From assembly GCA_024686085.1 (NCBI GenBank), contig JAIBDT010000001.1, forward strand, positions 124,001 to 188,000: a stretch of 64,000 bases of DNA. Reading direction: 5' to 3'. The notes beneath the pieces were generated by a model. It ran no database searches, was not told the DNA's origin, and saw only the letters and a list, made by a program, of their open reading frames with translations. Position 1 is the first letter of the stretch; the number at the start of each line of letters is the position of its first letter. A program made the position numbers and the translations under genes. The DNA comes from Loktanella sp. (GTDB lineage: Bacteria; Pseudomonadota; Alphaproteobacteria; Rhodobacterales; Rhodobacteraceae). Positions 1 through 64,000 of the stretch are shown here, piece after piece.

Positions 1-158
1 TTATGGGCGCAACGAACCCAGCAGACGCGGCCGAAGGCACAATCCGTAAAGAATTCGCACTGTCCATCGGTGAAAACTCTGTGCACGGTTCCGACGCGCC
101 AGAAACAGCCGCAGAAGAAATCGCGTTCTTCTTCTCTGGTCTTGAACTGGTTGGCTAA
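1..158 (+). CDS. ndk: Nucleoside diphosphate kinase, C-terminal part
   Basis: This is the 3' end of a gene that begins before the window; 51 whole residues are visible before a TAA stop. It carries the NDK signature NSVHGSD, whose histidine is the phosphorylated catalytic residue, followed by the usual end of the family ([14 protein letters not shown]). The enzyme moves the gamma phosphate of ATP onto other (d)NDPs in the cytosol. The frame is open to the left edge, and full-length family members are about 140 residues. A strong terminator follows directly, so ndk is the last gene of its transcript. Confidence 0.95.
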
Positions 159-182
159 GTCTTTCTAGACCTTGCGATTTTG

Positions 183-222
183 AAAAGCCGCTGCGTAGAT
201 GATGCGTGGCGGCTTTTTCTTT
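183..222 (+). terminator. Rho-independent terminator of ndk
   Basis: The 9-bp arms AAAAGCCGC (183-191) and GCGGCTTTT (209-217) form a perfect stem 25 bases after the ndk stop. The sequence continues as a T-rich run. Confidence 0.9.
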
Positions 223-263
223 TTGCGTTTATCAAAACAACCTGTCGGTTGATTTGACTTCGA

Positions 264-612
264 TTATACCCTAGCCCTCGATACTCCTTTCGTTGAGGTC
301 GCGGTTTTCTCCAAGTTCCGCTCAAGTGCCACTACGTTTCGCACGTTGGCATTTTAGGCTATATCAAAGACATCTCCCACAATAGGGATGGAGCCAATGA
401 CAAATTCGTTTCCGACGTTCATGACCATATAGGCCAGCGCACCGGGGGGCGCCAAGTTTGGGGGCTTGCCAGATGACCCAGAGCAACGGGATCAACGCAG
501 CCGCGTCGCTAACCACAGCTGCAAGGCCGAGGATATAATCCACATCAACGGTGACTTTGTGCTCGGAATGCGAAAAAGCGCGTCCATATTTGCCGTTGTT
601 TTCCGCAATCAC
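264..612 (-). pseudogene. Decayed DUF4112 membrane protein gene
   Basis: Read leftwards, two frames together give a DUF4112-like protein. The first frame runs from a GTG at 612 through VDYILGL and WQAPKLGAP. The second continues with PGALAYMVMNVG and IGSIPIVGDVFDIA. The frame changes at a run of six G (444-449). The second frame then meets TAA at 354-356, after which NANVRNVVALERNLEK continues in the same frame to a stop at 264-266, matching the usual helical tail of the family. Two lesions, plus a serine where the first GD motif normally has glycine, indicate a dead gene. The N-terminus also looks short. Intact members are small membrane proteins of unknown role. Confidence 0.75.
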
Positions 613-688
613 TTAAGCTCAAATGTAATACCTTATCCAATTTTTATAGCGTTAATATACATGCGCCTCATAAGTTTTTGAAGATGAG

Positions 689-1021
689 CTAACGTTGATT
701 TACGTCAATAACGCCGATTTTGTTAAGGAAAGTTTCCAATTCCGACCGGGGTTCGTCGAACGTTCCCAGCTTGAGCGCATCAAATTGTCGACGCAACGCG
801 GCTTTCTCATCACCCTTGCAGTCGTTCCAAGGACGGCCCTGAAGCGCCATGTGAAGGACGTAATACATGATGAAATGGGGGCGGGTGCCAGATTCCAGTA
901 ATTTGGTATAGGCACCATCGGCACCAAGCGCGTGCAGCTCTTCGGCCGTATGGACTCCAACTGCTTTGAGCAATTTTTCCTGTGCGGGGCCGATGTTACG
1001 GATGGTTGTTAATGCTGCCAT
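689..1021 (-). CDS. TfoX/Sxy C-terminal domain protein
   Basis: A 110-residue protein that consists almost entirely of a TfoX C-terminal domain. It opens with the helix-hairpin-helix-like pattern IRNIGPAQEKLLKAVGVHT, followed by EELHALGADGAYTKLLE and ALQGRPW. In gamma-proteobacterial TfoX/Sxy this domain follows an N-terminal domain and the protein promotes competence gene expression. Stand-alone C-terminal domains are common in alphaproteobacteria and their role is not established. No good ribosome binding site is visible, and the ATG sits in the arm of a palindrome (1020-1040). Family assignment is firm; a competence role is not implied. Confidence 0.85.
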   Translation of the reverse strand: MAALTTIRNIGPAQEKLLKAVGVHTAEELHALGADGAYTKLLESGTRPHFIMYYVLHMALQGRPWNDCKGDEKAALRRQFDALKLGTFDEPRSELETFLNKIGVIDVNQR

Positions 1022-1040
1022 GGGATGAATCTAATCCCAT
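1020..1040. repeat. 7-bp palindrome over the TfoX-like start codon
   Basis: ATGGGAT (1020-1026) and ATCCCAT (1034-1040) are perfect inverted arms with a 7-base spacer. The start codon of the leftward TfoX-like gene (1021-1019) lies at the edge of one arm. It could be an operator or an RNA hairpin limiting translation; the sequence does not decide. Confidence 0.45.
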
Positions 1041-1043
1041 ATC

Positions 1044-1110
1044 AGAAAAAGGGCCAGTGAGCGCTTGGGATCATTGAGGGAGAACAATGATGGCAAGCGG
1101 CCCGCTGGCC
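1044..1110 (-). terminator. Terminator of the 39-residue peptide gene
   Basis: Read leftwards, a long interrupted hairpin follows the small gene. The outer arms are GGCCAG/CTGGCC, the middle arms CGCTT/AAGCG and the inner arms TCATTG/CAATGA. It is followed by a T-run (complement of 1046-1050). It separates the small gene from the TfoX-like gene on the same strand. Confidence 0.7.
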
Positions 1111-1122
1111 GTCGATTGATCG

Positions 1123-1242
1123 TCAGATGCTTGCGTAATCGGTGAAAACCGGCGCGGGCTTGGGAGGTGTGCCCTTGGCTGCAACGGGCGCGGAGGCCGG
1201 TTGCGGTGCTGGTTTCTGTCCGATGGGCTTGGCTTGTGCCAT
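1123..1242 (-). CDS. Small Ala/Pro/Lys-rich protein, 39 residues
   Basis: An ATG at 1242 opens a 39-codon frame ending in TGA. The product is rich in Pro, Ala, Lys and Gln (it begins MAQAKPIGQKPAPQPAS and ends PVFTDYASI) and has no predicted membrane segment. A purine-rich ribosome binding site (AAAGGATGAG) lies a few bases upstream, and a hairpin terminator follows, so the gene appears to be a transcription unit of its own. It lies between the helicase and TfoX-like genes on the same strand. I do not recognise a family. The composition suggests a disordered basic peptide. Confidence 0.6.
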   Translation of the reverse strand: MAQAKPIGQKPAPQPASAPVAAKGTPPKPAPVFTDYASI

Positions 1243-1286
1243 TGCTCTCATCCTTTTTCTGCCTCAGTTTTGCGGAAGTTCCGCGC

Positions 1287-1342
1287 GCCTCTTAATCGGG
1301 CGATAAAATTACCCTTGCAGATAACTTTGCCGATCAAGAGGC
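1287..1342 (-). repeat. 13-bp inverted repeat downstream of the helicase gene
   Basis: The arms 1287-1299 and 1330-1342 are complementary over 13 positions with a single non-identity. That position is a G-U pair in the leftward RNA but an A-C mismatch in the rightward RNA, so the structure fits the helicase mRNA 3' end. The loop is 30 bases and there is no U-run, so it may be an mRNA-stabilising or Rho-associated structure and not a simple terminator. Confidence 0.45.
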
Positions 1343-1369
1343 AACAATGTGTCGAAATTGTGGCGAGTT

Positions 1370-3571
1370 TTACCGCTTAGGTGCGCCGCGCTTTGGGCCA
1401 CCACGGCCCGCAGGCTTGCCACCAGGCGGGACAAAGCGCTTGGATGTATCGGATGCCTTTGGCTTAGGCTTTCCGCCCATCGGGCCGTCAGACTTTCCCT
1501 TGTAACCAGACTTGGCACCATCGGATTTGCCTTTGTAACCCTCAGACTTGCCCTTAAAGCCAGGCTTGTCATCAGATCGTCCCTTATGGCCGTCAGACTT
1601 GCCTTTATAAGCAGGTTTGCCGCCGTCGGATTTACCTTTGTAGCCCTCAGACTTGCCCTTGTAGGCAGGACGGCTTTCGTCGTCGCGGGCTTTATACGGC
1701 TTTTTGATAGGCGCTACGGCGTCGCCATGATCACGGCGTTCTGGCTTTGCAAAGTTAGACTTTTTATGGCGCGGCTTTTCACGACGGTTGTCGTCTGCTG
1801 CGCCCGCGACTGGTTGGATCGCTGGCACGTTATCTTGGGCAGATGGCGGCGGCGTCGAAGTATCACGCGGTTTGCGTGGGGCACGGTCTTCGCGTGGCTT
1901 GCGTGGCGTGTCGTCATAATCGCGCTTGGTCACGCGTGGTCCACGTTCACCCAGTTGTGGCGGGCCATCAAGAGCCGTCAATTTGGCCTGATTTTCCAAA
2001 GACATGTCTTTGCCAACAGATTTCAAAAACCCTGCAACGGCAGGTTCCGAGATTTCAACAAATGTCTCATTGGGTTGAATACGGATTGCGCCAATTTCAG
2101 ATTTCGTAATCCCACCAGCAGTGCAAATCATTGGTAGCAGCCAGCGCGCTTCGGCTTTGCCTTCGCGGCCAACATCAACAGAGAACCACTTGGATGGGCC
2201 AAATTCCTTGCGCTCTTTGGGGGAACGGTCAGGGCGATCTGCGCGGTCAGGGCGCTGCGGGCCATCTTTGTAATCCGACAAATCTTCAGGGGCAGAGTTC
2301 TTACCTGCAAACAAGCGCAAGTAAGCGGCAGCGATCACTTCAGGGCTGTGTAGTTCCAATAGACGCGCTGCGAATGCGGCATCTTCCTCAGAAATGTCTT
2401 CGGCCCAGACCGGATCTTCTAACAAGCGTTCTTGATCGCGGGCTTTCACTTCGTCGGCAGTTGGTGGTGTGCCCCAAGTGGCTTCTAGTTTGCCCCAAGT
2501 GAGCAAGTTCATCGCCCGACGTTTCATTTTTGCTGGTGCGATCAGAGCAGACACACCTTTTCGACCTGCACGGCCAGTACGGCCGGAGCGGTGCAACAAT
2601 GTTTCAGCGTTTGTTGGTAGTTCCGCATGGATAACCAATTCAAGGTTCGGCAAGTCGATGCCGCGTGCGGCAACATCAGTCGCAACACAAACCTTTGCAC
2701 GGCCGTCGCGCATTGCTTGCAACGCGTGGCTGCGTTCCTGTTGGGACAATTCGCCAGACAGCGCCACAGTGGCAAAGCCGCGGTTGGACAGGCGGGTGGT
2801 CAAGCGCGTTACGCTTGCACGCGTGTTACAAAACACAATCGCGTTTGGGGCATCGTAAAAGCGCAGAGTGTTAATGATTGCCGCATCAATATCGTGGTTT
2901 GCCACTGACAATGCGCGGTATTCGATATCGGAGTGCTGGCTTTCTTTTGAAACGGTCGCAACGCGAACTGAATCCTTTTGATAGGATTTCGCAAGTTTCG
3001 CGATGGCCGCAGGCACAGTTGCCGAGAACATCAATGTGCGGCGGGTTTCAGGGGCCTCGCCCAAGATGAACTCTAGGTCTTCGCGAAAACCCAGATCAAG
3101 CATCTCGTCGGCTTCATCCAAAACAATCGCGCGGATATCGGACATATCCATCGAGCCACGCATCACGTGGTCTTTTAAGCGACCCGGTGTCGCGACAACA
3201 ATATGTGCGCCGCGTTCCAGCGTGCGACGCTCGTCGCGCATGTCCATCCCGCCAACGCAAGACGCCATCGTGACCCCAGCACCGGCATAGAGCCACTGAA
3301 GTTCACGCTTGACCTGCAAGGCCAATTCGCGCGTTGGTGCGATGCAAAGGGCAAGTGGACGTGCCGCAGGGCCGAATGTGCCATCTTCTGTCAGAATGGT
3401 GTGCCCGATGGCCAACCCGAAGCCCACAGTTTTACCAGACCCTGTCTGGGCAGAAACCAATAGGTCTTTACCTTCCAGTTCTGGGTTTGTGACAGCTTCT
3501 TGAACAGGTGTTAGGGTATCATAGCCCTGTTTTGCCAACGCAGCGGCAAGGGTCGGAATCATAGTAGTCAT
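1370..3571 (-). CDS. DEAD-box ATP-dependent RNA helicase with DbpA-type RNA-binding domain
   Basis: A 733-residue helicase counted from the ATG at 3571. The upstream in-frame codons lack family similarity, so this start is preferred. The helicase core has SAQTGSGKT (about 40-48), PTRELA (79-84), TPGRL, DEAD (152-155), SAT, VATDVAARGID and HRSGRTGRAGRKG. After the core come a DbpA-like RNA-binding domain (around KWFSVDVGREGKAEARWL) and a basic tail with repeated YKGKSDG/YKGKSEG units and an RGG-like end. Such proteins unwind structured RNA during ribosome assembly or mRNA turnover, often in the cold. The tail repeats are visible in DNA at about 1480-1680. A promoter about 110 bases upstream implies a long leader. 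Confidence 0.93.
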   Translation of the reverse strand: MTTMIPTLAAALAKQGYDTLTPVQEAVTNPELEGKDLLVSAQTGSGKTVGFGLAIGHTILTEDGTFGPAARPLALCIAPTRELALQVKRELQWLYAGAGVTMASCVGGMDMRDERRTLERGAHIVVATPGRLKDHVMRGSMDMSDIRAIVLDEADEMLDLGFREDLEFILGEAPETRRTLMFSATVPAAIAKLAKSYQKDSVRVATVSKESQHSDIEYRALSVANHDIDAAIINTLRFYDAPNAIVFCNTRASVTRLTTRLSNRGFATVALSGELSQQERSHALQAMRDGRAKVCVATDVAARGIDLPNLELVIHAELPTNAETLLHRSGRTGRAGRKGVSALIAPAKMKRRAMNLLTWGKLEATWGTPPTADEVKARDQERLLEDPVWAEDISEEDAAFAARLLELHSPEVIAAAYLRLFAGKNSAPEDLSDYKDGPQRPDRADRPDRSPKERKEFGPSKWFSVDVGREGKAEARWLLPMICTAGGITKSEIGAIRIQPNETFVEISEPAVAGFLKSVGKDMSLENQAKLTALDGPPQLGERGPRVTKRDYDDTPRKPREDRAPRKPRDTSTPPPSAQDNVPAIQPVAGAADDNRREKPRHKKSNFAKPERRDHGDAVAPIKKPYKARDDESRPAYKGKSEGYKGKSDGGKPAYKGKSDGHKGRSDDKPGFKGKSEGYKGKSDGAKSGYKGKSDGPMGGKPKPKASDTSKRFVPPGGKPAGRGGPKRGAPKR

Positions 3572-3683
3572 ATTTTGCTTTCGGACGGATACTTCAATTG
3601 TGCGCCCCAAGTGCATCCGGCAGTTGGGTTCCATAACAGGCGCTCACTTGCATCCATCGTCAAGTCTTCGGCCCGTGGAGGCG

Positions 3684-3711
3684 CAACTACCATGATCGAC
3701 GGGCGTGTCAA
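3684..3711 (-). promoter_or_regulatory. Promoter of the RNA helicase gene
   Basis: Leftwards, TTGACA (3711-3706), a 16-base spacer and TAGTTG (3689-3684) resemble a sigma-70 promoter. Transcription would start near 3677, leaving a leader of about 105 bases before the helicase start codon. Confidence 0.45.
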
Positions 3712-3763
3712 ATAGGAACGGGCGCTATTCCGCCTATTTTTTGAAGGCGTGCTTAATGAGCGC

Positions 3764-4579
3764 TTATTGGGTCGCGGGTTTCGCGGTCATCCACAACCAT
3801 GGGGTCGGCGTCGCACGCCATTCCCAAAGCGCAAGCAGGCGATCAAGATCGCTGTAGCCGTCCATCCATTGCGGAAGGGCACTGACATCTAAATCGCGTT
3901 CAAGTTGGATGATTTTATGAGAAGAGGCAAACCTGTCCCGCAAAAGCCCAACCATATTCGGGTCAGCGCTGGGATGGCATTCCACCAGGATATCTGCGCC
4001 AAGCAATCCTTTGGCGCGGATTGGATCTAGGAGATCCTTTTCAGCGCCTTCGATATCGCAAATGATGACAGTGTCGTGCCGTAAGCAGATGTCAAAATCC
4101 CAATGGGTCATGACACCGCCAACCTCGACCCGGTCCGCAACGCCATTCGTTTCGGCAAGTTCACGGCACTTGGTTTGTGCCGCGGGGTTGGCATCCCGAG
4201 CCCAGATTGTAGCACTTGGTAGTCGGCGGGCCAGTCCAACGGCGTAGTAGCCCTCGGCACAGCCCACATCGATAATCAGTTTCGGACCACATGCGACGAT
4301 TTCATCGATTATGGGTGCAAGCGTCGTCTCATAGGCCCCTAGCATACGCGGCACGCGGCCGCCTTCTGACGCAGTGATGTTGTAATTCATACCCGCAAAC
4401 GGGCCGTGTTTGATGCGCGTTCCGGACTTTTGCATAACCGAGTTTTCGATCAATTTCGCGCGCCACTTTGCCAGTAACCGCAGCGCTTGGTTCAACTGGT
4501 CGCTTGTCGGTTCAGAACTGACGATATCTAATAGGGCAGCGTGGATGTTTTTGTTCAACTGACTAGGCGGCTTGCTCAT
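3764..4579 (-). CDS. SAM-dependent methyltransferase, FkbM-like
   Basis: A 271-residue protein with a Rossmann methyltransferase fold. The SAM-binding glycine motif DVGCAEGYY is at 104-112, an acidic residue ends the second strand (WARDANP), and DIEGAE at 174-179 matches the FkbM-type motif. The first 95 residues carry no motif I recognise. Substrate is unknown; FkbM relatives methylate sugars or other small hydroxyl compounds. Its start overlaps the stop of the HD-domain gene (ATGA, 4576-4579), so the two are translationally coupled in a minus-strand operon. It is the last gene of that operon. Confidence 0.8.
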   Translation of the reverse strand: MSKPPSQLNKNIHAALLDIVSSEPTSDQLNQALRLLAKWRAKLIENSVMQKSGTRIKHGPFAGMNYNITASEGGRVPRMLGAYETTLAPIIDEIVACGPKLIIDVGCAEGYYAVGLARRLPSATIWARDANPAAQTKCRELAETNGVADRVEVGGVMTHWDFDICLRHDTVIICDIEGAEKDLLDPIRAKGLLGADILVECHPSADPNMVGLLRDRFASSHKIIQLERDLDVSALPQWMDGYSDLDRLLALWEWRATPTPWLWMTAKPATQ

Positions 4580-5154
4580 GCGTCAAACCACGCATCGATC
4601 CGCGTTTTAAGTGCATCCCAGATTGCAGGCGCGCCCCGCTTCACCTTTTGGGCGACGCGGGTTTCGAGTTGGGCGCGGGTTACCTCATATTCAATCCAGC
4701 TTGCGCCACCCGCTTCCAAATTTGAAATGACAGGCTGCACGCGGTCTATCGATTTTGCAAATATCGCATCATCGGTTTCAGCAGCCTCGAATTCGTCCCA
4801 AAGTTCGCGGAAGCTGGCGGCCTGTTCTGGCGGCAACAGACCAAATATCCGGTCCGCTGCTACTTGTTCTATGGCGTTTTGGGTTGCAGTGTCTTGAGCC
4901 GCCGCAGAATGGATCGGCATGTCGCCCGCATCAATTTCAACCAAATCATGCAGCAAAAGCATCTTGATCACGCGGTTCACATTCACTGGACGTGCAGCAT
5001 GTTCAGCCATCACCAGCGCATAAAGGGCGATGTGCCAGCTATGTTCGCCGGAATTTTCGCGGCGTGAATTGTCATGCAATGTTGTGCCGCGCTCGACGGA
5101 TTTAAGCTTGTCGGCTTCAATCAAGAAGCTGAGTTGCTGATCGATACGCGACAA
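4576..5154 (-). CDS. HD-domain phosphohydrolase, YfbR-like
   Basis: A 192-residue HD-superfamily protein. The metal-binding residues fit the family: ENSGEHSWH (33-41), the HD pair in LLLHDLVEIDAGD (69-70) with a following glutamate, and a conserved aspartate in the later helix. Close relatives such as YfbR dephosphorylate deoxynucleoside 5'-monophosphates, so a nucleotide phosphatase role is likely but the substrate is inferred. It is separated by 3 bases from the small gene upstream and overlaps the methyltransferase downstream. Confidence 0.85.
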   Translation of the reverse strand: MSRIDQQLSFLIEADKLKSVERGTTLHDNSRRENSGEHSWHIALYALVMAEHAARPVNVNRVIKMLLLHDLVEIDAGDMPIHSAAAQDTATQNAIEQVAADRIFGLLPPEQAASFRELWDEFEAAETDDAIFAKSIDRVQPVISNLEAGGASWIEYEVTRAQLETRVAQKVKRGAPAIWDALKTRIDAWFDA

Positions 5155-5157
5155 CTG

Positions 5158-5379
5158 TCATGCTCCTCGTTTGGCTGCCGATGCTGCCAACAATTCGCGC
5201 GCGCGCGCCTCAGCGCGGCGCACACGCACTGACGTCAAAAACGCCTCTTGCAATGTTTGAGAAGAGGCACCCAAGACTTCCGCGATGGCTTGAACGATCT
5301 TTTCATCGCCAGAGGCGGTCTGCTCTGCCAAAGCAAGATCAGCCAGTTCGTTTGCCGTTTCTTGTGTATAGTCAGACAT
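5158..5379 (-). CDS. Conserved small protein, 73 residues
   Basis: A 73-residue acidic, helical protein starting MSDYTQETANELADLALAE, with an Arg/Ala-rich C-terminal helix (RVRRAEARARELLA). It has no membrane segment or cysteine. I do not recognise a named family, but it sits tightly between two real genes: its ATG abuts the hydrolase stop and its stop lies 3 bases before the HD gene. This supports it as coding. Its role is unknown. Confidence 0.7.
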   Translation of the reverse strand: MSDYTQETANELADLALAEQTASGDEKIVQAIAEVLGASSQTLQEAFLTSVRVRRAEARARELLAASAAKRGA

Positions 5380-6033
5380 TTAGCGTGTTGTCTCTGTCAG
5401 GCGACGACGGACATAGGACTTCACTGTCCCAATCATCGGATCCATATAGGGGTCTTCAAAGAAGTGACCTGCGCCATCCATTTCGTCGTGGGTTACAGTG
5501 ATACCTTTTTGTTCGTGCAATTTGTTCACAAGTGTGACGGTGTCCGCAGGCGGCGCCACACGGTCAGATGACCCATTGATGATCAAGCCGGATGCAGGGC
5601 AGGGCGCAAGGAAGCTAAAGTCGTACATGTTGGCGGGTGGAGACACAGAGATGAAGCCAGTGATCTCTGGGCGGCGCATCAAAAGTTGCATGCCGATCCA
5701 AGCGCCAAAACTGAAACCAGCGACCCAGCAATGTTTTGCGTTGTTGTTCATGGATTGCAGGTAATCAAGTGCCGAGGCCGCGTCGGACAATTCGCCGACA
5801 CCTTGATCGTATTCACCTTGGGAACGACCAACACCACGGAAGTTGAACCGTAGCACCGTAAAGCCCATGTTATAAAACGCGTAGTGCAGATTATAGACAA
5901 CGCGGTTGTTCATTGTGCCGCCAAACTGTGGATGCGGATGCAGAACGATCGCGATCGGCGCATCGCGGTCTTTTTGTGGATGATAACGACCTTCGAGGCG
6001 GCCTTCGGGGCCAGGGAAAATGACTTCGGGCAT
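5380..6033 (-). CDS. Alpha/beta hydrolase
   Basis: A 217-residue hydrolase of the short 'serine aminopeptidase S33-like' type seen in many alphaproteobacteria. The nucleophile elbow is GFSFG (Ser108), the acid is probably Asp157 in NGSSDRVAPP, and the histidine is His190 in GAGHFF. HPHPQFGGTMNNRVV near residue 32 forms the oxyanion-hole region typical of this subgroup. No signal peptide is seen, so it should be cytosolic. The substrate cannot be read from sequence. It is the first gene of the four-gene minus-strand run and is divergent from iscR. Confidence 0.88.
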   Translation of the reverse strand: MPEVIFPGPEGRLEGRYHPQKDRDAPIAIVLHPHPQFGGTMNNRVVYNLHYAFYNMGFTVLRFNFRGVGRSQGEYDQGVGELSDAASALDYLQSMNNNAKHCWVAGFSFGAWIGMQLLMRRPEITGFISVSPPANMYDFSFLAPCPASGLIINGSSDRVAPPADTVTLVNKLHEQKGITVTHDEMDGAGHFFEDPYMDPMIGTVKSYVRRRLTETTR

Positions 6034-6069
6034 GAATGGGCCTTCTTGAACTTGGGGCCAATGCTATTC

Positions 6070-6098
6070 TTGACGAAAAACATCAGGCACTTTAGAAA
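6070..6098 (+). promoter_or_regulatory. Promoter of the iscR-suf operon
   Basis: TTGACG (6070-6075), a 17-base spacer and TAGAAA (6093-6098) form a good sigma-70 promoter about 110 bases before iscR. The -10 lies inside the Irr-type box, so a protein bound there would block RNA polymerase. Confidence 0.65.
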
Positions 6099-6107
6099 GA
6101 TTCTAAA
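6091..6107. promoter_or_regulatory. Irr-type iron control element (ICE box)
   Basis: TTTAGAA-AGA-TTCTAAA is a perfect 7-bp palindrome matching the consensus of the alphaproteobacterial iron regulator Irr. It overlaps the -10 hexamer of the promoter, so repression of the suf operon is the simplest reading. Confidence 0.85.
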
Positions 6108-6204
6108 TGTAAGGGCGCTCCCTCGCATCGTGGGTTGTCATGCACCTAATGACGCCGGACCCAAACGTCAATGAAATTGCGCTTTTGCGCGTAGGAGATG
6201 CCTT

Positions 6205-6666
6205 ATGAAGCTCAGCACAAAAGGCCGTTACGCGATGGTGGCGCTTGCAGATTTGGCGTTGCAGCCTCAGGGCTCATTGGTGAACTTAACCGAAATTTCC
6301 AAACGGCAAGATGTCTCACTGGCCTATCTTGAGCAATTGTTCGTTAAACTCCGCCGCGCAGAGCTTGTCGATTCCGTACGTGGGCCGGGCGGTGGATACC
6401 GTCTGTCACGTCCTGCATCCGATATACGTGTGTCCGAGATTTTGGGCGCTGTGGATGAAACCGTGAGTGCGATGCACAAAGGGGCAGGAGCATCGGGTGG
6501 CGCTTCAGGTAGTCGTGCGCAGTCGCTGACCAACCGTTTGTGGGAGGGGCTCAGCGCAAATGTTTATGTGTTCTTACACCAGACGCGCCTGTCAGACGTT
6601 GTTGCCAATGAAATGGTTCCTTGCCCTGCTGTGCCTGCATTATTTGAGGTCATCGACGAAGAATGA
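6205..6666 (+). CDS. iscR: Rrf2-family regulator IscR
   Basis: A 153-residue Rrf2/IscR regulator that starts MKLSTKGRYAMVALADLAL. The winged helix-turn-helix occupies about residues 1-65 (wing GPGGGYRLSRP). Escherichia coli IscR binds its [2Fe-2S] cluster with three cysteines in the loop near residues 92-104. Here that loop is Gly/Ser/Ala-rich and has none, and the only cysteine is Cys140 (MVPCPAVP). A reduced-cysteine IscR is known from Rhodobacter sphaeroides. It heads the suf operon and overlaps the next gene by ATGA, so it most likely senses Fe-S or iron status for this operon. Confidence 0.93.
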   Translation: MKLSTKGRYAMVALADLALQPQGSLVNLTEISKRQDVSLAYLEQLFVKLRRAELVDSVRGPGGGYRLSRPASDIRVSEILGAVDETVSAMHKGAGASGGASGSRAQSLTNRLWEGLSANVYVFLHQTRLSDVVANEMVPCPAVPALFEVIDEE

Positions 6667-7700
6667 GCCGCGTTTATCTGGATCATAATGCAACAACCCC
6701 ATTGCGGGCTGAGGCGCGGGCGGCGATGATCGCTGCCTTGGATATCGTTGGTAATCCATCTTCTGTGCATGCCGAAGGGCGTGCCGCTAAAGGAATCGTA
6801 GAAACAGCGCGCTCGCAAGTGGCGGCCTCTATTGGGGCCACTGGCGCGGATGTTGTTTTCGTGTCTGGTGCGACGGAGGCTGCTGCGCTTTGCTTGGCGG
6901 GGCGCGGATTGCAGGCCTCCGGGCTAGAACACGCTGCGGTTGCCGCTTGGATTGAGGCGTCTTTGCCCGTTGTTGGTGGCCGTGTTGTGGTGAGCGACCC
7001 TGCGCGGTCTGTGGTGCAGTTGGCCAATTCCGAGACGGGGTTGGTGCAAGACTTGCCGCAAGGATTGGCTGTGAGCGATTTGACCCAAGGGTTTGGCAAG
7101 GTGCCGTTCTCTTTTGCGTGGTCCGGCGTGCAGATGGTGTTCTTGTCGGCTCATAAGTTTGGTGGCCCAAAGGGGATCGGCGCGTTGATCTTTCCCGCGG
7201 GGACTGATTTGGCAGCACAGATCAAAGGCGGTGGCCAAGAAATGGGGCGCAGGTCTGGGACGGAAAACGTCGCGGCGATTGCTGGATTTGGGGCCGCATG
7301 CGTGGCCGCCCAACAAGATTTGGCAGATGGACGCTGGGAGCGGGTTGCGCAACTTAGAAATATTCTAGAAAAGGCCATTGAGACTTCGGCAGAGCAGACT
7401 ATTTTTGTCGGGAAAGACTATACACGCCTCCCAAACACCAGCTGCTTTATTGCAAAGGGCTGGAAAGGCGAGACACAAGTGATGGCCCTTGATCTTGCGG
7501 GCTTTGCGATTTCGGCGGGCTCTGCCTGCTCAAGCGGCAAGGTGAAGGCCAGCCCTGTGTTGGCGGGTTTGGGATATAGTGAAGATGAGGCCCGCTGCGC
7601 TGTGCGCGTGTCGCTGGGCATCAAGACGACTGAGGATGAGGTTCTGCGTTTTGCGCAGGCATGGACGGATAAACACGCGCGCGCGATTGCGCGGGGTTAA
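6663..7700 (+). CDS. Cysteine desulfurase, compact IscS/NifS type
   Basis: A 345-residue class V aminotransferase fold enzyme. The PLP lysine is Lys165 in SAHKFGGPKG, His90 in GLEHAAV and Asp139/Gln142 match the cofactor site, and the persulfide cysteine is Cys289 in AISAGSACSSGK, the class I (IscS/NifS) loop. It is about 55 residues shorter than IscS, mostly through loss between the GLEH motif and the PLP lysine. It removes sulfur from cysteine as a persulfide for cluster assembly. It is coupled to iscR and precedes sufB, while a class II enzyme (sufS) closes the operon. Confidence 0.9.
   Translation: MSRVYLDHNATTPLRAEARAAMIAALDIVGNPSSVHAEGRAAKGIVETARSQVAASIGATGADVVFVSGATEAAALCLAGRGLQASGLEHAAVAAWIEASLPVVGGRVVVSDPARSVVQLANSETGLVQDLPQGLAVSDLTQGFGKVPFSFAWSGVQMVFLSAHKFGGPKGIGALIFPAGTDLAAQIKGGGQEMGRRSGTENVAAIAGFGAACVAAQQDLADGRWERVAQLRNILEKAIETSAEQTIFVGKDYTRLPNTSCFIAKGWKGETQVMALDLAGFAISAGSACSSGKVKASPVLAGLGYSEDEARCAVRVSLGIKTTEDEVLRFAQAWTDKHARAIARG
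7353..7369. promoter_or_regulatory. Imperfect ICE-like palindrome inside the desulfurase gene
   Basis: CTTAGAA-ATA-TTCTAGA differs from the perfect Irr box at 6091 by two outer bases. It lies in coding sequence, so it may be chance; no promoter is evident around it. Confidence 0.2.
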
Positions 7701-7712
7701 GGAGCAAGACAG

Positions 7713-9236
7713 ATGGCGACAATAGATCAAGTAGACGTCAAAGACGGCGTCGATCAGGACACCGTGGACGCGGTTGCGGCCCTTTCTGGCACCTATAAGT
7801 ATGGCTGGGAAACCGAGATCGAGATGGATTATGCCCCCAAGGGCGTGAACACCGATATCGTCAAGCTAATCTCGTCCAAGAACGAAGAACCGCAGTGGAT
7901 GACCGATTGGCGCCTTGATGCTTTTGCTCGTTGGGAAAAGTTGGAAGAGCCGACTTGGGCGATGGTCAACTATCCTGACATCGATTTCCAAGACATTTAT
8001 TACTATGCCCGCCCAAAGAGCATGGAGGTGAAGCCGAAGTCTTTGGATGAGGTTGATCCAAAGCTCTTGGCGACATACGCGAAGCTTGGTATCCCTTTGA
8101 AAGAGCAGGCTATTCTTGCGGGCGTCGAAGGTGCAGATATGCCGCCTGCTGAAGGGCGTAAGGTCGCTGTGGATGCGGTATTCGATTCCGTTTCTGTTGG
8201 CACGACTTTCCAAGCCGAGCTGAAAAAGGCTGGCGTGATCTTCTGTTCGATCTCGGAGGCGATCCGCGAGTATCCGGATCTGGTGAAGAAGTATTTGGGC
8301 ACGGTTGTACCTGCGTCCGACAACTTTTACGCGACGCTGAACTCGGCTGTGTTCTCGGATGGGTCGTTCGTTTACATTCCGCCGGGTGTGCGTTGCCCTA
8401 TGGAATTGTCCACATATTTCCGTATTAACGCGGAAAACACAGGCCAGTTCGAGCGTACGTTAATTATCGCCGACAAGGGGTCATACGTGTCCTACCTTGA
8501 GGGCTGCACCGCGCCAAAGCGCGATGTGGCACAGCTTCATGCGGCCGTTGTTGAGATTATCATCGAAGAAGATGCAGAGGTGAAATATTCCACCGTGCAG
8601 AACTGGTATCCTGGTGATGAAAACGGCAACGGCGGCATCTATAACTTTGTGACCAAGCGTGCGGACTGCCGTGGTGCACGCTCCAAGGTGAGCTGGACCC
8701 AAGTCGAGACAGGCTCTGCGGTGACGTGGAAGTACCCATCTTGCATCCTGCGCGGCGACGATAGCCAAGGTGAATTCTATTCCATCGCCATCGCCAACAA
8801 CATGCAACAGGCCGATACGGGCACTAAGATGATTCACTTGGGCAAGCGCACAAAGTCGCGGATTGTCTCCAAAGGGATTTCAGCGGGCAAGGCACAGAAC
8901 ACTTACCGTGGTCTGGTGTCGATGCATCCGAAAGCCAAGGAAAGCCGCAATTACACGCAGTGTGATAGCCTTTTGATCGGATCAAGCTGTGGGGCGCATA
9001 CAGTGCCTTATATCGAGGTGAAGAATAATTCGTCCCGTGTTGAACATGAGGCGACGACATCGAAGGTGGACGACGATCAGCTTTTCTACTGCCGCTCGCG
9101 CGGAATGGACGAGGAAGAGGCTGTCGCCTTGGTCGTAAACGGTTTCATCAAAGAGGTTCTACAAGAACTACCAATGGAATTCGCGATGGAAGCTCAGGCG
9201 CTTGTGGCGATCTCACTCGAAGGCTCTGTCGGTTAA
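7713..9236 (+). CDS. sufB: Fe-S cluster assembly scaffold subunit SufB
   Basis: A 507-residue SufB. Family segments include the region [25 protein letters not shown], split here as two blocks around residues 211-235, the C-terminal [15 protein letters not shown] with a conserved cysteine, and [17 protein letters not shown] near the end, in the expected beta-helix arrangement. SufB forms the SufBC2D complex on which new clusters are built; it accepts sulfur and holds the nascent cluster in the cytosol. Length is normal. It begins 12 bases after the desulfurase with a clear binding site (AAGGAGC). Confidence 0.97.
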
Positions 9237-9349
9237 CGTGACTAAATCGTATTATCATAAACGCCGTTGCAATGTCTCTGAGGCGCCACATTTGGGCCGC
9301 AGTGATCAGCATTATACAGCCTTGGGCAAACAGCTTGAGGACGACGGTT

Positions 9350-9850
9350 ATGGCAATGACGGAACAACTGCACGAGTTCAACGCACGTGTGCGAAAGATA
9401 AACGATCCAAAGAATATATCTTATTACGACCCAGACTTGCAGATGCATGTGCCCAAAAGGGTTTCCAAGCAGCAGATCATCAAAGCAAAAGCAAAGCGTA
9501 TCGGTTTTGTCGCACTGATTTGTTCGGTCGGGGTAGGTGCGGTGGCGTTCCTGTTCACACAGTTGATGTCTACACGGTTCGGGCTCGTCGGTACGGACGC
9601 GCCGATGATCGTCTATGCCAGCGCTGCAATTCTGGCGCTAATCATTGGCGGTTTTCTGAAAATGAAAACGGTCCCTCATATGGGCGCGCAATTCGCGGGC
9701 ATAGGGGGCATGATCGCAGGGGTTCACAATCTGGTTTGGCTATTTCCCGATGCATTCCGGACGCTCTATTCCGAGGAATACGTCGCCGCTGTGCAAGCAA
9801 CCACCAATGCTGGAAGCCTGTTTATCTTCGGAACCACGATTACACTTTAA
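9350..9850 (+). CDS. Membrane protein of unknown function inside the suf operon
   Basis: A 166-residue protein from ATG 9350 (GAGG nine bases upstream); ATG 9356 is an alternative. A basic N-terminal part (TEQLHEFNARVRKIND, then YYDPDLQMHVPKRVSKQQI) is followed by about four hydrophobic segments: IGFVALICSVGVGAVAF, PMIVYASAAILALIIGGF, a Gly/Ala/Ile-rich one and a final one near FIFGTTITL. No known domain is recognised. The fixed position between sufB and sufC suggests an accessory role, for instance at the membrane, but this is inference only. Confidence 0.75.
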   Translation: MAMTEQLHEFNARVRKINDPKNISYYDPDLQMHVPKRVSKQQIIKAKAKRIGFVALICSVGVGAVAFLFTQLMSTRFGLVGTDAPMIVYASAAILALIIGGFLKMKTVPHMGAQFAGIGGMIAGVHNLVWLFPDAFRTLYSEEYVAAVQATTNAGSLFIFGTTITL

Positions 9851-9949
9851 CCAACCAAACTGGTTACACTCATTTGGCTCTGCAAGCGCATACGCTTGCG
9901 GGGTCTTTGTCGTTTCAACACATGTCCGCACCCGCGCAGGAGTTATAAA

Positions 9950-10705
9950 ATGCTGGAAATTAAAGGCCTGATGGCTGACCTTCAAGACGAAGATAAGACA
10001 ATCCTGAAAGGCGTAGACCTCTCTATTGAGGCGGGCCAAGTACACGCGATTATGGGGCCAAATGGATCTGGAAAATCGACTTTGTCGTACATTCTTTCCG
10101 GCAAAGACGGATACGAAGTCACGGGCGGGTCGGCCACGTTGGACGGCGTTGACTTGCTGGACATGGAACCGGAAGAGCGCGCAGCGGCGGGCCTTTTCTT
10201 AGCATTCCAATACCCTGTGGAAATTCCGGGTGTTGGGAATATGACATTCTTGCGGACAGCGGTGAACGCGCAACGCAAAGCACGCGGCGAAGAAGAACTG
10301 TCAGCCGGTGATTTTCTGCGTGTCGTGCGAGAGAAGGCCAAAAGCCTGAAAATCGACGCGGATATGCTAAAACGGCCTGTTAACGTTGGCTTTTCTGGCG
10401 GTGAAAAGAAGCGTAATGAGATTTTGCAAATGGCAATGCTAGAGCCAAAGATGTGCATCTTGGACGAGACAGACTCTGGGCTTGACGTTGATGCGATGAA
10501 ATTGGTCGCCGAAGGTGTGAATGCCCTGCGCTCGGAAGGTCGCTCGTTCCTTGTGATCACTCACTACCAGCGCTTGCTCGACCATATCAAACCAGACGTG
10601 GTGCACATCATGGCAAATGGTCGAATCATTAAATCTGGCGGTCCCGAACTGGCGCTTGAAGTTGAGAACAACGGATATGCCGACATTCTTGAAGAGGTGG
10701 CATAA
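9950..10705 (+). CDS. sufC: Fe-S assembly ATPase SufC
   Basis: A 251-residue ABC-type ATPase without membrane domains. Walker A is GPNGSGKST (36-44), the signature is FSGGEKKR (148-155) and Walker B with the catalytic glutamate is CILDETDSGLD (169-179), all typical of SufC. It drives conformational change in the SufBC2D scaffold. ATG 9950 is chosen because AGGAG lies 8 bases upstream and the protein then begins MLEIKGL like its relatives. Its stop overlaps the sufD start (ATAATG). Confidence 0.97.
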   Translation: MLEIKGLMADLQDEDKTILKGVDLSIEAGQVHAIMGPNGSGKSTLSYILSGKDGYEVTGGSATLDGVDLLDMEPEERAAAGLFLAFQYPVEIPGVGNMTFLRTAVNAQRKARGEEELSAGDFLRVVREKAKSLKIDADMLKRPVNVGFSGGEKKRNEILQMAMLEPKMCILDETDSGLDVDAMKLVAEGVNALRSEGRSFLVITHYQRLLDHIKPDVVHIMANGRIIKSGGPELALEVENNGYADILEEVA

Positions 10706-11982
10706 TGGCACTTGCCAAACTGAAAGCAGATACGACCGAGGCCCGTCTATCCGGCCTCACTGTGCCTGCCGGTTTTGATGCGGCGCGCAAGGACGCATTG
10801 TTACGCGTTGTGACAATGGGTTTGCCTAGCCGTCGTGACGAGTATTGGAAATATACCGATCCGACCACGCTCACGGCTGCAGATGCTGTGGCCGCAACTG
10901 TTTTGGAAATCGATGAACCGCTTTTGTTTGGTGCCGTAGATCAGATAAAAGTTGTCTTTGTGGACGGTGTGTTTGACGCTGCGGCCTCAGACGATCTGAC
11001 CCAAGAGGGATTGGAAATCGCGCGCCTTAGCGATATCGCCGACACTGATATCCATTGGGCGAAAGACTTTTACGGAACCTTAGAGACACGTGGCCAAAAC
11101 CCCGTTTACCGTCCTTTGGCGACACTGAACACAGCGTTTGCCACGGATGGCATCGTTATCCGCGCGACTGCAAAGGTGAAAAAGCCCGTCAGCTTGGTCT
11201 ATCTACACAAAGATGACACCTCTGATGTGATGCTGCATTCTTTGGTTAGGGTCGAAGCCGGAGCAGAAGTGACTGTTTTGGAAAACGGCCCTGCAGCGGC
11301 GCGCTTCAATTCTGTGCTAGAGGTCGATGTGGCTGATGGTGGTGCGTTTCATCACGTTCGGGCGCAAGGCCGCGACCATGAACGTCGCGCCGTAACGCAT
11401 TGTTTTGCAAGGATTGGTTGCGAAAGCCTATTCAAATCTTTTACCCTCACCGTGAACGGTCGCTTGACCCGCAACGAGTGCATAATCGAGATGCTTGGGG
11501 ACGATGCTGTAGCCCACGTGGCTGGCGCTTGTGTTGGTGACGGTGATGACTTTCACCACGATGACACAGTGTTTATCACTCATGACGCGCTGAACGGTGA
11601 AAGCCGTCAGGTGTTCAAGAAGGTGCTGCGCAACGGTGCCGTTGGCGTTTTTCAAGGGAAAATCTTGGTCAAAGAAGGCGCACAAAAAACCGACGGCTAC
11701 CAAATTAGCCAATCTCTCTTGCTGGATGGCGATAGCCAGTTCTTGGCCAAACCAGAGCTCGAGATTTACGCTGATGACGTGGCCTGTTCGCACGGGTCAA
11801 CATCGGGTGCAATTGATGAAGACGCGTTGTTTTATCTGCAATCCCGGGGTGTTTCACGTCAAGCAGGAACGGATTTGTTGACGCTTGCATTTCTGGCAGA
11901 GGCCCTGGACGAAATCGGTGATGACGCATTGGCAGATGATTTGCGCGACCGGCTGGAAAGCTGGCTGGCGCGGCGCAGCTAA
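10705..11982 (+). CDS. sufD: Fe-S assembly scaffold subunit SufD
   Basis: A 425-residue SufD paralogue of SufB with the conserved C-terminal portion (QTDGYQ-like QKTDGYQISQSLLL, CSHGSTSGAIDEDALFYLQSRG, with the SufD cysteine-histidine pair in ACSHG). SufD completes the SufBC2D complex and is needed for iron acquisition by the scaffold. It starts at the sufC stop (1-bp overlap) and its own stop overlaps the next ATG (TAATG), so translation is coupled throughout. Confidence 0.96.
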   Translation: MALAKLKADTTEARLSGLTVPAGFDAARKDALLRVVTMGLPSRRDEYWKYTDPTTLTAADAVAATVLEIDEPLLFGAVDQIKVVFVDGVFDAAASDDLTQEGLEIARLSDIADTDIHWAKDFYGTLETRGQNPVYRPLATLNTAFATDGIVIRATAKVKKPVSLVYLHKDDTSDVMLHSLVRVEAGAEVTVLENGPAAARFNSVLEVDVADGGAFHHVRAQGRDHERRAVTHCFARIGCESLFKSFTLTVNGRLTRNECIIEMLGDDAVAHVAGACVGDGDDFHHDDTVFITHDALNGESRQVFKKVLRNGAVGVFQGKILVKEGAQKTDGYQISQSLLLDGDSQFLAKPELEIYADDVACSHGSTSGAIDEDALFYLQSRGVSRQAGTDLLTLAFLAEALDEIGDDALADDLRDRLESWLARRS

Positions 11983-12479
11983 TGGCAGTTACGACCGATA
12001 TGATGCGATCATGGCGCAGGCCGCGTGACGTTATGCGCGACCTGTTAGCCCATGGGCAGCGCGAAGATCGGGCGCTGGCCTATCTGATGGTTGCTTGCTT
12101 TGTGATTTTCATTGCTCAATGGCCGCGCTTGTCACGTATTGCCGCTGGATTTGATCTTGCGCCGGGTGCTGAAGCACCAGATCTTACACAATTGATGGCC
12201 TATGAGTTTTTGGGCTGGTTGATGGTATGGCCGTTAATGTTCTATGCTATCGCGGCTGTTTCTCATGTCATTGCCAGACTCTTTGGTGGGCAAGGCACAT
12301 GGTATGGTGCGCGTTTAGCGTTGTTTTGGGCGCTGTTGGCGACGACACCTGCGGCATTGCTCTACGGCCTTACAGCAGGCTTTTTAGGGGCTGTCACATC
12401 AACACATATCGTGGGGGCCATTTGGATTGGTGCCTTGGTGGTAATTTGGTTCCAGTCGCTTCGGCAAGCCCAAGTATGA
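11982..12479 (+). CDS. YIP1-family membrane protein
   Basis: A 165-residue protein with a short basic N-terminus (SWRRPRDVMRDLLAHG) and about four membrane segments (for example YLMVACFVIFIAQ, LMVWPLMFYAIAAVSHVIA, LALFWALLATTPAALLYG and VGAIWIGALVVIWF), consistent with YIP1/DUF1282-type proteins. Function is unknown. It overlaps both neighbours and sits between sufD and sufS. The next gene encodes a similar protein, so the two may form a pair. Confidence 0.7.
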   Translation: MAVTTDMMRSWRRPRDVMRDLLAHGQREDRALAYLMVACFVIFIAQWPRLSRIAAGFDLAPGAEAPDLTQLMAYEFLGWLMVWPLMFYAIAAVSHVIARLFGGQGTWYGARLALFWALLATTPAALLYGLTAGFLGAVTSTHIVGAIWIGALVVIWFQSLRQAQV

Positions 12480-13051
12480 CTGTTGTCTTACAATTCTTAA
12501 GTGCGATCTGGGCGACGATTATTGACCCTTCACAGATGGCACAAAGGATTACGGCGCGTCGCTATACGCGTGGGACATTATGGATGGGACTGGCCTTGGT
12601 CAGCATTCTAAGTGTGCTGTTGCTCAGGATGCTGTATTTCATCGCGCCGGTCGCGATGCCGCTTGGTTTTACGCCAAACCTTTACGGTTTGGTGATGGCT
12701 TGCGTATTGGTGATCCTGACCTTTGGGCTGTATTTGACGGGACAGACGCTTGGCGGCAAAGCTACGTTTCCGCATAGTTTTGCGATTATTATCTGGCTAG
12801 AGGCAGTCGCTTTGGTCATACGCACAGCGCAAGCCTTGGTCTATTTGGCAAGTCCAATGTTGGCCGGTTATGTGTCCATCGCAGGCATGGTCGCACTACT
12901 TTGGATATTGGTGAATTTCGTCAATGAAGTACATCGGTTCGAGAATTTGGGGCGGGCGATCTTAACGATATTGATCGCCGTTATCGGGATCGGATTTGGA
13001 TTTGGACTATTTATGGCGGTGATCGGGATCAGCGCAGGCGCAGGGATATAG
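12476..13051 (+). CDS. Second YIP1-like membrane protein
   Basis: A 191-residue protein from ATG 12476, which overlaps the upstream stop as ATGA. The N-terminus (MTVVLQFLSAIWATIIDPSQMAQRITARRY) leads into about five membrane helices, and the C-terminal helix is Gly/Ile/Phe-rich (IAVIGIGFGFGLFMAVIG). The pattern is like that of the preceding YIP1-family protein. No catalytic motif is visible. Location within the suf operon is the only hint of function. Confidence 0.7.
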   Translation: MTVVLQFLSAIWATIIDPSQMAQRITARRYTRGTLWMGLALVSILSVLLLRMLYFIAPVAMPLGFTPNLYGLVMACVLVILTFGLYLTGQTLGGKATFPHSFAIIIWLEAVALVIRTAQALVYLASPMLAGYVSIAGMVALLWILVNFVNEVHRFENLGRAILTILIAVIGIGFGFGLFMAVIGISAGAGI

Positions 13052-13053
13052 AA

Positions 13054-14274
13054 ATGTTTGATGTTCAAAAAGTGAGGGCCGATTTTCCGATCCTTTCGCG
13101 CAAAGTGAACGGTAAGCCATTGGTTTACCTTGATAATGGCGCATCGGCTCAAAAGCCTCAGGTTGTCATTGATGCCATCAACACGGCCTATGCAGAAGAA
13201 TATGCAAACGTGCACCGCGGTCTGCATACGCTATCCACAATTGCGACGGAAAAATACGAGTCGGTACGCGGCAAAATTGCGCGGTTCATCAATGCAGGGT
13301 CAGAAGACAATATTATCCTAAATTCGGGCACGACAGAGGGCATCAATATGGTGTCCTATGCTTGGGCTGCACCGCGTATGCAGGCTGGCGATGAAATCGT
13401 GCTTTCTATCATGGAACATCATGCAAATATCGTGCCTTGGCATTTTCTGCGAGAGCGCTTGGGCGTTGTGATTAAGTGGGTCGATGTTGATGCGAACGGC
13501 GATTTGGACCCAGACGCCGTCATTGCAGCGATTGGCCCCAAGACGAAACTGGTTGCCGTTACCCAAATGTCCAATGTGCTGGGCACTGTTATTGACGTAA
13601 AAACCATTTGTGCAGGGGCGCATGAAAAAGGTGTGCCAGTGCTCGTTGATGGATCTCAGTCAGCTGTGCACATGCCTATTGACGTATGTGACATTGGCGC
13701 GGATTTCTTCGCAATCACAGGACATAAGTTATATGGTCCATCAGGATCAGGTGCAATTTACGTTTCACCAGATCGGATGGCCGAGATGCGCCCGTTTATG
13801 GGCGGTGGCGATATGATCCGCGAAGTCAGCCGCGATTCCGTGATCTATAACGACGCCCCGATGAAATTCGAAGCTGGGACACCTGGGATTGTGCAGACCA
13901 TCGGGCTTGGCGTTGCGCTGGACTATATGATGAACATCGGCATGGATGCGATTGCAGAGCATGAAAAAGCCCTGTGCAGCTATGCGCGCGGAAAACTAGA
14001 CGGTTTGAATTGGCTGAACGTTCAAGGTCAATCTGCGACCAAAGGTGCGATTTTTAGCCTGACGATAGACGGCGCGGCGCATGCCCATGACATCTCCACG
14101 GTTCTGGACAAAAAAGGGGTGGCCGTGCGGGCAGGGACCCATTGTGCCATGCCCTTGATGGATCATATGGGCGTCGGGGCAACCTGCCGTGCATCGTTTG
14201 GAATGTACAACACAGTCGAAGAAGTCGACGTTTTGGTCGATGCCCTTGAGCTGTGTCATGAATTATTCGGGTAG
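13054..14274 (+). CDS. sufS: Cysteine desulfurase SufS
   Basis: A 406-residue class II desulfurase. The PLP lysine is Lys225 in [11 protein letters not shown] and the persulfide cysteine is Cys364 in [14 protein letters not shown], the SufS-type loop with the RxGHHCA-like context. It supplies sulfur to SufB, usually through SufE or SufU, neither of which is encoded here. It follows the membrane protein gene by two bases and is the last protein gene of the run. No sufA, sufE or sufT gene follows it; a tRNA gene lies 64 bases further on. Confidence 0.96.
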
Positions 14275-14337
14275 GATCAGTTTAAACCCTCTTCCGATGT
14301 TGCGGCGCGCGTTTCTCGCAGCTATAGAAACGCCTAG

Positions 14338-14414
14338 GCACCCATAGCTCAGCTGGATAGAGCGCTGCCCTCCGAAGGCAGAGGTCACAGGTTCGAATCC
14401 TGTTGGGTGCACCA
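14338..14414 (+). tRNA. tRNA-Arg (anticodon CCG)
   Basis: A 77-base cloverleaf. The acceptor arms are GCACCCA and TGGGTGC, the anticodon stem CTGCC/GGCAG surrounds the loop CTCCGAA (anticodon CCG), and the T arm is ACAGG-TTCGAAT-CCTGT. The CCA end is encoded. Confidence 0.97.
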
Positions 14415-14438
14415 TAACACATTCATCCTGACACAAAA

Positions 14439-14463
14439 AAACCCTCGGAAAATCCAAGGGTTT
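14439..14463. terminator. Bidirectional terminator between tRNA-Arg and the DUF882 gene
   Basis: AAACCCT-C-GGA, loop AAA, TCC-A-AGGGTTT forms an 11-bp stem with one internal mismatch. An A-run on the left serves as a U-run for the leftward DUF882 transcript, and TTT follows on the right for the tRNA transcript. Confidence 0.75.
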
Positions 14464-14488
14464 CAAATCGTTAATATGATTGTGCGTC

Positions 14489-15058
14489 TTAGCCGCTCCA
14501 TGCACGAACCGGACCGCAGTCCATATGGACAAAGTTCGATCCGCGGTAACGACCAACCCCACCAGCAGCACACGCCTGTGCAGCACGGGACATCTGCGCG
14601 GTAGAGCGACTGTCGAGGCGCAAGTCGGCAGCTTGACCGCGCATGTGTAGTGAGTTTTTAGCGACACCACCAGATTTGCTACGGAGCATCGCATTCGTCT
14701 GCGGAGATCTATAGCCGGACAGCAACATATACGGCTCATTAGCGTCCATCAGATTATGAGCTGCGGCCATGATGTCGATTGTCCGTGTGTCCATCTCGAT
14801 GGCTTGTCCTGTGCGCCAGTCGCGCATAAACGCATTCACTTCACGAATAGCCTCGCCGATATACTGGCCTTCGATCCAATAGATCGTGTCCAGACGTTCA
14901 CCGGTACGGCCAGAGTACATTTTGATGCGACGGACGTCGCCGCCGCCACGCAAAAATCCTGCTGCATTCGCATAGGTTGGGGCTGCTGTGACTAAGGTGG
15001 CTGCAAACGCGCCCAAAAGTCCACGACGGGTCATGCCCGCTGATGTAAGTTTTGTCAT
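14489..15058 (-). CDS. DUF882 (YcbK-like) peptidoglycan peptidase-family protein, Tat-exported
   Basis: A 189-residue protein from ATG 15058. The N-terminus has a twin-arginine signal ([22 protein letters not shown]). The mature part is a DUF882/M15-like fold with [27 protein letters not shown] (zinc ligands His and Asp) and a final [10 protein letters not shown] (zinc His). Such periplasmic proteins are thought to act on peptidoglycan peptides. An earlier ATG at 15115 would add 19 residues before the signal and has a GGGGA-like site, so the start is not certain. It is divergent from the L,D-transpeptidase gene. Confidence 0.85.
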
Positions 15059-15395
15059 ATTTCTAGCGCCTGTCCCGTCGCTCAATACTCTATCCGCTAC
15101 GTTGCGGAGGTTCATCTTGTCCCCAGATGTACCGCCCTTGTTGCACAAGTCGATTCGCCGACCAACCCCTGTTTAGAGTGTTCGTGGTAAACAAGGGGAT
15201 AATCGGCGAGATTTTGCGCAAAAAAGATGGTTGTTTTGAGATGTTGCATGTCTGCATGTGCGCTTTGGCAACATTTTTTCCCCGTTACATCATCTGTCTT
15301 GTTTGTGAATGGACAGATGGGCTCTGGTTTACCGATACTGGCACGAGCCGTGGAATCTGCATTTGTTTCGCGTAATTTGTTCTGTTGGGGGATAT
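15059..15395. promoter_or_regulatory. 337-bp divergent intergenic region with palindrome and repeated motif
   Basis: The region separates two cell-wall genes. It holds a nested inverted repeat: TCGCCGA (15155-15161) with TCGGCGA (15203-15209), and inside it CCCCTGTTTA (15166-15175) with TAAACA-A-GGGG (15188-15198). The right arm runs into a 28-bp element (15198-15225) that is 25/28 identical to one upstream of the IalB gene (22464-22491). No clear promoter hexamers were identified and no further gene is evident. Confidence 0.5.
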
Positions 15396-16994
15396 ATGTC
15401 TGTTTTAATTCAATCGCAGGTGCTGCGCCTTTTCTTGGCTGCCAGTATGCTGTTTTCAGTATGGGCACCTGCAACGCAGGCCCAAGTTACGGCCTTTCGT
15501 CAGGCTGTCGCCGAAGCTGCTGCACGCGACGATGATCTCGCCGCATTTTATCGCGCGCGTGAATTCCAAGGTATCTGGAGCGACTCCCGGGATAAGGGGC
15601 GTCGTAACGCTTTGATGGCTGCATTTGAAGAGGCGGGAAATCATGGTCTTCCTGCAGGGCGTTATAACCCCGATGCACTGATGGCTCAAATTCGGGCCGC
15701 ACAAACCCCCGCCGAACAAGGGCGTATGGAAGTCGAACTTAGCCGATTGTTCATGCAATATGCGCGTGACATTCAGACAGGGATCTTGCGTCCGTCAGCC
15801 GTCGTCGAGCAGATAGTGCGCGAAGTGCCTTACCGGTCTCGTCTTGGCACGTTGCAGGCCTTTGCCCAGTCCAATCCTGCAGGGTTCTTGCGCTCTTTGC
15901 CGCCCAGTTCCCCTGAATATACGCGTTTGATGCGTGAAAAGATGCGCCTCGAGCAGATGCTCGGTAATGGCGGTTGGGGGCCTTCGGTCAGTGGTGGCAA
16001 GCTTGCGCTCGGTGCATCGGGGCAGCGTGTTGTCGATCTACGTAATCGTTTGATCGCGATGGGCTTCCTTGAGCGTACTGCCACGCAAACGTTTGACGCA
16101 TCCATTCAAGCAGGTGTGCAGCGGTTCCAGCAGGCTCACGGACTGTCTGTCGATGGCGAGGCTGGTGCCGAGACATTGCGTCAAATCAATATACCAATGG
16201 CTTCGAGGCTTCAGTCGATCATCGTCGCTATGGAACGCGAACGCTGGATCAACCGTCCACGTGGAACGCGGCACATTTGGGTAAATTTGACCGACTTTAC
16301 GGCGGCAATTGTCGACAATGATCGCGTGACGTTTTCGACACGTTCCGTTGTTGGCGCAAACCAAAGCGACCGTCAGTCACCAGAGTTCTCTGATGTGATG
16401 GAGTTCATGGTGATTAACCCGAGCTGGTATGTGCCACGGTCTATTGTGACGAAAGAGTACTTGCCGATGCTGCAGGCAAACCCGAATGCAGTGCGCCAGT
16501 TGGATGTGACGGATAGTAAAGGCCGCGTTGTAAGCCGCAGCGCGATAAACTTCCGTAACTTCAATGAAAAGACCTTTCCTTATTCGATGCGTCAAGGTCC
16601 GTCCGAAGGTAACGCACTTGGTTTGGTAAAGTTCATCTTCCCAAACAAGCACAACATCTATTTGCATGACACACCGTCCAAATCTTTGTTTGGTCGGGAA
16701 GTCCGCGCATTTAGCCATGGTTGTATTCGTTTGAACGATCCATTTGATTTTGCATATGCACTTTTGGCCAAGCAAACAGCCGATCCGCAGGGTTTCTTCC
16801 AGTCACGTCTTCAGAAAGGCGCAGAAACCCGGGTAAATCTTGACGCGCCGGTGCCCGTGCACATTGGCTACCGTACTGCCTTTACCAACGTGACTGGCAG
16901 CTTGCAGTTCCGACGTGACGTTTACGGACGTGACGGTCGTATCTGGAATGCACTGGCGCGCGAAGGGGTAGCAGTCCGCGCCGTTCAAGGCTAA
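15396..16994 (+). CDS. L,D-transpeptidase, YcbB/LdtD-type
   Basis: A 532-residue protein from ATG 15396, which has GGGGGA just upstream. It has an N-terminal signal peptide (LRLFLAASMLFSVWAPATQAQ), an N-terminal scaffold domain, a peptidoglycan-binding domain at about 202-265 (LGASGQRVVDLRNRL and VDGEAGAETLRQ) and the YkuD catalytic domain with SHGCIRL, whose Cys443 forms the acyl-enzyme. It makes 3-3 cross-links in peptidoglycan in the periplasm. Architecture and length match YcbB (LdtD). It is divergent from the DUF882 gene, another periplasmic wall protein. Confidence 0.93.
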   Translation: MSVLIQSQVLRLFLAASMLFSVWAPATQAQVTAFRQAVAEAAARDDDLAAFYRAREFQGIWSDSRDKGRRNALMAAFEEAGNHGLPAGRYNPDALMAQIRAAQTPAEQGRMEVELSRLFMQYARDIQTGILRPSAVVEQIVREVPYRSRLGTLQAFAQSNPAGFLRSLPPSSPEYTRLMREKMRLEQMLGNGGWGPSVSGGKLALGASGQRVVDLRNRLIAMGFLERTATQTFDASIQAGVQRFQQAHGLSVDGEAGAETLRQINIPMASRLQSIIVAMERERWINRPRGTRHIWVNLTDFTAAIVDNDRVTFSTRSVVGANQSDRQSPEFSDVMEFMVINPSWYVPRSIVTKEYLPMLQANPNAVRQLDVTDSKGRVVSRSAINFRNFNEKTFPYSMRQGPSEGNALGLVKFIFPNKHNIYLHDTPSKSLFGREVRAFSHGCIRLNDPFDFAYALLAKQTADPQGFFQSRLQKGAETRVNLDAPVPVHIGYRTAFTNVTGSLQFRRDVYGRDGRIWNALAREGVAVRAVQG

Positions 16995-17027
16995 GTCTGT
17001 CCCTAAGGTTTTAGGGGCGACAAACGC

Positions 17028-18101
17028 ATGACACAGACTGTTAAGGATATCGCAGCGGCGCTGGGGGCAAAGGCCTTTGGCGCCGTTGATCTGTTGGTGA
17101 CAGGGATATCCGAGCCGCAGACAGCAGGTCCAGACGATCTCGCCCTTGCGATGTCTCCCGCATACGGGCCCGCGCTCGCACAGGGGCAGGCGCGGGTCGC
17201 CGTTGTTTGGGCAGGGGCAGACTGGCAAGCACTGGGATTGAAAGCAGCTATTGAGGCACCACGTGCGCGGCTTGCTATGGCAGGGCTGACACAGATGATG
17301 GATGCGGTGCCTGTGCCGAGAGGCATCAGCGGTCATGCAATTATTGATCCGACCGCGTTGATTGGAAAAGACGTCTCTATCGGGCACTTCAGTGTGATCG
17401 GGGCAAATGCGGTGATTGGTGATCGATGCAACATCGCGGATCACGTAACGATTGCGGCAGGTGCCGAGATCGGTGAAGCCGCGCAAATTCATGCAGGGGT
17501 GCGCATCCAAGCTCGGGTGCGCCTTGGCGCACGTACCATCCTTCAACCAAATGTCGTCCTTGGTGGTGATGGGTTTTCTTTTGTGACCGAAGCCTCCTCC
17601 AACGTCGAAATTGGGCGCAAGACGCTTGGGCGGACGCCCTTTACCGCGCCTCAAGACGGGACCCACCACCGCATACATTCCCTCGGCGGTGTGGAAATCG
17701 GCGACGACGTCGAAATTGGTGCTAATAGTACTGTGGACGCAGGCACCATTCGCCCGACGCGGATTGGGCGCGGCACGAAGATCGATAATCTGGTTCAGGT
17801 CGGGCATAACGTCGTAATCGGTGAAGATTGCCTGCTTTGTGCGCAGACTGCGGTTGCTGGATCTGCGGTTATCGGTGATCGGAGTGTCTTGGGAGGTAAA
17901 TGCGGGATCGGAGATAATCTCAAAGTGGGGTCTGACAGTGTTATCGGCGGGGCGGCTATTGTTTTATCCGATGTACCAGATGGCAGCTTCATGATGGGTT
18001 ATCCCGCGCAACCTATGCTGACCTACCGCGCCCGTGAACGCAGCCTGCGCCAAGCGGTTTTACGTCATAAGCCTGTTTCAAAGCCTGGCAAGAATGATTA
18101 A
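17028..18101 (+). CDS. lpxD: UDP-3-O-acylglucosamine N-acyltransferase
   Basis: A 357-residue LpxD. The N-terminal uridine-binding domain (about 1-100) is followed by a left-handed beta helix of hexapeptide repeats (for instance VSIGHFSVIGANAVIGDRCN, split over residues 118-137), with the catalytic histidine in VQVGHNVVIGE, and a C-terminal helix (RERSLRQAVLRHKPVSK). It adds the second hydroxyacyl chain from acyl-ACP in lipid A synthesis. It lies away from the fabZ-lpxA-lpxB cluster at 49-52 kb and is followed by a dedicated ACP and a ketoacyl synthase. Confidence 0.96.
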   Translation: MTQTVKDIAAALGAKAFGAVDLLVTGISEPQTAGPDDLALAMSPAYGPALAQGQARVAVVWAGADWQALGLKAAIEAPRARLAMAGLTQMMDAVPVPRGISGHAIIDPTALIGKDVSIGHFSVIGANAVIGDRCNIADHVTIAAGAEIGEAAQIHAGVRIQARVRLGARTILQPNVVLGGDGFSFVTEASSNVEIGRKTLGRTPFTAPQDGTHHRIHSLGGVEIGDDVEIGANSTVDAGTIRPTRIGRGTKIDNLVQVGHNVVIGEDCLLCAQTAVAGSAVIGDRSVLGGKCGIGDNLKVGSDSVIGGAAIVLSDVPDGSFMMGYPAQPMLTYRARERSLRQAVLRHKPVSKPGKND

Positions 18102-18131
18102 ATCTAGCGTAACGACACATTGGACACGCAC

Positions 18132-18389
18132 ATGAACACGCAAGACAAAGTTATCGCCATACTTGCAGAACAAGCCATTCTGGAGCCTTCGGACGTGTCG
18201 TTGGACAATTCGCTGGATGACCTTGGCATTGATAGCATGGCTCTTGTCGAAACGATATTCTCGATTGAAGAGGCGTTTGACATCACGGTGCCATTTAACG
18301 CCAATGAGCCCAGCGACAGTGCGTTTGATGTATCAACGGTGGCTTCCATTGTCGCCGCGGTTGATAAGCTGATTGCTGAGCAAGTATGA
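18132..18389 (+). CDS. Acyl carrier protein, specialised
   Basis: An 85-residue ACP from ATG 18132. The phosphopantetheine serine is Ser35 in DLGIDSMALVE, and the protein is acidic and helical. It differs from a typical housekeeping AcpP, which has DSLDTVELVM around this site, and resembles specialised ACPs such as the very-long-chain AcpXL. It lies between lpxD and a KAS gene, so it probably carries a special acyl chain for lipid A or another envelope lipid; this is inference. A TTG at 18120 is a possible earlier start. Confidence 0.88.
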   Translation: MNTQDKVIAILAEQAILEPSDVSLDNSLDDLGIDSMALVETIFSIEEAFDITVPFNANEPSDSAFDVSTVASIVAAVDKLIAEQV

Positions 18390-18390
18390 A

Positions 18391-19602
18391 ATGACCCGCC
18401 GCGTTGTCATCACAGGGGCAGGGACGATCAACGCGCTAGGCGTGGACGTGCTTGCAACGAATGCGGCAATGAAAGAAGGGCGCTGCGGCATTGGTCCGCT
18501 TGATATTCGTGATGTGGACCGTTTAGCGATCCAGATCGGCGGGCAAGTGCGCGGCTACGACGAGCAGGCACATTTCAACCGCCAGCAAATCGCGCTGTAT
18601 GACAGGTTCACCCAGTTTACTTTGCTCGCTGCGCGTCAGGCGATGGCGCAATCAGGGCTGACATTTACAGGTGAACTCGCCGATCAATCCGGTGTTATCC
18701 TTGGAACCTCTGGTGGCGGTCTGAACACCCAAGATGAGAACTACCGTGCCGTCTATGAGAAAGGCAAAAATCGCGTCCATCCGTTCATCGTGCCAAAGCT
18801 AATGAATAATGCCGCCGTGTCCCAAGTCTCGATCGAATGGAACTTACGCGGCCCGTCTTTTACCGTGGCTACGGCATGTGCATCTTCGAACCACGCGATG
18901 GGGCAAGCGTTCAATATGGTGCGGTCCGGAATGGCGACTGTGATGATCACAGGCGGCTCTGAATCGATGCTTTGCTTTGGCGGGATCAAGGCTTGGGAAG
19001 GGCTGCGCGTGATGTCCAAGGATGCTTGCCGTCCCTTCTCGGCGACACGCAATGGCATGGTACAAGGCGAAGGGGCAGGTGTTTTTGTATTCGAAGAGTT
19101 CGAACATGCAAAAGCGCGCGGCGCAGAAATCCTTTGCGAAGTGGCAGGCTTTGCGATGTCCTCAGATGCATCCGATATTGTGATGCCGTCCAAACAAGGG
19201 GCCGCACGGGCGATTGCGGGTGCGTTGAAAGATGCCAAGATCAACAAAGAAATGATCGGCTACATCAATGCCCACGGCACAGGTACCGCAGCCAACGACA
19301 AGACCGAATGCGCAGCGGTTGCGGACGTTTTTGGTGCGCATGCGGACAAGCTGATGATATCGTCCACCAAGTCGATGCATGGACACCTGATTGGCGGCAC
19401 AGGGGCCGTCGAACTACTGGCCTGCATTATGGCGCTGCGGGACGGCGTTATTGCGCCAACGATTGGGTATGAAGAGCCCGACCCTGAATGTGCGCTTGAT
19501 GTGGTGCCAAACGAGGCCCGAGATGCTCAGGTGGATGTTGTGCTATCCAATGCCTTTGCTTTTGGCGGGTTGAATGCTGTGATCGCGCTGCGCAAAATCT
19601 GA
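18391..19602 (+). CDS. Beta-ketoacyl-ACP synthase, KAS I/II (FabF) family
   Basis: A 403-residue condensing enzyme. The Cys-His-His triad is present: Cys163 in VATACASSNHAMG, His295 in NAHGTGTAANDKTE and His332 in KSMHGHLIGGTGAVE. It elongates acyl chains on ACP with malonyl-ACP. ATG 18391 follows the ACP stop by one base, with GAGCAAG upstream, so the two proteins are likely made together and may be partners. Pairing with an unusual ACP next to lpxD suggests a dedicated chain. The last 76 bases overlap the convergent acyltransferase gene. Confidence 0.93.
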   Translation: MTRRVVITGAGTINALGVDVLATNAAMKEGRCGIGPLDIRDVDRLAIQIGGQVRGYDEQAHFNRQQIALYDRFTQFTLLAARQAMAQSGLTFTGELADQSGVILGTSGGGLNTQDENYRAVYEKGKNRVHPFIVPKLMNNAAVSQVSIEWNLRGPSFTVATACASSNHAMGQAFNMVRSGMATVMITGGSESMLCFGGIKAWEGLRVMSKDACRPFSATRNGMVQGEGAGVFVFEEFEHAKARGAEILCEVAGFAMSSDASDIVMPSKQGAARAIAGALKDAKINKEMIGYINAHGTGTAANDKTECAAVADVFGAHADKLMISSTKSMHGHLIGGTGAVELLACIMALRDGVIAPTIGYEEPDPECALDVVPNEARDAQVDVVLSNAFAFGGLNAVIALRKI

Positions 19603-20642
19603 CGTAAGCCTTTGATCCGCCGCTCGAATACCTCGGCGAAAACAAACCCAACCGCGAGCGAGCCGAACAACATTATCACTTCACGACCAGCAACGTCTGG
19701 CAGTGTTGCGTTTAGTAGATGCAGGGCAGGGTAATGGGTCACGTAAAGCGAGAAACTCGCACCGGCAATCCATCGCACTGCAACGCTGTCATGGGCACCG
19801 TCTTGCATAAGGCGCGCCATGCCAATGATGTGGATGACAGTCAAAACACCGATAATCCCATTCCAGACGAATTCGTCGGAGAATGCAAAAGCGATATTCA
19901 TATTCACGCCAAACAGGGCGGTTGATACTGCAAGCAGCCGATCAGGCAACCCGATGATCTGCATCACCGCATAGGCAAGGGGGCCGCCAATCGCAAAAAC
20001 CACAGCCTTTCGCGCCGAAACGGACGCAATCTGATCAGTCTTCACAAGGTGGAACAAATATACGCCCATCAACCAAGCAGGCATCAACATCAAAATTGGC
20101 ACGCCAACACCATATGCGACAACCGCAAGCAAGATAGCGCGCAGTGCGCCCGTCAAGAAGACGGCAATGCCAAATAGCGCATAATAGGCAGCTTCATAGC
20201 TGAGTGACCATAACGGGCCGTTTGAGCCAAGCCGCATACGGCCCAACCCGCCAAACTCGTTGGAGAAGCTCGCACCGCGCAGGAACATGTCAGTGACCGA
20301 ATGGGCCTCATAGAACCCGCGGGGATAAGCTGTCGGATCAATCGCGATCCCGATGCGATCAAAGATAATTGTCAGCGCCAATGCCGGCAACAGCACCGAC
20401 CACAGACGGGTCAGACGATTGAACGCATAAGTGTTGGCGTCTTGATCTCGGCCCGCCGCGAAAGCGATTACAAAGCCCGAAACGACAAAAAACACCACGA
20501 CGGCGTCACTGCCAAAATTGTAGTCGCGCATCCATTGGAAGGTACCGTGGCTAAAGCGCGGGTAGGCAAAATGCGAAAACACGACCAAGAGCGTGGCACC
20601 AGCCCGCAGCACGTCCAACCAAAGAGAAAGCCCGCGGTTCAT
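19527..20642 (-). CDS. Acyltransferase family 3 membrane protein
   Basis: A 371-residue integral membrane acyltransferase of the OafA/NodX type, with about ten helices. The N-terminus LDVLRAGATLLVVFSHF holds the conserved Arg and His, VVVFFVVSGFVIAF is the next family signature, and PLWSLSYEAAYY follows. These proteins transfer acyl groups to sugars, lipids or glycans at the inner membrane. The C-terminal part overlaps the end of the ketoacyl synthase gene on the other strand by 76 bases. The start overlaps the hydroxylase stop (ATGA), so the two probably act on the same molecule, for example a modified lipid. Confidence 0.88.
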   Translation of the reverse strand: MNRGLSLWLDVLRAGATLLVVFSHFAYPRFSHGTFQWMRDYNFGSDAVVVFFVVSGFVIAFAAGRDQDANTYAFNRLTRLWSVLLPALALTIIFDRIGIAIDPTAYPRGFYEAHSVTDMFLRGASFSNEFGGLGRMRLGSNGPLWSLSYEAAYYALFGIAVFLTGALRAILLAVVAYGVGVPILMLMPAWLMGVYLFHLVKTDQIASVSARKAVVFAIGGPLAYAVMQIIGLPDRLLAVSTALFGVNMNIAFAFSDEFVWNGIIGVLTVIHIIGMARLMQDGAHDSVAVRWIAGASFSLYVTHYPALHLLNATLPDVAGREVIMLFGSLAVGFVFAEVFERRIKGLRQILRSAITAFNPPKAKALDSTTST

Positions 20643-21622
20643 TGGGGTTCTACCTTTGGGGCAGGGTCCGCTTTTTGGCCACGAAATGCTTCCCAGCTTT
20701 CAACGAAAGGGTGCAGGATGGCGGCGCGCAATGTCGGGTGCGGTTGCTCGATCAGGTTGCCGTCACCATCAGCAACGCCAAACGTAAGGGCCTCATGACC
20801 GTCCGTCACATAAAGCGTGCCAAACATCCAATCCCAGATCGCAAAGACTTCGCCATAATTCTTGTTAAAATGCTTTTTGGCCGACGAATGGTGAATGTGG
20901 TGCTGTGCTGGTGAGATAAAAATATGTTCCCAGCGCGGGCCGTAAGACAGCCAAATATGGCTGTGCCGCAAATTCGCACCAGCCGCATTAAAGATGACAT
21001 AGCCCGCGTTCGCCGTGCCAATAGTGAGGATGTCGATCTTACCCAGCAACAACCACAGCATCAGCGCTTGAACAGCACCCACAATGACGCTGTAGATTGC
21101 AGTACGGATCAACAAAAACATTGGATGGTTACGGTTTGCAGTCAGCGGGGTCAGGACTTCGGCAGAGTGGTGAACCGCATGAAACGGCCACAAAACACGC
21201 GCTTCGTGGTGAATATAATGCGCCCAGTATTTACAGAAATCCAATGTCAGGATCATGATCACGGTCGCAATTGCGCTCCGGCTCCATGTAAAAGCGTGCG
21301 GCACATATGGCTCTGACGAAAGGCCCGCAAAAAAGTCTAGCAAGCTGGCAGTGATGATCGGTCCAAAAGCTAAAGTCGCAAACAGTCCGACAATTGACAG
21401 GGCAGAATTGAACAGGAAAATCTTGATATCGACCAAATTAGATTTGTGACGGTAAACTGCGGCAGGCAACAACCATGTGACAAACGTCTCGGGACGGCCT
21501 CGGACGTGCCAGATTACATATGCGAGGATCACGGTAAAAGCCAAATAAAACAGGGCCAATCGAGAGTTCATATCCCAGAAATAAGCCGTCGCTTCGGCCA
21601 TAATACTGTTAAGAATGTCCAT
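20639..21622 (-). CDS. Sterol desaturase/fatty acid hydroxylase family membrane protein
   Basis: A 327-residue membrane di-iron enzyme. The histidine boxes are HYIHH (135-139), HAVHH (148-152), the NRNHP segment and HHIHH (241-245), with hydrophobic segments before them. Family members hydroxylate or desaturate sterols, fatty acids, carotenoids or other lipids using oxygen. Bacteria of this group do not normally make sterols, so an acyl chain or aminolipid is a better guess. It is translationally coupled to the acyltransferase gene. Substrate not determined. Confidence 0.9.
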   Translation of the reverse strand: MDILNSIMAEATAYFWDMNSRLALFYLAFTVILAYVIWHVRGRPETFVTWLLPAAVYRHKSNLVDIKIFLFNSALSIVGLFATLAFGPIITASLLDFFAGLSSEPYVPHAFTWSRSAIATVIMILTLDFCKYWAHYIHHEARVLWPFHAVHHSAEVLTPLTANRNHPMFLLIRTAIYSVIVGAVQALMLWLLLGKIDILTIGTANAGYVIFNAAGANLRHSHIWLSYGPRWEHIFISPAQHHIHHSSAKKHFNKNYGEVFAIWDWMFGTLYVTDGHEALTFGVADGDGNLIEQPHPTLRAAILHPFVESWEAFRGQKADPAPKVEPQ

Positions 21623-21718
21623 CTAATCTACCCTTATTCACCTGCTTTGTTCCGTCCCTAGCAACAAATTGTGGGAGAAAGATGGCGTCGATGCGTATTT
21701 CTGCGGGCACGCACACAT

Positions 21719-21754
21719 GAAAAAGCCGCCCGCGACGCAATGTCGGGGCGGCTC
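21719..21754 (-). terminator. Terminator of the IalB-family gene
   Basis: Leftwards, AGCCGCCC (from 21754) pairs with GGGCGGCT (to 21725) and is followed by five T. It lies 19 bases after the stop codon. Confidence 0.88.
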
Positions 21755-21772
21755 AATATCGCTTTTTAGGGT

Positions 21773-22393
21773 TTAGTTGGCCGAGCTATCGTAACCAGCG
21801 GTGAAGCCGGACAACGAAATATCCAAAACCACTTCTTCTTCTGGGGCCGCAGCAGGCACCATACGCATGGTGGCCTTGGATCCGCGCTTGAACTGGTTTA
21901 CTTCTTCTTGTGTAAAGCCGACGCGCGACACACAGCCTGCACGGTTACAGAATGTGAACGGATACCGGCGTGTCGCCGAGCCATCGACTGAAATCTGCAA
22001 TTGCTCTGTCAGAAGTGTTTCAAGCGGCACGACAATTGTTGCGCCTGCGGCCGCACGGCCACCATCTGGCAGTGGGAACATGCTGATTTCAGCAACCGAG
22101 TTACCTGCGTCATCGTTCAAAAGCTGATACAGTTGGCATGGATCATCTTGGCCTTCTTCGGCACGCAAGCAGCGCAAGGACCAATCACCAAATGTATCTC
22201 GGATATAAGGTGTGCCAACAGCATCTGCTGCGGCAACTTCCGTGCCCATATCCAGATCAGCGGCAGCTTCGGGTGCAGCTGTTTCTTCGGCAACTGGCGC
22301 GGCTGTTTCTTCAGTTGTTGTTTCTTGCGCGGATACACTGGCAGCAGCAGCGATAAGGCCTGCCAAAAGGAATGGTTTGATATTTTGCAACAT
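21773..22393 (-). CDS. Invasion-associated locus B (IalB) family protein
   Basis: A 206-residue secreted protein from ATG 22393 (GGGAACGA upstream). A signal peptide (about residues 1-22, LLAGLIAAAASVSAQE) leads to a Glu/Ala/Pro-rich linker, then the IalB domain: DTFGDWSLRC, DPCQLYQLL, PFTFCNRAGC and ATMRMVPA. Four cysteines can form two disulfides in the periplasm. In Bartonella the founding member is linked to erythrocyte invasion, but free-living alphaproteobacteria have many homologues of unknown role. A promoter and a repeated 28-bp element lie upstream. Confidence 0.88.
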   Translation of the reverse strand: MLQNIKPFLLAGLIAAAASVSAQETTTEETAAPVAEETAAPEAAADLDMGTEVAAADAVGTPYIRDTFGDWSLRCLRAEEGQDDPCQLYQLLNDDAGNSVAEISMFPLPDGGRAAAGATIVVPLETLLTEQLQISVDGSATRRYPFTFCNRAGCVSRVGFTQEEVNQFKRGSKATMRMVPAAAPEEEVVLDISLSGFTAGYDSSAN

Positions 22394-22422
22394 GTGGTCG
22401 TTCCCAAATTTACGGTTAATGC

Positions 22423-22451
22423 GCTCTAGCATGAGGCAGGTCTTATGTCAG
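22423..22451 (-). promoter_or_regulatory. Promoter of the IalB-family gene
   Basis: Leftwards, CTGACA (22451-22446), a 17-base spacer and TAGAGC (22428-22423) end about 30 bases before the IalB start codon. The 28-bp repeated element lies 12 bases upstream of the -35, a usual place for an activator. Confidence 0.45.
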
Positions 22452-22463
22452 GGGCTAAAAAGC

Positions 22464-22491
22464 GATGATCGGCGAGGTTTTGCGCAACAAA
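22464..22491. promoter_or_regulatory. 28-bp element shared with the region before the DUF882 gene
   Basis: The cores ATCGGCGAG and TTTTGCGCAA recur at 15198-15225 in the same order and spacing (25 of 28 bases identical). In both cases the nearest downstream gene in the same orientation encodes an exported protein. Here GGTTTTG and CAAAACC also make a 7-bp hairpin around CGCAA. Confidence 0.5.
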
Positions 22492-22508
22492 ACCGTGATC
22501 CGATAATA

Positions 22509-22568
22509 GAAAAAGGGACCCGCAGGTCCCTCTTTCGTCGTCTCCCTGTCGGACTTGGCTGACTATTT
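22509..22568 (-). ncRNA. Candidate small RNA 2 (possible sponge of small RNA 1)
   Basis: A consensus-like promoter (22603-22575) would start a leftward RNA of about 60 bases near 22568. It ends at a strong terminator: GGGACC-TGCG-GGTCCC followed by five U (stem 22530-22515). No start codon or reading frame fits. Bases 22542-22557 of the region are complementary, with one mismatch in 16, to the unpaired pyrimidine-rich segment of the neighbouring small RNA (22672-22687). The RNA contains an ACAGGGAG stretch resembling a ribosome binding site, which suits a decoy. Confidence 0.5.
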
Positions 22569-22574
22569 GAACAA

Positions 22575-22603
22575 AATCTACGCAATGGCTCCGATGCGGT
22601 CAA
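22575..22603 (-). promoter_or_regulatory. Promoter of small RNA 2
   Basis: Leftwards, TTGACC (22603-22598), a 17-base spacer and TAGATT (22580-22575) are a close match to sigma-70. No protein gene follows before the terminator at 22515-22530. Confidence 0.55.
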
Positions 22604-22645
22604 CAGGAAATCGACGTTAATGCGTGCAAAGTGTTGATACCTATA

Positions 22646-22727
22646 TAAAAAAGCCGTGCCCTAAGGCACGGCAAGTCTGACAGGGAGGAAACGGTCACCA
22701 CACCGGGGACATGATGGCATGGGACCG
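22646..22727 (-). ncRNA. Candidate small RNA 1 with CU-rich seed
   Basis: Read leftwards from about 22727, the RNA would open with a stem-loop (CGGTC/GACCG outer arms, then CCATGCC with GGTGTGG including two G-U pairs). An unpaired stretch TTTCCTCCCTGTCAGACTT follows, and a strong terminator GCCGTGCC-TTAG-GGCACGGC with six U (stem 22672-22653). TAATCG at 22735-22730 could be its -10; no good -35 was found. The CCTCCC segment could pair with ribosome binding sites, as in other alphaproteobacterial CU-rich small RNAs. Confidence 0.5.
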
Positions 22728-22803
22728 TGCGATTAGACTGGCATGAAAGGGTTAAAAATGTATTTTGGCCCAAAGAATTTTTACGACAAAGGGCTCAAGA
22801 CAC

Positions 22804-24345
22804 ATGACAAATGATATTTTTATCGGCGGCGGTGGTGTTGCTTACGGCGAGGCGCAGCTGCTTTTGCTCGATAAGTCGAACCGTCATGGGTTGATCGCGG
22901 GCGCCACAGGGACAGGTAAAACCGTCACGCTGCAAATTATGGCCGAAGGGTTTTCAAACGCTGGCGTGCCGGTGTTCTTGTCTGATGTGAAGGGCGACCT
23001 TTCTGGGCTTGCGGTATCTGGGACCGAAACATTCAAGTTGCATGAACCCTTTATGAAGCGCGCGGAAACCATCGGGCTTGATCTGCAATACGACAGCTTT
23101 CCCGTCACCTTCTGGGATTTGTTTGGGCAACAAGGTCACCCGATCCGCGCAACAGTCGCCGAGATGGGGCCTTTGTTGCTGTCACGACTCATGGAATTGA
23201 CCGACGTCCAAGAAGGCGTGCTGAACGTGGCCTTCCGCGTGGCGGACGAACAGGGATTGCCGCTGCTTGACCTGAAGGACCTTCAAGCATTGTTGGTTTG
23301 GGTCGGTCAAAACGCTGCCGATTTGTCTTTGCGTTACGGAAACGTGGCGGCGTCTTCGGTTGGTGCGATCCAGCGCCAATTGCTTGTACTTGAGAACCAA
23401 GGCGGCACCGCATTGTTTGGCGAGCCCGCGCTGGAACTGTCCGATCTGATGCGCGTGCGGGCAGACGGGAAGGGCGAGATCAATATTCTCGCCGCCGACC
23501 AACTGATGGGCAGCCCACGGCTATATGCGACCTTCCTGCTGTGGTTGTTGTCAGAACTTTTTGAGGAACTGCCAGAGGTCGGGAACCCCGATAAACCGAA
23601 ATTGGTTTTCTTCTTTGATGAAGCGCACCTGTTGTTTGACGGCGCACCAAAAGCACTGGTCAACAAGGTTGAACAGGTGGCGCGTCTGATCCGCTCGAAA
23701 GGGGTCGGGGTCTACTTTGTTACCCAGAACCCCGGTGATGTGCCAGATGATGTGTTGGGCCAACTTGGCAACCGCGTGCAACACGCATTGCGCGCCTTTA
23801 CTGCCCGCGACCGGAAAGAGCTGAAAACAGCCGCCGAGACTTACCGCGACAACCCGACCTTCGATACCGCAGAAGCGATCCAGCAAGTAGGCACAGGCGA
23901 GGCGGTCACATCTTTCTTGGACAAAAAAGGTATCCCGCAAGTCGTGCAGCGGACCTTGATCCGTCCACCGTCATCGCAGCTAGGCCCAATCGACAAACCT
24001 ACGCGGGATGCGATCATGGCAAGCTCGGACATGGCGGGCAAATACGATGTGACGCTTGACCGGATATCGGCCTCGGAAATGCTGGCAAAGCGCGCTGATG
24101 CGGCGGCGCAAGAGGCAGAAGCTGCTGAAGCAGCGGAAGATGCCGCCGAAGCCAAAGAACGTGAATACAAGAAGGCGCGTCGCTACGATGGCGGCGGGAC
24201 CACGTCGCGCAGCACCTCTCGTCGCTCATCAAAAGATGACGGCTTTGGCGGCGCGCTGGCAAAAGTTGTGATGAAGGAACTCAAAGGCACTACAGGACGC
24301 CGCATTGTGCGCGGCATCCTTGGTGGATTGTTCAAAGGGCGCTGA
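22804..24345 (+). CDS. HerA-like ATPase, DUF853 (YjgR) family
   Basis: A 513-residue P-loop ATPase from ATG 22804. Walker A is GATGTGKT (33-40) and Walker B KLVFFFDEAH (266-275). The family also shows FLSDVKGDLSGL, FVTQNPGDVPDDVL and RAFTARDRKELKTAAETY. The C-terminus has an Ala/Glu-rich coiled coil, a Ser/Arg-rich linker and a basic end (GRRIVRGILGGLFKGR). DUF853 proteins belong to the FtsK-HerA group of DNA-pumping ATPases, but this branch has no settled role. The 370-bp region before it has two small RNA candidates. Its stop codon abuts that of the convergent CorC gene. Confidence 0.9.
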   Translation: MTNDIFIGGGGVAYGEAQLLLLDKSNRHGLIAGATGTGKTVTLQIMAEGFSNAGVPVFLSDVKGDLSGLAVSGTETFKLHEPFMKRAETIGLDLQYDSFPVTFWDLFGQQGHPIRATVAEMGPLLLSRLMELTDVQEGVLNVAFRVADEQGLPLLDLKDLQALLVWVGQNAADLSLRYGNVAASSVGAIQRQLLVLENQGGTALFGEPALELSDLMRVRADGKGEINILAADQLMGSPRLYATFLLWLLSELFEELPEVGNPDKPKLVFFFDEAHLLFDGAPKALVNKVEQVARLIRSKGVGVYFVTQNPGDVPDDVLGQLGNRVQHALRAFTARDRKELKTAAETYRDNPTFDTAEAIQQVGTGEAVTSFLDKKGIPQVVQRTLIRPPSSQLGPIDKPTRDAIMASSDMAGKYDVTLDRISASEMLAKRADAAAQEAEAAEAAEDAAEAKEREYKKARRYDGGGTTSRSTSRRSSKDDGFGGALAKVVMKELKGTTGRRIVRGILGGLFKGR

Positions 24346-25647
24346 TTAAAGCGGACGCACCTTAAGAACAGCGATACGGTTCTCGTCCTTCTCGACGACT
24401 TCAAAACGGAACCCGTGGAAGCTAAACACTTGGCCTTCCACGGGGATCATCTGCGCCTCGTGAATAACCAAACCAGCGATTGTATTGGCTTCATCATCGG
24501 GCAAGGACCAATCATGGGCACGGTTCAAATCGCGCAAGGTCATACCACCTTCAACAAGATACGCCCCGTCCGAGGTTTCTTCGACCTGTGACGCGTCATC
24601 ATTGTCAAATTCATCGGCAATTTCACCCACGATTTCCTCAAGAATATCCTCAAGTGTGATCAGGCCCTGAAGGCCACCATATTCATCCACAACCAAAGCG
24701 AAATGCGTCTTGCGGCGCAAAAATTCGCGCATCTGATCGTCCAGCGTGGTGGTTTCCGGGATGAAGTAGGCGTCCATCGCGACCGACATGATATCAAAGC
24801 TACCTATGTCCTTACGGGTAAATTTGTCATCAATCAGCAGCTTGTGCATGGCGCGCAACAGGTCCTTGGCGTGGATCACGCCAACAATGTTTTCCGGATC
24901 GTCACGGTAGAGTGGCAAACGGGTGTGTGGGCTTTTCAAAATTTGCGCCAAGATTTCCTGGACCGGCAAATTAACATCCACAGTCTCAATGCCAGACCTG
25001 TGCAGCATGATCTCTTCAACCATGCGTTCATTAAGATCAAGCGCACCCAAAATGCGGTCACGGTCCTCTTTTTGGACAATGCCTTCGGAATGACCAAGCT
25101 GCAGCGCGCCCGCGATTTCTTCGCGTACGGCAAGAATGTGGCTGTCGGGATCAGTCCGGACACCAAATAGAAACAAAACGCCACGTACAAAAAAGCGCAC
25201 GGCAGACACGATCGGCGAGAATACCAGCACGATAATCGCGATAGGGGCTGCAACGCGAGACGCCACTTTTTCAGGGTTTGTAATCGCGTAAGTCTTCGGC
25301 AGCACCTCAGCGAAGATCAACACCAAAAGCGTCATAATCAACGTCGCAAATGCAACGCCATTCTGGCCGAATAGCTTTGTCAAAAGGGCAGTCGCTAGGG
25401 ACGTCGCCAGAATATTGACCACGTTATTACCAAGCAAAACCGAGCCTATAAGCCGTTCACTGTCTTCCGTTACGTTCAGTGCACGCTCGGCACCGCGCGA
25501 TCCTTTATCGGCGGCCGTGCGCAACTTACCACGTGACGCAGCCGTCAGCGCCGTTTCAGAACCGGAAAAGAAGCCAGAGAGTACCAAGAGCACAAGAATT
25601 GCGCTGGCAGTGACCCAAAATGCGGCGTCAAACAGAGACGTGTCCAT
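24346..25647 (-). CDS. CNNM/CorC (HlyC) family membrane protein with CBS domains
   Basis: A 433-residue protein. The DUF21/CNNM membrane domain (about 1-190, SGFFSGSETALTAASRGKL and VLIFAEVLPKTYA) precedes two CBS domains (about 205-330, LPLYRDDPENIVGVIHAKDLL and FALVVDEYGGLQGLITLEDILEEIVGEI, given here as two blocks) and a C-terminal CorC_HlyC domain (VEGGMTLRDLN, EGQVFSFHGFRFEV). Relatives are implicated in Mg2+/Co2+ efflux or transport control. Convergent with the HerA-like gene with no gap; xerD lies upstream on the same strand. Confidence 0.93.
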   Translation of the reverse strand: MDTSLFDAAFWVTASAILVLLVLSGFFSGSETALTAASRGKLRTAADKGSRGAERALNVTEDSERLIGSVLLGNNVVNILATSLATALLTKLFGQNGVAFATLIMTLLVLIFAEVLPKTYAITNPEKVASRVAAPIAIIVLVFSPIVSAVRFFVRGVLFLFGVRTDPDSHILAVREEIAGALQLGHSEGIVQKEDRDRILGALDLNERMVEEIMLHRSGIETVDVNLPVQEILAQILKSPHTRLPLYRDDPENIVGVIHAKDLLRAMHKLLIDDKFTRKDIGSFDIMSVAMDAYFIPETTTLDDQMREFLRRKTHFALVVDEYGGLQGLITLEDILEEIVGEIADEFDNDDASQVEETSDGAYLVEGGMTLRDLNRAHDWSLPDDEANTIAGLVIHEAQMIPVEGQVFSFHGFRFEVVEKDENRIAVLKVRPL

Positions 25648-25699
25648 CGTTAACTTTCATGTTAGTTTGCAGGGGTTATGGGGGCTTGAGGCTACGCGT

Positions 25700-26644
25700 T
25701 CAAGATGCCTTTGGATTTTTGCGGGCCAGCGGGTGGTGATCCATCACCAAATCCGTCAGCCGCTCATCCAAAACATGGGTGTAAATCTCTGTTGTGGCGA
25801 CATCGGCATGGCCCAGCATCGTTTGGATCGCACGCAGATCAGCGCCGCCCGCCAACAAATGAGTTGCAAAGGCATGGCGGATCGTGTGCGGGGTCACTTT
25901 GTCGGGCGAGACACCGCCCGCGACGGCAAGTTCCTTAATTAACCCAAAGAACCTATGGCGCGTCAGATGACCGGCCTTGCCCCGTGACGGGAACAAGAAT
26001 TTGGACGAGACAATACCCTTGGTCTTAGCTTCATCTTCGGCCGCATCGCGCACAGTCAACCAAATCGCCATGGCATCCTTGGCCGACGGCGACAGCGGGA
26101 CCATACGTTCTTTACCGCCCTTGCCGCGCACAAGTAACATCGCAGGGTTTCCGCGTGCGGCACTGACGGGCAGGCTCACCAATTCTGTAACGCGCATACC
26201 CGTCGCGTAGAGCAATTCCATCATGGCAGTATTGCGTTCAGCGTCACGGCTTACGCGAGCCGCAGATAAAAGACGTTCGATTTCTGGAACGTCCAGCGTC
26301 TTCGGCAGTGCTTTAGACCGACCCGGACCTTTGATCGTGATCGCAGGATTATCGGTGCGCCAGCCTTCTTCAAACGCAAATCGGTAGATTTGCTTGATCG
26401 CCGACAGGCGGCGCGCACGGGTTGATTTTGCCAATCCCTGCGTTGCGCAATCAATTAGATAGCTTTCGACTACATCTTGCGTGGCATCGGCAAAATGTAA
26501 TTTTTTCGGTGCCATCCAACCCGCAAAATCCGCAAGATCGCGCGCATAGGCAAGCTGAGTATTTGTTGCGGCATCAAGTTCTGCGGCCTGCGCTTCGAGG
26601 AAAGACTGTATCCAATGGGACATCGGCTGGTCGGCAGCACTCAT
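25700..26644 (-). CDS. xerD: Tyrosine recombinase XerD
   Basis: A 314-residue recombinase with the SAM-like N-terminal domain and all catalytic residues: Arg151 (ATGMRVTEL), Lys175 (VRGKGGKER), His253/Arg256 (HTIRHAFATHLL), His279 (GHADVATTEIY) and the nucleophile Tyr288. With XerC it resolves chromosome dimers at dif. A stand-alone position in a core operon and full length support XerD over a phage integrase. It overlaps the upstream periplasmic protein gene by ATGA. Confidence 0.94.
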   Translation of the reverse strand: MSAADQPMSHWIQSFLEAQAAELDAATNTQLAYARDLADFAGWMAPKKLHFADATQDVVESYLIDCATQGLAKSTRARRLSAIKQIYRFAFEEGWRTDNPAITIKGPGRSKALPKTLDVPEIERLLSAARVSRDAERNTAMMELLYATGMRVTELVSLPVSAARGNPAMLLVRGKGGKERMVPLSPSAKDAMAIWLTVRDAAEDEAKTKGIVSSKFLFPSRGKAGHLTRHRFFGLIKELAVAGGVSPDKVTPHTIRHAFATHLLAGGADLRAIQTMLGHADVATTEIYTHVLDERLTDLVMDHHPLARKNPKAS

Positions 26645-28155
26645 GACGGACGGTCCAGCAAAAGCATTTGAATCGCAGCCTTACGGGCAACATCCTCAAG
26701 GCCGATAAAGCGCCAGAACGCCAATGCGTCGGTCAGTGATGTCAAATCGCCAGCAACGCCGGAATTAAACGTATCAAAGCTATGAAGTATCGCCTCACCC
26801 AATGCACCGTTGCGCGCCATCGCTTCCAACTCGGCAGGTGGCATCGCATCTTCAAATGCGGCTTGGATCGCGATCTCTCGGTCAGTTTTCGCACCCGACG
26901 GCGCACCTTGCGCCAAAAGCATCACAAAACGCTGATTTGGGGCAGCTTGCGCGATCAATTCAAAATCGGACGACAGTAATCCGACCTCGATCACCTGCGG
27001 CCCTGTAAGTTCCAATTCGTGCAGCTTTTGACCAAAATATCGCGCAAATGGCACCTCTAACTTGGCGTCCTTCATCGCAGGCCACGCGGTTTCAAGGTGG
27101 GTTGCAGCGGCACTTGGGTCACGTGCGGTCAAAGCTAGGTCTAGGCGCTGGATCGCTTCAACACGGTCCCAAATACCACCCGAGGCTGCGGGGGTACGGG
27201 CAAGATAATGGCCGAACAATACTTTTTCCGAAACCGCGCCCAACCGCGCAAGGCGTTCGGATGCTTCCAACTGGCTTTTCCAACCCGTCGTGCTTCGTAG
27301 ATCGGCATGGGCAAATGCGTTGGGCAACCGTTGGGTTGCCATCGCCTCACCGATCGCTTCACGCATACGGAACACCAACGGGCTAAGACGGGACGGTGCT
27401 GGCAGCGGCGGTTCATCCTCGTAAAGATCAGGGTCAAGAAAGCGGGACAACAATGCCTCTTCCTCGGCACTGATATCACCCAACACGCGGTGGGTGTTCA
27501 AAGTCAACGCCGCGGCAGACCAATCGCCACTACGGGCCGTGCAGAATATGCGGGCCGGGTAGGTCGGGGCGACACTTGGGCTTTCTCCCATGACTTTACA
27601 GGCGGCATCTTCTTGACCTGTTAAAAGCGCCACATCAAACCAGCGACGAAAAAGGTCAGGCCGCAGGCTGTCGCCTTGCTCTAACAATGCCATCGCAGGT
27701 TCAAGTGCGCCAATGTCCAATAGCTTGTCGATACGCGCGAGAAAAAGCGGCCCATCAGCGCGGTTACCGGTTGGTGCATCCGCTTCGGCCAATATTAGTG
27801 TCATCAGCAAGTCTTGAATGGCTGGCAAGGTGTCCGTGCGTGCAGAGCGCATCAAAGGCACTAACGTGTCGCTAGTGCTGGCGGACCACAATGTTGCCGG
27901 CAGGCCAGTGATGTCATTTGATAATAGGCCAATGGGGGCGGGGGCAGGAGCATCAAGGGCCGTGACAGTCACCTGTGGCACGTCCGCTGTGCTCGCGACG
28001 GGCTGTTCATCTGGCTTGAGCGCGGGTACGGGCTCCACTGGCAGAGCAACGACACTTTGTGACAACCAGTCAATCGCTGATAAGGGACTTGCTTGTTGCG
28101 CAGCCATTGGGTGAGCCGCGCAGGCAAGTGTCAGTATGACCCAGCTTGCGCGCAT
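26641..28155 (-). CDS. Exported helical protein of unknown function, 504 residues
   Basis: A 504-residue protein with an N-terminal signal peptide (MRASWVILTLACAAHPMAAQ). The remainder is Ala/Leu-rich and appears alpha-helical, with repeat-like segments (for example LDIGALEPAMALLEQGDSL and TGQEDAACKVMGESP), which could be TPR-like repeats. No catalytic motif is recognised. It is coupled to xerD downstream (ATGA overlap) and abuts a 51-residue membrane protein gene upstream. The conserved position suggests a core envelope role, but none can be assigned. Confidence 0.75.
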   Translation of the reverse strand: MRASWVILTLACAAHPMAAQQASPLSAIDWLSQSVVALPVEPVPALKPDEQPVASTADVPQVTVTALDAPAPAPIGLLSNDITGLPATLWSASTSDTLVPLMRSARTDTLPAIQDLLMTLILAEADAPTGNRADGPLFLARIDKLLDIGALEPAMALLEQGDSLRPDLFRRWFDVALLTGQEDAACKVMGESPSVAPTYPARIFCTARSGDWSAAALTLNTHRVLGDISAEEEALLSRFLDPDLYEDEPPLPAPSRLSPLVFRMREAIGEAMATQRLPNAFAHADLRSTTGWKSQLEASERLARLGAVSEKVLFGHYLARTPAASGGIWDRVEAIQRLDLALTARDPSAAATHLETAWPAMKDAKLEVPFARYFGQKLHELELTGPQVIEVGLLSSDFELIAQAAPNQRFVMLLAQGAPSGAKTDREIAIQAAFEDAMPPAELEAMARNGALGEAILHSFDTFNSGVAGDLTSLTDALAFWRFIGLEDVARKAAIQMLLLDRPS

Positions 28156-28311
28156 CTAGTTCGCGTCCAAAGTGAATGGAACCGTGATCGTTTCGCTTGG
28201 GGCTGCGAAATCACTCGGGAAAAAGATCGGACCAGCATAGGCATATACAATCAAAGCGATCCCGCCCAATATGATCAACACCAGTAGAAGTTTGATAAGT
28301 CGCCACAACAT
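28156..28311 (-). CDS. Small single-span membrane protein, 51 residues
   Basis: ATG 28311 opens a 51-codon frame. One membrane segment (LIKLLLVLIILGGIALIVYAY) is followed by a short periplasmic tail (FFPSDFAAPSETITVPFTLDAN). Its stop is directly followed by the start of the exported 504-residue protein gene, so they are likely cotranscribed and may work together. No family is recognised. Confidence 0.65.
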   Translation of the reverse strand: MLWRLIKLLLVLIILGGIALIVYAYAGPIFFPSDFAAPSETITVPFTLDAN

Positions 28312-28465
28312 AAAAAGTCTTGCCCCAATTTTGCCTAATTAGCGGTCTGAATGCCGCGTTCTGAGTTGTTTATATATGGCCTTTTGCGCAATATCACGCC
28401 ATTCAGTTGAACAAATTTCAATTAGGCGGCAGATAGCCGACGAAACCCAAGTAAGTGAGGCGTAA

Positions 28466-29029
28466 ATGATCATGCCCCAAGGCGTTCTGAAACCAAAATT
28501 ACACCGCACCGTGGTCTTGGTGGGGATGATGGGGTCTGGTAAAACCGCAATCGGGCGGTCTTTGGCAGCGGCCTTGCAGGTGCCGTTTATGGACAGTGAC
28601 GCGGCGATCGAAGAGGCCTCGACCCGCACCATTGCAGAGATTTTTGCCCGCGACGGCGAAGCGTTTTTTCGCAAGCGTGAGGCCGAGGTAGTAGATCGGC
28701 TGCTCTCAGGTGAGCCAATTATCTTATCAACGGGCGGCGGCGCATTTCTGACTGAAAAGACACGGGATATGATCGCGCATAAAGGCATCGCCGTTTGGCT
28801 AAATGCTGACCTGGACACACTGTGGGAACGGGTTCGCCATAAGAACACGCGGCCATTGCTGCAAACCGCTGACCCTTTGGGAACATTGACAGAATTGTTC
28901 AAAGTGCGCGCTCCAGTTTACGCCAATGCGAAGTTGCACGTGAACATTCATCCAACTGCCAGCATTGAAGAAACGACGCAAAATGTCATCGCCGTTTTGG
29001 AAAAAGACCCCACAGTTCTGGAGATTTAA
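28466..29029 (+). CDS. aroK: Shikimate kinase
   Basis: A 187-residue kinase with Walker A GMMGSGKTA (20-28), the shikimate-binding DSDAAIEEASTRTIAEIF and STGGGAF motifs and the lid arginines in the RHKNTRPLLQ segment. It phosphorylates shikimate to shikimate 3-phosphate for aromatic amino acid synthesis. ATG 28472 is an equally possible start. aroB follows two bases after the stop, the usual aroKB operon. Confidence 0.96.
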   Translation: MIMPQGVLKPKLHRTVVLVGMMGSGKTAIGRSLAAALQVPFMDSDAAIEEASTRTIAEIFARDGEAFFRKREAEVVDRLLSGEPIILSTGGGAFLTEKTRDMIAHKGIAVWLNADLDTLWERVRHKNTRPLLQTADPLGTLTELFKVRAPVYANAKLHVNIHPTASIEETTQNVIAVLEKDPTVLEI

Positions 29030-29031
29030 AT

Positions 29032-30153
29032 ATGATAAAAACCGCATCCGTCGTTCATGTGGACTTGCCGGGACGTGAATATGATATCCAGATTGGCCCC
29101 GGCTTGTTGGGAAAAGTGGGCGCGTTTATTGCGCCATTTGGTGGCCGCAAACATGTGGCGATTGTGACAGATGAAACAGTCGCGGGTTTGCATCTTGCCA
29201 GTCTTCAAGCGGGACTAACTGCGGCGGGCCTGACGTCTGAGGCGCTAGCGCTTCCTGCTGGGGAAAGCACCAAGTGCTGGGTTGAACTCGAACGGACTTG
29301 CGATTTTCTGCTCGATCAAAAAGTCGAGCGCGGCGATATCGTCATTGCCTTCGGGGGCGGTGTCATCGGCGATCTTGCTGGCTTTGCGGCAGCGGTGCTG
29401 CGGCGCGGGGTGCGCTTTGTGCAAATTCCGACCTCTTTGCTGGCCCAAGTTGACAGTTCTGTTGGCGGCAAGACTGGGATCAACACCAAGCACGGCAAAA
29501 ACCTGATTGGTGCCTTTCATCAACCAACTTTGGTGCTGGCCGACACAGCTTTGCTCGGCACTCTTGCGCCCCGCGACTTTCTGGCAGGTTACGGCGAAGT
29601 GGTGAAATACGGACTGCTTGGTGATCTAAAGTTCTTCGAGTGGCTTGAAAAACATGGGCTAGCCATGGCTGCGGGCGATATGGACGCGCGCGTGCAAGCG
29701 GTAACGCGGTCCGTGCAAATGAAGGCCGACATCGTGCAACGCGACGAGACAGAGCAGGGTGACCGGGCTTTGTTGAACCTCGGACACACATTCTGCCACG
29801 CACTTGAGGCGGCGACTGGTTATTCTGACCGGCTACTTCACGGAGAAGGCGTCGCAATCGGTTGCGCGATGGCATTCGAACTTTCGGCCCGCTTGGGGCT
29901 GTGTAGTCAGGAAAGCCCTAGCCGTGTGCGCGCGCACCTGCGCCAGATGGGAACCAAGGTCGATTTGCGTGATATTGAGGGGGACTTGCCCGACGCAGAA
30001 ACCCTATTGGGGTTGATGGGGCAGGATAAAAAGGTCGTTGCAGGCCAATTGCGTTTCATTTTGGCACGCGAAATCGGGGACGCGTTTATTACTTCAGACG
30101 TGCCGCGCGAAGTGGTCTTGTCGGTCTTAAAGGACGCACTCGCAGAAAGGTAG
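29032..30153 (+). CDS. aroB: 3-dehydroquinate synthase
   Basis: A 373-residue AroB. NAD-binding and metal-binding features are seen in AFGGGVIGDLAGFAAA, the PTSLLAQVDSSVGGKTGIN segment (two adjoining blocks), ERDETEQGDRALLNLGHTF-type LLNLGHTFCHALE (zinc histidines) and LHGEGVAIGCAMAF. It converts DAHP to 3-dehydroquinate. Its start has GGAG upstream in the aroK end. Its TAG stop is inside the stem of the downstream terminator. Confidence 0.97.
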   Translation: MIKTASVVHVDLPGREYDIQIGPGLLGKVGAFIAPFGGRKHVAIVTDETVAGLHLASLQAGLTAAGLTSEALALPAGESTKCWVELERTCDFLLDQKVERGDIVIAFGGGVIGDLAGFAAAVLRRGVRFVQIPTSLLAQVDSSVGGKTGINTKHGKNLIGAFHQPTLVLADTALLGTLAPRDFLAGYGEVVKYGLLGDLKFFEWLEKHGLAMAAGDMDARVQAVTRSVQMKADIVQRDETEQGDRALLNLGHTFCHALEAATGYSDRLLHGEGVAIGCAMAFELSARLGLCSQESPSRVRAHLRQMGTKVDLRDIEGDLPDAETLLGLMGQDKKVVAGQLRFILAREIGDAFITSDVPREVVLSVLKDALAER

Positions 30154-30176
30154 GATGGATTAAAAATCCACCCTAC
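30150..30176. terminator. Bidirectional terminator between aroB and ssb
   Basis: GTAGG-A-TGGATT, loop AAA, AATCCA-C-CCTAC makes an 11-bp stem with one mismatch. The two genes are convergent and only 32 bases apart. The stem sequence resembles GTAGGGTGGAT-type dispersed repeats seen in many proteobacteria. Confidence 0.7.
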
Positions 30177-30185
30177 GCCGTTGAT

Positions 30186-30704
30186 TTAGAACGGAATTTC
30201 ATCATCCATATCGGAACGACCACCACCACCCGCAGAACCGCCACCATCATAGCCGCCGCCCTGAGATCCGCTGCCGCTGTAGCCGCCACCTTGATTGCCG
30301 CCACCGTAACCGCCACCTTGGTCACCGCCGCCACCACCTTGACTGCTGCCGTCACGACCGTCAAGCATTGTCAATGTGCCGCCAAAGCCTTGCAAGACGA
30401 CTTCAGTGGAATAACGGTCAGTGCCGTCTTGGGCCTGATACTTACGGGTCTGCAATGCACCTTCAATGTAGACCTTCGAGCCTTTACGCAGGTATTGCTC
30501 TGCAATCCGCACAAGACCGTCGTTAAAGATTGCGACAGAGTGCCATTCTGTTTTTTCACGACGTTCGCCGGTGTTTTTGTCTTTCCACGTTTCGGACGTC
30601 GCAATGCGCAAGTTGCACACTTTGCCACCGTTACCGAACGTCCGGACTTCTGGGTCACGACCCAAGTTGCCGATCAAAATCACTTTGTTGACGCTACCAG
30701 CCAT
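30186..30704 (-). CDS. ssb: Single-stranded DNA-binding protein
   Basis: A 172-residue SSB. The OB fold occupies about 1-110 ([20 protein letters not shown], then [24 protein letters not shown] in two stretches), followed by a long Gly-rich linker and the acidic tip DMDDEIPF that recruits repair and replication proteins. It coats single-stranded DNA in replication, recombination and repair. The linker, from 30186 to about 30350, is repetitive (GGGY/GGGNQ units). Confidence 0.97.
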
Positions 30705-30859
30705 TCTTAAACCCCTTCACGATTCTGCAGTTTGCACAGTTGTGACAGACCACGTTTGCAGCGACAAGGCGGCGGACGGCTTATATCGTGCATAGGGCTG
30801 GCAGTTTCGCTTGCAATGTATAATATATCGCAAAAGAGTAATCGTCTGGGGGCGTTTGT

Positions 30860-31450
30860 ATGCGTGTGTTAAGAACAGTTGTCGTACTAGCGGCTCTAGG
30901 GTCACCTTTTGCCGTTTTGGCCGATACTGTGTCAACACAGTCACGCACGTCATTGTTCCAAAACCAACTTGCGGTTTTGGATAATAGATCGGCCAAGCAA
31001 TACAGCAATTCAGTCCGTCTTCAGCCACCACGCGCCGTTGTTCCGACAATCGCAAGCACATCTGTGCCATCGTACAATGGCCGGTACACGGGCCCGCTGC
31101 TGAGCCTTGCGCGGTCAGCTGCGCGTCAGCACGGGATACCCGAAGACCTGTTCTTACGCCTTGTTCAGCAAGAAAGTGGTTGGAATGCGCGGGCTAGGTC
31201 TCACAAAGGGGCAATTGGTCTGGCGCAACTGATGCCGCAAACAGCCCGTGCCTTGGGCGTGAACCCACATGATCCGGCGCAAAACCTCGAAGGCGGCGCA
31301 CGCTATCTGCGCAGGCAATACGAAAAATTTGGAAATTGGCGGCTTGCACTTGCGGCCTATAACGCAGGCCCCGGCGCGGTCGAGCGTTACAATGGCATCC
31401 CGCCATACAAAGAAACTCGTAACTATGTGCGGGTGATCTGGGGCAACTAA
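30860..31450 (+). CDS. Lytic transglycosylase, SLT domain
   Basis: A 196-residue periplasmic protein with an N-terminal signal peptide ([18 protein letters not shown]) and an SLT lysozyme-like domain from about 85. The catalytic glutamate is Glu105 in [10 protein letters not shown], with [18 protein letters not shown] and [16 protein letters not shown] as the other family blocks. It cleaves glycan strands of peptidoglycan to anhydromuropeptides. It stands alone, divergent from ssb, and ends at a terminator. Confidence 0.94.
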
Positions 31451-31474
31451 GCCAATGTCATCGGTTGTGGAGAA

Positions 31475-31503
31475 GGGCGGCCCATTGTAGGCCGCCCGTT
31501 TTT
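31475..31503 (+). terminator. Terminator of the lytic transglycosylase gene
   Basis: GGGCGGCC (31475-31482) and GGCCGCCC (31490-31497) form a perfect 8-bp stem followed by GTTTTTG, 24 bases after the stop. Confidence 0.92.
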
Positions 31504-31504
31504 G

Positions 31505-33589
31505 TTATTCGGCCGCGATCTGAATAACAGGTTCCATGCTCGCGAGGTCTTCGTCGCTTAAGTGGCATTTAACCTGATGGCCTTCGGCAACCATGCGTAC
31601 TGGCGGGACTTCTTTGTCGCAAAGCCCACCGGCAACCTTTGACTTCCAGTTACAACGCGTTTGGAACGGACAGCCGGACGGTGGGTTCATTGCTGACGGT
31701 ATGTCGCCCTCAAGGACAATATGCTTTTTCTTGACCTTGGTGTCGGCGATCGGAACCGCGGACAGTAAGGCCTCTGTGTAAGGGTGGTACGGAGGAGAGA
31801 AAACTTGGTCCGTTGTGCCCAATTCCACCACATGGCCTAAATACATCACCATGACGCGATCACTGAGATAGCGCACAATGGATAGATCGTGGCTGATGAA
31901 CAGCAGTGTTGTTTTATGTTCGCGCTGGATCTCCATCAACAAATCAGTGACCGCAGCTTGTACGGATACGTCAAGCGCTGAAACAGGCTCGTCGGCAACA
32001 ACGATCCGCGCATCACCCGCAAAAGCGCGTGCAATACCGACACGCTGCTTTTGACCACCAGACAGTTGGCGCGGCATACGGTCGGCAAACTCCCGCGGCA
32101 ATTTTACGAGATCAAGCAACTCCAACATACGAGCACGGCGCTCGGCTGTGTTGTTCCCGATCTTGAAAATCTCAAGCGCACGGATGATCTGGCGACCCAC
32201 GGTCATAGACGGGTTTAAGGTATCAAACGGATTCTGGAAAACCATCTGAATATCCGCAACAGTTTTGGTGTCACGATTTTCAATGGCCGTTGAACCGATC
32301 GAGTTCCCATCCAAAAGGATTTCGCCCTCGGTCGCGGTTTCAAGACCCATCAACACCTTTGCGAATGTCGATTTACCGCAACCAGATTCGCCGACAATGG
32401 CAAGCGTTTCGGATTCGCGGGCTTCAAACGACAAGGTCTCGTTGGCTTTCACCACTTTCTTGTCGCCACCACCGAACAGTGCATTGGCCGCCACTTCATA
32501 GTATTTCTTAAGGTTATCCATCTTCAGGACGACCTCACCGACAGGCGCTTTTTCCTTTTGCTCGCCCAAAACGATGGGCGCATTCCAATCAATTTCCTCG
32601 TGCTTCAAACAGCGGGTCTGATGGCGATCATTACCGTGCACTTTGGTCATGGGGATAAAGCCAGCGTCACAGACGCCGGCCTCAAAATAGTCGCAGCGGG
32701 GGCCAAAGTTACAGCCATTTGGACGCTCGTGCGGCAGAGGGAAGTTCCCTGGAATGGCCACCAAAGGACGGGCGTTTTTGTCCGCGCCTGGCAAGGGGAT
32801 AGAGCGGAACAGGGCTTGCGTGTAAGGGTGCTGCATCTCATCAAAGACATCTTCGATTGATCCACGTTCAACCGCTTCGCCCGAATACATCACACAAATA
32901 CGGTCGCAAGTCTCAAGGACAAGACCAAGGTTATGCGAGATAAACAGCATAGATGTGCCGTACTTCTTGCCCAAGTCCTTGACCAACTCCACAACCGCCG
33001 CTTCAACCGTCACGTCCAACGCAGTTGTCGGCTCGTCAAGGATCAACAGCGAGGGTTTGGACATCAGCGCCATCGCAATCACGATACGTTGCTGCTGACC
33101 GCCTGACAGCTGGTGTGGATAGCTGTTCAAAATTCGTTTCGGATCGGGCAACTTCACATCCGTGACCACTTCCAAAGCACGGGCATAGGCCACGTCTTTG
33201 GACACGTTTTCGTGGATCATCGGGACTTCCATCAGCTGCTTGCCGATTTTCATCGCGGGGTTCAAAGACGCCATTGGCTCTTGATAGATCATGGCGATTT
33301 CAGAGCCACGGATCTCGCGCAGACGTTCTGGCGACATCGTGTTCATCTCTTCGCCCTTGAACTTGATAGAGCCGCCGACGATGCGACCGTTGACGCCCAA
33401 ATCCTGCATAACGCCCAAGGCCACGGTGGATTTGCCGCAACCGGATTCACCTACCAGACCTAGCGCTTCGCCGGGCATGATAGAGGCCGAGAAATCCATA
33501 ACCGCTGGAATTTCGCGAAGACGCGTGAAGAAGGAAATCGAGAGCTTGTCGATTTCTAGGATCGGGCCGTCGTAATCTTGCTTATCCAT
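31505..33589 (-). CDS. Peptide-type ABC transporter, fused double ATP-binding protein
   Basis: A 694-residue protein that joins two Dpp/Opp-type nucleotide-binding domains. Each has GESGCGKST (first at 47-55, second near 400), LSGGQ (LSGGQQQRIVIA and LSGGQKQRVGIA) and a C-terminal oligopeptide-transport extension with cysteines (NGCNFGPRCDYFEAGVC and SGCPFQTRCNWKSKVAGGLC) that in relatives can bind an Fe-S cluster. It powers the importer formed by the next two permeases. Stop lies 2 bases after the terminator of the convergent transglycosylase gene. Confidence 0.95.
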   Translation of the reverse strand: MDKQDYDGPILEIDKLSISFFTRLREIPAVMDFSASIMPGEALGLVGESGCGKSTVALGVMQDLGVNGRIVGGSIKFKGEEMNTMSPERLREIRGSEIAMIYQEPMASLNPAMKIGKQLMEVPMIHENVSKDVAYARALEVVTDVKLPDPKRILNSYPHQLSGGQQQRIVIAMALMSKPSLLILDEPTTALDVTVEAAVVELVKDLGKKYGTSMLFISHNLGLVLETCDRICVMYSGEAVERGSIEDVFDEMQHPYTQALFRSIPLPGADKNARPLVAIPGNFPLPHERPNGCNFGPRCDYFEAGVCDAGFIPMTKVHGNDRHQTRCLKHEEIDWNAPIVLGEQKEKAPVGEVVLKMDNLKKYYEVAANALFGGGDKKVVKANETLSFEARESETLAIVGESGCGKSTFAKVLMGLETATEGEILLDGNSIGSTAIENRDTKTVADIQMVFQNPFDTLNPSMTVGRQIIRALEIFKIGNNTAERRARMLELLDLVKLPREFADRMPRQLSGGQKQRVGIARAFAGDARIVVADEPVSALDVSVQAAVTDLLMEIQREHKTTLLFISHDLSIVRYLSDRVMVMYLGHVVELGTTDQVFSPPYHPYTEALLSAVPIADTKVKKKHIVLEGDIPSAMNPPSGCPFQTRCNWKSKVAGGLCDKEVPPVRMVAEGHQVKCHLSDEDLASMEPVIQIAAE

Positions 33590-33593
33590 CTGA

Positions 33594-35045
33594 TTAATCC
33601 TTCAAGCTTTCTTCGCGCAGGCCGTCAGCCAGCAGGTTCAGACCCAGTACCAATGATAGCAAAGCAATCGCAGGTGGCAGGGCAGGGTGTGCTACGATCA
33701 ACAACAGCTTACGGCCTTCGTTGATTGTGGATCCCCAGTCAGGGCTTTCAGGTGGCAGACCAAGGCCAAAGAACCCAAGTGTCCCCAAAAGAATTGTGGT
33801 GTAGCCAATGCGTAGGCAGAAATCGACGATCAGCGGGCCACGTGCGTTGGGCAGGATTTCCCAAAGCATAATGTACCACGTACCTTCGCCGCGCGTCTGC
33901 GCCGCCGCCACATAATCGCGGGTGCGCAAGTCCAACGCGAGTCCCCTCACAATACGGAAAACAGTTGGCGAGTTCACAAACACCACAGATACGAACACCA
34001 CCAGAATTCCCGGATTGATGTCAAAACCATCAAACCACTTAGGTAGGAAGTTCAGAACAGTGCCTTCTTGCGAAATCAACGACAGATACAGCCACCCAAG
34101 CACGCTTAAAACAACGATCAACAGCGGCGTGCGCTTGGATGGTTGTGTGTAGAACCGCGAGTTGAGCAAAACAGCGAAGAACACGATTGGGAACACAAAC
34201 AGGAATGCTGCCATAAAGGACGGAATACCCGTTGCAACAATCTCTGGCGTGACAAGGAGGTAAAACAGCAAGATCACTGGGAACGCGAGGATCAAGTTGG
34301 CAAGGAAGGACAAAACAGTGTCCAGCTTGCCACCATAGTAACCCGCGGGCAGGCCTAGCGTGATCCCGACCATAAACGCGAACAGTGTCGCCAATGGTGC
34401 AATCGCGATCACGATGACCGATCCTTTAATCACGCGGCTAAAGATATCTCGCGCCAGGTTGTCACCACCCAACAGGTAATGGGGCCAGACGACGTCATTC
34501 CCATCGGGAACAGCGACGCCGGGTACCTTATTCTTAAGGCCCGAAATCTGCCCCAAAGGGTCATGCGTAATCAGCATATCAAAGCCACCTGCAAAGATTG
34601 CAACAAACACCCAGAACATGACCAAGCCAAAACCGATCATGCCCACGGTGCTGTCAAACAGCTTACCGTAAAGACCCAGTTTGCGCTTGAATGTAATGGA
34701 CAAGGCGTAAACCAAGATCAATGAAATCCAAACAGGTAATAGGCGCTTGAACATAAGGCCGATAATGCCCGCTTGGCCATAAGGCAGCAAAATGCCAAGG
34801 ATCGCGTAAAGGATCAGCAAAACAAGCGCGATCAAGAAGGCCACTTTCGTGACTTGTTCGATCCCGCCGAACATGCCGCCACGTTCAGCCAATGAGCCGT
34901 CCGCGTTTGATTGAAGTGTGACGGGTTCCGCAAAGAACGACATCACGATTTGCATGACCAAGGATAACGCCAAACAGACGATGGTGATCAAAAAGAGGGG
35001 GTTCATAAAGGCGCCTATTGCGCCGGTCCAGCTGAGGGATTCCAT
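33594..35045 (-). CDS. Peptide-type ABC transporter permease, DppC-like, long form
   Basis: A 483-residue permease from ATG 35045 (AAAGGA 11 bases upstream; a TTG six bases earlier is less likely). The C-terminal half is a normal DppC domain with the cytoplasmic coupling motif RTRDYVAAAQTRGEGTW and the end LLADGLREESLKD. The DppC family is usually about 300 residues. Here the N-terminal part up to about residue 160 adds several membrane segments of unknown role, and a further insertion lies in the middle (residues about 290-350). It pairs with the DppB-like protein. Confidence 0.92.
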   Translation of the reverse strand: MESLSWTGAIGAFMNPLFLITIVCLALSLVMQIVMSFFAEPVTLQSNADGSLAERGGMFGGIEQVTKVAFLIALVLLILYAILGILLPYGQAGIIGLMFKRLLPVWISLILVYALSITFKRKLGLYGKLFDSTVGMIGFGLVMFWVFVAIFAGGFDMLITHDPLGQISGLKNKVPGVAVPDGNDVVWPHYLLGGDNLARDIFSRVIKGSVIVIAIAPLATLFAFMVGITLGLPAGYYGGKLDTVLSFLANLILAFPVILLFYLLVTPEIVATGIPSFMAAFLFVFPIVFFAVLLNSRFYTQPSKRTPLLIVVLSVLGWLYLSLISQEGTVLNFLPKWFDGFDINPGILVVFVSVVFVNSPTVFRIVRGLALDLRTRDYVAAAQTRGEGTWYIMLWEILPNARGPLIVDFCLRIGYTTILLGTLGFFGLGLPPESPDWGSTINEGRKLLLIVAHPALPPAIALLSLVLGLNLLADGLREESLKD

Positions 35046-35058
35046 GTGCAATATTCCT

Positions 35059-36105
35059 TTAAGAGATACGAATGCGTGGGTTCAAGAAGACATAACCGAT
35101 ATCAGAGATCAGTTGCGTCGCAAGGACCACGAAAACAGAGACAACCGAAACGCCTAGCAGAAGTTCGATGTCATTGGTCGAGGCTGCCTCAACAAGGGTC
35201 CAACCGAACCCCTTGTAGCTAAACAAGCTTTCAACAATAACGACGCCATTCAGAAGCCAAGGGAATTGCAGCATGATGACCGTAAACGGTGCGATCAATG
35301 CATTGCGCAATGCGTGCTTCATTACGATTGTGCGGAAGGCCACGCCTTTCAAACGTGCAGTGCGGATATACTGCGCCGTCATCACCTCGGTCATTGATGC
35401 GCGGGTCATACGGGCGATATAGCCCATTCCGTATAGGGCGATCGTCAGAACAGGCAGGGTAAAGTTCTCAAAGGTCGCGTCATCCATCGCCGAATTCGCG
35501 TTGCCTTTAAATATCTTCATTCCAAACGTCGCGGTGCCAAAAAGCGCGATTAAGACAACACCTGATACATATTCTGGGGTCGCCGTTGAAATAATAGAGA
35601 AGGTCGACAGGGTCCGGTCTGTGCGCGATCCTTCACGCATGCCCGCCAAAACACCGATGATCAACGCACCGGGGACCATGACCAACATCACAAGACCCAT
35701 CAGTTTGGCCGTGTGTCCAAGGCGGGTCGAGATGATTTCGCTGACGTCTTCTTTAAAGCGCGTGGAATATCCCCATTCGCCTTGCAAGACGCCGCAGAAC
35801 TTCGGGGCATCCGTAGGGTCCTGACCACGTTCCGCGCATCGGCCACGTAATTCACCATCGGATCCTTCGATCACATAACCGGGTAAAATCCCGATCCACT
35901 GACCGTATTTGATTGGCAATGGTTGAGAATAGCCGCGGTTGGCAAGATAGCTGACGACGGCATCGTCAGACATACGCGCGTTACCTTGCGTTTTTGCGAG
36001 TTTCTCGAGATTTGGTGAAAGGTTTGTCAGCCAGAAGACGACAAACGTGAGGCAGATGGCCGTGAGGATCATAACCCCAAGGCGTCGCAGAATGAACAGT
36101 CCCAT
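35059..36105 (-). CDS. Peptide-type ABC transporter permease, DppB-like
   Basis: A 348-residue permease. The N-terminus is typical (MGLFILRRLGVMILTAICLTFVVF) and the coupling motif is YIRTARLKGVAFRTIVMKHALRNA, here read as two blocks. The periplasmic loop between helices 1 and 2 is longer than in DppB and contains two cysteines (CAERG and FCGVLQGEWG). It forms the channel with the DppC-like partner, 13 bases downstream. Confidence 0.94.
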   Translation of the reverse strand: MGLFILRRLGVMILTAICLTFVVFWLTNLSPNLEKLAKTQGNARMSDDAVVSYLANRGYSQPLPIKYGQWIGILPGYVIEGSDGELRGRCAERGQDPTDAPKFCGVLQGEWGYSTRFKEDVSEIISTRLGHTAKLMGLVMLVMVPGALIIGVLAGMREGSRTDRTLSTFSIISTATPEYVSGVVLIALFGTATFGMKIFKGNANSAMDDATFENFTLPVLTIALYGMGYIARMTRASMTEVMTAQYIRTARLKGVAFRTIVMKHALRNALIAPFTVIMLQFPWLLNGVVIVESLFSYKGFGWTLVEAASTNDIELLLGVSVVSVFVVLATQLISDIGYVFLNPRIRIS

Positions 36106-36160
36106 GTAGACCCCTGTGTGTCAGGTTTTATCGAGCATTCGCCCGCTTATTCTTGGTCGA

Positions 36161-36190
36161 AAATGGCCGCCCCTCGCGAGAAGGGCGGCC
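36161..36190 (-). terminator. Intercistronic hairpin after the binding-protein gene
   Basis: Leftwards, GGCCGCCC (36190-36183) pairs with GGGCGGCC (36172-36165), followed by ATTTTC. It lies between the binding-protein gene and the permease genes. A partial terminator or RNA-protecting hairpin here would raise binding protein above permease, as in many importers. Confidence 0.65.
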
Positions 36191-36200
36191 AATTGATCGT

Positions 36201-37862
36201 TTAGGCTGCGTAGCCGATCTTATAGATCTGCGGCAGGTATGCGATGTGCATATCCCAGCCAACCAGACCCGGCTTGGCGTGGCGGAAGATCGAGCGCCAG
36301 TACGGCTGAACGGTCACGCCTTCTTCCGTCATGATACCCTGAAGTTTCGCCATTACTTCGCGGCGCTTGTCAGCGTCTGCAAGGCTGTTGGCTTCGTTCA
36401 GCAATGTGTCGAACTCGGCATTTGCAAAGCCAGATTCATTCCATGCTTCACCGGACTTATAGGCCAGCGCCAGCACTTGCGTGCCAAGAGGGCGGTGGTT
36501 CCAGTTTGTCGACGAGAACGGATACTTCGTCCAGTCGTTCCAGAATGTCGAACCTGGGATCACTGTGCGCTTCACGTTGAAACCTGCGTCACGCATCTGT
36601 GCCGCAACAACGTCGTTGGTGTTCTTCAACCAATCGTCGTCAACAGAGATCAGTTCGAACTCATAGTCTTGCATACCTGCTTCGGTCATCAGTTCCATGG
36701 CTTTGGCTGGATCGTAACCAAGCGATGGTACATCAGCCCATTCAGGGTGCATTGGGCCTACGTGCTGATTGCGCGCAACCGAACCGAGACCTGCTACGCC
36801 GAGTTCCAAGCACACTGCGTTGTCCACGGACATTGCAATCGCCTGACGCACGCGCTTGTCACCATAAGGGACCATGCCGTCAACTTCAGCGACTTGGTTG
36901 GTGCGGACGGAGACGGTGGCACCCGAGGAGATTTCCGACTTTTCCCAGCCAAGACCGTCGATGACGTCTACGAAGTCACCTGTTGTCTCGTACAGCATGT
37001 CGATATCTTCGGAGGCTGCAGCAGCTGCCAAAGCGGATGGATCCGTGCCAAGATCGATATATGTGATCTTGTCCAGATATGCGCCTTTACCTGCCGCATA
37101 ACCCCACCAGTCATGGCCTTCGTTACGCACGAGAACAGCTTTCACGCCAGCTTCGTTTGTTTCAACAAGGTATGGACCTGTGCCGATTTGCGTGGATAGC
37201 ATATCTTCGGTGTTGTTGTCAGCGTGTGTGATGGCCGCAGGGTAGTCGGACATGCCCGCGATCAGCGAGATATCTGGAGCTGGCAAGTTCAACTTAACGG
37301 TGTGACTGTCCACAACTTCGATAGACCCTTCAGTGGCCATACCTGTTGCTTCGTCAATCAGAACCGCAAAACGGCCAGCCATAGAGTTGCCTTCGACAGC
37401 TTTGTCACACCAACCAGCGATGTTGCGCGCAACGTCTTCGGCGGTGAAATCGTCGCCATTGTTCCACTTAACGCCCTTACGGACATTCAGTGTATATTCG
37501 GTAGAATCGTCATTGATCGACCAGCTTTCAAGCAGCATTGGCTCAAAAGAACCATCATTGTTGTACTCAACAAGATACTCCAGCCAACCAGAGGATACAT
37601 AAGCAAACTCAGTCCAGTCATACGTGCGTGGATCTTTTGGCGCGTAGACAGTCATAGCAATGCGTACTTCGCCGCCTTGCTGCGCATGGGCAGCCGCTGC
37701 GACTGGCGAAGCCAAGCCAAGCAGGCCGTAAGCTGCGGTTGCCGTCAGGCCGAGCGATGTTGTGCGCGACAAGAATTCACGGCGGCTCAGTTTCCCGGCC
37801 TTTTCCTCGTTTGCGTACATGATCGCTGCTGGATGCAGCTTTGTGGTATTAGATTGCGTCAT
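36201..37862 (-). CDS. Peptide-type ABC transporter substrate-binding protein, Tat-exported
   Basis: A 553-residue family 5 solute-binding protein. The twin-arginine signal is SRREFLS (26-32) with a hydrophobic stretch to about 57 ([15 protein letters not shown]), which is unusual since most Opp/Dpp binding proteins use Sec. SBP_bac_5 features include [20 protein letters not shown] and IGTGPYLVE. The ligand is unknown; it could be peptides, a glycoside or another solute. It is the first gene of the four-gene importer operon; TTGAAA-18-AATAAT upstream (about 37886-37915) is a possible promoter. Confidence 0.94.
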
Positions 37863-38093
37863 TCGTTTCTCCCTGAGACACTTTATTATTCATTGAACGG
37901 TGTATTGTTTTCAAATGCTGCGCAAGCGAAACCCGCGCGACATCAGATGAGAACCCGATCAGCAGTATTGCGCATTTTTTTTCCGCGTGGGTCAATGCAC
38001 GCTTTGATCATGTTAGTCACAAATGCGACATCATAACAGGCCAAAAGCGACATTGGTCAGAAAAAGCCGAAGCGCTGTGGGGGCAAGTGGCAC

Positions 38094-38936
38094 TCAGTTC
38101 GGGCGTGTTGCTTGCTGCGGTGCAGCGCCAAACTTGCGAAAGCGACTTGGCGTGGCGCCCGTTTGAGATGAAAAACTGCGCGTAAAATACGCAGCGCTAT
38201 GAAACCCCAATTGCGCGGCAATGTCTTTTACAGGCGTGCGGGTCTCACGCAGCAGCACACAGGCTTCATAGTGTATGCGGTCGCGCAGCAGCGCTAGCGC
38301 CGACCTCCCGCAAGTCTGATTGCAACACCGTGTCAGATGCGTGGTGGTCACACCAAGCGCCGTGGCATAGTCACTGACCGACAAATCAGACCGGTAATCG
38401 CGTTCTATGAGATCGGTAAATGCAGCAACCAGTCGGGCCGAGGTCGTCTTTTCACGCTGCTTGATCGTATTGGCAGGGGCTGCATCGATCTGACGCTCAA
38501 AGTAGATGGCAAAAAGACCAAGATGATAATGTGCGGCGCGGGAATGACCGGTGCCAACTGTTTTCAGTTCGCGCTCCAACGCGTCGATAATGCCGGACAG
38601 TTCCTTTTGGACGTGTACATCGCGCAGGCGCAAATGCACTGGCTCGTCGGGCCATTCGGGCGCCATCGCCGCTGGGATGGTGATCATCTGACCAAAAACC
38701 GTCGGCCCAACATCAAAACCATACATCGTATGAGCGGGAATAAAGATCAGATTATTGGGACCATAGCCGCTTGTAAGGCCCGCAATAGTGATGCGGCCTT
38801 GTCCCTTTGCAATATATAGTAATCGCGGGGTCGCATGGCTGCGCATGGCTTCTGTCCGCCAGCGCCCCGCAGACGGGTTCTGCGCGATAGGGAAAAGAGA
38901 CAGGGCCGAAGGTTGCGTTTCAGTGCCAAGCGTCAT
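38094..38936 (-). CDS. AraC-family transcriptional regulator
   Basis: A 280-residue regulator. An N-terminal cupin-like AraC_binding domain (about 20-110: LLYIAKGQGRITIAG and NNLIFIPAHTMYGFD) is followed by two helix-turn-helix motifs (VSDYATALGVTTTHLTRCC and VKDIAAQLGFHSAAYFTRSF). It resembles regulators of the PobR type. It lies upstream of the importer genes on the same strand, 231 bases away, and may control them; this is inferred from position only. Confidence 0.9.
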   Translation of the reverse strand: MTLGTETQPSALSLFPIAQNPSAGRWRTEAMRSHATPRLLYIAKGQGRITIAGLTSGYGPNNLIFIPAHTMYGFDVGPTVFGQMITIPAAMAPEWPDEPVHLRLRDVHVQKELSGIIDALERELKTVGTGHSRAAHYHLGLFAIYFERQIDAAPANTIKQREKTTSARLVAAFTDLIERDYRSDLSVSDYATALGVTTTHLTRCCNQTCGRSALALLRDRIHYEACVLLRETRTPVKDIAAQLGFHSAAYFTRSFSSQTGATPSRFRKFGAAPQQATRPN

Positions 38937-38997
38937 GGTGATCCTTACTCATTGGGCAACAGCTTGGCCTGAGATAAAAGATTAAACAACGGTAAAT

Positions 38998-39888
38998 TTA
39001 TGGCAAAAACGACAATCCTGTGGACATGTCTGTGGATGAAATATCGTAACGGTGCCAATCTTTGTGCTTGGAGCGAAACCACGTCCTTTGACGCTTGGCA
39101 TATTGGCGCGACGCGATGATGGCGGCTTCTCGCGCCTGGTCCAGCGATATCTCGCCGCGCAGGTGAGCAATCAATTCCGGTGCGCCAATAGCTTTTGAGG
39201 ACTGATGGGCAGGGTTCCAAACCTCAAGCATGGCGCAGGCTTCTTCTAACGCGCCTTGCGATAGCATGACATCAAACCGACGCTCAATGCGGTGATTCAG
39301 CCAATCAGTCGAAACATCTAGAGTAATCAATGTGGCATCGCTTAAAGGCAGCGACGCGGGCGGCGTACTGTCTTGCCAGTCCGCAATAGATCGGCCCGTC
39401 TGCTGTTGCACCTCCCAAGCACGCTGCACGCGCATCCTGTTTTGCGTGTCAATCTTACGGGCTGTTTCAGCATCTATTCCATCGATAAGATCGTTCAAAG
39501 ACAAAAGTTTGCCTTGCGACCTTAAAGCAGGATCAGTTGCGGGAATTTCGGCTAACCCTTGCGTGAGCGCATGAAAATTCAGACCCGTGCCTCCGACAAT
39601 AATCGGGCGCTGACCACCTGACAAAAATGGTGTAACATCACGCAACCATTGTCCCGTCGAATAAGGCGCGTCAAACGGCACGTGACCATATAGTGCGTGA
39701 GAAGCAAGACCGAGATCGTGATCGTCAGGGCGTGCCGTCACAATCCGCCATCCATCAAACACTTGTAATGCGTCCGCGTTCACAATCACACCACCTTGCT
39801 GGGCGGCGATATGAAGGGCGAGCGCCGATTTGCCAGATGCAGTCGGCCCTGCAATCAGCACAGGTTTATGAGGGGCGATTTCTATCAT
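38998..39888 (-). CDS. miaA: tRNA dimethylallyltransferase
   Basis: A 296-residue MiaA with the P-loop GPTASGKS (14-21), NADALQVF, IVGGTGLNFHAL and the C-terminal ASRQYAKRQRTWFR. It transfers a dimethylallyl group to A37 of tRNAs reading UNN codons. It is divergent from pyrH. Length is normal. Confidence 0.96.
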   Translation of the reverse strand: MIEIAPHKPVLIAGPTASGKSALALHIAAQQGGVIVNADALQVFDGWRIVTARPDDHDLGLASHALYGHVPFDAPYSTGQWLRDVTPFLSGGQRPIIVGGTGLNFHALTQGLAEIPATDPALRSQGKLLSLNDLIDGIDAETARKIDTQNRMRVQRAWEVQQQTGRSIADWQDSTPPASLPLSDATLITLDVSTDWLNHRIERRFDVMLSQGALEEACAMLEVWNPAHQSSKAIGAPELIAHLRGEISLDQAREAAIIASRQYAKRQRTWFRSKHKDWHRYDISSTDMSTGLSFLP

Positions 39889-40024
39889 GGCGCGATCTAT
39901 AGTGCCGCTGGCCAGATCAATCTAGGTTTTTGCGTGCCGATTGTCCTTTTGGCACATTGAAACACGCGTCTTTTTCAGACAAGTTAGCGCAGGTTCCCAT
40001 CTCAATGCGCAAAAGGGGCAGCAC

Positions 40025-40747
40025 ATGACCGAGACCAAACAATCGTATAACCGCGTAATGCTAAAGATTTCGGGTGAGGCGCTGATGGGCGACACATCTT
40101 TCGGTTTGCATCCGCCAACTGTGCAGCGGATCGCGCGCGAAGTTAAAACTGTTCATGATATGGGCGTCGAGATTTGCATGGTGATCGGCGGGGGCAATAT
40201 CTTCCGCGGACTTCAAGGCTCTGCGCAGGGCATGGAACGGACGACAGCGGACTATATGGGCATGCTGGCGACTGTGATGAACGCACTTGCGATGCAATCC
40301 GCATTGGAAGAGCTAGGTATCCATACGCGCGTCATTTCTGCGATCACAATGAACGAAGTGGCCGAGCCGTACATCCGTCGCCGCGCCGTGCGCCACCTAG
40401 AGAAAAAGCGCGTTTGCATCTTTGCGGCAGGAACAGGAAACCCTTATTTTACGACAGATACAGCCGCCACACTACGCGCTAATGAGATGGCTTGCGAGGC
40501 GATCTTCAAAGGCACCAAGGTTGATGGCATCTACGACAAAGATCCAAACAAGCACAGCGATGCAAAGCGTTACGACAACGTGACCTACGACGAAGTGCTG
40601 CAAAAACACCTCGCAGTTATGGACGCGTCCGCGATCGCACTGGCCCGCGACAACAATTTGCCAATCATCGTCTTTAGCCTTGATGAACCCGGCGGCTTCC
40701 GCGGAATTTTGGCCGGCGAGGGGACTTATACCAAGGTCCACGGCTAA
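40025..40747 (+). CDS. pyrH: UMP kinase
   Basis: A 240-residue amino-acid-kinase fold UMP kinase from ATG 40025 (GGGG upstream). Family blocks are [40 protein letters not shown]-like [16 protein letters not shown] and [20 protein letters not shown]. It phosphorylates UMP to UDP as a GTP-regulated hexamer. It heads the pyrH-frr-uppS-cdsA-dxr-rseP-bamA cluster. Confidence 0.97.
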
Positions 40748-40996
40748 GCGACCTTTGAGAATTGCGACGACTGACGGCCACATGACACGATTGCGTCGTG
40801 TGGCATCAGCTGTCTGTTTTGCAGGTTAGGCCGCGAAATACTGGGCAACAAGATTTTTAATTTGATGAATCTAATGTCACTTCCAATTTAACTTTGTCTT
40901 AGCAATCCTTGGCTTAGGCGGATTCTCATGGCTATACATTCTCACTGTGCTGGCTTAGAAGTCATGTAAAGTGAAGAACTGCTGCTGAGGATGCGA
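40748..40996. other. 249-bp spacer between pyrH and frr with one hairpin
   Basis: The only structure seen is ACACGA-TTGCG-TCGTGT (40785-40801) with flanking GCC/GGC bases, a possible hairpin with no U-run. The rest is AT-rich and probably holds the frr promoter, but no convincing hexamer pair was found and no gene is evident. Confidence 0.35.
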
Positions 40997-41560
40997 ATGT
41001 CAGACGATTTTATGCTCGATACCGATGATCTTGAACGCCGTATGGACGGTGCAATCGCCAATTTGCGCGTTGAATTTGCGTCATTGCGCACAGGCCGCGC
41101 CTCTGGGTCGATGTTGGAACCTGTTATGGTTGACGCCTACGGGTCTATGACGCCAATCAACCAAGTCGGCACCGTAAACGTGCCAGAACCACGTATGGTC
41201 ACGATCAATGTTTGGGACAAAGCGCTTGTGGGGCCCGTCGAAAAGGCGATCCGCAATTCGGGTTTGGGTATTAACCCGCAACTCAACGGTACGATCATCA
41301 TGTTGCCAATCCCTGAACTCAACGAAGAACGCCGCCGCGAATTGACCAAGGTCGCAGGAGATTACGCAGAGCGGGCCCGCGTGTCTGTGCGTAACTTGCG
41401 CCGTGACGGAATGGATCAGATTAAAAAAGCGAAAGCTGACGGCCTCTCTGAGGACGATCAAAAATTCTGGGAATCTTCTGTTCAAGAAATCACCGACTTG
41501 CACATCAAAAAAGTCGATGAGACGCTGGAGACTAAGCAAGCAGAGATTATGCAAGTCTGA
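40997..41560 (+). CDS. frr: Ribosome recycling factor
   Basis: A 187-residue RRF from ATG 40997; GAGG ends 6 bases before it, whereas ATG 40991 touches the site and is unlikely. Family blocks: [60 protein letters not shown]. It splits post-termination ribosomes with EF-G. Order pyrH-frr-uppS is conserved in bacteria. Confidence 0.97.
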
Positions 41561-41580
41561 CCCAAAGGGAGGCCTGTTTT

Positions 41581-42309
41581 ATGGCCAAAGACACGACAGA
41601 CACGCCGCAAGGTCCGCAACATGTGGCGATCATCATGGACGGCAATGGCCGTTGGGCGCAGCAGCGTGGACGTCCGCGCTTGTTCGGACATCATGCTGGT
41701 GCGCGCCGCGTCCGTGAAATAGTTGAATCGTGCCCTGATGTCGGTGTGAAGTATCTGACAATATTTGCCTTTTCGACTGAAAACTGGAAACGGACGCAGT
41801 CCGAAGTCGCGGGTCTGATGCGACTTTTCCGACGCTATATTGAACGCGAGGCAAAGGCATTGTTCCAAGACGGGGTGCGCGTGCGCTTTATCGGCGACCG
41901 CATTAAGCTGGATTCAAAGCTCGTGACCCTAATGGACAACCTCGAACTTTACACAGCCGACAACGACAAGGTCCACCTCACCATCGCCCTTAACTACGGC
42001 AGCCGCGACGAGGTCACCCGCGCAGCCCAACGCCTTGCTGTCGAGATTGAGCAGGGGCGTTTGTCCCATAAGGACGTGGATGCAGAAACATTGTCGCGAT
42101 TTCTTGACACGCGCTTCCTTCCAGACCCCGATCTAGTGATCCGCACCAGCGGCGAGGCGCGCATTTCGAATTTCCTACTTTGGCAATCTGCCTATGCAGA
42201 GTACGAATTTTTGGACACTCTGTGGCCAGACTTCACCGCAGAAGAGTTTGCCAAAGTCGTGGGCAGTTTCGGCAGTCGCGAACGCCGTTTTGGTGGGGCG
42301 ACGGTGTAA
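41581..42309 (+). CDS. uppS: Undecaprenyl diphosphate synthase
   Basis: A 242-residue cis-prenyltransferase. The first motif HVAIIMDGNGRWAQQRGRPR carries the catalytic Asp20, and later motifs are TIFAFSTENWKRT, LTIALNYGSRDEV and DPDLVIRTSGEARISNF with LLWQSAYAEYEF. It makes the C55 lipid carrier for peptidoglycan and other glycans. A good binding site (GGGAGG) precedes the ATG. Confidence 0.96.
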   Translation: MAKDTTDTPQGPQHVAIIMDGNGRWAQQRGRPRLFGHHAGARRVREIVESCPDVGVKYLTIFAFSTENWKRTQSEVAGLMRLFRRYIEREAKALFQDGVRVRFIGDRIKLDSKLVTLMDNLELYTADNDKVHLTIALNYGSRDEVTRAAQRLAVEIEQGRLSHKDVDAETLSRFLDTRFLPDPDLVIRTSGEARISNFLLWQSAYAEYEFLDTLWPDFTAEEFAKVVGSFGSRERRFGGATV

Positions 42310-42312
42310 AAC

Positions 42313-43110
42313 ATGGCAAATCCAATCAAACCGAATAATTGGGACGACCTGACAGTCCGCATCACCTCTAGCATCGCAATGGTTGCGATCGGCGCGGTGG
42401 GCGTCGTTGCTGGCGGCATATGGTTTCAGATGATGGTGGTCTTTGTCGCCGCCATAATGATCTGGGAGCTATGGAAAATGATTGCACCGCACCGCGATAC
42501 CGCAGCGGCTTTGCTCGCGGCGGCGACAACGGCTATTCTTTCTGCGATGCTGACAGACGCGGGCTCACCTTGGTTCCTTTTCCTTGTCGTTCCGATTTCC
42601 GGCGCACTTGTCCTGAAAAAGCTGCGCTTCACGTTTTTGATGTATGCCTTGATGACACTGGTCGCGAGCTATGCCTTGGTCCAGTTTCGCGACGATTTTG
42701 GCGCACTTTGGATCATCTGGTTACTCTTGGTCGTTATCGCGTCTGATGTTTTAGGATACTTTGCAGGGCGGACATTTGGCGGCCCCAAATTCTGGCCCGC
42801 GATCAGCCCTAAAAAGACCTGGAGCGGCACAGCCGCAGGCTGGATCGGGGCAGGGGGGATCGGCATGATCTTTGCAATCTCGACAGACGCAGGAATGATC
42901 CTTGTGCCGCTCTCCATGCTGCTAAGCTTTGCAGGACAAATGGGTGATATCGCGGAAAGCGCGATTAAGCGGCGGACGGGCATAAAAGATAGCTCAACAC
43001 TCATTCCCGGTCATGGCGGCGTCTTGGATCGGTTTGATGCATTGTTAGGCGTGGCATTTGTCATGTTCATCGCAGTCAACATTATGAACCTGTCCGGAGT
43101 CGCTTTTTGA
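42313..43110 (+). CDS. cdsA: Phosphatidate cytidylyltransferase
   Basis: A 265-residue membrane enzyme with about seven helices and the CDP-diglyceride synthase signature at the C-terminus (GQMGDIAESAIKRRTGIKDS followed by PGHGGVLDRFDALL). It makes CDP-diacylglycerol for phospholipid synthesis. It starts 3 bases after uppS and overlaps dxr (TTGA). Confidence 0.95.
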   Translation: MANPIKPNNWDDLTVRITSSIAMVAIGAVGVVAGGIWFQMMVVFVAAIMIWELWKMIAPHRDTAAALLAAATTAILSAMLTDAGSPWFLFLVVPISGALVLKKLRFTFLMYALMTLVASYALVQFRDDFGALWIIWLLLVVIASDVLGYFAGRTFGGPKFWPAISPKKTWSGTAAGWIGAGGIGMIFAISTDAGMILVPLSMLLSFAGQMGDIAESAIKRRTGIKDSSTLIPGHGGVLDRFDALLGVAFVMFIAVNIMNLSGVAF

Positions 43111-44276
43111 AGTCGGTTACGATTTTCGGAGCAACCGGATCGGTGGGGCAAAGCGCGGTTGATCTGATTGCGCGACACCCGGACGATTACGACGTCGTTG
43201 GGTTGACAGGCGGGCAAAATATCACCCAATTGGCGGCAGATGCTGTGCGCTTGAATGCCAAAGTTGCGGTCACATGCCACGCCCATCTTTTCAATGACTT
43301 AAATGACCTATTGGCTGGAACCGGTATCGAGGTGGCAGCTGGCGACGCGGCGATTGCAGAGCTTGCGAAACGCCCCGCTGACTGGACACTCTCGGCGATT
43401 ATCGGCGCAGCCGGTCTGGTCCCTGGATTGACCGCACTGGCGCAAGGAAAGACCCTTGCCTTGGCGAATAAAGAAAGCCTTGTAACCGCGGGTCCGTTGC
43501 TGATGGATACTGCGCGTCAACACGGCGCTACAATCCTGCCCGTTGACAGCGAACATTCGGCGGTTTTTCAGGCGCTCGTTGGTGAGGATATCGCGGCGGT
43601 TGAACGCGTGATTATTACAGCCTCGGGTGGCGCCTTTCGGGATTGGCCAATTGCTGATTTGGCAAACGCCAGCTTGGCAGAAGCATCCTCCCATCCCAAT
43701 TGGGACATGGGACAACGGATCACAATCGATAGCGCTTCTATGTTCAACAAAGGAATGGAATTGATTGAAACCAAAGAGTTCTTTGGCATTAACCCCGCGA
43801 TGATCGAAGTATTGGTGCATCGCGAAAGCCTTGTGCATGCATTGGTCGGGTTCACGGATGGAGCCCTGATGGCACATGTGGGACCACCTGACATGCGGCA
43901 CGCGATTGGCTATGCATTGCATTGGCCTGATCGCGGAAACCTTCCAGTCGAACGGCTCGATCTCGCGAAAATCGGCAAGCTCAGCTTTGAAAACCCCGAT
44001 CCTGTGCGGTTCCCAGCCCTGCAGATTGCCTCGGACGTGATGGAGATGGGGGGGCTCAGCGGTGCAGCCTTCAACGCCGCCAAAGAACGCGCGCTTGATC
44101 TGTTTATCGCGGGCCAAATCGGGTTTTTAGACATGGCTCGGATCGTTTCACGCGTAATTGACAAGATGTCGGCCAGCGATGGGCTGCAAAATGCCCAAAT
44201 TAGCTTAGATAACATACTTGAAATAGATGCTTTGGCGCGAGTCCGCGCAGATGAAGCGATGAAAAACCTAGGATAG
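43107..44276 (+). CDS. dxr: 1-deoxy-D-xylulose 5-phosphate reductoisomerase
   Basis: A 389-residue Dxr with the NADPH motif IFGATGSVGQSAVDLI (4-19), LANKESLVTAG, PVDSEHSAVFQAL and the metal/substrate region NWDMGQRITIDSASMFNKG. It makes MEP for isoprenoid synthesis. The start is TTG, overlapping the cdsA TGA stop; the protein then begins as expected for the family and no ATG is available upstream in frame. Confidence 0.95.
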   Translation: MKSVTIFGATGSVGQSAVDLIARHPDDYDVVGLTGGQNITQLAADAVRLNAKVAVTCHAHLFNDLNDLLAGTGIEVAAGDAAIAELAKRPADWTLSAIIGAAGLVPGLTALAQGKTLALANKESLVTAGPLLMDTARQHGATILPVDSEHSAVFQALVGEDIAAVERVIITASGGAFRDWPIADLANASLAEASSHPNWDMGQRITIDSASMFNKGMELIETKEFFGINPAMIEVLVHRESLVHALVGFTDGALMAHVGPPDMRHAIGYALHWPDRGNLPVERLDLAKIGKLSFENPDPVRFPALQIASDVMEMGGLSGAAFNAAKERALDLFIAGQIGFLDMARIVSRVIDKMSASDGLQNAQISLDNILEIDALARVRADEAMKNLG

Positions 44277-44280
44277 ACTT

Positions 44281-45606
44281 TTGGATTTTGCTCAAATTTT
44301 GTCGTCGTTCGGCGGCGGTGCCTTTACCATAATTGCCTTTGTGGTGGCCCTGTCCGTGATTGTGGCAATCCATGAATATGGCCATTATATTGTCGGGCGC
44401 TGGTGCGGTATCCATGCCGAAGTGTTCAGCCTTGGGTTTGGTCCTGTGCTCTATGCACGAACCGACAAGCGTGGGACGGTTTGGCAGGTCGCAGCACTGC
44501 CTTTCGGCGGCTACGTGCGGTTCTTGGGGGATGCCAATGCGGCAGGTGTTGGCGAAACAGGCGAGGTCAGCGAAGCAGATCAGCGCAGATCCATGGCCGG
44601 CGCGCCGCTTTGGGCGCGCGCCTTAACGGTTCTCGCTGGCCCAGTTTTCAACTTTATCCTCGCAATCGCGATTTTTGCAGGCGTTGCGATGAACGACGGG
44701 CGCTCGACTGATCCGCTGACCTACGAATCTGGCCGCGATTTACCGGCGCAATATATTTCCGAGTTGAAGGCAGGCGATCAACTGCTGCAGGTCGAGGGGC
44801 TTCCCTTTGGATCAGACGATCCGTTGATCGATAAACTGCCTTACAACGCGACGTTGACCTACGATATCGTGCGAGACGGCACAGCAATGGCCGTTAAGGG
44901 GCCATATCTGATGCCCGCTGCCGTATCAGGAATCAACCCGCGCTCTGCGGCTGACGACGCGGGCCTGAAAAAGAACGACGTGATCACCGCGATTGACGGC
45001 ACGCCGGTTGTCGCATTCGCGCAATTGATCGAAGCTGTTCAAGCGGCTGACGGCGCTGAACTCACTTTGGACATTTGGCGCGGCGGAGAAACCCAGCAAG
45101 TGACGCTTGCGCCGCGCCGCGTTGATATTCCGTTGCAAGAGGGCGGGTTTGAAACACGCTATCTCATCGGCGTAACCGGATCGGTATTCTTTGAAGAGTC
45201 GACAACACGACTGGGCCTCGGTGAAAGCCTGTCAGGCGCGGTCAAACAGCTAAATTTCATTCTGAAATCCTCGGTTTCAGGGTTGTGGAATGTCATCACA
45301 GGGCAGATTTCGTCTTGCAACCTGTCAGGTCCGTTTGGAATCGCGCAGACAAGTGGCACGATGGCAGCGCAAGGCGCGACAAGTTTCGTTTGGTTCCTGG
45401 GAATGCTCTCGGCGGCGGTTGGCCTGTTAAACTTGTTCCCAGTGCCCGTCTTGGACGGCGGTCACCTTGTGTTCCATGCCTATGAGGCCGTGGTGGGGCG
45501 CAAACCGTCCGACCGCGCGTTTAACGTGCTCATGCTCATGGGACTATCACTGATCGGGGCGATGATGGTCTTTGCGTTGCTTAACGATTTGGTGTTTTGT
45601 CCCTAA
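44281..45606 (+). CDS. rseP: Site-2 protease RseP
   Basis: A 441-residue membrane zinc metalloprotease. HEYGH is at residues 31-35 in the first helix, LPFGGYVRFLGD follows, a PDZ region lies near 210-290 (NPRSAADDAGLKKNDVITAI) and the third zinc ligand is in NLFPVPVLDGGHL. It cleaves anti-sigma factors and signal peptides within the membrane. The start is TTG, four bases after dxr; no ATG precedes the first helix. Confidence 0.93.
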   Translation: MDFAQILSSFGGGAFTIIAFVVALSVIVAIHEYGHYIVGRWCGIHAEVFSLGFGPVLYARTDKRGTVWQVAALPFGGYVRFLGDANAAGVGETGEVSEADQRRSMAGAPLWARALTVLAGPVFNFILAIAIFAGVAMNDGRSTDPLTYESGRDLPAQYISELKAGDQLLQVEGLPFGSDDPLIDKLPYNATLTYDIVRDGTAMAVKGPYLMPAAVSGINPRSAADDAGLKKNDVITAIDGTPVVAFAQLIEAVQAADGAELTLDIWRGGETQQVTLAPRRVDIPLQEGGFETRYLIGVTGSVFFEESTTRLGLGESLSGAVKQLNFILKSSVSGLWNVITGQISSCNLSGPFGIAQTSGTMAAQGATSFVWFLGMLSAAVGLLNLFPVPVLDGGHLVFHAYEAVVGRKPSDRAFNVLMLMGLSLIGAMMVFALLNDLVFCP

Positions 45607-45679
45607 ATGTGACACAAGTGCGCCACATTTGCGCCACGATTGCAGCCTAGATTATTCCCATGCGATAGGAGTAATTGAG

Positions 45680-45805
45680 ATGCAAACATTGAACCAAGGC
45701 TACAAGGGTCTGACCTTTTTGATGAGCCTGAACATTGATCGTCTTTTGATGATTGGTGCGATGGTTGCGGCACTTTACGTGGGCTCTTACCTCGCGTTGA
45801 TCTAA
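45680..45805 (+). CDS. Small membrane protein, 41 residues
   Basis: ATG 45680 has AGGAG nine bases upstream and opens a 41-codon frame. The N-terminal MQTLNQGYKGLTFLMSLNID is followed by one membrane helix (LLMIGAMVAALYVGSYLALI). It is followed by a strong terminator. It lies between rseP and bamA and I do not recognise a family, although small proteins of this look are common in Rhodobacteraceae. Confidence 0.65.
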   Translation: MQTLNQGYKGLTFLMSLNIDRLLMIGAMVAALYVGSYLALI

Positions 45806-45832
45806 CGCAATTGACCAGGCCAGATAACAAGC

Positions 45833-45868
45833 AAAAACGCGCCCATTGTGGCGCGTTTGTTCGTTTTG
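45833..45868 (+). terminator. Terminator of the 41-residue membrane protein gene
   Basis: AAACGCGCC (45835-45843) and GGCGCGTTT (45850-45858) form a perfect 9-bp stem followed by GTTCGTTTTG. It separates rseP from the bamA unit. Confidence 0.8.
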
Positions 45869-45907
45869 ACATCGCGTGGCGAACCCGATAGTCCGTAGTG
45901 TAATGGG

Positions 45908-48244
45908 ATGTCAAAACAGGCGAAGAAAATGAACCGTGTTAATACGCGCGCAAAAGCGCAAACTTCGACAATCTTTCAACGGATGTTATTTGTTTTGTTT
46001 CTTGGTGTTAGCGCGCTTTATGCTATGCAAGCCAATGCCCAAAGTTTTGTCTTTAATACGGTGCAAATCGACGGCAACCAGCGCGTTGAAGACGGTACTA
46101 TCCTATCTTTTGCGGGAATCAGCCGTGGTGCTTCGGTTTCTACGGGCGAATTAAACGACGCAGCCCAGCGAATTCGTGAATCTGGTCTTTTTGAAAAAGT
46201 TGACGTTTCGACCAGCGGCAATACCCTGATTATCGCCGTGACAGAATGGCCAACGATCAACCAGATCAACATCGAAGGTAACACCAAACTGCGCGATGCA
46301 GAGTTGCTGGCCGTAGTGTCGTCTCAACCGCGCCGTGTCTACACACCGACGCAAGCGGAACGCGATACCGCCGCGATTTCCGAGGTCTACGCAACAAAAG
46401 GCCGTATCAACGCAATCGTGCGCCCGCGGATCATCAAACGCTCTGATAACCGCGTCGACCTTGTTTTCGAGGTTGTTGAGTCAGGCCTGACCGAGATCGA
46501 ACGGATCTCTTTTGTGGGTAACCGTACCTATTCCGAAGGGCGCCTGCGCCGCGTGCTTGAAACCAAGCAGGCAGGCATTCTGCGCTCTATCATTGGTCGC
46601 GATACTTTTGTTGAAGACCGGATCGCCTTTGACCGACGCGCATTGACAGACTTCTATCAATCACGCGGCTACGTCGATTTCGAAGTTCAGAACGTTGACG
46701 TGGCTTTGACCCGCGAGCGTGATGCATACTTGGTGACTTTCAACGTTCAAGAGGGGCAGCAATTCACATTCGGCAATATCAGCGTAACCAGCGAAATTCC
46801 CGAGGCCGACGCAGATGTCTTCCGTGACGCGTTGACCTTGAAACCGGGCAAGATTTACTCGCCAGCCGTTTTGGAAACTGAAATCGCGCGTCTCGAGCGC
46901 CTTGCGCTTCAGCTTGGGATCAACTTTTTGTCCGTGGACCCACGTGTTAGCCGCAATGACCGTGACCTGTCGCTGGACATCGAATTTGGGTTGGTCCGTG
47001 GACAGCGTATCTTTGTCGAGCGTATCGACATTGAAGGCAATAACACCACCCTCGACCGTATTGTGCGCAACCAGTTCAAGGTCGTTGAAGGTGATCCGTT
47101 CAATCCGCGTGAAATCCGCGAAAGCGCATCTCGCATTCGGGCTTTGGGCTTTTTTGGCGATGCAAAAGTTGATGCGCGTGAAGGGTCTTCCGCCAATCAG
47201 GTGATCATCGACGTAAACGTCGAAGAGCAAAACACAGGATCACTTTCCTTCGGTGCCAACTATAACTCTGACACAGGGTTTGGTTTGCTTGCGTCGTTCC
47301 GACAAAGTAACTTTATGGGGCGCGGTCAGGCGGTCAGCATGCAACTTTCGACCGCCGAGACAAACCGCGTTTTCTCTTTCGGGTTTCAAGAGCCACAGGT
47401 TTTAGGGCGCGATTTGGCATTCGGATTGGAATTGGAATATCGTACAACCGACAACGAAAATGCGCTTTATGACACCGAAAGCTTCCGCTTCAAGCCGTCT
47501 TTGACATTCCCTGTCAGCGAGAACGGACGTTTGCAGGTGTTCTACGCCTTTGATTACACCGATATTACAGGCGTCGACGCTGCAGCCAGTTCGCTGATCA
47601 TTGCAGATGGCGCGGTCGGGGCGGTTGGGGCATCCTCCGTGGGATACCAATACAGCTTTGACACACGACGCACGGGGCTGAACCCGAACGCAGGTGTCGT
47701 GTTCCGCTTTGGTCAGGAATTCGGTGTCGGTGACGCTGAATACATCAAAACAACCGCTCTTGCGGCTGCAGAAACCAAGGTGCTGAACGAAGACGTCACT
47801 TTGCGTGCAACGATCGAAGGCGGCTATTTGGACTATTCCAAAGGGACCAGCCGGATTACTGACCGGTTCTTCCTTGGAAGCCGATTGATGCGCGGGTTTG
47901 AGGCGGGGGGCATCGGCCCACGTGACGCAGATTCTGACGATGCACTGGGCGGTAATGTCTATGCCGTGGCCCGTCTTGAGGCCGAGTTCCCGATTGGCTT
48001 GCCTAGTGAATATGGCATCAGCGGTGGTGCTTTCATCGACTACGGGTCTGTTTGGGATATTGGCCGCGACACAGGGTCTGCCAACGTGTTGTATAACGAT
48101 TATACACCACGCGCTGTTGCTGGCCTGTCGTTATTCTGGGCCACACCAATCGGTCCGTTGCGGTTCAACTTCACCGAAGCATTGGATGCACAGGAATTCG
48201 ATAATCCAAAAAGCTTTGACGTAACGGTTTCGACCAACTTCTAA
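45908..48244 (+). CDS. bamA: Outer membrane protein assembly factor BamA
   Basis: A 778-residue BamA. After a signal sequence with a long basic N-region (helix FVLFLGVSALYAMQANAQ) come five POTRA domains (about 48-445; for example RISFVGNRTYSEGRLRRVLE) and a beta-barrel with VRGF-like FLGSRLMRGFEAGGIGPRD and the final aromatic VTVSTNF. It inserts beta-barrel proteins into the outer membrane. ATG 45929 is an alternative start. It is followed at once by ompH (TAATG). Confidence 0.96.
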   Translation: MSKQAKKMNRVNTRAKAQTSTIFQRMLFVLFLGVSALYAMQANAQSFVFNTVQIDGNQRVEDGTILSFAGISRGASVSTGELNDAAQRIRESGLFEKVDVSTSGNTLIIAVTEWPTINQINIEGNTKLRDAELLAVVSSQPRRVYTPTQAERDTAAISEVYATKGRINAIVRPRIIKRSDNRVDLVFEVVESGLTEIERISFVGNRTYSEGRLRRVLETKQAGILRSIIGRDTFVEDRIAFDRRALTDFYQSRGYVDFEVQNVDVALTRERDAYLVTFNVQEGQQFTFGNISVTSEIPEADADVFRDALTLKPGKIYSPAVLETEIARLERLALQLGINFLSVDPRVSRNDRDLSLDIEFGLVRGQRIFVERIDIEGNNTTLDRIVRNQFKVVEGDPFNPREIRESASRIRALGFFGDAKVDAREGSSANQVIIDVNVEEQNTGSLSFGANYNSDTGFGLLASFRQSNFMGRGQAVSMQLSTAETNRVFSFGFQEPQVLGRDLAFGLELEYRTTDNENALYDTESFRFKPSLTFPVSENGRLQVFYAFDYTDITGVDAAASSLIIADGAVGAVGASSVGYQYSFDTRRTGLNPNAGVVFRFGQEFGVGDAEYIKTTALAAAETKVLNEDVTLRATIEGGYLDYSKGTSRITDRFFLGSRLMRGFEAGGIGPRDADSDDALGGNVYAVARLEAEFPIGLPSEYGISGGAFIDYGSVWDIGRDTGSANVLYNDYTPRAVAGLSLFWATPIGPLRFNFTEALDAQEFDNPKSFDVTVSTNF

Positions 48245-48807
48245 TGCGGGTCATGCGCGCCGCATATCTCGCGGTTAGTTTCGCGATGCTGGCTGCACCA
48301 AGTCTGGCACAGCAGGCCCCAAACTTGGGCGTGCCCGTTTCCAATGTCGTCGTGATTGATACCGATGAGCTGTATCGGTCGACATTGTTTGGTAAAAGGT
48401 TGGCCGCTGATCTCGACAACCGGGCGCGCGCCTTACAGGCTGAAAACGAGCAGATCACAGCAGATCTGACCGCAGAAGAGAAAAGCCTGACAGAGCGCCG
48501 CGGGGCAATGGACCCAGCGGCATTTCGTGCAGAGGCTGCCGAGTTTGATACACGGGTTCAAGGCATCCGTCGCGCCAGAGATGCCGCCATTGCGGCATTC
48601 GAGGCTGATCGCGACAACGCACCCCGTCTGTTTTTGGAACAAGTTCGCACAACATTAGGCACATTGATGATTGAACGCGGCGCGGTGGCGATCCTCGATC
48701 AAAGGATCGTTTTTTTGTCCCTCAGCAGTATTGATATTACCAAAGAGGCAATCACGCGGATCAACGCAGACCTTGGCGACGGTACTGATACAGCGGCAGA
48801 TCAATAG
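48244..48807 (+). CDS. OmpH/Skp-family periplasmic chaperone
   Basis: A 187-residue protein with a signal peptide (AYLAVSFAMLAAPSLAQ) and a long coiled coil (about 55-145, NRARALQAENEQITADLTAE). The end INADLGDG is family-like. Skp carries unfolded outer membrane proteins to BamA. Its ATG shares a base with the bamA stop. Confidence 0.9.
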   Translation: MRVMRAAYLAVSFAMLAAPSLAQQAPNLGVPVSNVVVIDTDELYRSTLFGKRLAADLDNRARALQAENEQITADLTAEEKSLTERRGAMDPAAFRAEAAEFDTRVQGIRRARDAAIAAFEADRDNAPRLFLEQVRTTLGTLMIERGAVAILDQRIVFLSLSSIDITKEAITRINADLGDGTDTAADQ

Positions 48808-48876
48808 CCTTTCCTTGCTGGTTGCAAATCCCTTTGGTATCAAGACAGCAAGTAGAATTAGATTGGACCTAACCCG

Positions 48877-49338
48877 ATGACCGAGACCCCAACAACCGCA
48901 GATATCAAACTGATCCAAAAGATCATTCCGCATCGCTATCCATTTCTTTTGGTGGATAAAGTTCGCGATATTGACGGGATCAAGTCTGCGGTCGGGATCA
49001 AGAACGTCACAATGAATGAACCGCATTTTCAAGGTCACTTTCCCGGCAATCCGATCATGCCCGGCGTGACAATCGTCGAGGCCATGGCACAGACAGCCGC
49101 TGTGATGATCGGCACCAGCCTCGGGCTGACAGACGGCAACCTGAATGTCTATTTCATGGCTATTGATGGCTGCAAATTCCGGCGGATGGTTGTGCCAGGT
49201 GATGTGCTTGAAATGCACCTCGAGACCACACGCGGCAAAGCGGGCGGCAAGGTTTGGAAATTCAAAGGGATTGCCATGGTCGAAGGCGAAATGGCAGCAG
49301 AGGCAGAGTTCACTGCCATGATGGACCTCAAAGCCTGA
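48877..49338 (+). CDS. fabZ: 3-hydroxyacyl-ACP dehydratase FabZ
   Basis: A 153-residue hot-dog enzyme. The catalytic His54 is in [14 protein letters not shown] and Glu68 in VEAMAQ. It dehydrates 3-hydroxyacyl-ACP, competing with LpxA for the hydroxyacyl chain. The stop overlaps the lpxA start (TGATG). Confidence 0.97.
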
Positions 49339-50120
49339 TGTCGACGGTCCACCCGTCAGCAGTGATTGAAGACGGCGCTGTAATCGGTGACGGCTGCCAG
49401 ATCGGGCCATTTTGCCTTGTCGGGGCGGATGTCGTGCTTGGCGCAAATGTCGTACTGAAATCACATGTCGTGGTGACCGGTGATACGCATATCGACGATG
49501 ACACCGTGGTTTTTGCATTTTCTGTGATTGGTGAAATCCCACAAGATCTGAAATTCGGCGGCGAAAAAACTGCGCTGCGCATCGGAAAACGCAACCGCAT
49601 CCGCGAACATGTCACCATGAACACTGGGACCGCGGGCGGAGGTGGCGTGACGCGGGTCGGGGATGACGGTTTGTTTATGGCTGGGTGCCACATCGCCCAC
49701 GATGCGCAAGTCGGCAACCGCGTGATTGTTGTAAACTCCACCGCGATTGCTGGTCACTGTGTGATCGAAGACGACGTGATCATCGGCGGTCTTTGCGGTA
49801 TTCATCAATGGGTGCGGATCGGGCAGGGCGCGATTATTGGTGCGTTGTCCATGGTTACCAATGACGTCGTGCCACATGGGCTCGTCATGGGGCCGCGCGG
49901 CACCTTGGACGGATTAAACCTTGTCGGGCTAAAGCGCAAAGGCGTTGCGCGCGCGGACATCACTGCTTTGCGTGCGGCCTTCCAGTCGTTGAAAGATGGC
50001 GAGGGGACATTCCATGATCGCGCCCAGCGTTTGGCCGACGAAAGCGACAGTGTCTATGTTCAACAAATGGTGACGTTTATTTTGGGCCAAACTGACCGTA
50101 ATTTCCTGACACCCCGCTGA
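49338..50120 (+). CDS. lpxA: UDP-N-acetylglucosamine acyltransferase
   Basis: A 260-residue left-handed beta-helix protein from ATG 49338. The catalytic histidine lies in CHIAHDAQVGNRV, with QWVRIGQGAIIGALSMVTND and the C-terminal helical domain. It adds the first hydroxyacyl chain in lipid A synthesis. Coupled to both neighbours by TGATG. Confidence 0.96.
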   Translation: MSTVHPSAVIEDGAVIGDGCQIGPFCLVGADVVLGANVVLKSHVVVTGDTHIDDDTVVFAFSVIGEIPQDLKFGGEKTALRIGKRNRIREHVTMNTGTAGGGGVTRVGDDGLFMAGCHIAHDAQVGNRVIVVNSTAIAGHCVIEDDVIIGGLCGIHQWVRIGQGAIIGALSMVTNDVVPHGLVMGPRGTLDGLNLVGLKRKGVARADITALRAAFQSLKDGEGTFHDRAQRLADESDSVYVQQMVTFILGQTDRNFLTPR

Positions 50121-50899
50121 TGTTGGCGCTGATTGCAGGAACAGGCGATTTGCCGGCGACGATTGTTGCGACACGGCCTGACGCGCTGGTTTGCGCCATG
50201 GTTGGATTTACACCCAATGTGCCAGCCTCCGTGACCTTTCGGATCGAACACCTCGGCAGCTTTCTGGCGCATCTCAAAGGGCAGGGCGTGACACAAGTTT
50301 GCTTTGCGGGCGCCGTGCGCAGACCAGATATCGACCCAAGCGCCATTGATGCGGCCACGATGCCTTTGGTCCCCGTCATTAAAACGGCAATCAGCAAAGG
50401 CGACGACGGGGCGTTACGCGCGATCTTGAGGGTGTTTGAGGATCAAGGATTTGAAATTATAGCAGCCCACGACATCGTTCCACACCTGCTTCCTGTCGCG
50501 GGTGTTCCGACCAAACAGCGTCCAGATGCCACGATGATGGCAGAGGCAGTTTTGGGTGAACGCGTGCTGATAAAACTTGGTGAACGTGATCTCGGTCAAG
50601 CCTGTATCGTGCAGGATGGCAACCTTTTGGCGCAAGAAGGTCCAGACGGAACAGATGCCATGATTGCAACCGTGCAAACCAAAGGCGGTGTGCTTGTCAA
50701 AGGGCCAAAGCCGACCCAAGACCGCCGCGCTGACCTGCCCGTGATCGGAGTGCAAACAGCGCAAGCCGTGATTGACGCAGGACTGGACGGCATCGTAATC
50801 GAGGCAGGCGGCGTCATGGTAATTAACTTAACACAGGTCATTAACCTACTGGATAAAAACAATAAAACATTGTGGGTCCGCCCCGCAACCGAAAACTGA
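50120..50899 (+). CDS. lpxI: UDP-2,3-diacylglucosamine pyrophosphatase, LpxI type
   Basis: A 259-residue DUF1009 protein. It begins LALIAGTGDLPATIVATRP and has VCFAGAVRRPDIDPS, the catalytic-region motif AQEGPDGTDAMIA and TVQTKGGVLVKGPKPTQDRR (two blocks), and VQTAQAVIDAGLDGIVIEAGG. LpxI hydrolyses UDP-2,3-diacylglucosamine and replaces LpxH in alphaproteobacteria. It lies between lpxA and lpxB as expected. Confidence 0.94.
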   Translation: MLALIAGTGDLPATIVATRPDALVCAMVGFTPNVPASVTFRIEHLGSFLAHLKGQGVTQVCFAGAVRRPDIDPSAIDAATMPLVPVIKTAISKGDDGALRAILRVFEDQGFEIIAAHDIVPHLLPVAGVPTKQRPDATMMAEAVLGERVLIKLGERDLGQACIVQDGNLLAQEGPDGTDAMIATVQTKGGVLVKGPKPTQDRRADLPVIGVQTAQAVIDAGLDGIVIEAGGVMVINLTQVINLLDKNNKTLWVRPATEN

Positions 50900-52032
50900 T
50901 GCGCGTCTTTATCATCGCTGGCGAAGCCTCTGGCGACAAGCTGGGTGCAGCGCTTATGGCGGGCCTCAAAGGATTAACCGACGCGCAGTTCGACGGTGTT
51001 GGTGGGCCGTTGATGCAAGCCGAAGGGCTGGCAAGTCGGTTCCCAATGGACGAGCTAAGCGTTATGGGCTTGGCCGAAATCCTGCCAAAGTACCGGGCAC
51101 TCAAAGCCCGCGTTCATCAGATGGCCGCAGCCGTATTGGACACAAAACCCGACGTTCTGATCACCATAGACAGTCCCGATTTCTGCCTGCGTGTTGCCAA
51201 ACTGGTGAAAGCGCAAGGCGGTATTCGTACCGTGCACTACGTTGCACCCACTGTTTGGGCTTGGCGACCAAAGCGCGCGGTCAAAATGGCGGGCCATATT
51301 GATCAAGTGCTTGCGCTTTTCCCTTTCGAGCCGCCACTGATGCAAACCGCAGGAATGCGATGCGACTTTGTCGGGCATCCGGTCGTGACCGATCTAATCG
51401 CAACAGATAAAGAGAAGGAGGCATGGGCAGGGGCGTATCCACTCGTCTTGATGCTACCGGGCAGCAGACGTGGCGAGGTCAACCGCCTGATGGATCGTTT
51501 TGGCGTTGCCGCCGCGCGTATTGCGGATAAACACCCCAATGCGCGCTTTGTCATTCCGACCACACAGAACGTAACGACATTAGTGCAAGACCATGCGGCG
51601 CAGTGGTCCGTGCCCGTGCAGGTTTTGCCCGCCGACTCTAAGGTCGAAAAGCGAGGGCTTTTTGCCGCCGCTGATGTGGCTCTGGCGGCCTCTGGAACCG
51701 TATCTCTTGAACTTGCGGCAAACGACACGCCAATGGTCATCGCCTACGATATGACTTGGCTTAGCCGTTTTATCATCAGTCGGATGCTGCTGACTGACAC
51801 GGTCACGTTGGTGAACCTCGTATCCGAGACCCGCACAATCCCTGAATTCATAGGAAAAGCCTGTGAACCCGCACCCATCGCAACGGCGGTGCTCGACGTG
51901 CTCGAAAACCCGACAAAGCAGCGCGCAGCGATGGCGCTAACGATGGACAGGCTAGGGCGCGGTGGCGAGGCACCTGGAGTGCGCGCGGCTAAGGCTATTT
52001 TGGACGGGATCCAAAGCGGCCGTTCAAAATAA
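50899..52032 (+). CDS. lpxB: Lipid A disaccharide synthase
   Basis: A 377-residue GT19 enzyme from ATG 50899 (TGATG with lpxI). Family blocks: IIAGEASGDKLGAALM, PDVLITIDSPDFCLRVAK, HYVAPTVWAWRPKRA, LMLPGSRRGEVNRL and AASGTVSLELA. It joins two acylated sugars to make the lipid A disaccharide. The last 38 bases overlap the convergent EamA transporter gene. Confidence 0.96.
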   Translation: MRVFIIAGEASGDKLGAALMAGLKGLTDAQFDGVGGPLMQAEGLASRFPMDELSVMGLAEILPKYRALKARVHQMAAAVLDTKPDVLITIDSPDFCLRVAKLVKAQGGIRTVHYVAPTVWAWRPKRAVKMAGHIDQVLALFPFEPPLMQTAGMRCDFVGHPVVTDLIATDKEKEAWAGAYPLVLMLPGSRRGEVNRLMDRFGVAAARIADKHPNARFVIPTTQNVTTLVQDHAAQWSVPVQVLPADSKVEKRGLFAAADVALAASGTVSLELAANDTPMVIAYDMTWLSRFIISRMLLTDTVTLVNLVSETRTIPEFIGKACEPAPIATAVLDVLENPTKQRAAMALTMDRLGRGGEAPGVRAAKAILDGIQSGRSK

Positions 52033-52900
52033 GCAATCCGACGGCCAATAGTCCAAAACCGATGTAGGCGTTCAGTGGCAAGGCTTCACCAAGCGTGACA
52101 GCCCCCAGTACAATTGCGACGGGTGCCACCGTCAGCGTGACCAGCATCAGGTTCCCTGATCCAGCGAGCGCCAATACCTTGTAGTACAACAAATAAGCAA
52201 CGGCCGTCGCCACAATCGCATAATATGCAATCGCGGCCCATGTGCTGGGGCGCAGGTCCAGACTGATCGGACCTTCAACCACCCATGCCATCGGAATAGC
52301 GACCAGACTTGCGCCTGTGACCATGCCGGCCGCCGCGACTTGCGGACGTAACCCGCCAAGCGTTTTGCGCGCCCAGACTCCGGCCAAGGCATAGGACATG
52401 GTGCCTGCAATAACTGCAAGTTGCGCAATGCTGCGTAGATCAAAACTCGCAAGATATGACAACCCGATCGCCGTCGCGACGCCTGCAAAACCAAAGCTAA
52501 CGCCAATGGCTTTGCGCCAGCTCAACTTTTCATCCACAAAAAAAATCGCGGCAAAAATAACGCCAAAGATTGCAGTGGTTGCGTTCAAGATCGCGGTCAA
52601 ACCCGTCTCGATATGCAGTTGCGCCCATGCCATCAGCGAAAATGGAACCACGTTGTTCAGCAAGCCCATCACAAGGAACGCAAACCAGATGCGCGGATCA
52701 CGCGGAATGGGCAATCGCCAGATCAAGATATAGGCCCATAAAATGACCATCGCCCAGCCTGTGCGATGTGCAACGGCCGTCAAAGGTCCAATCTCTTCAA
52801 GTGCGACATGCACAGACAAAAACGAGCCACCCCAAATCAAGGAAAGCGCCAGCAACAATAGCCAGGCAAAAGGCGAGATGGTTTTTTGAATCTGAGTCAT
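51995..52900 (-). CDS. EamA-family (DMT) transporter
   Basis: A 301-residue membrane protein from ATG 52900, with ten helices and two EamA repeats (LSLIWGGSFLSVHVALEEIG near the N-terminus, and AIVATAVAYLLYYKVLALAG in the second half). It probably exports a small metabolite; substrate unknown. AAGGAGG ends one base before the chosen ATG, which is too close for normal use, so the true start may lie slightly elsewhere. Its C-terminal end overlaps lpxB on the opposite strand. Confidence 0.87.
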   Translation of the reverse strand: MTQIQKTISPFAWLLLLALSLIWGGSFLSVHVALEEIGPLTAVAHRTGWAMVILWAYILIWRLPIPRDPRIWFAFLVMGLLNNVVPFSLMAWAQLHIETGLTAILNATTAIFGVIFAAIFFVDEKLSWRKAIGVSFGFAGVATAIGLSYLASFDLRSIAQLAVIAGTMSYALAGVWARKTLGGLRPQVAAAGMVTGASLVAIPMAWVVEGPISLDLRPSTWAAIAYYAIVATAVAYLLYYKVLALAGSGNLMLVTLTVAPVAIVLGAVTLGEALPLNAYIGFGLLAVGLLILNGRFGSRPK

Positions 52901-52953
52901 GCCTCCTTGTCGAGACATGCGCGGACTTAGACAACCCGAAACTTGCGCCAAAG

Positions 52954-52983
52954 AAAAAGCCCCATCAAAAGACGGGGCTTTTT
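52954..52983 (-). terminator. Terminator of the FadL-type gene
   Basis: AAAAAGCCCC (52954-52963) and GGGGCTTTTT (52974-52983) form a perfect 10-bp stem, strong in both directions. Leftwards it ends the FadL transcript 20 bases after its stop and insulates the EamA gene. Confidence 0.92.
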
Positions 52984-53003
52984 CAAAAGTAATTTCAGAT
53001 CAC

Positions 53004-54056
53004 TTAGTAGGTATATGCGATCTTCAGACCAACTGCGACGGCAGAGTTGTCTGTGAAAGACGCGCCGATTGTTTCAGTCGTAGCATCACCCGGCATGATG
53101 TAGCGTACGCCACCCGTCAGCTCTACGCCGTTGCCCATTATGTATGTGCCGCCGACCGAAACAGATGTGTAGCCATCAGTTGGGGACAAGTTGCTTGCTG
53201 CGCCGCCTTGCTTGTCTTCATAAGATACAGAAAGCGCGCCCGAGAAAGTATCAGAGAACTTGCGTCCCACACCCAACGTGTATGTGACAACATCTTCGTC
53301 CCAAGAAACCAGCTCGCCCGCCAATGTATCTGTGATGTGACCTTCGCTCCACTCAGCCCAACGGACCGAACCGAAAACCAAAGTATTTGCAGCAACGCCC
53401 GACTGGAAGTCGAGGTTAACAGACTTGGGCATCTTTGCATTCATATCACCAACAGAACCATCAAGCTCTAGGTCAATTGCACTGCTATATGTCAAAGCCA
53501 CGCGCATCGCGATGTCTTTGCGCTCGTAGGCAACCCCGGCCACGTAACCCGTGCCAGAACCAGAGCTATAAACGGATGCGTACTGCGGAACGCCGCCAAC
53601 AACCGCTGTGTAGTGGCCTTTTGCCGTCAGGTAACGCGGACCAAAGTGAACGCTCAGGTTTTCGTTGAACTTATAGCGCCCAAGTGCGGTGATCGCAGTA
53701 GAGCTAACGTTCGCAGAAGTGCCAGTCAGCGGATAACCTGCGGTGTCATATGCAACGTCTGCACCAAATGGCTGATCTATGATGATCGCAAGCGATACTT
53801 TCTCATCAATGTCGGTTTTGAAAGCAAGACCAACGTTGCTATAGGATGGGGCAACGTTGCCAGAACCCAATTCACCAGCAAGCGGGTGCGTAAATGTGCC
53901 TGTGACCGACGGCTGAACCATGCCGTAGCTTAGTTCAACATATGTGCCTTCTTCAAAAGCAGCACCGATGCTTTGGCCAGACCGGTCGATACCACCTGCG
54001 TAAGCGGCTGTTGTGGTCAGCATAAGTGCTGCACCAACTGTCGTAAATTTTTTCAT
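53004..54056 (-). CDS. OmpP1/FadL-family outer membrane protein
   Basis: A 350-residue protein with a signal peptide (MKKFTTVGAALMLTTTAAYA) and a beta-barrel pattern of alternating residues ending KIAYTY. The N-terminus of the mature protein has the FadL hatch-like GIDRSGQSIGAAFEEGTYVE segment. FadL-type porins admit long-chain fatty acids or hydrophobic compounds. It has its own promoter, with a perfect 8-bp palindrome at the -35, and a strong terminator, so it is a single-gene unit. Confidence 0.88.
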   Translation of the reverse strand: MKKFTTVGAALMLTTTAAYAGGIDRSGQSIGAAFEEGTYVELSYGMVQPSVTGTFTHPLAGELGSGNVAPSYSNVGLAFKTDIDEKVSLAIIIDQPFGADVAYDTAGYPLTGTSANVSSTAITALGRYKFNENLSVHFGPRYLTAKGHYTAVVGGVPQYASVYSSGSGTGYVAGVAYERKDIAMRVALTYSSAIDLELDGSVGDMNAKMPKSVNLDFQSGVAANTLVFGSVRWAEWSEGHITDTLAGELVSWDEDVVTYTLGVGRKFSDTFSGALSVSYEDKQGGAASNLSPTDGYTSVSVGGTYIMGNGVELTGGVRYIMPGDATTETIGASFTDNSAVAVGLKIAYTY

Positions 54057-54092
54057 GTCTCCATCCCTGTCATGAAAATTTCAGTTGACCGA

Positions 54093-54121
54093 CGTTAAAA
54101 ACCCAGACCCCTTTGCGTCAA
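54093..54121 (-). promoter_or_regulatory. Promoter of the FadL-type gene
   Basis: Leftwards, TTGACG (54121-54116), a 17-base spacer and TTAACG (54098-54093). The -35 lies inside the palindrome at 54114-54132. Confidence 0.55.
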
Positions 54122-54132
54122 TTCTTGACGCA
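54114..54132. promoter_or_regulatory. Operator-like palindrome at the FadL promoter
   Basis: TGCGTCAA-TTC-TTGACGCA is a perfect 8-bp inverted repeat with a 3-base centre. It covers the -35 hexamer, a place where a dimeric repressor (for example a fatty-acid-responsive regulator) would block transcription. The regulator is not known. Confidence 0.6.
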
Positions 54133-54177
54133 GCGTAACACTGTCGGGACTTTCGTAGCGTCACAAATAATACACAG

Positions 54178-55044
54178 TCAATTAGGCGCTTTTGCTTGTC
54201 CAAAGTTAAGATTTACATAATTTGCAGCAAAAATGATCGCACCACCAACCAGAACCAACGCGTCGATTGGCTCGGCATATAAAACGATTCCAACGATTGC
54301 GATAATTGGTAGGCGTGCAAAGTCGATAGGCATCACAACTGATGCAGGCGCAATCGATAGCGCATTTGTAAGGCAAAAATGCGCGCTCAGCCCCGCAAGT
54401 CCGATAATGACAACCCAAGGCAATGACTGCAGCGAGGGCAGGGCGATGTCACCGTCAATGCCAGCGCAGATTAACCCAAAAATGGCCTGCATTGCTGTTA
54501 GGAAAAACAAAATACACGTGATGGACGCGGTCCGCGTTAATTTACGTGTCAAGATTGCCGTCATAGCAAATGCAATTGCGCAAAGGGCTGCTGCAACCAA
54601 TCCCGCATTCAGATTCTGAAAATCAGGTCGCGCGACTATAAGAATACCAATGAACCCGACCACAGCTGCCAACGCACCAATCTTGGTTATCCGTTCTCCC
54701 AAAATCAGCGGAGACAGCAAGATGACCCAAATAGGAGTGGTGAATTCTAGGGCAAAAACCTGTGCCAACGGGATAACCGTGATGGCAAAGAACCATAGGT
54801 TCTGGCCAATAAAATGGCCAACATTGCGCGCAAAATGCAAGCCGAGCCTGTCACGGGAAATCTGATGCAAATTGCCGGTTGCGAATGCGACGCTCAGAAC
54901 AATGCAAAACCCGACCACAGAGCGGTAAAGCATGATCTCGAAAACATCGAGATCAAATGCCGCCGCACGTCCGGCAATCGCCATCAGTGTAAAAGCCGTA
55001 ATCGCACCAATCATCCAAATGGCTGCGCGGATCGTAGGTGTCAT
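54178..55044 (-). CDS. EamA-family (DMT) transporter
   Basis: A 288-residue membrane protein with ten helices and two EamA domains (VFALEFTTPIWVILLSPLILG in the first half, here split at residue 20, and FARLPIIAIVGIVLYAEPID in the second). It likely exports a metabolite. It is unlike the other EamA gene at 52 kb in sequence detail, so the two are not a recent duplication. Confidence 0.88.
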   Translation of the reverse strand: MTPTIRAAIWMIGAITAFTLMAIAGRAAAFDLDVFEIMLYRSVVGFCIVLSVAFATGNLHQISRDRLGLHFARNVGHFIGQNLWFFAITVIPLAQVFALEFTTPIWVILLSPLILGERITKIGALAAVVGFIGILIVARPDFQNLNAGLVAAALCAIAFAMTAILTRKLTRTASITCILFFLTAMQAIFGLICAGIDGDIALPSLQSLPWVVIIGLAGLSAHFCLTNALSIAPASVVMPIDFARLPIIAIVGIVLYAEPIDALVLVGGAIIFAANYVNLNFGQAKAPN

Positions 55045-55108
55045 AGAAAAATCCAGCCGCGCGACAATGGCAGCAATGCGTTCATATTCTTTCGGATGAA
55101 CTTAGATT

Positions 55109-55276
55109 TCAAGCAGTGATAATGACGACAACAGAAACCAAAAGGCCAAAGAGAGCCAACAACAGCGTTGGAATGCGTTGAAAGCTGCGCTTTGGGGTAT
55201 GGCAAGCCCCACAGTGCCTGCCTGAAGCGCGCATTTTGTGACCGCAACTCGTGCAGCGAAATAGTCGATATGTCAT
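55109..55276 (-). CDS. Small zinc-ribbon membrane protein, 55 residues
   Basis: A 55-residue protein from ATG 55276. CTSCGHKMRASGRHCGAC gives four cysteines in two CxxC knuckles, a zinc ribbon, followed by a single membrane helix (PTLLLALFGLLVSVVVIITA). I do not recognise a named family. The motif pattern makes it likely to be a real gene. Confidence 0.65.
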   Translation of the reverse strand: MTYRLFRCTSCGHKMRASGRHCGACHTPKRSFQRIPTLLLALFGLLVSVVVIITA

Positions 55277-55411
55277 ATCTGATCCGATAAAATTTGATTT
55301 GGGATAAAAGTGTCGGGGTGCCACGTACTCGTCTTAAAAAACTGCTAGTGATGTACGATGCCTGCTAGCAAATCTCAATCTGTCCAAAAAGACAGGTGCA
55401 GGAGGTTTTTT

Positions 55412-55444
55412 GTGTTAACTGCCTTAAAATACGGCATCATTTAA
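55412..55444 (+). other. Possible 10-codon leader peptide
   Basis: AGGAGG (55400-55405), a 6-base spacer and GTG open a 10-codon frame (VLTALKYGII) ended by TAA. A second AGGAGG at 55497-55502 precedes TTG-TAG, a start-stop pair. No larger gene follows on this strand, as guaA is convergent. It may be a remnant or chance; no structure resembling a known attenuator was found. Confidence 0.2.
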
Positions 55445-55530
55445 CGGTTCCGCTTAACGGCTGAACAGCTTTTGCATTATCTCAGATATAAGTCCCAGGA
55501 GGTCGGCTTGTAGCTAACCGATGTGGCAAC

Positions 55531-55549
55531 CGCCCGCTAATGGCGGGCG
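55531..55549 (-). terminator. Hairpin after guaA
   Basis: CGCCCGC (55531-55537) and GCGGGCG (55543-55549) form a perfect 7-bp stem 8 bases after the guaA stop. There is only a short TT tract, so termination would be partial. Confidence 0.5.
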
Positions 55550-55556
55550 ATCCCAA

Positions 55557-57116
55557 CTATTCCCACTCAATCGTTCCGGGGGGTTTCGATGTGATATCAT
55601 ACGTCACGCGATTGATGCCTTGGACTTCGTTGATAATCCGCGTCGCTGTTTCGCCCAAAAACTCATGGGTAAACGGATAGTAATCCGCGGTCATGCCATC
55701 AACGGACGTGACAGCGCGCAAGGCGCAAGCAAAATCATAAGTGCGGCCATCGCCCATCACACCAACAGTGCGCACTGGCAAGATCGCAACAAAGGCTTGC
55801 CAGATTTCATCATACAGCCCGTGCTTACGGATCTGGTCGATGTAAACCGCATCTGCTTTGCGTAAAATCGCCAGCTTTTCGGATGTGATCTCACCGGGGC
55901 AACGAATTGCAAGGCCGGGACCAGGGAACGGGTGGCGGCCAATAAACGATTTGGGCAAACCCAGCTCGACGCCCAGCGCGCGCACTTCGTCTTTGAACAA
56001 CTCGCGCAGTGGCTCAACCAGCTTGAGGCCCATCTTTTCGGGCAGACCACCAACATTGTGGTGGCTCTTGATCGTGACAGACGGTCCACCCGAGAACGAC
56101 ACGGATTCGATCACGTCAGGGTAAAGCGTGCCTTGGGCAAGAAATTCAGCGCCCTCGATGGTGTTGGCATGTTTCTGGAACACGTCGATGAACAAACGGC
56201 CAATGATCTTGCGCTTGGTCTCGGGGTCCGATTGGCCCTCCAATTCACCCATGAACAGCTCTTGCTCATCCGCATAGATCAGCGGGATGTTATAGTTTTC
56301 GCGGAACATCTTGAGGACTTCATCAGCCTCATTCTGGCGCAAAAGACCGTTATTCACAAAAACACAGGTTAACTGATCGCCAATGGCCTCGTGGATCAGG
56401 ACGGCTGCAACAGACGAATCGACGCCGCCAGACAGACCACAGATCACTTTCTTATCGCCCACCTGTTCGCGGATCGCAGCAATCGCCTGCTCGCGGTACG
56501 CGCCCATGGTCCAATCGCCCGAGAATCCAGCCAGCTTTACAAAATTCTCATATAGCTTTGCACCATTTGGCGTGTGGTGAACCTCTGGGTGGAACTGAAC
56601 CGCATAGAAATTGCGCGACACGTCAGCGGTAATCGCAAAAGGGGCATTTGGCGATGTGCCATAAACCTCAAAGCCCGGGGCAATCGCCGACACATGGTCG
56701 CCGTGGCTCATCCAGACCTGTTCTTTTTCTTCGGCAAACCAGCCGTCTAACAGAGGAAGTTGGTTCTGCGGTGTAACAAATGCACGCCCAAATTCGGCCG
56801 TGCCATGCCCGCGGTCAACTTGACCGCCAAGCTGCTGCATCATGGTTTGCTGACCATAACAGATGCCCAAAACAGGCACACCCATTGTAAACACCGCAGG
56901 GGCCGCGCGGGGCGATCCCTCGCGGGTCACGCTATCTGGGCCACCGGACAGGATCACAGCCTTTGGCGCGAAATCGGCCAGAAAGGCGTCAGTGACGCTC
57001 TGATAAGGGTGAATTTCACAATAGACGTTCAGCTCACGCAAGCGGCGCGCAATAAGCTGCGTCACTTGGCTGCCAAAGTCGATAATAAGGAGGCGTTCGT
57101 GCGATTGTATATCCAT
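55557..57116 (-). CDS. guaA: GMP synthase (glutamine-hydrolysing)
   Basis: A 519-residue GuaA from ATG 57116. The class I amidotransferase domain has Cys86 (LGICYGQQ) and His176/Glu178 (FHPEVHH). The ATP-pyrophosphatase domain has SGGVDSS (229-235), and the C-terminal dimerisation domain ends with [17 protein letters not shown]. It converts XMP to GMP. Upstream frame continues but lacks similarity, so the ATG at 57116 is used. It is divergent from the MttB-type gene. Confidence 0.97.
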
Positions 57117-57256
57117 GGCGCGTTTTAGCCCCGAGACGCCATGATGCGCAAGGGTCGGGAATGTCGCTTTTGCGCCGCGAGCGCCGTTAATTTCGCAAGG
57201 CGACCTCGCCGCAATGGTTATCACGATGCTAACCACAGCATCTTGAGGAATCGCAC

Positions 57257-58807
57257 ATGTCTGACGCACCAGCAACATCCGCCCGCCGCGCCCGTGGTGG
57301 AGGCGGCGCAGCCCGCCGTGCAGAGCGCACAGCCGTAAGCGTAGAGACCGCAAAATATATCCAGCGCAATATCCCGAACTACGAAGTTCTGGACGATGCA
57401 GCGCTGGAGATCATTGAACAAAACGCAGAAACCGTTCTGGCCGAAATCGGTGTGATGTTTGTCGACAACCCAGAGGCACTGGACCGCTGGCGTGCCGCAG
57501 GCGCAGAGATTGACGGCGAACGTGTCCGCATCCCACGCGGGCTTGCACGCAAACTTTGTCAAACAGCGCCGTCCGAGTTCACCCAATGTGCCCGCAATCC
57601 AGAGCGGAACGTTGTGATCGGCGGCAAGAATCTCGTTCTTGCGCCAGTATATGGGCCACCATTTGTACGCGACGCGGAAGGTGGGCGCCGCTACGCAACC
57701 ATGGCCGATTTCGAAAAGTTCGTAAAACTGGGCTATATGTCCAAGTGGCTGCACCACTCCGGCGGCACGGTTTGCGAACCAACAGATATCCCTGTGAACA
57801 AGCGTCACCTTGATATGTTGCTGGCGCACATGACGCTGTCCGACAAGCCGTTCATGGGCTCTGTAACCGAACCTAGCCGCGCACAAGACAGCATTGATAT
57901 GTGCAATATCCTGTTCGGCGAAGAGTTTGTGCAAAATAACACTGTTATGACTTCGTTGATCAACATCAACTCACCGATGACTTTCGACAGCATCATGATG
58001 GGAGCATTGGAAATCTTTGCGGCCAACAACCAAGCCGCGATCATTTCACCGTTCATCGTGGGCGGGGCTATGGCGCCTGTGTCTGTTGCAGGCACATTGA
58101 CCCAAGTGATGGCCGAAGTCTTGGCAGGGATTGCTTACTCGCAACTCGTCCGTCCAGGTGCACCTGTTATCATGGGCACGTTTGTGACATCTATCGATAT
58201 GAACTCTGGCGCGCCAACGTTCGGAACGCCGGAAGCATCGCACATCACCTACGGCGCGGGTCAACTGGCACGTCGCTTGGGCGTCCCATATCGGTCAGCG
58301 GGGTCGTTCTGCGGATCGAAGCTGCCAGACGCGCAAGCAGCCTATGAGACCTCGAACAGCTTGCAAATGGGTCTGCTGTCCGGTGTGAACTTCATGCTTC
58401 ACGCCTGCGGTTGGCTCGAAGGCGGCTTGGTCGCTTCATTCGAGAAATTCGTCATGGACGCGGATCAACTCGGGACATTGCACCACTTTGCACGCGGCGT
58501 GGACATGTCCGAAAACGGCCAAGCGATGGGCGCAATTGCCGAAGTCGGCCCGGGTGGGCACTATCTGGGCTGCGAGCACACGCAAGCGAACTTTAAGTCA
58601 GCATTCTGGCGCTCTGACCTGTTTGACTACAAACCTTTCGAGACATGGGACGAAGAGGGCGCACGCGACACCCAAGCGCTTGCAACGATCCGCGTCAAAA
58701 AGATGATCGACACTTACCAGCAGCCGACCCTTGATCCAGAGATCGAAGCACGGCTGCGGGCCTATGTGGCAGAGAAAAAAGCGAGTATGCCCGACTCCTT
58801 TATGTAG
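57257..58807 (+). CDS. MttB-family trimethylamine methyltransferase homologue, non-pyrrolysine
   Basis: A 516-residue protein of the MttB superfamily, with a disordered Arg/Gly-rich start ([17 protein letters not shown]) and a TIM-barrel body (for example [20 protein letters not shown]-like [14 protein letters not shown], and [20 protein letters not shown]). Archaeal MttB reads through an amber codon as pyrrolysine; here no in-frame TAG occurs. Characterised non-pyrrolysine relatives (MtgB) demethylate glycine betaine onto a corrinoid protein. No corrinoid protein or activase gene is in the window. TTGAGGA precedes the ATG. Substrate is unproven. Confidence 0.9.
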
Positions 58808-59093
58808 GTCTGGTCGTCGCGCGCAAAATCTGCGCCTCGGCCATCAGTGCAATCATGACATCGACATGACGGGCCACCGAATAGGTGGCCTGTTTTTCGA
58901 TGCGCGCAGTGTTTATGGCAGATTCGACGTCCAACAGTTGCATGACCGCAGGGGCAGGGCGCGGGATACTATCGGTCTTTAGAATGCGGCGCAGATGCAC
59001 ATCACGCGTATATTCATCCAGTCCAAATCTGGCAGCTTTAATCAGCAGGCTAGGGCGGCGTAACTGAGCGATACGTGCAGAGATATCGAGCAT
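58800..59093 (-). CDS. DUF6477 family protein
   Basis: A 97-residue protein from ATG 59093, matching DUF6477 (MLDISARIAQLRRPSLLIKAARFGLDEY, given here in two parts: up to LRRPSLL and IKAARFGLDEY). It is helical and basic with no metal site. Function is unknown. It is divergent from the DUF6456 regulator-like gene, a conserved pairing, and overlaps the MttB gene end by 8 bases. Confidence 0.8.
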   Translation of the reverse strand: MLDISARIAQLRRPSLLIKAARFGLDEYTRDVHLRRILKTDSIPRPAPAVMQLLDVESAINTARIEKQATYSVARHVDVMIALMAEAQILRATTRPT

Positions 59094-59162
59094 GTCGTGG
59101 TCCTTTCGGGGTTCAAGTTTCCAAGAACATGACATGCGACGGACTGGCGTTGCGTCTTTCAC

Positions 59163-59264
59163 ACCCACTCAGAACGGTGGGTCAAGGATTGTTTATCTTT
59201 TAGAAACAATAGTGAACGGGATTGGAAACAGTTAACTTTTGAGTAACCTATGCAATCATAGGTT
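59163..59264. promoter_or_regulatory. Three palindromes in the DUF6477/DUF6456 divergent promoter region
   Basis: ACCCAC (59163-59168) with GTGGGT (59177-59182); ATTGTTT (59188-59194) with AAACAAT (59204-59210); and AACCTATG (59245-59252) with CATAGGTT (59257-59264), an 8-bp pair around CAAT. The last lies 14 bases before the DUF6456 start codon. They are candidate operators. Confidence 0.55.
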
Positions 59265-59277
59265 GTGAGTTGGCAAC

Positions 59278-60435
59278 ATGATTCCTGAAGTGATCAATAG
59301 TGATTACCTTCGGCTACGTAAGGATATGGGGATGCAAAACCAGCGGATGCCAGATTTGAGCGCAGGCTTACCCCAGTGGGTACCTGTCGCGGCGGTCCAT
59401 TACCTTGCGCATACAGAGCGCGGGTATTCAATTCGCGCCTTGGCGAAGGTCCACAACTGCCACCCTTCAACCATCTTAAGGCAAGTCAGACGCTTTGAAG
59501 GGCGGCGCGATGATCCGTTAATCGATGACGCGTTACACGCACTGTCAAAGGCGTCGGGCTGCGGTCATGGCAAAGATAAAAAGGAAACCAAGAACATGAA
59601 GATCGCACGCCTCAAAGGGCAAGCCGCGCCGTGTGAAGGCTTAACGCAAACGCGGATCGACCAAGAGGCAAAACGCGTGTTGCTGCGTCTTTGCGAACCC
59701 GGTGCTGTTATGGCTGTTGCCCGTGAAATGGAAACCGCGGTTATCGTCCGTGAAACACCCGACGGAGAGCAGTTGCGGACAGCACTGGTAGAGCGCGAGA
59801 TCGCACAAGCGCTCGCATTGAAGGACTGGATTAGCTGCCCGGACACCTCGGGCCGCGTGTCGCGCTACTTTATCACCAATGCCGGACGCGCCGCGTTGCG
59901 CGCACTTACGGCACAAAGCGAAAACGCAGCAGTCGGTTTCTCGGATGCACGCAGACCGATGAAGGGCATGCCCGCGTGGGACCACGGCGACATTGATGCC
60001 GGAGACAGGTCAAAGTCGCCAGCAATCGAAAGCCCTCTGATTGGGTTGGCGCGGCGCAAAGACAAAGACGGACAGCCATTTCTGGCGCGTGATCTTGTGG
60101 CCGCAGGCGAACGACTGCGCGAAGATTTTGAACTCGCCAAAATGGGGTGTCACATTGCAAAAGACGTCACTGATTTTATGGCGCAACAACCATCCAAAGA
60201 CGGGCCACGTGGTGCTTCCGATGGGCACCTCCGCGTGCAAACGGCATTAAGCGACCTTGGGTTCGGGCTGATGGATGTAGCTTTTCACTGCTGCTGCTTG
60301 CTTGAAGGGCTCGAGAATACCGAAAAGACAATGGGCTGGTCGGCACGGTCAGGCAAAATTGTGCTGCGGATCGCGTTACAAAGGCTCAAGCGTCACTACG
60401 CGGAGCAAGGTAAATTTGCCCCAATGATCGGCTAA
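59278..60435 (+). CDS. DUF6456 domain protein with helix-turn-helix, probable regulator
   Basis: A 385-residue protein. Near residues 40-75 an HTH is likely (RGYSIRALAKVHNCHPSTILRQVRRFE, read as ALAKVHNCHPSTILRQ with flanks). The C-terminal DUF6456 domain has SPLIGLARRKDKDGQPFL, ARDLVAAGERLREDFELAKM and the Cys-rich LMDVAFHCCCLLEGLE, then SGKIVLRIALQRLKRHY. It is probably a DNA-binding protein, but targets are unknown. Palindromes just upstream suit autoregulation. A terminator follows. Confidence 0.8.
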   Translation: MIPEVINSDYLRLRKDMGMQNQRMPDLSAGLPQWVPVAAVHYLAHTERGYSIRALAKVHNCHPSTILRQVRRFEGRRDDPLIDDALHALSKASGCGHGKDKKETKNMKIARLKGQAAPCEGLTQTRIDQEAKRVLLRLCEPGAVMAVAREMETAVIVRETPDGEQLRTALVEREIAQALALKDWISCPDTSGRVSRYFITNAGRAALRALTAQSENAAVGFSDARRPMKGMPAWDHGDIDAGDRSKSPAIESPLIGLARRKDKDGQPFLARDLVAAGERLREDFELAKMGCHIAKDVTDFMAQQPSKDGPRGASDGHLRVQTALSDLGFGLMDVAFHCCCLLEGLENTEKTMGWSARSGKIVLRIALQRLKRHYAEQGKFAPMIG

Positions 60436-60438
60436 ATA

Positions 60439-60465
60439 AGGGCGCCACTGCGGCGCCTTTTTTCT
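60439..60465 (+). terminator. Terminator of the DUF6456 gene
   Basis: GGCGCC (60441-60446) pairs with GGCGCC (60452-60457), followed by six T, eight bases after the stop. Confidence 0.92.
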
Positions 60466-60579
60466 TGAACGCACAGCAAAGAGGTCCAAACCCAGTGCAT
60501 AGCAGCAATTCACTCTGCACTGTTGTTGTCACCGCGTGAAGACACTAGGTTACCCATGTAATCAAAATGGGAAAAAACC

Positions 60580-61533
60580 GTGCGTGACCTTAAAATCCCC
60601 GCTCAACGTCATCCTGAAAAAGCCAAGCGGCCTGACAATGTGCAGCCGAAAAAGCCGGATTGGATCAGGGTAAAAGCCCCGACCTCCGAGGGCTACAAAG
60701 TCACCCGTGACATCATGCGCGAGCATAAGTTGGTCACGGTCTGCGAAGAGGCAGGCTGCCCGAATGTAGGTGAATGTTGGTCGCAAGGCCATGCAACTAT
60801 GATGATTATGGGCGAGGTCTGCACGCGGGCCTGCACATTCTGCAATATCGCGACAGGCAAACCGCCCGAAGATCTGGATGTATTCGAGCCGGGCCGTGTC
60901 GCTGATGCGGTCAAGAAACTAGGGCTCAAGCACGTTGTTATCACATCTGTAGATCGCGACGATGTGGAAGACGGCGGGGCCGCGCATTTCGCGCAAACCA
61001 TCAGGGCGATTCGCAAGCAATCTCCTGGCACAACAATCGAAATTCTGACGCCAGACTTCATCCGCTGTGACCCAGATGTCCTGCGGATTGTGGTTGAAGC
61101 CAAGCCTGATGTGTTCAACCATAATCTTGAAACCGTGCCTGGGCTCTATCCAGAGGTGCGGCCCGGTGCGCGTTATTTCCATTCTTTGCGGCTTTTGCAG
61201 CGGGTCAAGGAACTTGATCCGACGATGTTCACCAAATCGGGCATCATGGTCGGGCTCGGCGAGAACAAGCAATCGGTGACGCAAGTTATGGAAGACATGC
61301 GCGCCGCCGATATCGATTTTCTGACGATCGGCCAGTATTTGCAGCCAACGCCCAAGCACCACGCGGTTGATCGGTTTGTCACGCCCGAAGAGTTCGCGAC
61401 CTACGAAAAGACCGCGTACAACAAAGGGTTCTTGATGGTCTCTGCGTCACCTTTGACACGGTCCAGCTACCACGCAGGCGACGACTTTGCGCGACTGCGT
61501 GCCGCTCGGCTGAAGAAATTCGGTAACGCTTAG
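60580..61533 (+). CDS. lipA: Lipoyl synthase
   Basis: A 317-residue radical SAM enzyme. The auxiliary cluster cysteines are Cys55, Cys60 and Cys66 ([12 protein letters not shown]), the SAM cluster is Cys81, Cys85 and Cys88 (CTRACTFC), and [12 protein letters not shown] holds the serine that ligates the auxiliary cluster. It inserts two sulfurs into octanoyl groups. The start is GTG; an ATG 13 bases upstream is in another frame. Lipoyl synthesis consumes Fe-S clusters made by the suf system. Confidence 0.97.
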
Positions 61534-61536
61534 CTG

Positions 61537-61710
61537 CTAATGGATGCGCCGCACACGATCTGCGGCCATCCAGTCGGGCAGTAAACCCAGCTGTTCAAGA
61601 CCGTAAAGTGCGACGCAAAATACAACGATTCCAACAACAAACAGAACCTTCTTCATGCTGGGCGGGTTTTGCGCCCAGCGCTTTGCATGCAATAACCAAC
61701 GCGGGTTCAT
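61537..61710 (-). CDS. Small membrane protein, 57 residues
   Basis: ATG 61710 overlaps the hpt stop (ATGA). The 57-residue product has a basic N-terminus ([18 protein letters not shown]), one membrane helix ([20 protein letters not shown]) and a C-terminal part with [12 protein letters not shown]. Its stop lies 3 bases after the lipA stop on the other strand. No family is recognised; coupling to hpt supports coding. Confidence 0.65.
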
Positions 61711-62246
61711 GCGGTGAACCTGACCTTGCCGACAAACGGCAAATTCCGGTTTCTTTGGGCAAAGTCGATGCCATAGCCCACAACAAATTCGTCAGGAATT
61801 TCAAAGCCGATCCAGTCGGGCTTGAAATCCACCTCGCGGCGGGCGGGCTTATCCAAAAGGGCGATGGTTTTCATCCGCGCAGGTTTCTTGGTCATCAGGT
61901 AATCATGGACGTGGGACAGTGTATGACCCGTGTCGATAATATCCTCGACAACTAGAACATCGCGACCTTCAATTCCGCCGCGCAAGTCTTTGAAAATACG
62001 TACTTCTCGGCTGCTTTCCATGCCATCACCGTAAGACGATGCCTCCAAAAAATCGACCTCGACGGGCAAGTCCAATTCGCGCACCAGATCGGCAATAAAG
62101 ACAAACGATCCGCGCAACAGACCAACAACGACGAGCTTGTCTGTATCGGCAAAGGTTTTTTGAATTTCTCGAGACAATTCTTCGATCCGTGCCGCGATTG
62201 ATTTCGCGCTGATCATTGTATCAATCACATATGGTTTGTGCGACAT
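61707..62246 (-). CDS. hpt: Hypoxanthine phosphoribosyltransferase
   Basis: A 179-residue type I phosphoribosyltransferase. The PRPP motif is [14 protein letters not shown] (97-110), with [10 protein letters not shown] and YVIDTMIS (N-terminal). It salvages hypoxanthine (and often guanine) to the nucleotide. Near neighbours are unrelated except the coupled small membrane gene. Confidence 0.95.
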
Positions 62247-62329
62247 GGGGCCCCCAATTGCGCTTCAAGCTTGATTTTCAACGCCTATTCTACGACATCG
62301 GTGGGTGAAGTCACCCGCGAAAGCCTAAA

Positions 62330-62773
62330 ATGACCAGTCATTCTGAGACAAAGTTCCTGCTATACACCGCTGATCAGATGTATGATCTTGTGGCCGATGT
62401 GGCGAAATATCCTAAATTCCTGCCGTGGACTGCCGCCGCACGCGTGCGTAGCACAACTGACAGGGGTGATCACGTCGAAATGCTGGCCGATCTGGTGATC
62501 TCGTTCAAAGTGTTCCGCGAAACCTTCGGCAGCCGCGTTCTGCTTTGGCCCGGTATCCGTAAAATTGACACATCCTATCTCGACGGACCGTTCAAACACC
62601 TTGAAAGCACATGGCAGTTTCGCGCGGCAGAAGGCGGTTGCGAGGTCTCCTTCGAGGTCGATTTCGAGTTTAAGAACAGGCTGTTACAAGGCGCTGCTGG
62701 TATGTTTTTCAACGAGGCAATGCAACGGGTCGTGCGCTCATTCGAGGCCCGCGCAAAGGAGCTATATACATGA
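62330..62773 (+). CDS. START-fold COQ10/RatA-type protein
   Basis: A 147-residue polyketide-cyclase/START-fold protein (YDLVADVAKYPKFLPWTAAAR, and the aromatic-lined pocket). In mitochondria COQ10 binds ubiquinone and in some bacteria the relative RatA blocks 70S assembly. The alphaproteobacterial gene near lipA is generally taken as COQ10-like. It overlaps the next gene by ATGA. Confidence 0.9.
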   Translation: MTSHSETKFLLYTADQMYDLVADVAKYPKFLPWTAAARVRSTTDRGDHVEMLADLVISFKVFRETFGSRVLLWPGIRKIDTSYLDGPFKHLESTWQFRAAEGGCEVSFEVDFEFKNRLLQGAAGMFFNEAMQRVVRSFEARAKELYT

Positions 62774-63978
62774 GCCCCGAGAACCATCTCATCCAACTGT
62801 CCCAAGACGGGCCCACTGCTGGCCCCGTCGATCTGATCCGCCTGTGCCTGTTTGACTGGGCGGTTTGTGCGATTGCAGGGCGTGATGAACCCGTATCGCA
62901 GCTTCTTGCCAAATTCACTGACACGCAATCGGCTCTTATACTTGGCACCATGGGGCACGCGCTCGACTATGACGACACGCACTTTGACCATATCGGACAT
63001 ACGTCTGCCGTGGTGATGCCCGCAGTGTTGGCTGTGGCCGAGGCGCAGAAAATCACAGATATGACCCGTATTGTTGAGGCTGCCCTGATCGGGTCCGAGG
63101 CAGCTGTGCGCACAGGTCTATGGCTGGGCCGCGACCACTACCAGATCGGCTTTCATCAAACCGCGACCTCTGGCGCAATCGGGGCCGCATTGGGCTGCGC
63201 ACATCTTTTAAACCTCACACCGACGCAGATCCAAAATGCCATTGGCCTTGCAGCGACAGGTGCATCAGGGCTTAAGGGACAATTCGGCACCATGGGCAAA
63301 CCCTTGAACGCAGGCTTGGCTGCACGCTGTGGGGCAGAGGTGGCGCTCTGGGCGCTCGCTGGCATAACGTCCGATCCGGCAGGGTTGACGCAATTTGGCG
63401 CGACCCATCACGGTCAGGCCAATGCGACAGCATGGGACAGAACAGAGCCATGGAAAATTGCGCGGATCAGCCACAAGTTTCATGCTTGTTGCCACGGACT
63501 TCACGCGATGCTGGAAGCCTTGGCCGGTGTCACTGGCGAGGTGTCCGCCATGACAATCCACACCCATCCACGCTGGATGACGGTGTGCAATCAGCCAGCA
63601 CCCATGACAGGGCTGGGCGTTAAGTTCAGCTACGCAATGACAGCGGCGATGGCCCTGAACGGGGTCTCTACAGCAGCAATCAGCAGCTTTTCCGACGCAA
63701 CAGCCAACGACACCGCCTTGATCACTTTGCGTGGCAAGATACTGGTAAAACCCGACAATACCTTGACCGAGATGCAAGCGCGGGTCGACGTGACATATAC
63801 CAACGGCAGCACCCAAACCCTGACCCACGACCTTGAGGCACCTCTTACGCTTGAAACACGCACTAAACGCTTAAAACAAAAGGCCCGCGCCGTTGTAGGC
63901 GCGGACCTTTCTGATCAACTTTGGACTGCCGTGCAGGGCGGCACCTTGGCCACCCTGACCGCTCTTGTGAACAATTAA
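62770..63978 (+). CDS. MmgE/PrpD family protein
   Basis: A 402-residue protein with the MmgE/PrpD fold (HALDYDDTH, FHQTATSGAIGAALG, LKGQFGTMGKPLNAGLAA). Characterised members include 2-methylcitrate dehydratase and cis-aconitate decarboxylase. It is shorter than the usual 450 residues and no other methylcitrate gene is near, so substrate is unknown. The stop TAA is followed by only 22 bases to the window end. Confidence 0.88.
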   Translation: MSPENHLIQLSQDGPTAGPVDLIRLCLFDWAVCAIAGRDEPVSQLLAKFTDTQSALILGTMGHALDYDDTHFDHIGHTSAVVMPAVLAVAEAQKITDMTRIVEAALIGSEAAVRTGLWLGRDHYQIGFHQTATSGAIGAALGCAHLLNLTPTQIQNAIGLAATGASGLKGQFGTMGKPLNAGLAARCGAEVALWALAGITSDPAGLTQFGATHHGQANATAWDRTEPWKIARISHKFHACCHGLHAMLEALAGVTGEVSAMTIHTHPRWMTVCNQPAPMTGLGVKFSYAMTAAMALNGVSTAAISSFSDATANDTALITLRGKILVKPDNTLTEMQARVDVTYTNGSTQTLTHDLEAPLTLETRTKRLKQKARAVVGADLSDQLWTAVQGGTLATLTALVNN

Positions 63979-64000
63979 CTGGTAATATCGTAAGCACGCT

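Follow-up and report, generated by a model that had tools for sequence, protein, structure and literature searches.

Tandem small RNA genes between ialB and a HerA-like gene in Rhodobacteraceae: an alphaR8/SorX-like RNA and a probable sponge of its family

Between an ialB-like gene and a divergent HerA-like gene of Loktanella sp. lie two short segments that are nearly perfect complements of each other. The question raised by this locus, found within a 64,000-nt stretch of DNA (the window), is whether the segments are arms of a single transcript or parts of two RNAs that act on one another. A first-pass annotation had proposed two leftward small RNAs, a regulator and its sponge, and had named one long stem in a rightward transcript as the alternative. 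The complementarity that it described is borne out, the arms at 22542-22557 (CTCCCTGTCGGACTTG) and 22672-22687 (CAAGTCTGACAGGGAG) matching at 15 of 16 positions. When 22509-22727 was shuffled 2000 times with dinucleotides preserved, this score was never reached, and 14 was reached three times. Shuffles alone cannot prove function, and the case for the pair is carried by comparative evidence. In our reading, the locus probably encodes two separate leftward small RNAs, an alphaR8/SorX-type regulator (sRNA1) and a sponge (sRNA2) for the SorX/SorY/alphaR8-like family. The features of the locus are as follows.

22765-24345, plus strand: HerA-like neighbour, divergent and outside the system.
22647-22735, minus strand: sRNA1, an alphaR8/SorX-like small RNA; outer bounds from the fold and the covariance model, 5′ end inferred.
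22691-22728, minus strand: 5′ hairpin of sRNA1, from the predicted fold and the 5′ regions of homologues.
22673-22691, minus strand: unpaired seed of sRNA1, UUUCCUCCCUGUCAGACUU, from sequence and fold; it opens with the exact alphaR8 core 10-mer.
22647-22672, minus strand: intrinsic terminator of sRNA1, a stem at 22672-22653 and then a U run, from the terminator scan and compensatory stem changes in 59 sequences.
22575-22603, minus strand: promoter of sRNA2, TTGACC-17-TAGATT, from the promoter scan; conserved in relatives.
22509-22570, minus strand: sRNA2, the putative sponge; 5′ end placed by reference to the promoter, with support from model R1 and the fold.
22542-22556, minus strand: anti-seed of sRNA2, AAGUCCGACAGGGAG, from predicted pairing with the sRNA1 seed and with the genome's SorX copy.
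22548-22563, minus strand: 5′ hairpin of sRNA2, GUCAG-loop-CCGAC in the window and GUCGG/CCGAC in most homologues.
22510-22530, minus strand: intrinsic terminator of sRNA2, from sequence, alignment and fold.
21773-22393, minus strand: ialB-like neighbour, downstream of sRNA2 and outside the system; a start at 22393 appears preferable to one at 22432.

The proposed architecture was recovered in the window. The terminator of sRNA1 was found by the scan, with six T after its stem; that of sRNA2, GGGACC-TGCG-GGTCCC followed by five T, is evident in the sequence and forms in the predicted fold, and is missing from the scan output, presumably because A-T pairs lengthen its stem into the T run. The arrangement ascribed to sRNA1, a 5′ stem-loop, an unpaired stretch and a terminator, agrees with its fold (z -4.5), which leaves the anti-Shine-Dalgarno core unpaired. 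The promoter proposed for sRNA2 is present on the minus strand at 22603-22575 and is kept in relatives; taken alone, its nine of 12 promoter matches are at chance level (two such promoters found in the region, 1.7 expected). The description of both stretches as lacking a reading frame proved not to be literally correct, as sRNA1 contains a 19-codon ATG frame along with shorter ones and sRNA2 a 3-codon frame. Adjacent complementary small RNAs, one of them with a frame of 19 codons, could be taken for a type I toxin-antitoxin pair, with a small toxic peptide encoded by one RNA and held in check by the other. By eye, neither a ribosome-binding site nor conservation was seen for the 19-codon frame and the predicted peptide is not hydrophobic, and sRNA1 matches alphaR8/SorX RNAs; a toxin-antitoxin pair is highly unlikely.

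The identity of sRNA1 was approached through its seed, its structure and its Rfam scores. The alphaR8 10-mer UUUCCUCCCU occurs exactly at 22691-22682 and is unpaired in the fold except for its first base; many relatives carry CUUCCUCCCU in its place. As in alphaR8/MmgR RNAs (RF00519, suhB), a hairpin lies upstream of the 10-mer and a Rho-independent terminator downstream, whereas the N-formylglutamate amidohydrolase gene that usually, if not obligatorily, adjoins alphaR8 genes is replaced here by ialB and the HerA-like gene. The score against RF00519 was 30.3 bits, with a gathering score of 41, and because sRNA1 falls below this value it is termed alphaR8-like rather than filed as a member of alphaR8. 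It likewise shares with SorX and SorY of Rhodobacter sphaeroides the seed CCUCCCUGU..GA and the terminator layout, yet scores below both cut-offs (33.2 bits against 46.6 for SorX, RF02784; 18.7 bits against 111 for SorY, RF02651); SorX, in the accessible passages on it, derives by cleavage from an ompR-type mRNA, within its 3′ UTR, whereas sRNA1 sits beside ialB and HerA. A covariance model built from 59 sRNA1 sequences (R2) gave 73 bits for the window copy, which is itself part of the model alignment, and matched R. sphaeroides SorX (39.6 bits) and SorY (34.4 bits). The genome of the window holds, on contig C20, a second full-length sRNA1-type copy (L228) that is SorX by the Rfam cut-off (52 bits). 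Structure is kept among homologues: the 5′ regions of 62 of them fold with a mean z of -2.7 although their sequence drifts, and the terminator shows compensatory changes, one pair being C-G in 29 and U-A in 28 of 59 sequences. We accordingly term sRNA1 alphaR8/SorX-like, and the locus is a new one for a known RNA kind. In the accessible passages of PMC12559287, alphaR8 RNAs are described in all Alphaproteobacteria except Rickettsiales, with paralogues at other loci in Caulobacter.

For sRNA2, no Rfam match at gathering score was found in the window or in five related loci (L048, L053, L057, L060 and L249), and the sole match below the cut-offs was to Atu_C8 (17.6 of 50 bits, E 0.72). The window copy scored 57.8 bits against a covariance model made from 56 sRNA2 sequences (R1), its own among them, and folds with a z of -3.1. 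A promoter of the form TTGAC + TAnnnT lies upstream of sRNA2 in 30 of the 30 loci found with the RNA model, a set selected with no promoter requirement and quoted alone since the motif core search demanded a TTGAC-like box for most loci; the background for TTGAC alone was 153 of 3000 windows. Counted from the first TTGAC, the spacer is 17 nt in 28 of these loci, and by eye the other two fit a second TTGAC. The core, GGCCAGUCCGAC[A/G]GGGAG, is near-invariant, and the near-invariant part of the RNA consists of the anti-seed and the 5′ hairpin; core conservation may partly reflect the hairpin GUCGG..CCGAC itself, which hides part of the anti-seed. Within this hairpin, columns 11 and 24 hold U-A in 44, U-G in 10 and C-G in two of the 56 sequences, and the terminator shows many two-sided changes across the alignment. 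The window copy is alone among the 56 in having an A·C clash in the hairpin, which is absent from its predicted minimum-energy fold; the clash may be real variation or an assembly error of the fragmented genome.

Both genes are widely retained. Of 35 genomes from the same genus, 34 gave a match to the intergenic region at E <= 1e-6, and in G029 the match reached 0.113 only. In a set of 77 loci, collected by way of HerA or through DNA similarity (L034 and L038 being on the same contig), the sRNA2 core was recognized by pattern in 72, that is in all except L079, L083 and three loci with variant cores (L010, L012 and L016). An adjacent sRNA1 was found by motif in 62 of these 72 and not in 10; the 62 is a lower bound, since the motif misses diverged forms such as the R. 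sphaeroides copy. With the covariance models, sRNA1 was found beside 25 of the 30 best sRNA2 loci and not beside five, and sRNA2 beside every one of the 30 best sRNA1 loci. Conservation of the arms together in relatives, which the first-pass annotation had set as a test of its proposal, is thus observed. The other 33 HerA loci (L085-L117, mostly from other orders) showed no pair of cores; neither core was found by a loose motif at the Rhodobacteraceae HerA locus L088 (Fluviibacterium), and at L105, also from the family, the contig stops before the sRNA region.

R1 and R2 match their own member sequences by construction; the family search covered other genomes, a few of which may be near relatives. 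In 198 Rhodobacteraceae genomes, one per genus, R1 was detected in 177, with a single match in 166, and R2 in 188, with at least two matches in 179; some R2 matches cover the terminator only, and in the window genome two of the five at E <= 0.001 are full-length. Both RNAs were detected in 176 genomes, sRNA1-type RNAs alone in 12, sRNA2 alone in one and neither in nine (Fisher p = 2.6e-9), and the corresponding figures for high-quality genomes were 159, 6, 1 and 8 (p = 1.5e-9). These counts were tallied by hand from the family-search tables, with one unlisted genome lacking R1 presumed to be G255, and the 12 genomes with sRNA1-type RNAs alone are to be read with the stricter filters of this search in mind, by which weak matches are lost. 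The co-occurrence is confounded by phylogeny, in that related genera may share an absence by descent. Across a sample of the class (289 genomes, 26 of which are listed, with an unstated share of family members) R1 had six matches, four in the family and two weak ones from beyond the family (30.7 and 26.6 bits). The L058 locus of the pair had no match among plasmids, and no viral contig carried one exact core pattern, both consistent with the pair being a chromosomal gene locus. The architecture of the two genes, their conservation and their co-occurrence are observations made in silico.

The surroundings of the pair bear on the alternative of a rightward transcript. A HerA-like gene lies on the opposite strand in 98 of 103 loci, many of which were fetched through HerA, and is the opposite-strand neighbour in 27 of the 30 loci found by the sRNA2 model; geometrically, a rightward 5′ UTR of this gene could fold the two arms into one long stem. 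The spacing between the arms varies from 106 to 412 nt over 62 loci, R. sphaeroides keeps the pair at a locus lacking HerA, sRNA2 is retained where a second arm was not found, and it is the leftward sRNA2 promoter and the leftward terminators that are conserved. The changes within the arms are also of the G·U type, not those of symmetric DNA repeats. A single rightward stem, as the first-pass annotation had left open, was therefore set aside as most improbable. In the 9-bp block shared with the adjacent seed, a standard pair was formed in 555 of 558 cells (three broken) while the letters vary, the changes being mostly between A-U and G-U and between G-C and G-U. This pattern is in keeping with RNA pairing and not with a symmetric DNA site, though some of these bases are also under constraint from the sRNA2 hairpin. 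A contingency table of letters in the two arms gave 21/6/1/24 (p = 2.9e-8), with the 10 of 62 loci that hold other letter combinations excluded and phylogeny again a confounder.

Duplex energies, calculated with duplexfold and ignoring internal structure, extend the reading of sRNA2 as a sponge beyond the neighbouring gene. In the window genome, sRNA2 is predicted to pair with the sRNA1 seed at -27.4 kcal/mol and with the genome's SorX copy at -31.7 kcal/mol; over 62 cognate sRNA1-sRNA2 pairs the mean was -33.5 kcal/mol, compared with -14.0 kcal/mol for shuffled anti-seeds. All of 21 dispersed SorX/SorY-type copies from 16 genomes were predicted to pair with the sRNA2 of their genome, at -31.7 to -43.2 kcal/mol and with 12-20 uninterrupted bases (18-20 in 10 of the 21), the uninterrupted duplex joining CUCCCUGUUGGACUGGCC to the sRNA2 core. 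Of the 13 genomes with both dispersed and adjacent copies, 10 hold a dispersed copy whose predicted pairing equals or exceeds that of the adjacent one; in G151, G132 and G200 the dispersed copies are slightly or clearly worse. These genomes are a non-random set, for which a listed second copy was required except in the case of the window genome and R. sphaeroides; 16 of 18 gave a readable sRNA2, and G062 and G210 were dropped when the pattern failed to recover it. The one A·C mismatch between the window arms is thereby accounted for: at this position the base in sRNA2 matches a G that SorX/SorY seeds carry.

The proposal of a regulator and a sponge is thus supported as to two leftward sRNA genes, an anti-Shine-Dalgarno seed and a sponge-like partner, and probably does not hold as to a sponge merely private to its neighbour, given the equal or better fit of dispersed copies in those 10 genomes and the persistence of sRNA2 where an adjacent sRNA1 was not found. 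Complementarity to several family members is, like the genes themselves, observed in silico. A wider role is, in our judgement, evenly balanced: in most Rhodobacteraceae sRNA2 may act as a hub, for the most part single-copy, that mimics a Shine-Dalgarno sequence and titrates the whole of the SorX/SorY/alphaR8-like family, in parallel to CrfA of Caulobacter crescentus, possibly with an independent origin, and with its gene usually in tandem with that of one target. As a separate observation, genome G207 carries a tandem pair of SorX-type copies (L265), spaced by about 140 nt and each closed by a terminator.

R. sphaeroides 2.4.1 offers a setting in which these RNAs can be placed on a well-studied chromosome. 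Genome G110 was taken as this strain, being the only one of 198 above the SorY cut-off; SorY was located at 1,632,645, and its published 5′ end is at 1,632,642. On chromosome 1, sRNA2 lies at 1,426,533-1,426,603 on the minus strand, with a diverged sRNA1 (CUUCCUCCCUGAACUGGACUGGCC) just upstream and ialB still downstream. A HerA match is absent from the 9-kb stretch around the pair. The position of HerA is taken by what we presume, from a reading of the translations, to be a catalase gene and then an oxyR-like gene. Predicted duplexes of sRNA2 were -39.0 kcal/mol with SorX, -36.0 kcal/mol with SorY and -34.9 kcal/mol with the adjacent copy.

Neither a description of sRNA2 nor its expression was found in the searchable main texts, which included passages of PMC6238624, PMC7866481, PMC8625941 and PMC5107571, the last on Paracoccus with a list of 16 sRNAs; nor did these texts yield a published effect of sRNA2 on SorX or SorY. 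It may already be listed under an RSs number, about RSs1350 by interpolation.

One published RNA, StsR (RSs0827), was suspected to be sRNA2. In accessible passages StsR is described as a 72-nt sRNA of the Rhodobacteraceae whose target is itself an sRNA, and the suspicion came from a length of 72 nt (with a guessed start, in L069), from sRNA-on-sRNA targeting and from duplexes with the mraZ leader. The identity was rejected on position, sRNA2 lying at the site given above and StsR near 858 kb, as deduced from RSs numbering and complementarity to UpsM. A StsR candidate at about 858.1 kb of chromosome 1 (L259), read by eye from the third- and fourth-ranked scan candidates, carries CUUCACUGUCCC opposite GGGACAGUGAA of the mraZ leader. 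The weakness of the pairing between sRNA2 and mraZ leaders, given below, was a further ground for the rejection. Very probably, then, sRNA2 is not StsR and the two are separate genes. The reported effect of StsR on SorY is only slight in the passages available. A partial 13-nt model match at 875.5 kb of R. sphaeroides was dismissed as it lies inside long open frames.

The mraZ leaders also bear on a further alternative, namely that sRNA2 is mainly a regulator of mRNAs or other RNAs, its match to SorX/alphaR8 seeds being secondary and SorX-type RNAs acting as regulators of sRNA2. In R. sphaeroides, mraZ was located at 694.9 kb and was not found at 712.6-732.5 kb. Leaders could be compared with the sRNA2 of their own genome in 14 of 18 cases, the other four lacking a recovered sRNA2, and pairing was weak against shuffles (mean z -1.6); some leaders pair better than shuffles, the best at z -4.1, and the window leader at -0.29 shows that such pairing is not general. 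Retention of sRNA2 where no adjacent sRNA1 was found, by motif or by model, and the constraint on its 5′ hairpin would agree with mRNA targets; set against them are a near-invariant part made up of just the anti-seed and that hairpin, and the presence of dispersed SorX-type partners in the 16 genomes examined. A mainly mRNA-directed role for sRNA2 is accordingly considered unlikely, though not negligibly so. In several same-genus mraZ leaders (L150, L153-L167), blocks like GCAGUCGGACUUCCC..GGCGGCGGAUUGAU were noticed about 110-150 nt before mraZ, in the UpsM region.

The constancy of the downstream gene raises another possibility, that sRNA2 is the leader of ialB, closed by a leaky terminator, with sRNA1 or SorX-type pairing altering read-through into ialB. 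Downstream of sRNA2 and on the same strand, ialB is found in 102 of 103 loci, the sole exception (L009) being at a contig end, and in all 30 of the loci found by the sRNA2 model. Such an arrangement is known in R. sphaeroides, where UpsM is described as a leader sRNA that also feeds the downstream operon (passages in PMC5089854). Attenuation of ialB is, on the other hand, opposed by the strong terminator that closes sRNA2, by the fit of the sRNA2 core to dispersed sRNAs and by a separate promoter-like block (CTGACA-spacer-TA..) before ialB; counted with a strict pattern, this block is present in 34 of 103 loci, those of the window and of R. sphaeroides among them, and the other 69 do not match the pattern. 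An attenuator is thus regarded as improbable. The block of the window, CTGACA-spacer-TAGAGC at 22423-22451 on the minus strand, lies between the sRNA2 terminator and ialB and is possibly an ialB promoter. At the other end of the locus, sRNA1 is separated from the HerA-like gene by a block at 22735-22764 (AATACATTTTTAACCCTTTCATGCCAGTCT, minus strand); similar blocks, seen by eye in many relatives, could hold the promoter of sRNA1, of HerA or of both.

With sRNA2 read as a sponge, a mechanism can be sketched from these predictions. The sRNA1 seed (UUUCCUCCCUGU..GACU), unpaired between the 5′ hairpin and the terminator, would repress translation by base-pairing at ribosome-binding sites. Some 60-75 nt long, and with a promoter and a terminator to itself, sRNA2 would present a purine-rich core that mimics the Shine-Dalgarno target and pairs with the family seed and adjoining bases. 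It would thereby sequester SorX/SorY/alphaR8-like RNAs, probably with Hfq as the platform and probably with decay of these RNAs as the outcome, so that induction of sRNA2 would relieve their mRNA targets. By analogy, an Hfq-assisted mechanism for sRNA2 is plausible because SorX and SorY are reported to be Hfq-dependent in passages of PMC9438474 and PMC7866481. Transcription of the two genes, this dependence on Hfq, the direction of action (sponge, not target) and a physiological signal are what we infer.

The closest parallel is CrfA. In the accessible passages of PMC12559287, this purine-rich sRNA of Caulobacter crescentus inactivates the alphaR8 sRNAs SisA-D, siblings with the same anti-Shine-Dalgarno seed, hairpin and terminator as the sRNA1 type, through complementarity to their common UUUCCUCCCU 10-mer, and its sponging was established by RIL-seq, structure probing and compensatory mutants, whereas sponging by sRNA2 is inferred. 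Like CrfA, sRNA2 is predicted to pair with the shared seed of several siblings; unlike CrfA as there described, it usually has the gene of one sibling beside it in tandem, and its anti-seed continues beyond the 10-mer to cover the GU..GACUGGCC that follows. In the family and class samples, strong matches to the sRNA2 model were seen in Rhodobacteraceae only, which bears little on CrfA itself, and sRNA2 is set apart from CrfA by description, not by sequence. QrrX of Vibrio, also described in passages of PMC12559287, is similarly one sponge for several siblings (Qrr), in unrelated bacteria and likened to sRNA2 by description rather than sequence. A sponge for sibling sRNAs is thus known as a kind; the variant here lies in the usual tandem placement of the sponge gene beside a sibling and in its retention across most of a family.

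If the sponge reading is right, the SorX/SorY/alphaR8 regulons and mutants would have to be re-read in the light of a common antagonist, and sRNA2 would set the activity of R. sphaeroides sRNAs of photo-oxidative stress and metabolism that were analysed without knowledge of it. One anti-Shine-Dalgarno seed family would then have drawn dedicated sponges in two orders. The sponge reading is directly testable in R. sphaeroides 2.4.1, where sRNA2 occurs along with an adjacent copy and with both SorX and SorY, the last two being characterised oxidative-stress sRNAs in the passages available, and for which deletion and overexpression of sRNAs, StsR for example, have been published according to the same kind of source. 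Elsewhere in the window, at 35303-35481 on the plus strand, a full match to Rfam RF02647, the Ruegeria cis52 sRNA, was obtained at 104 bits.
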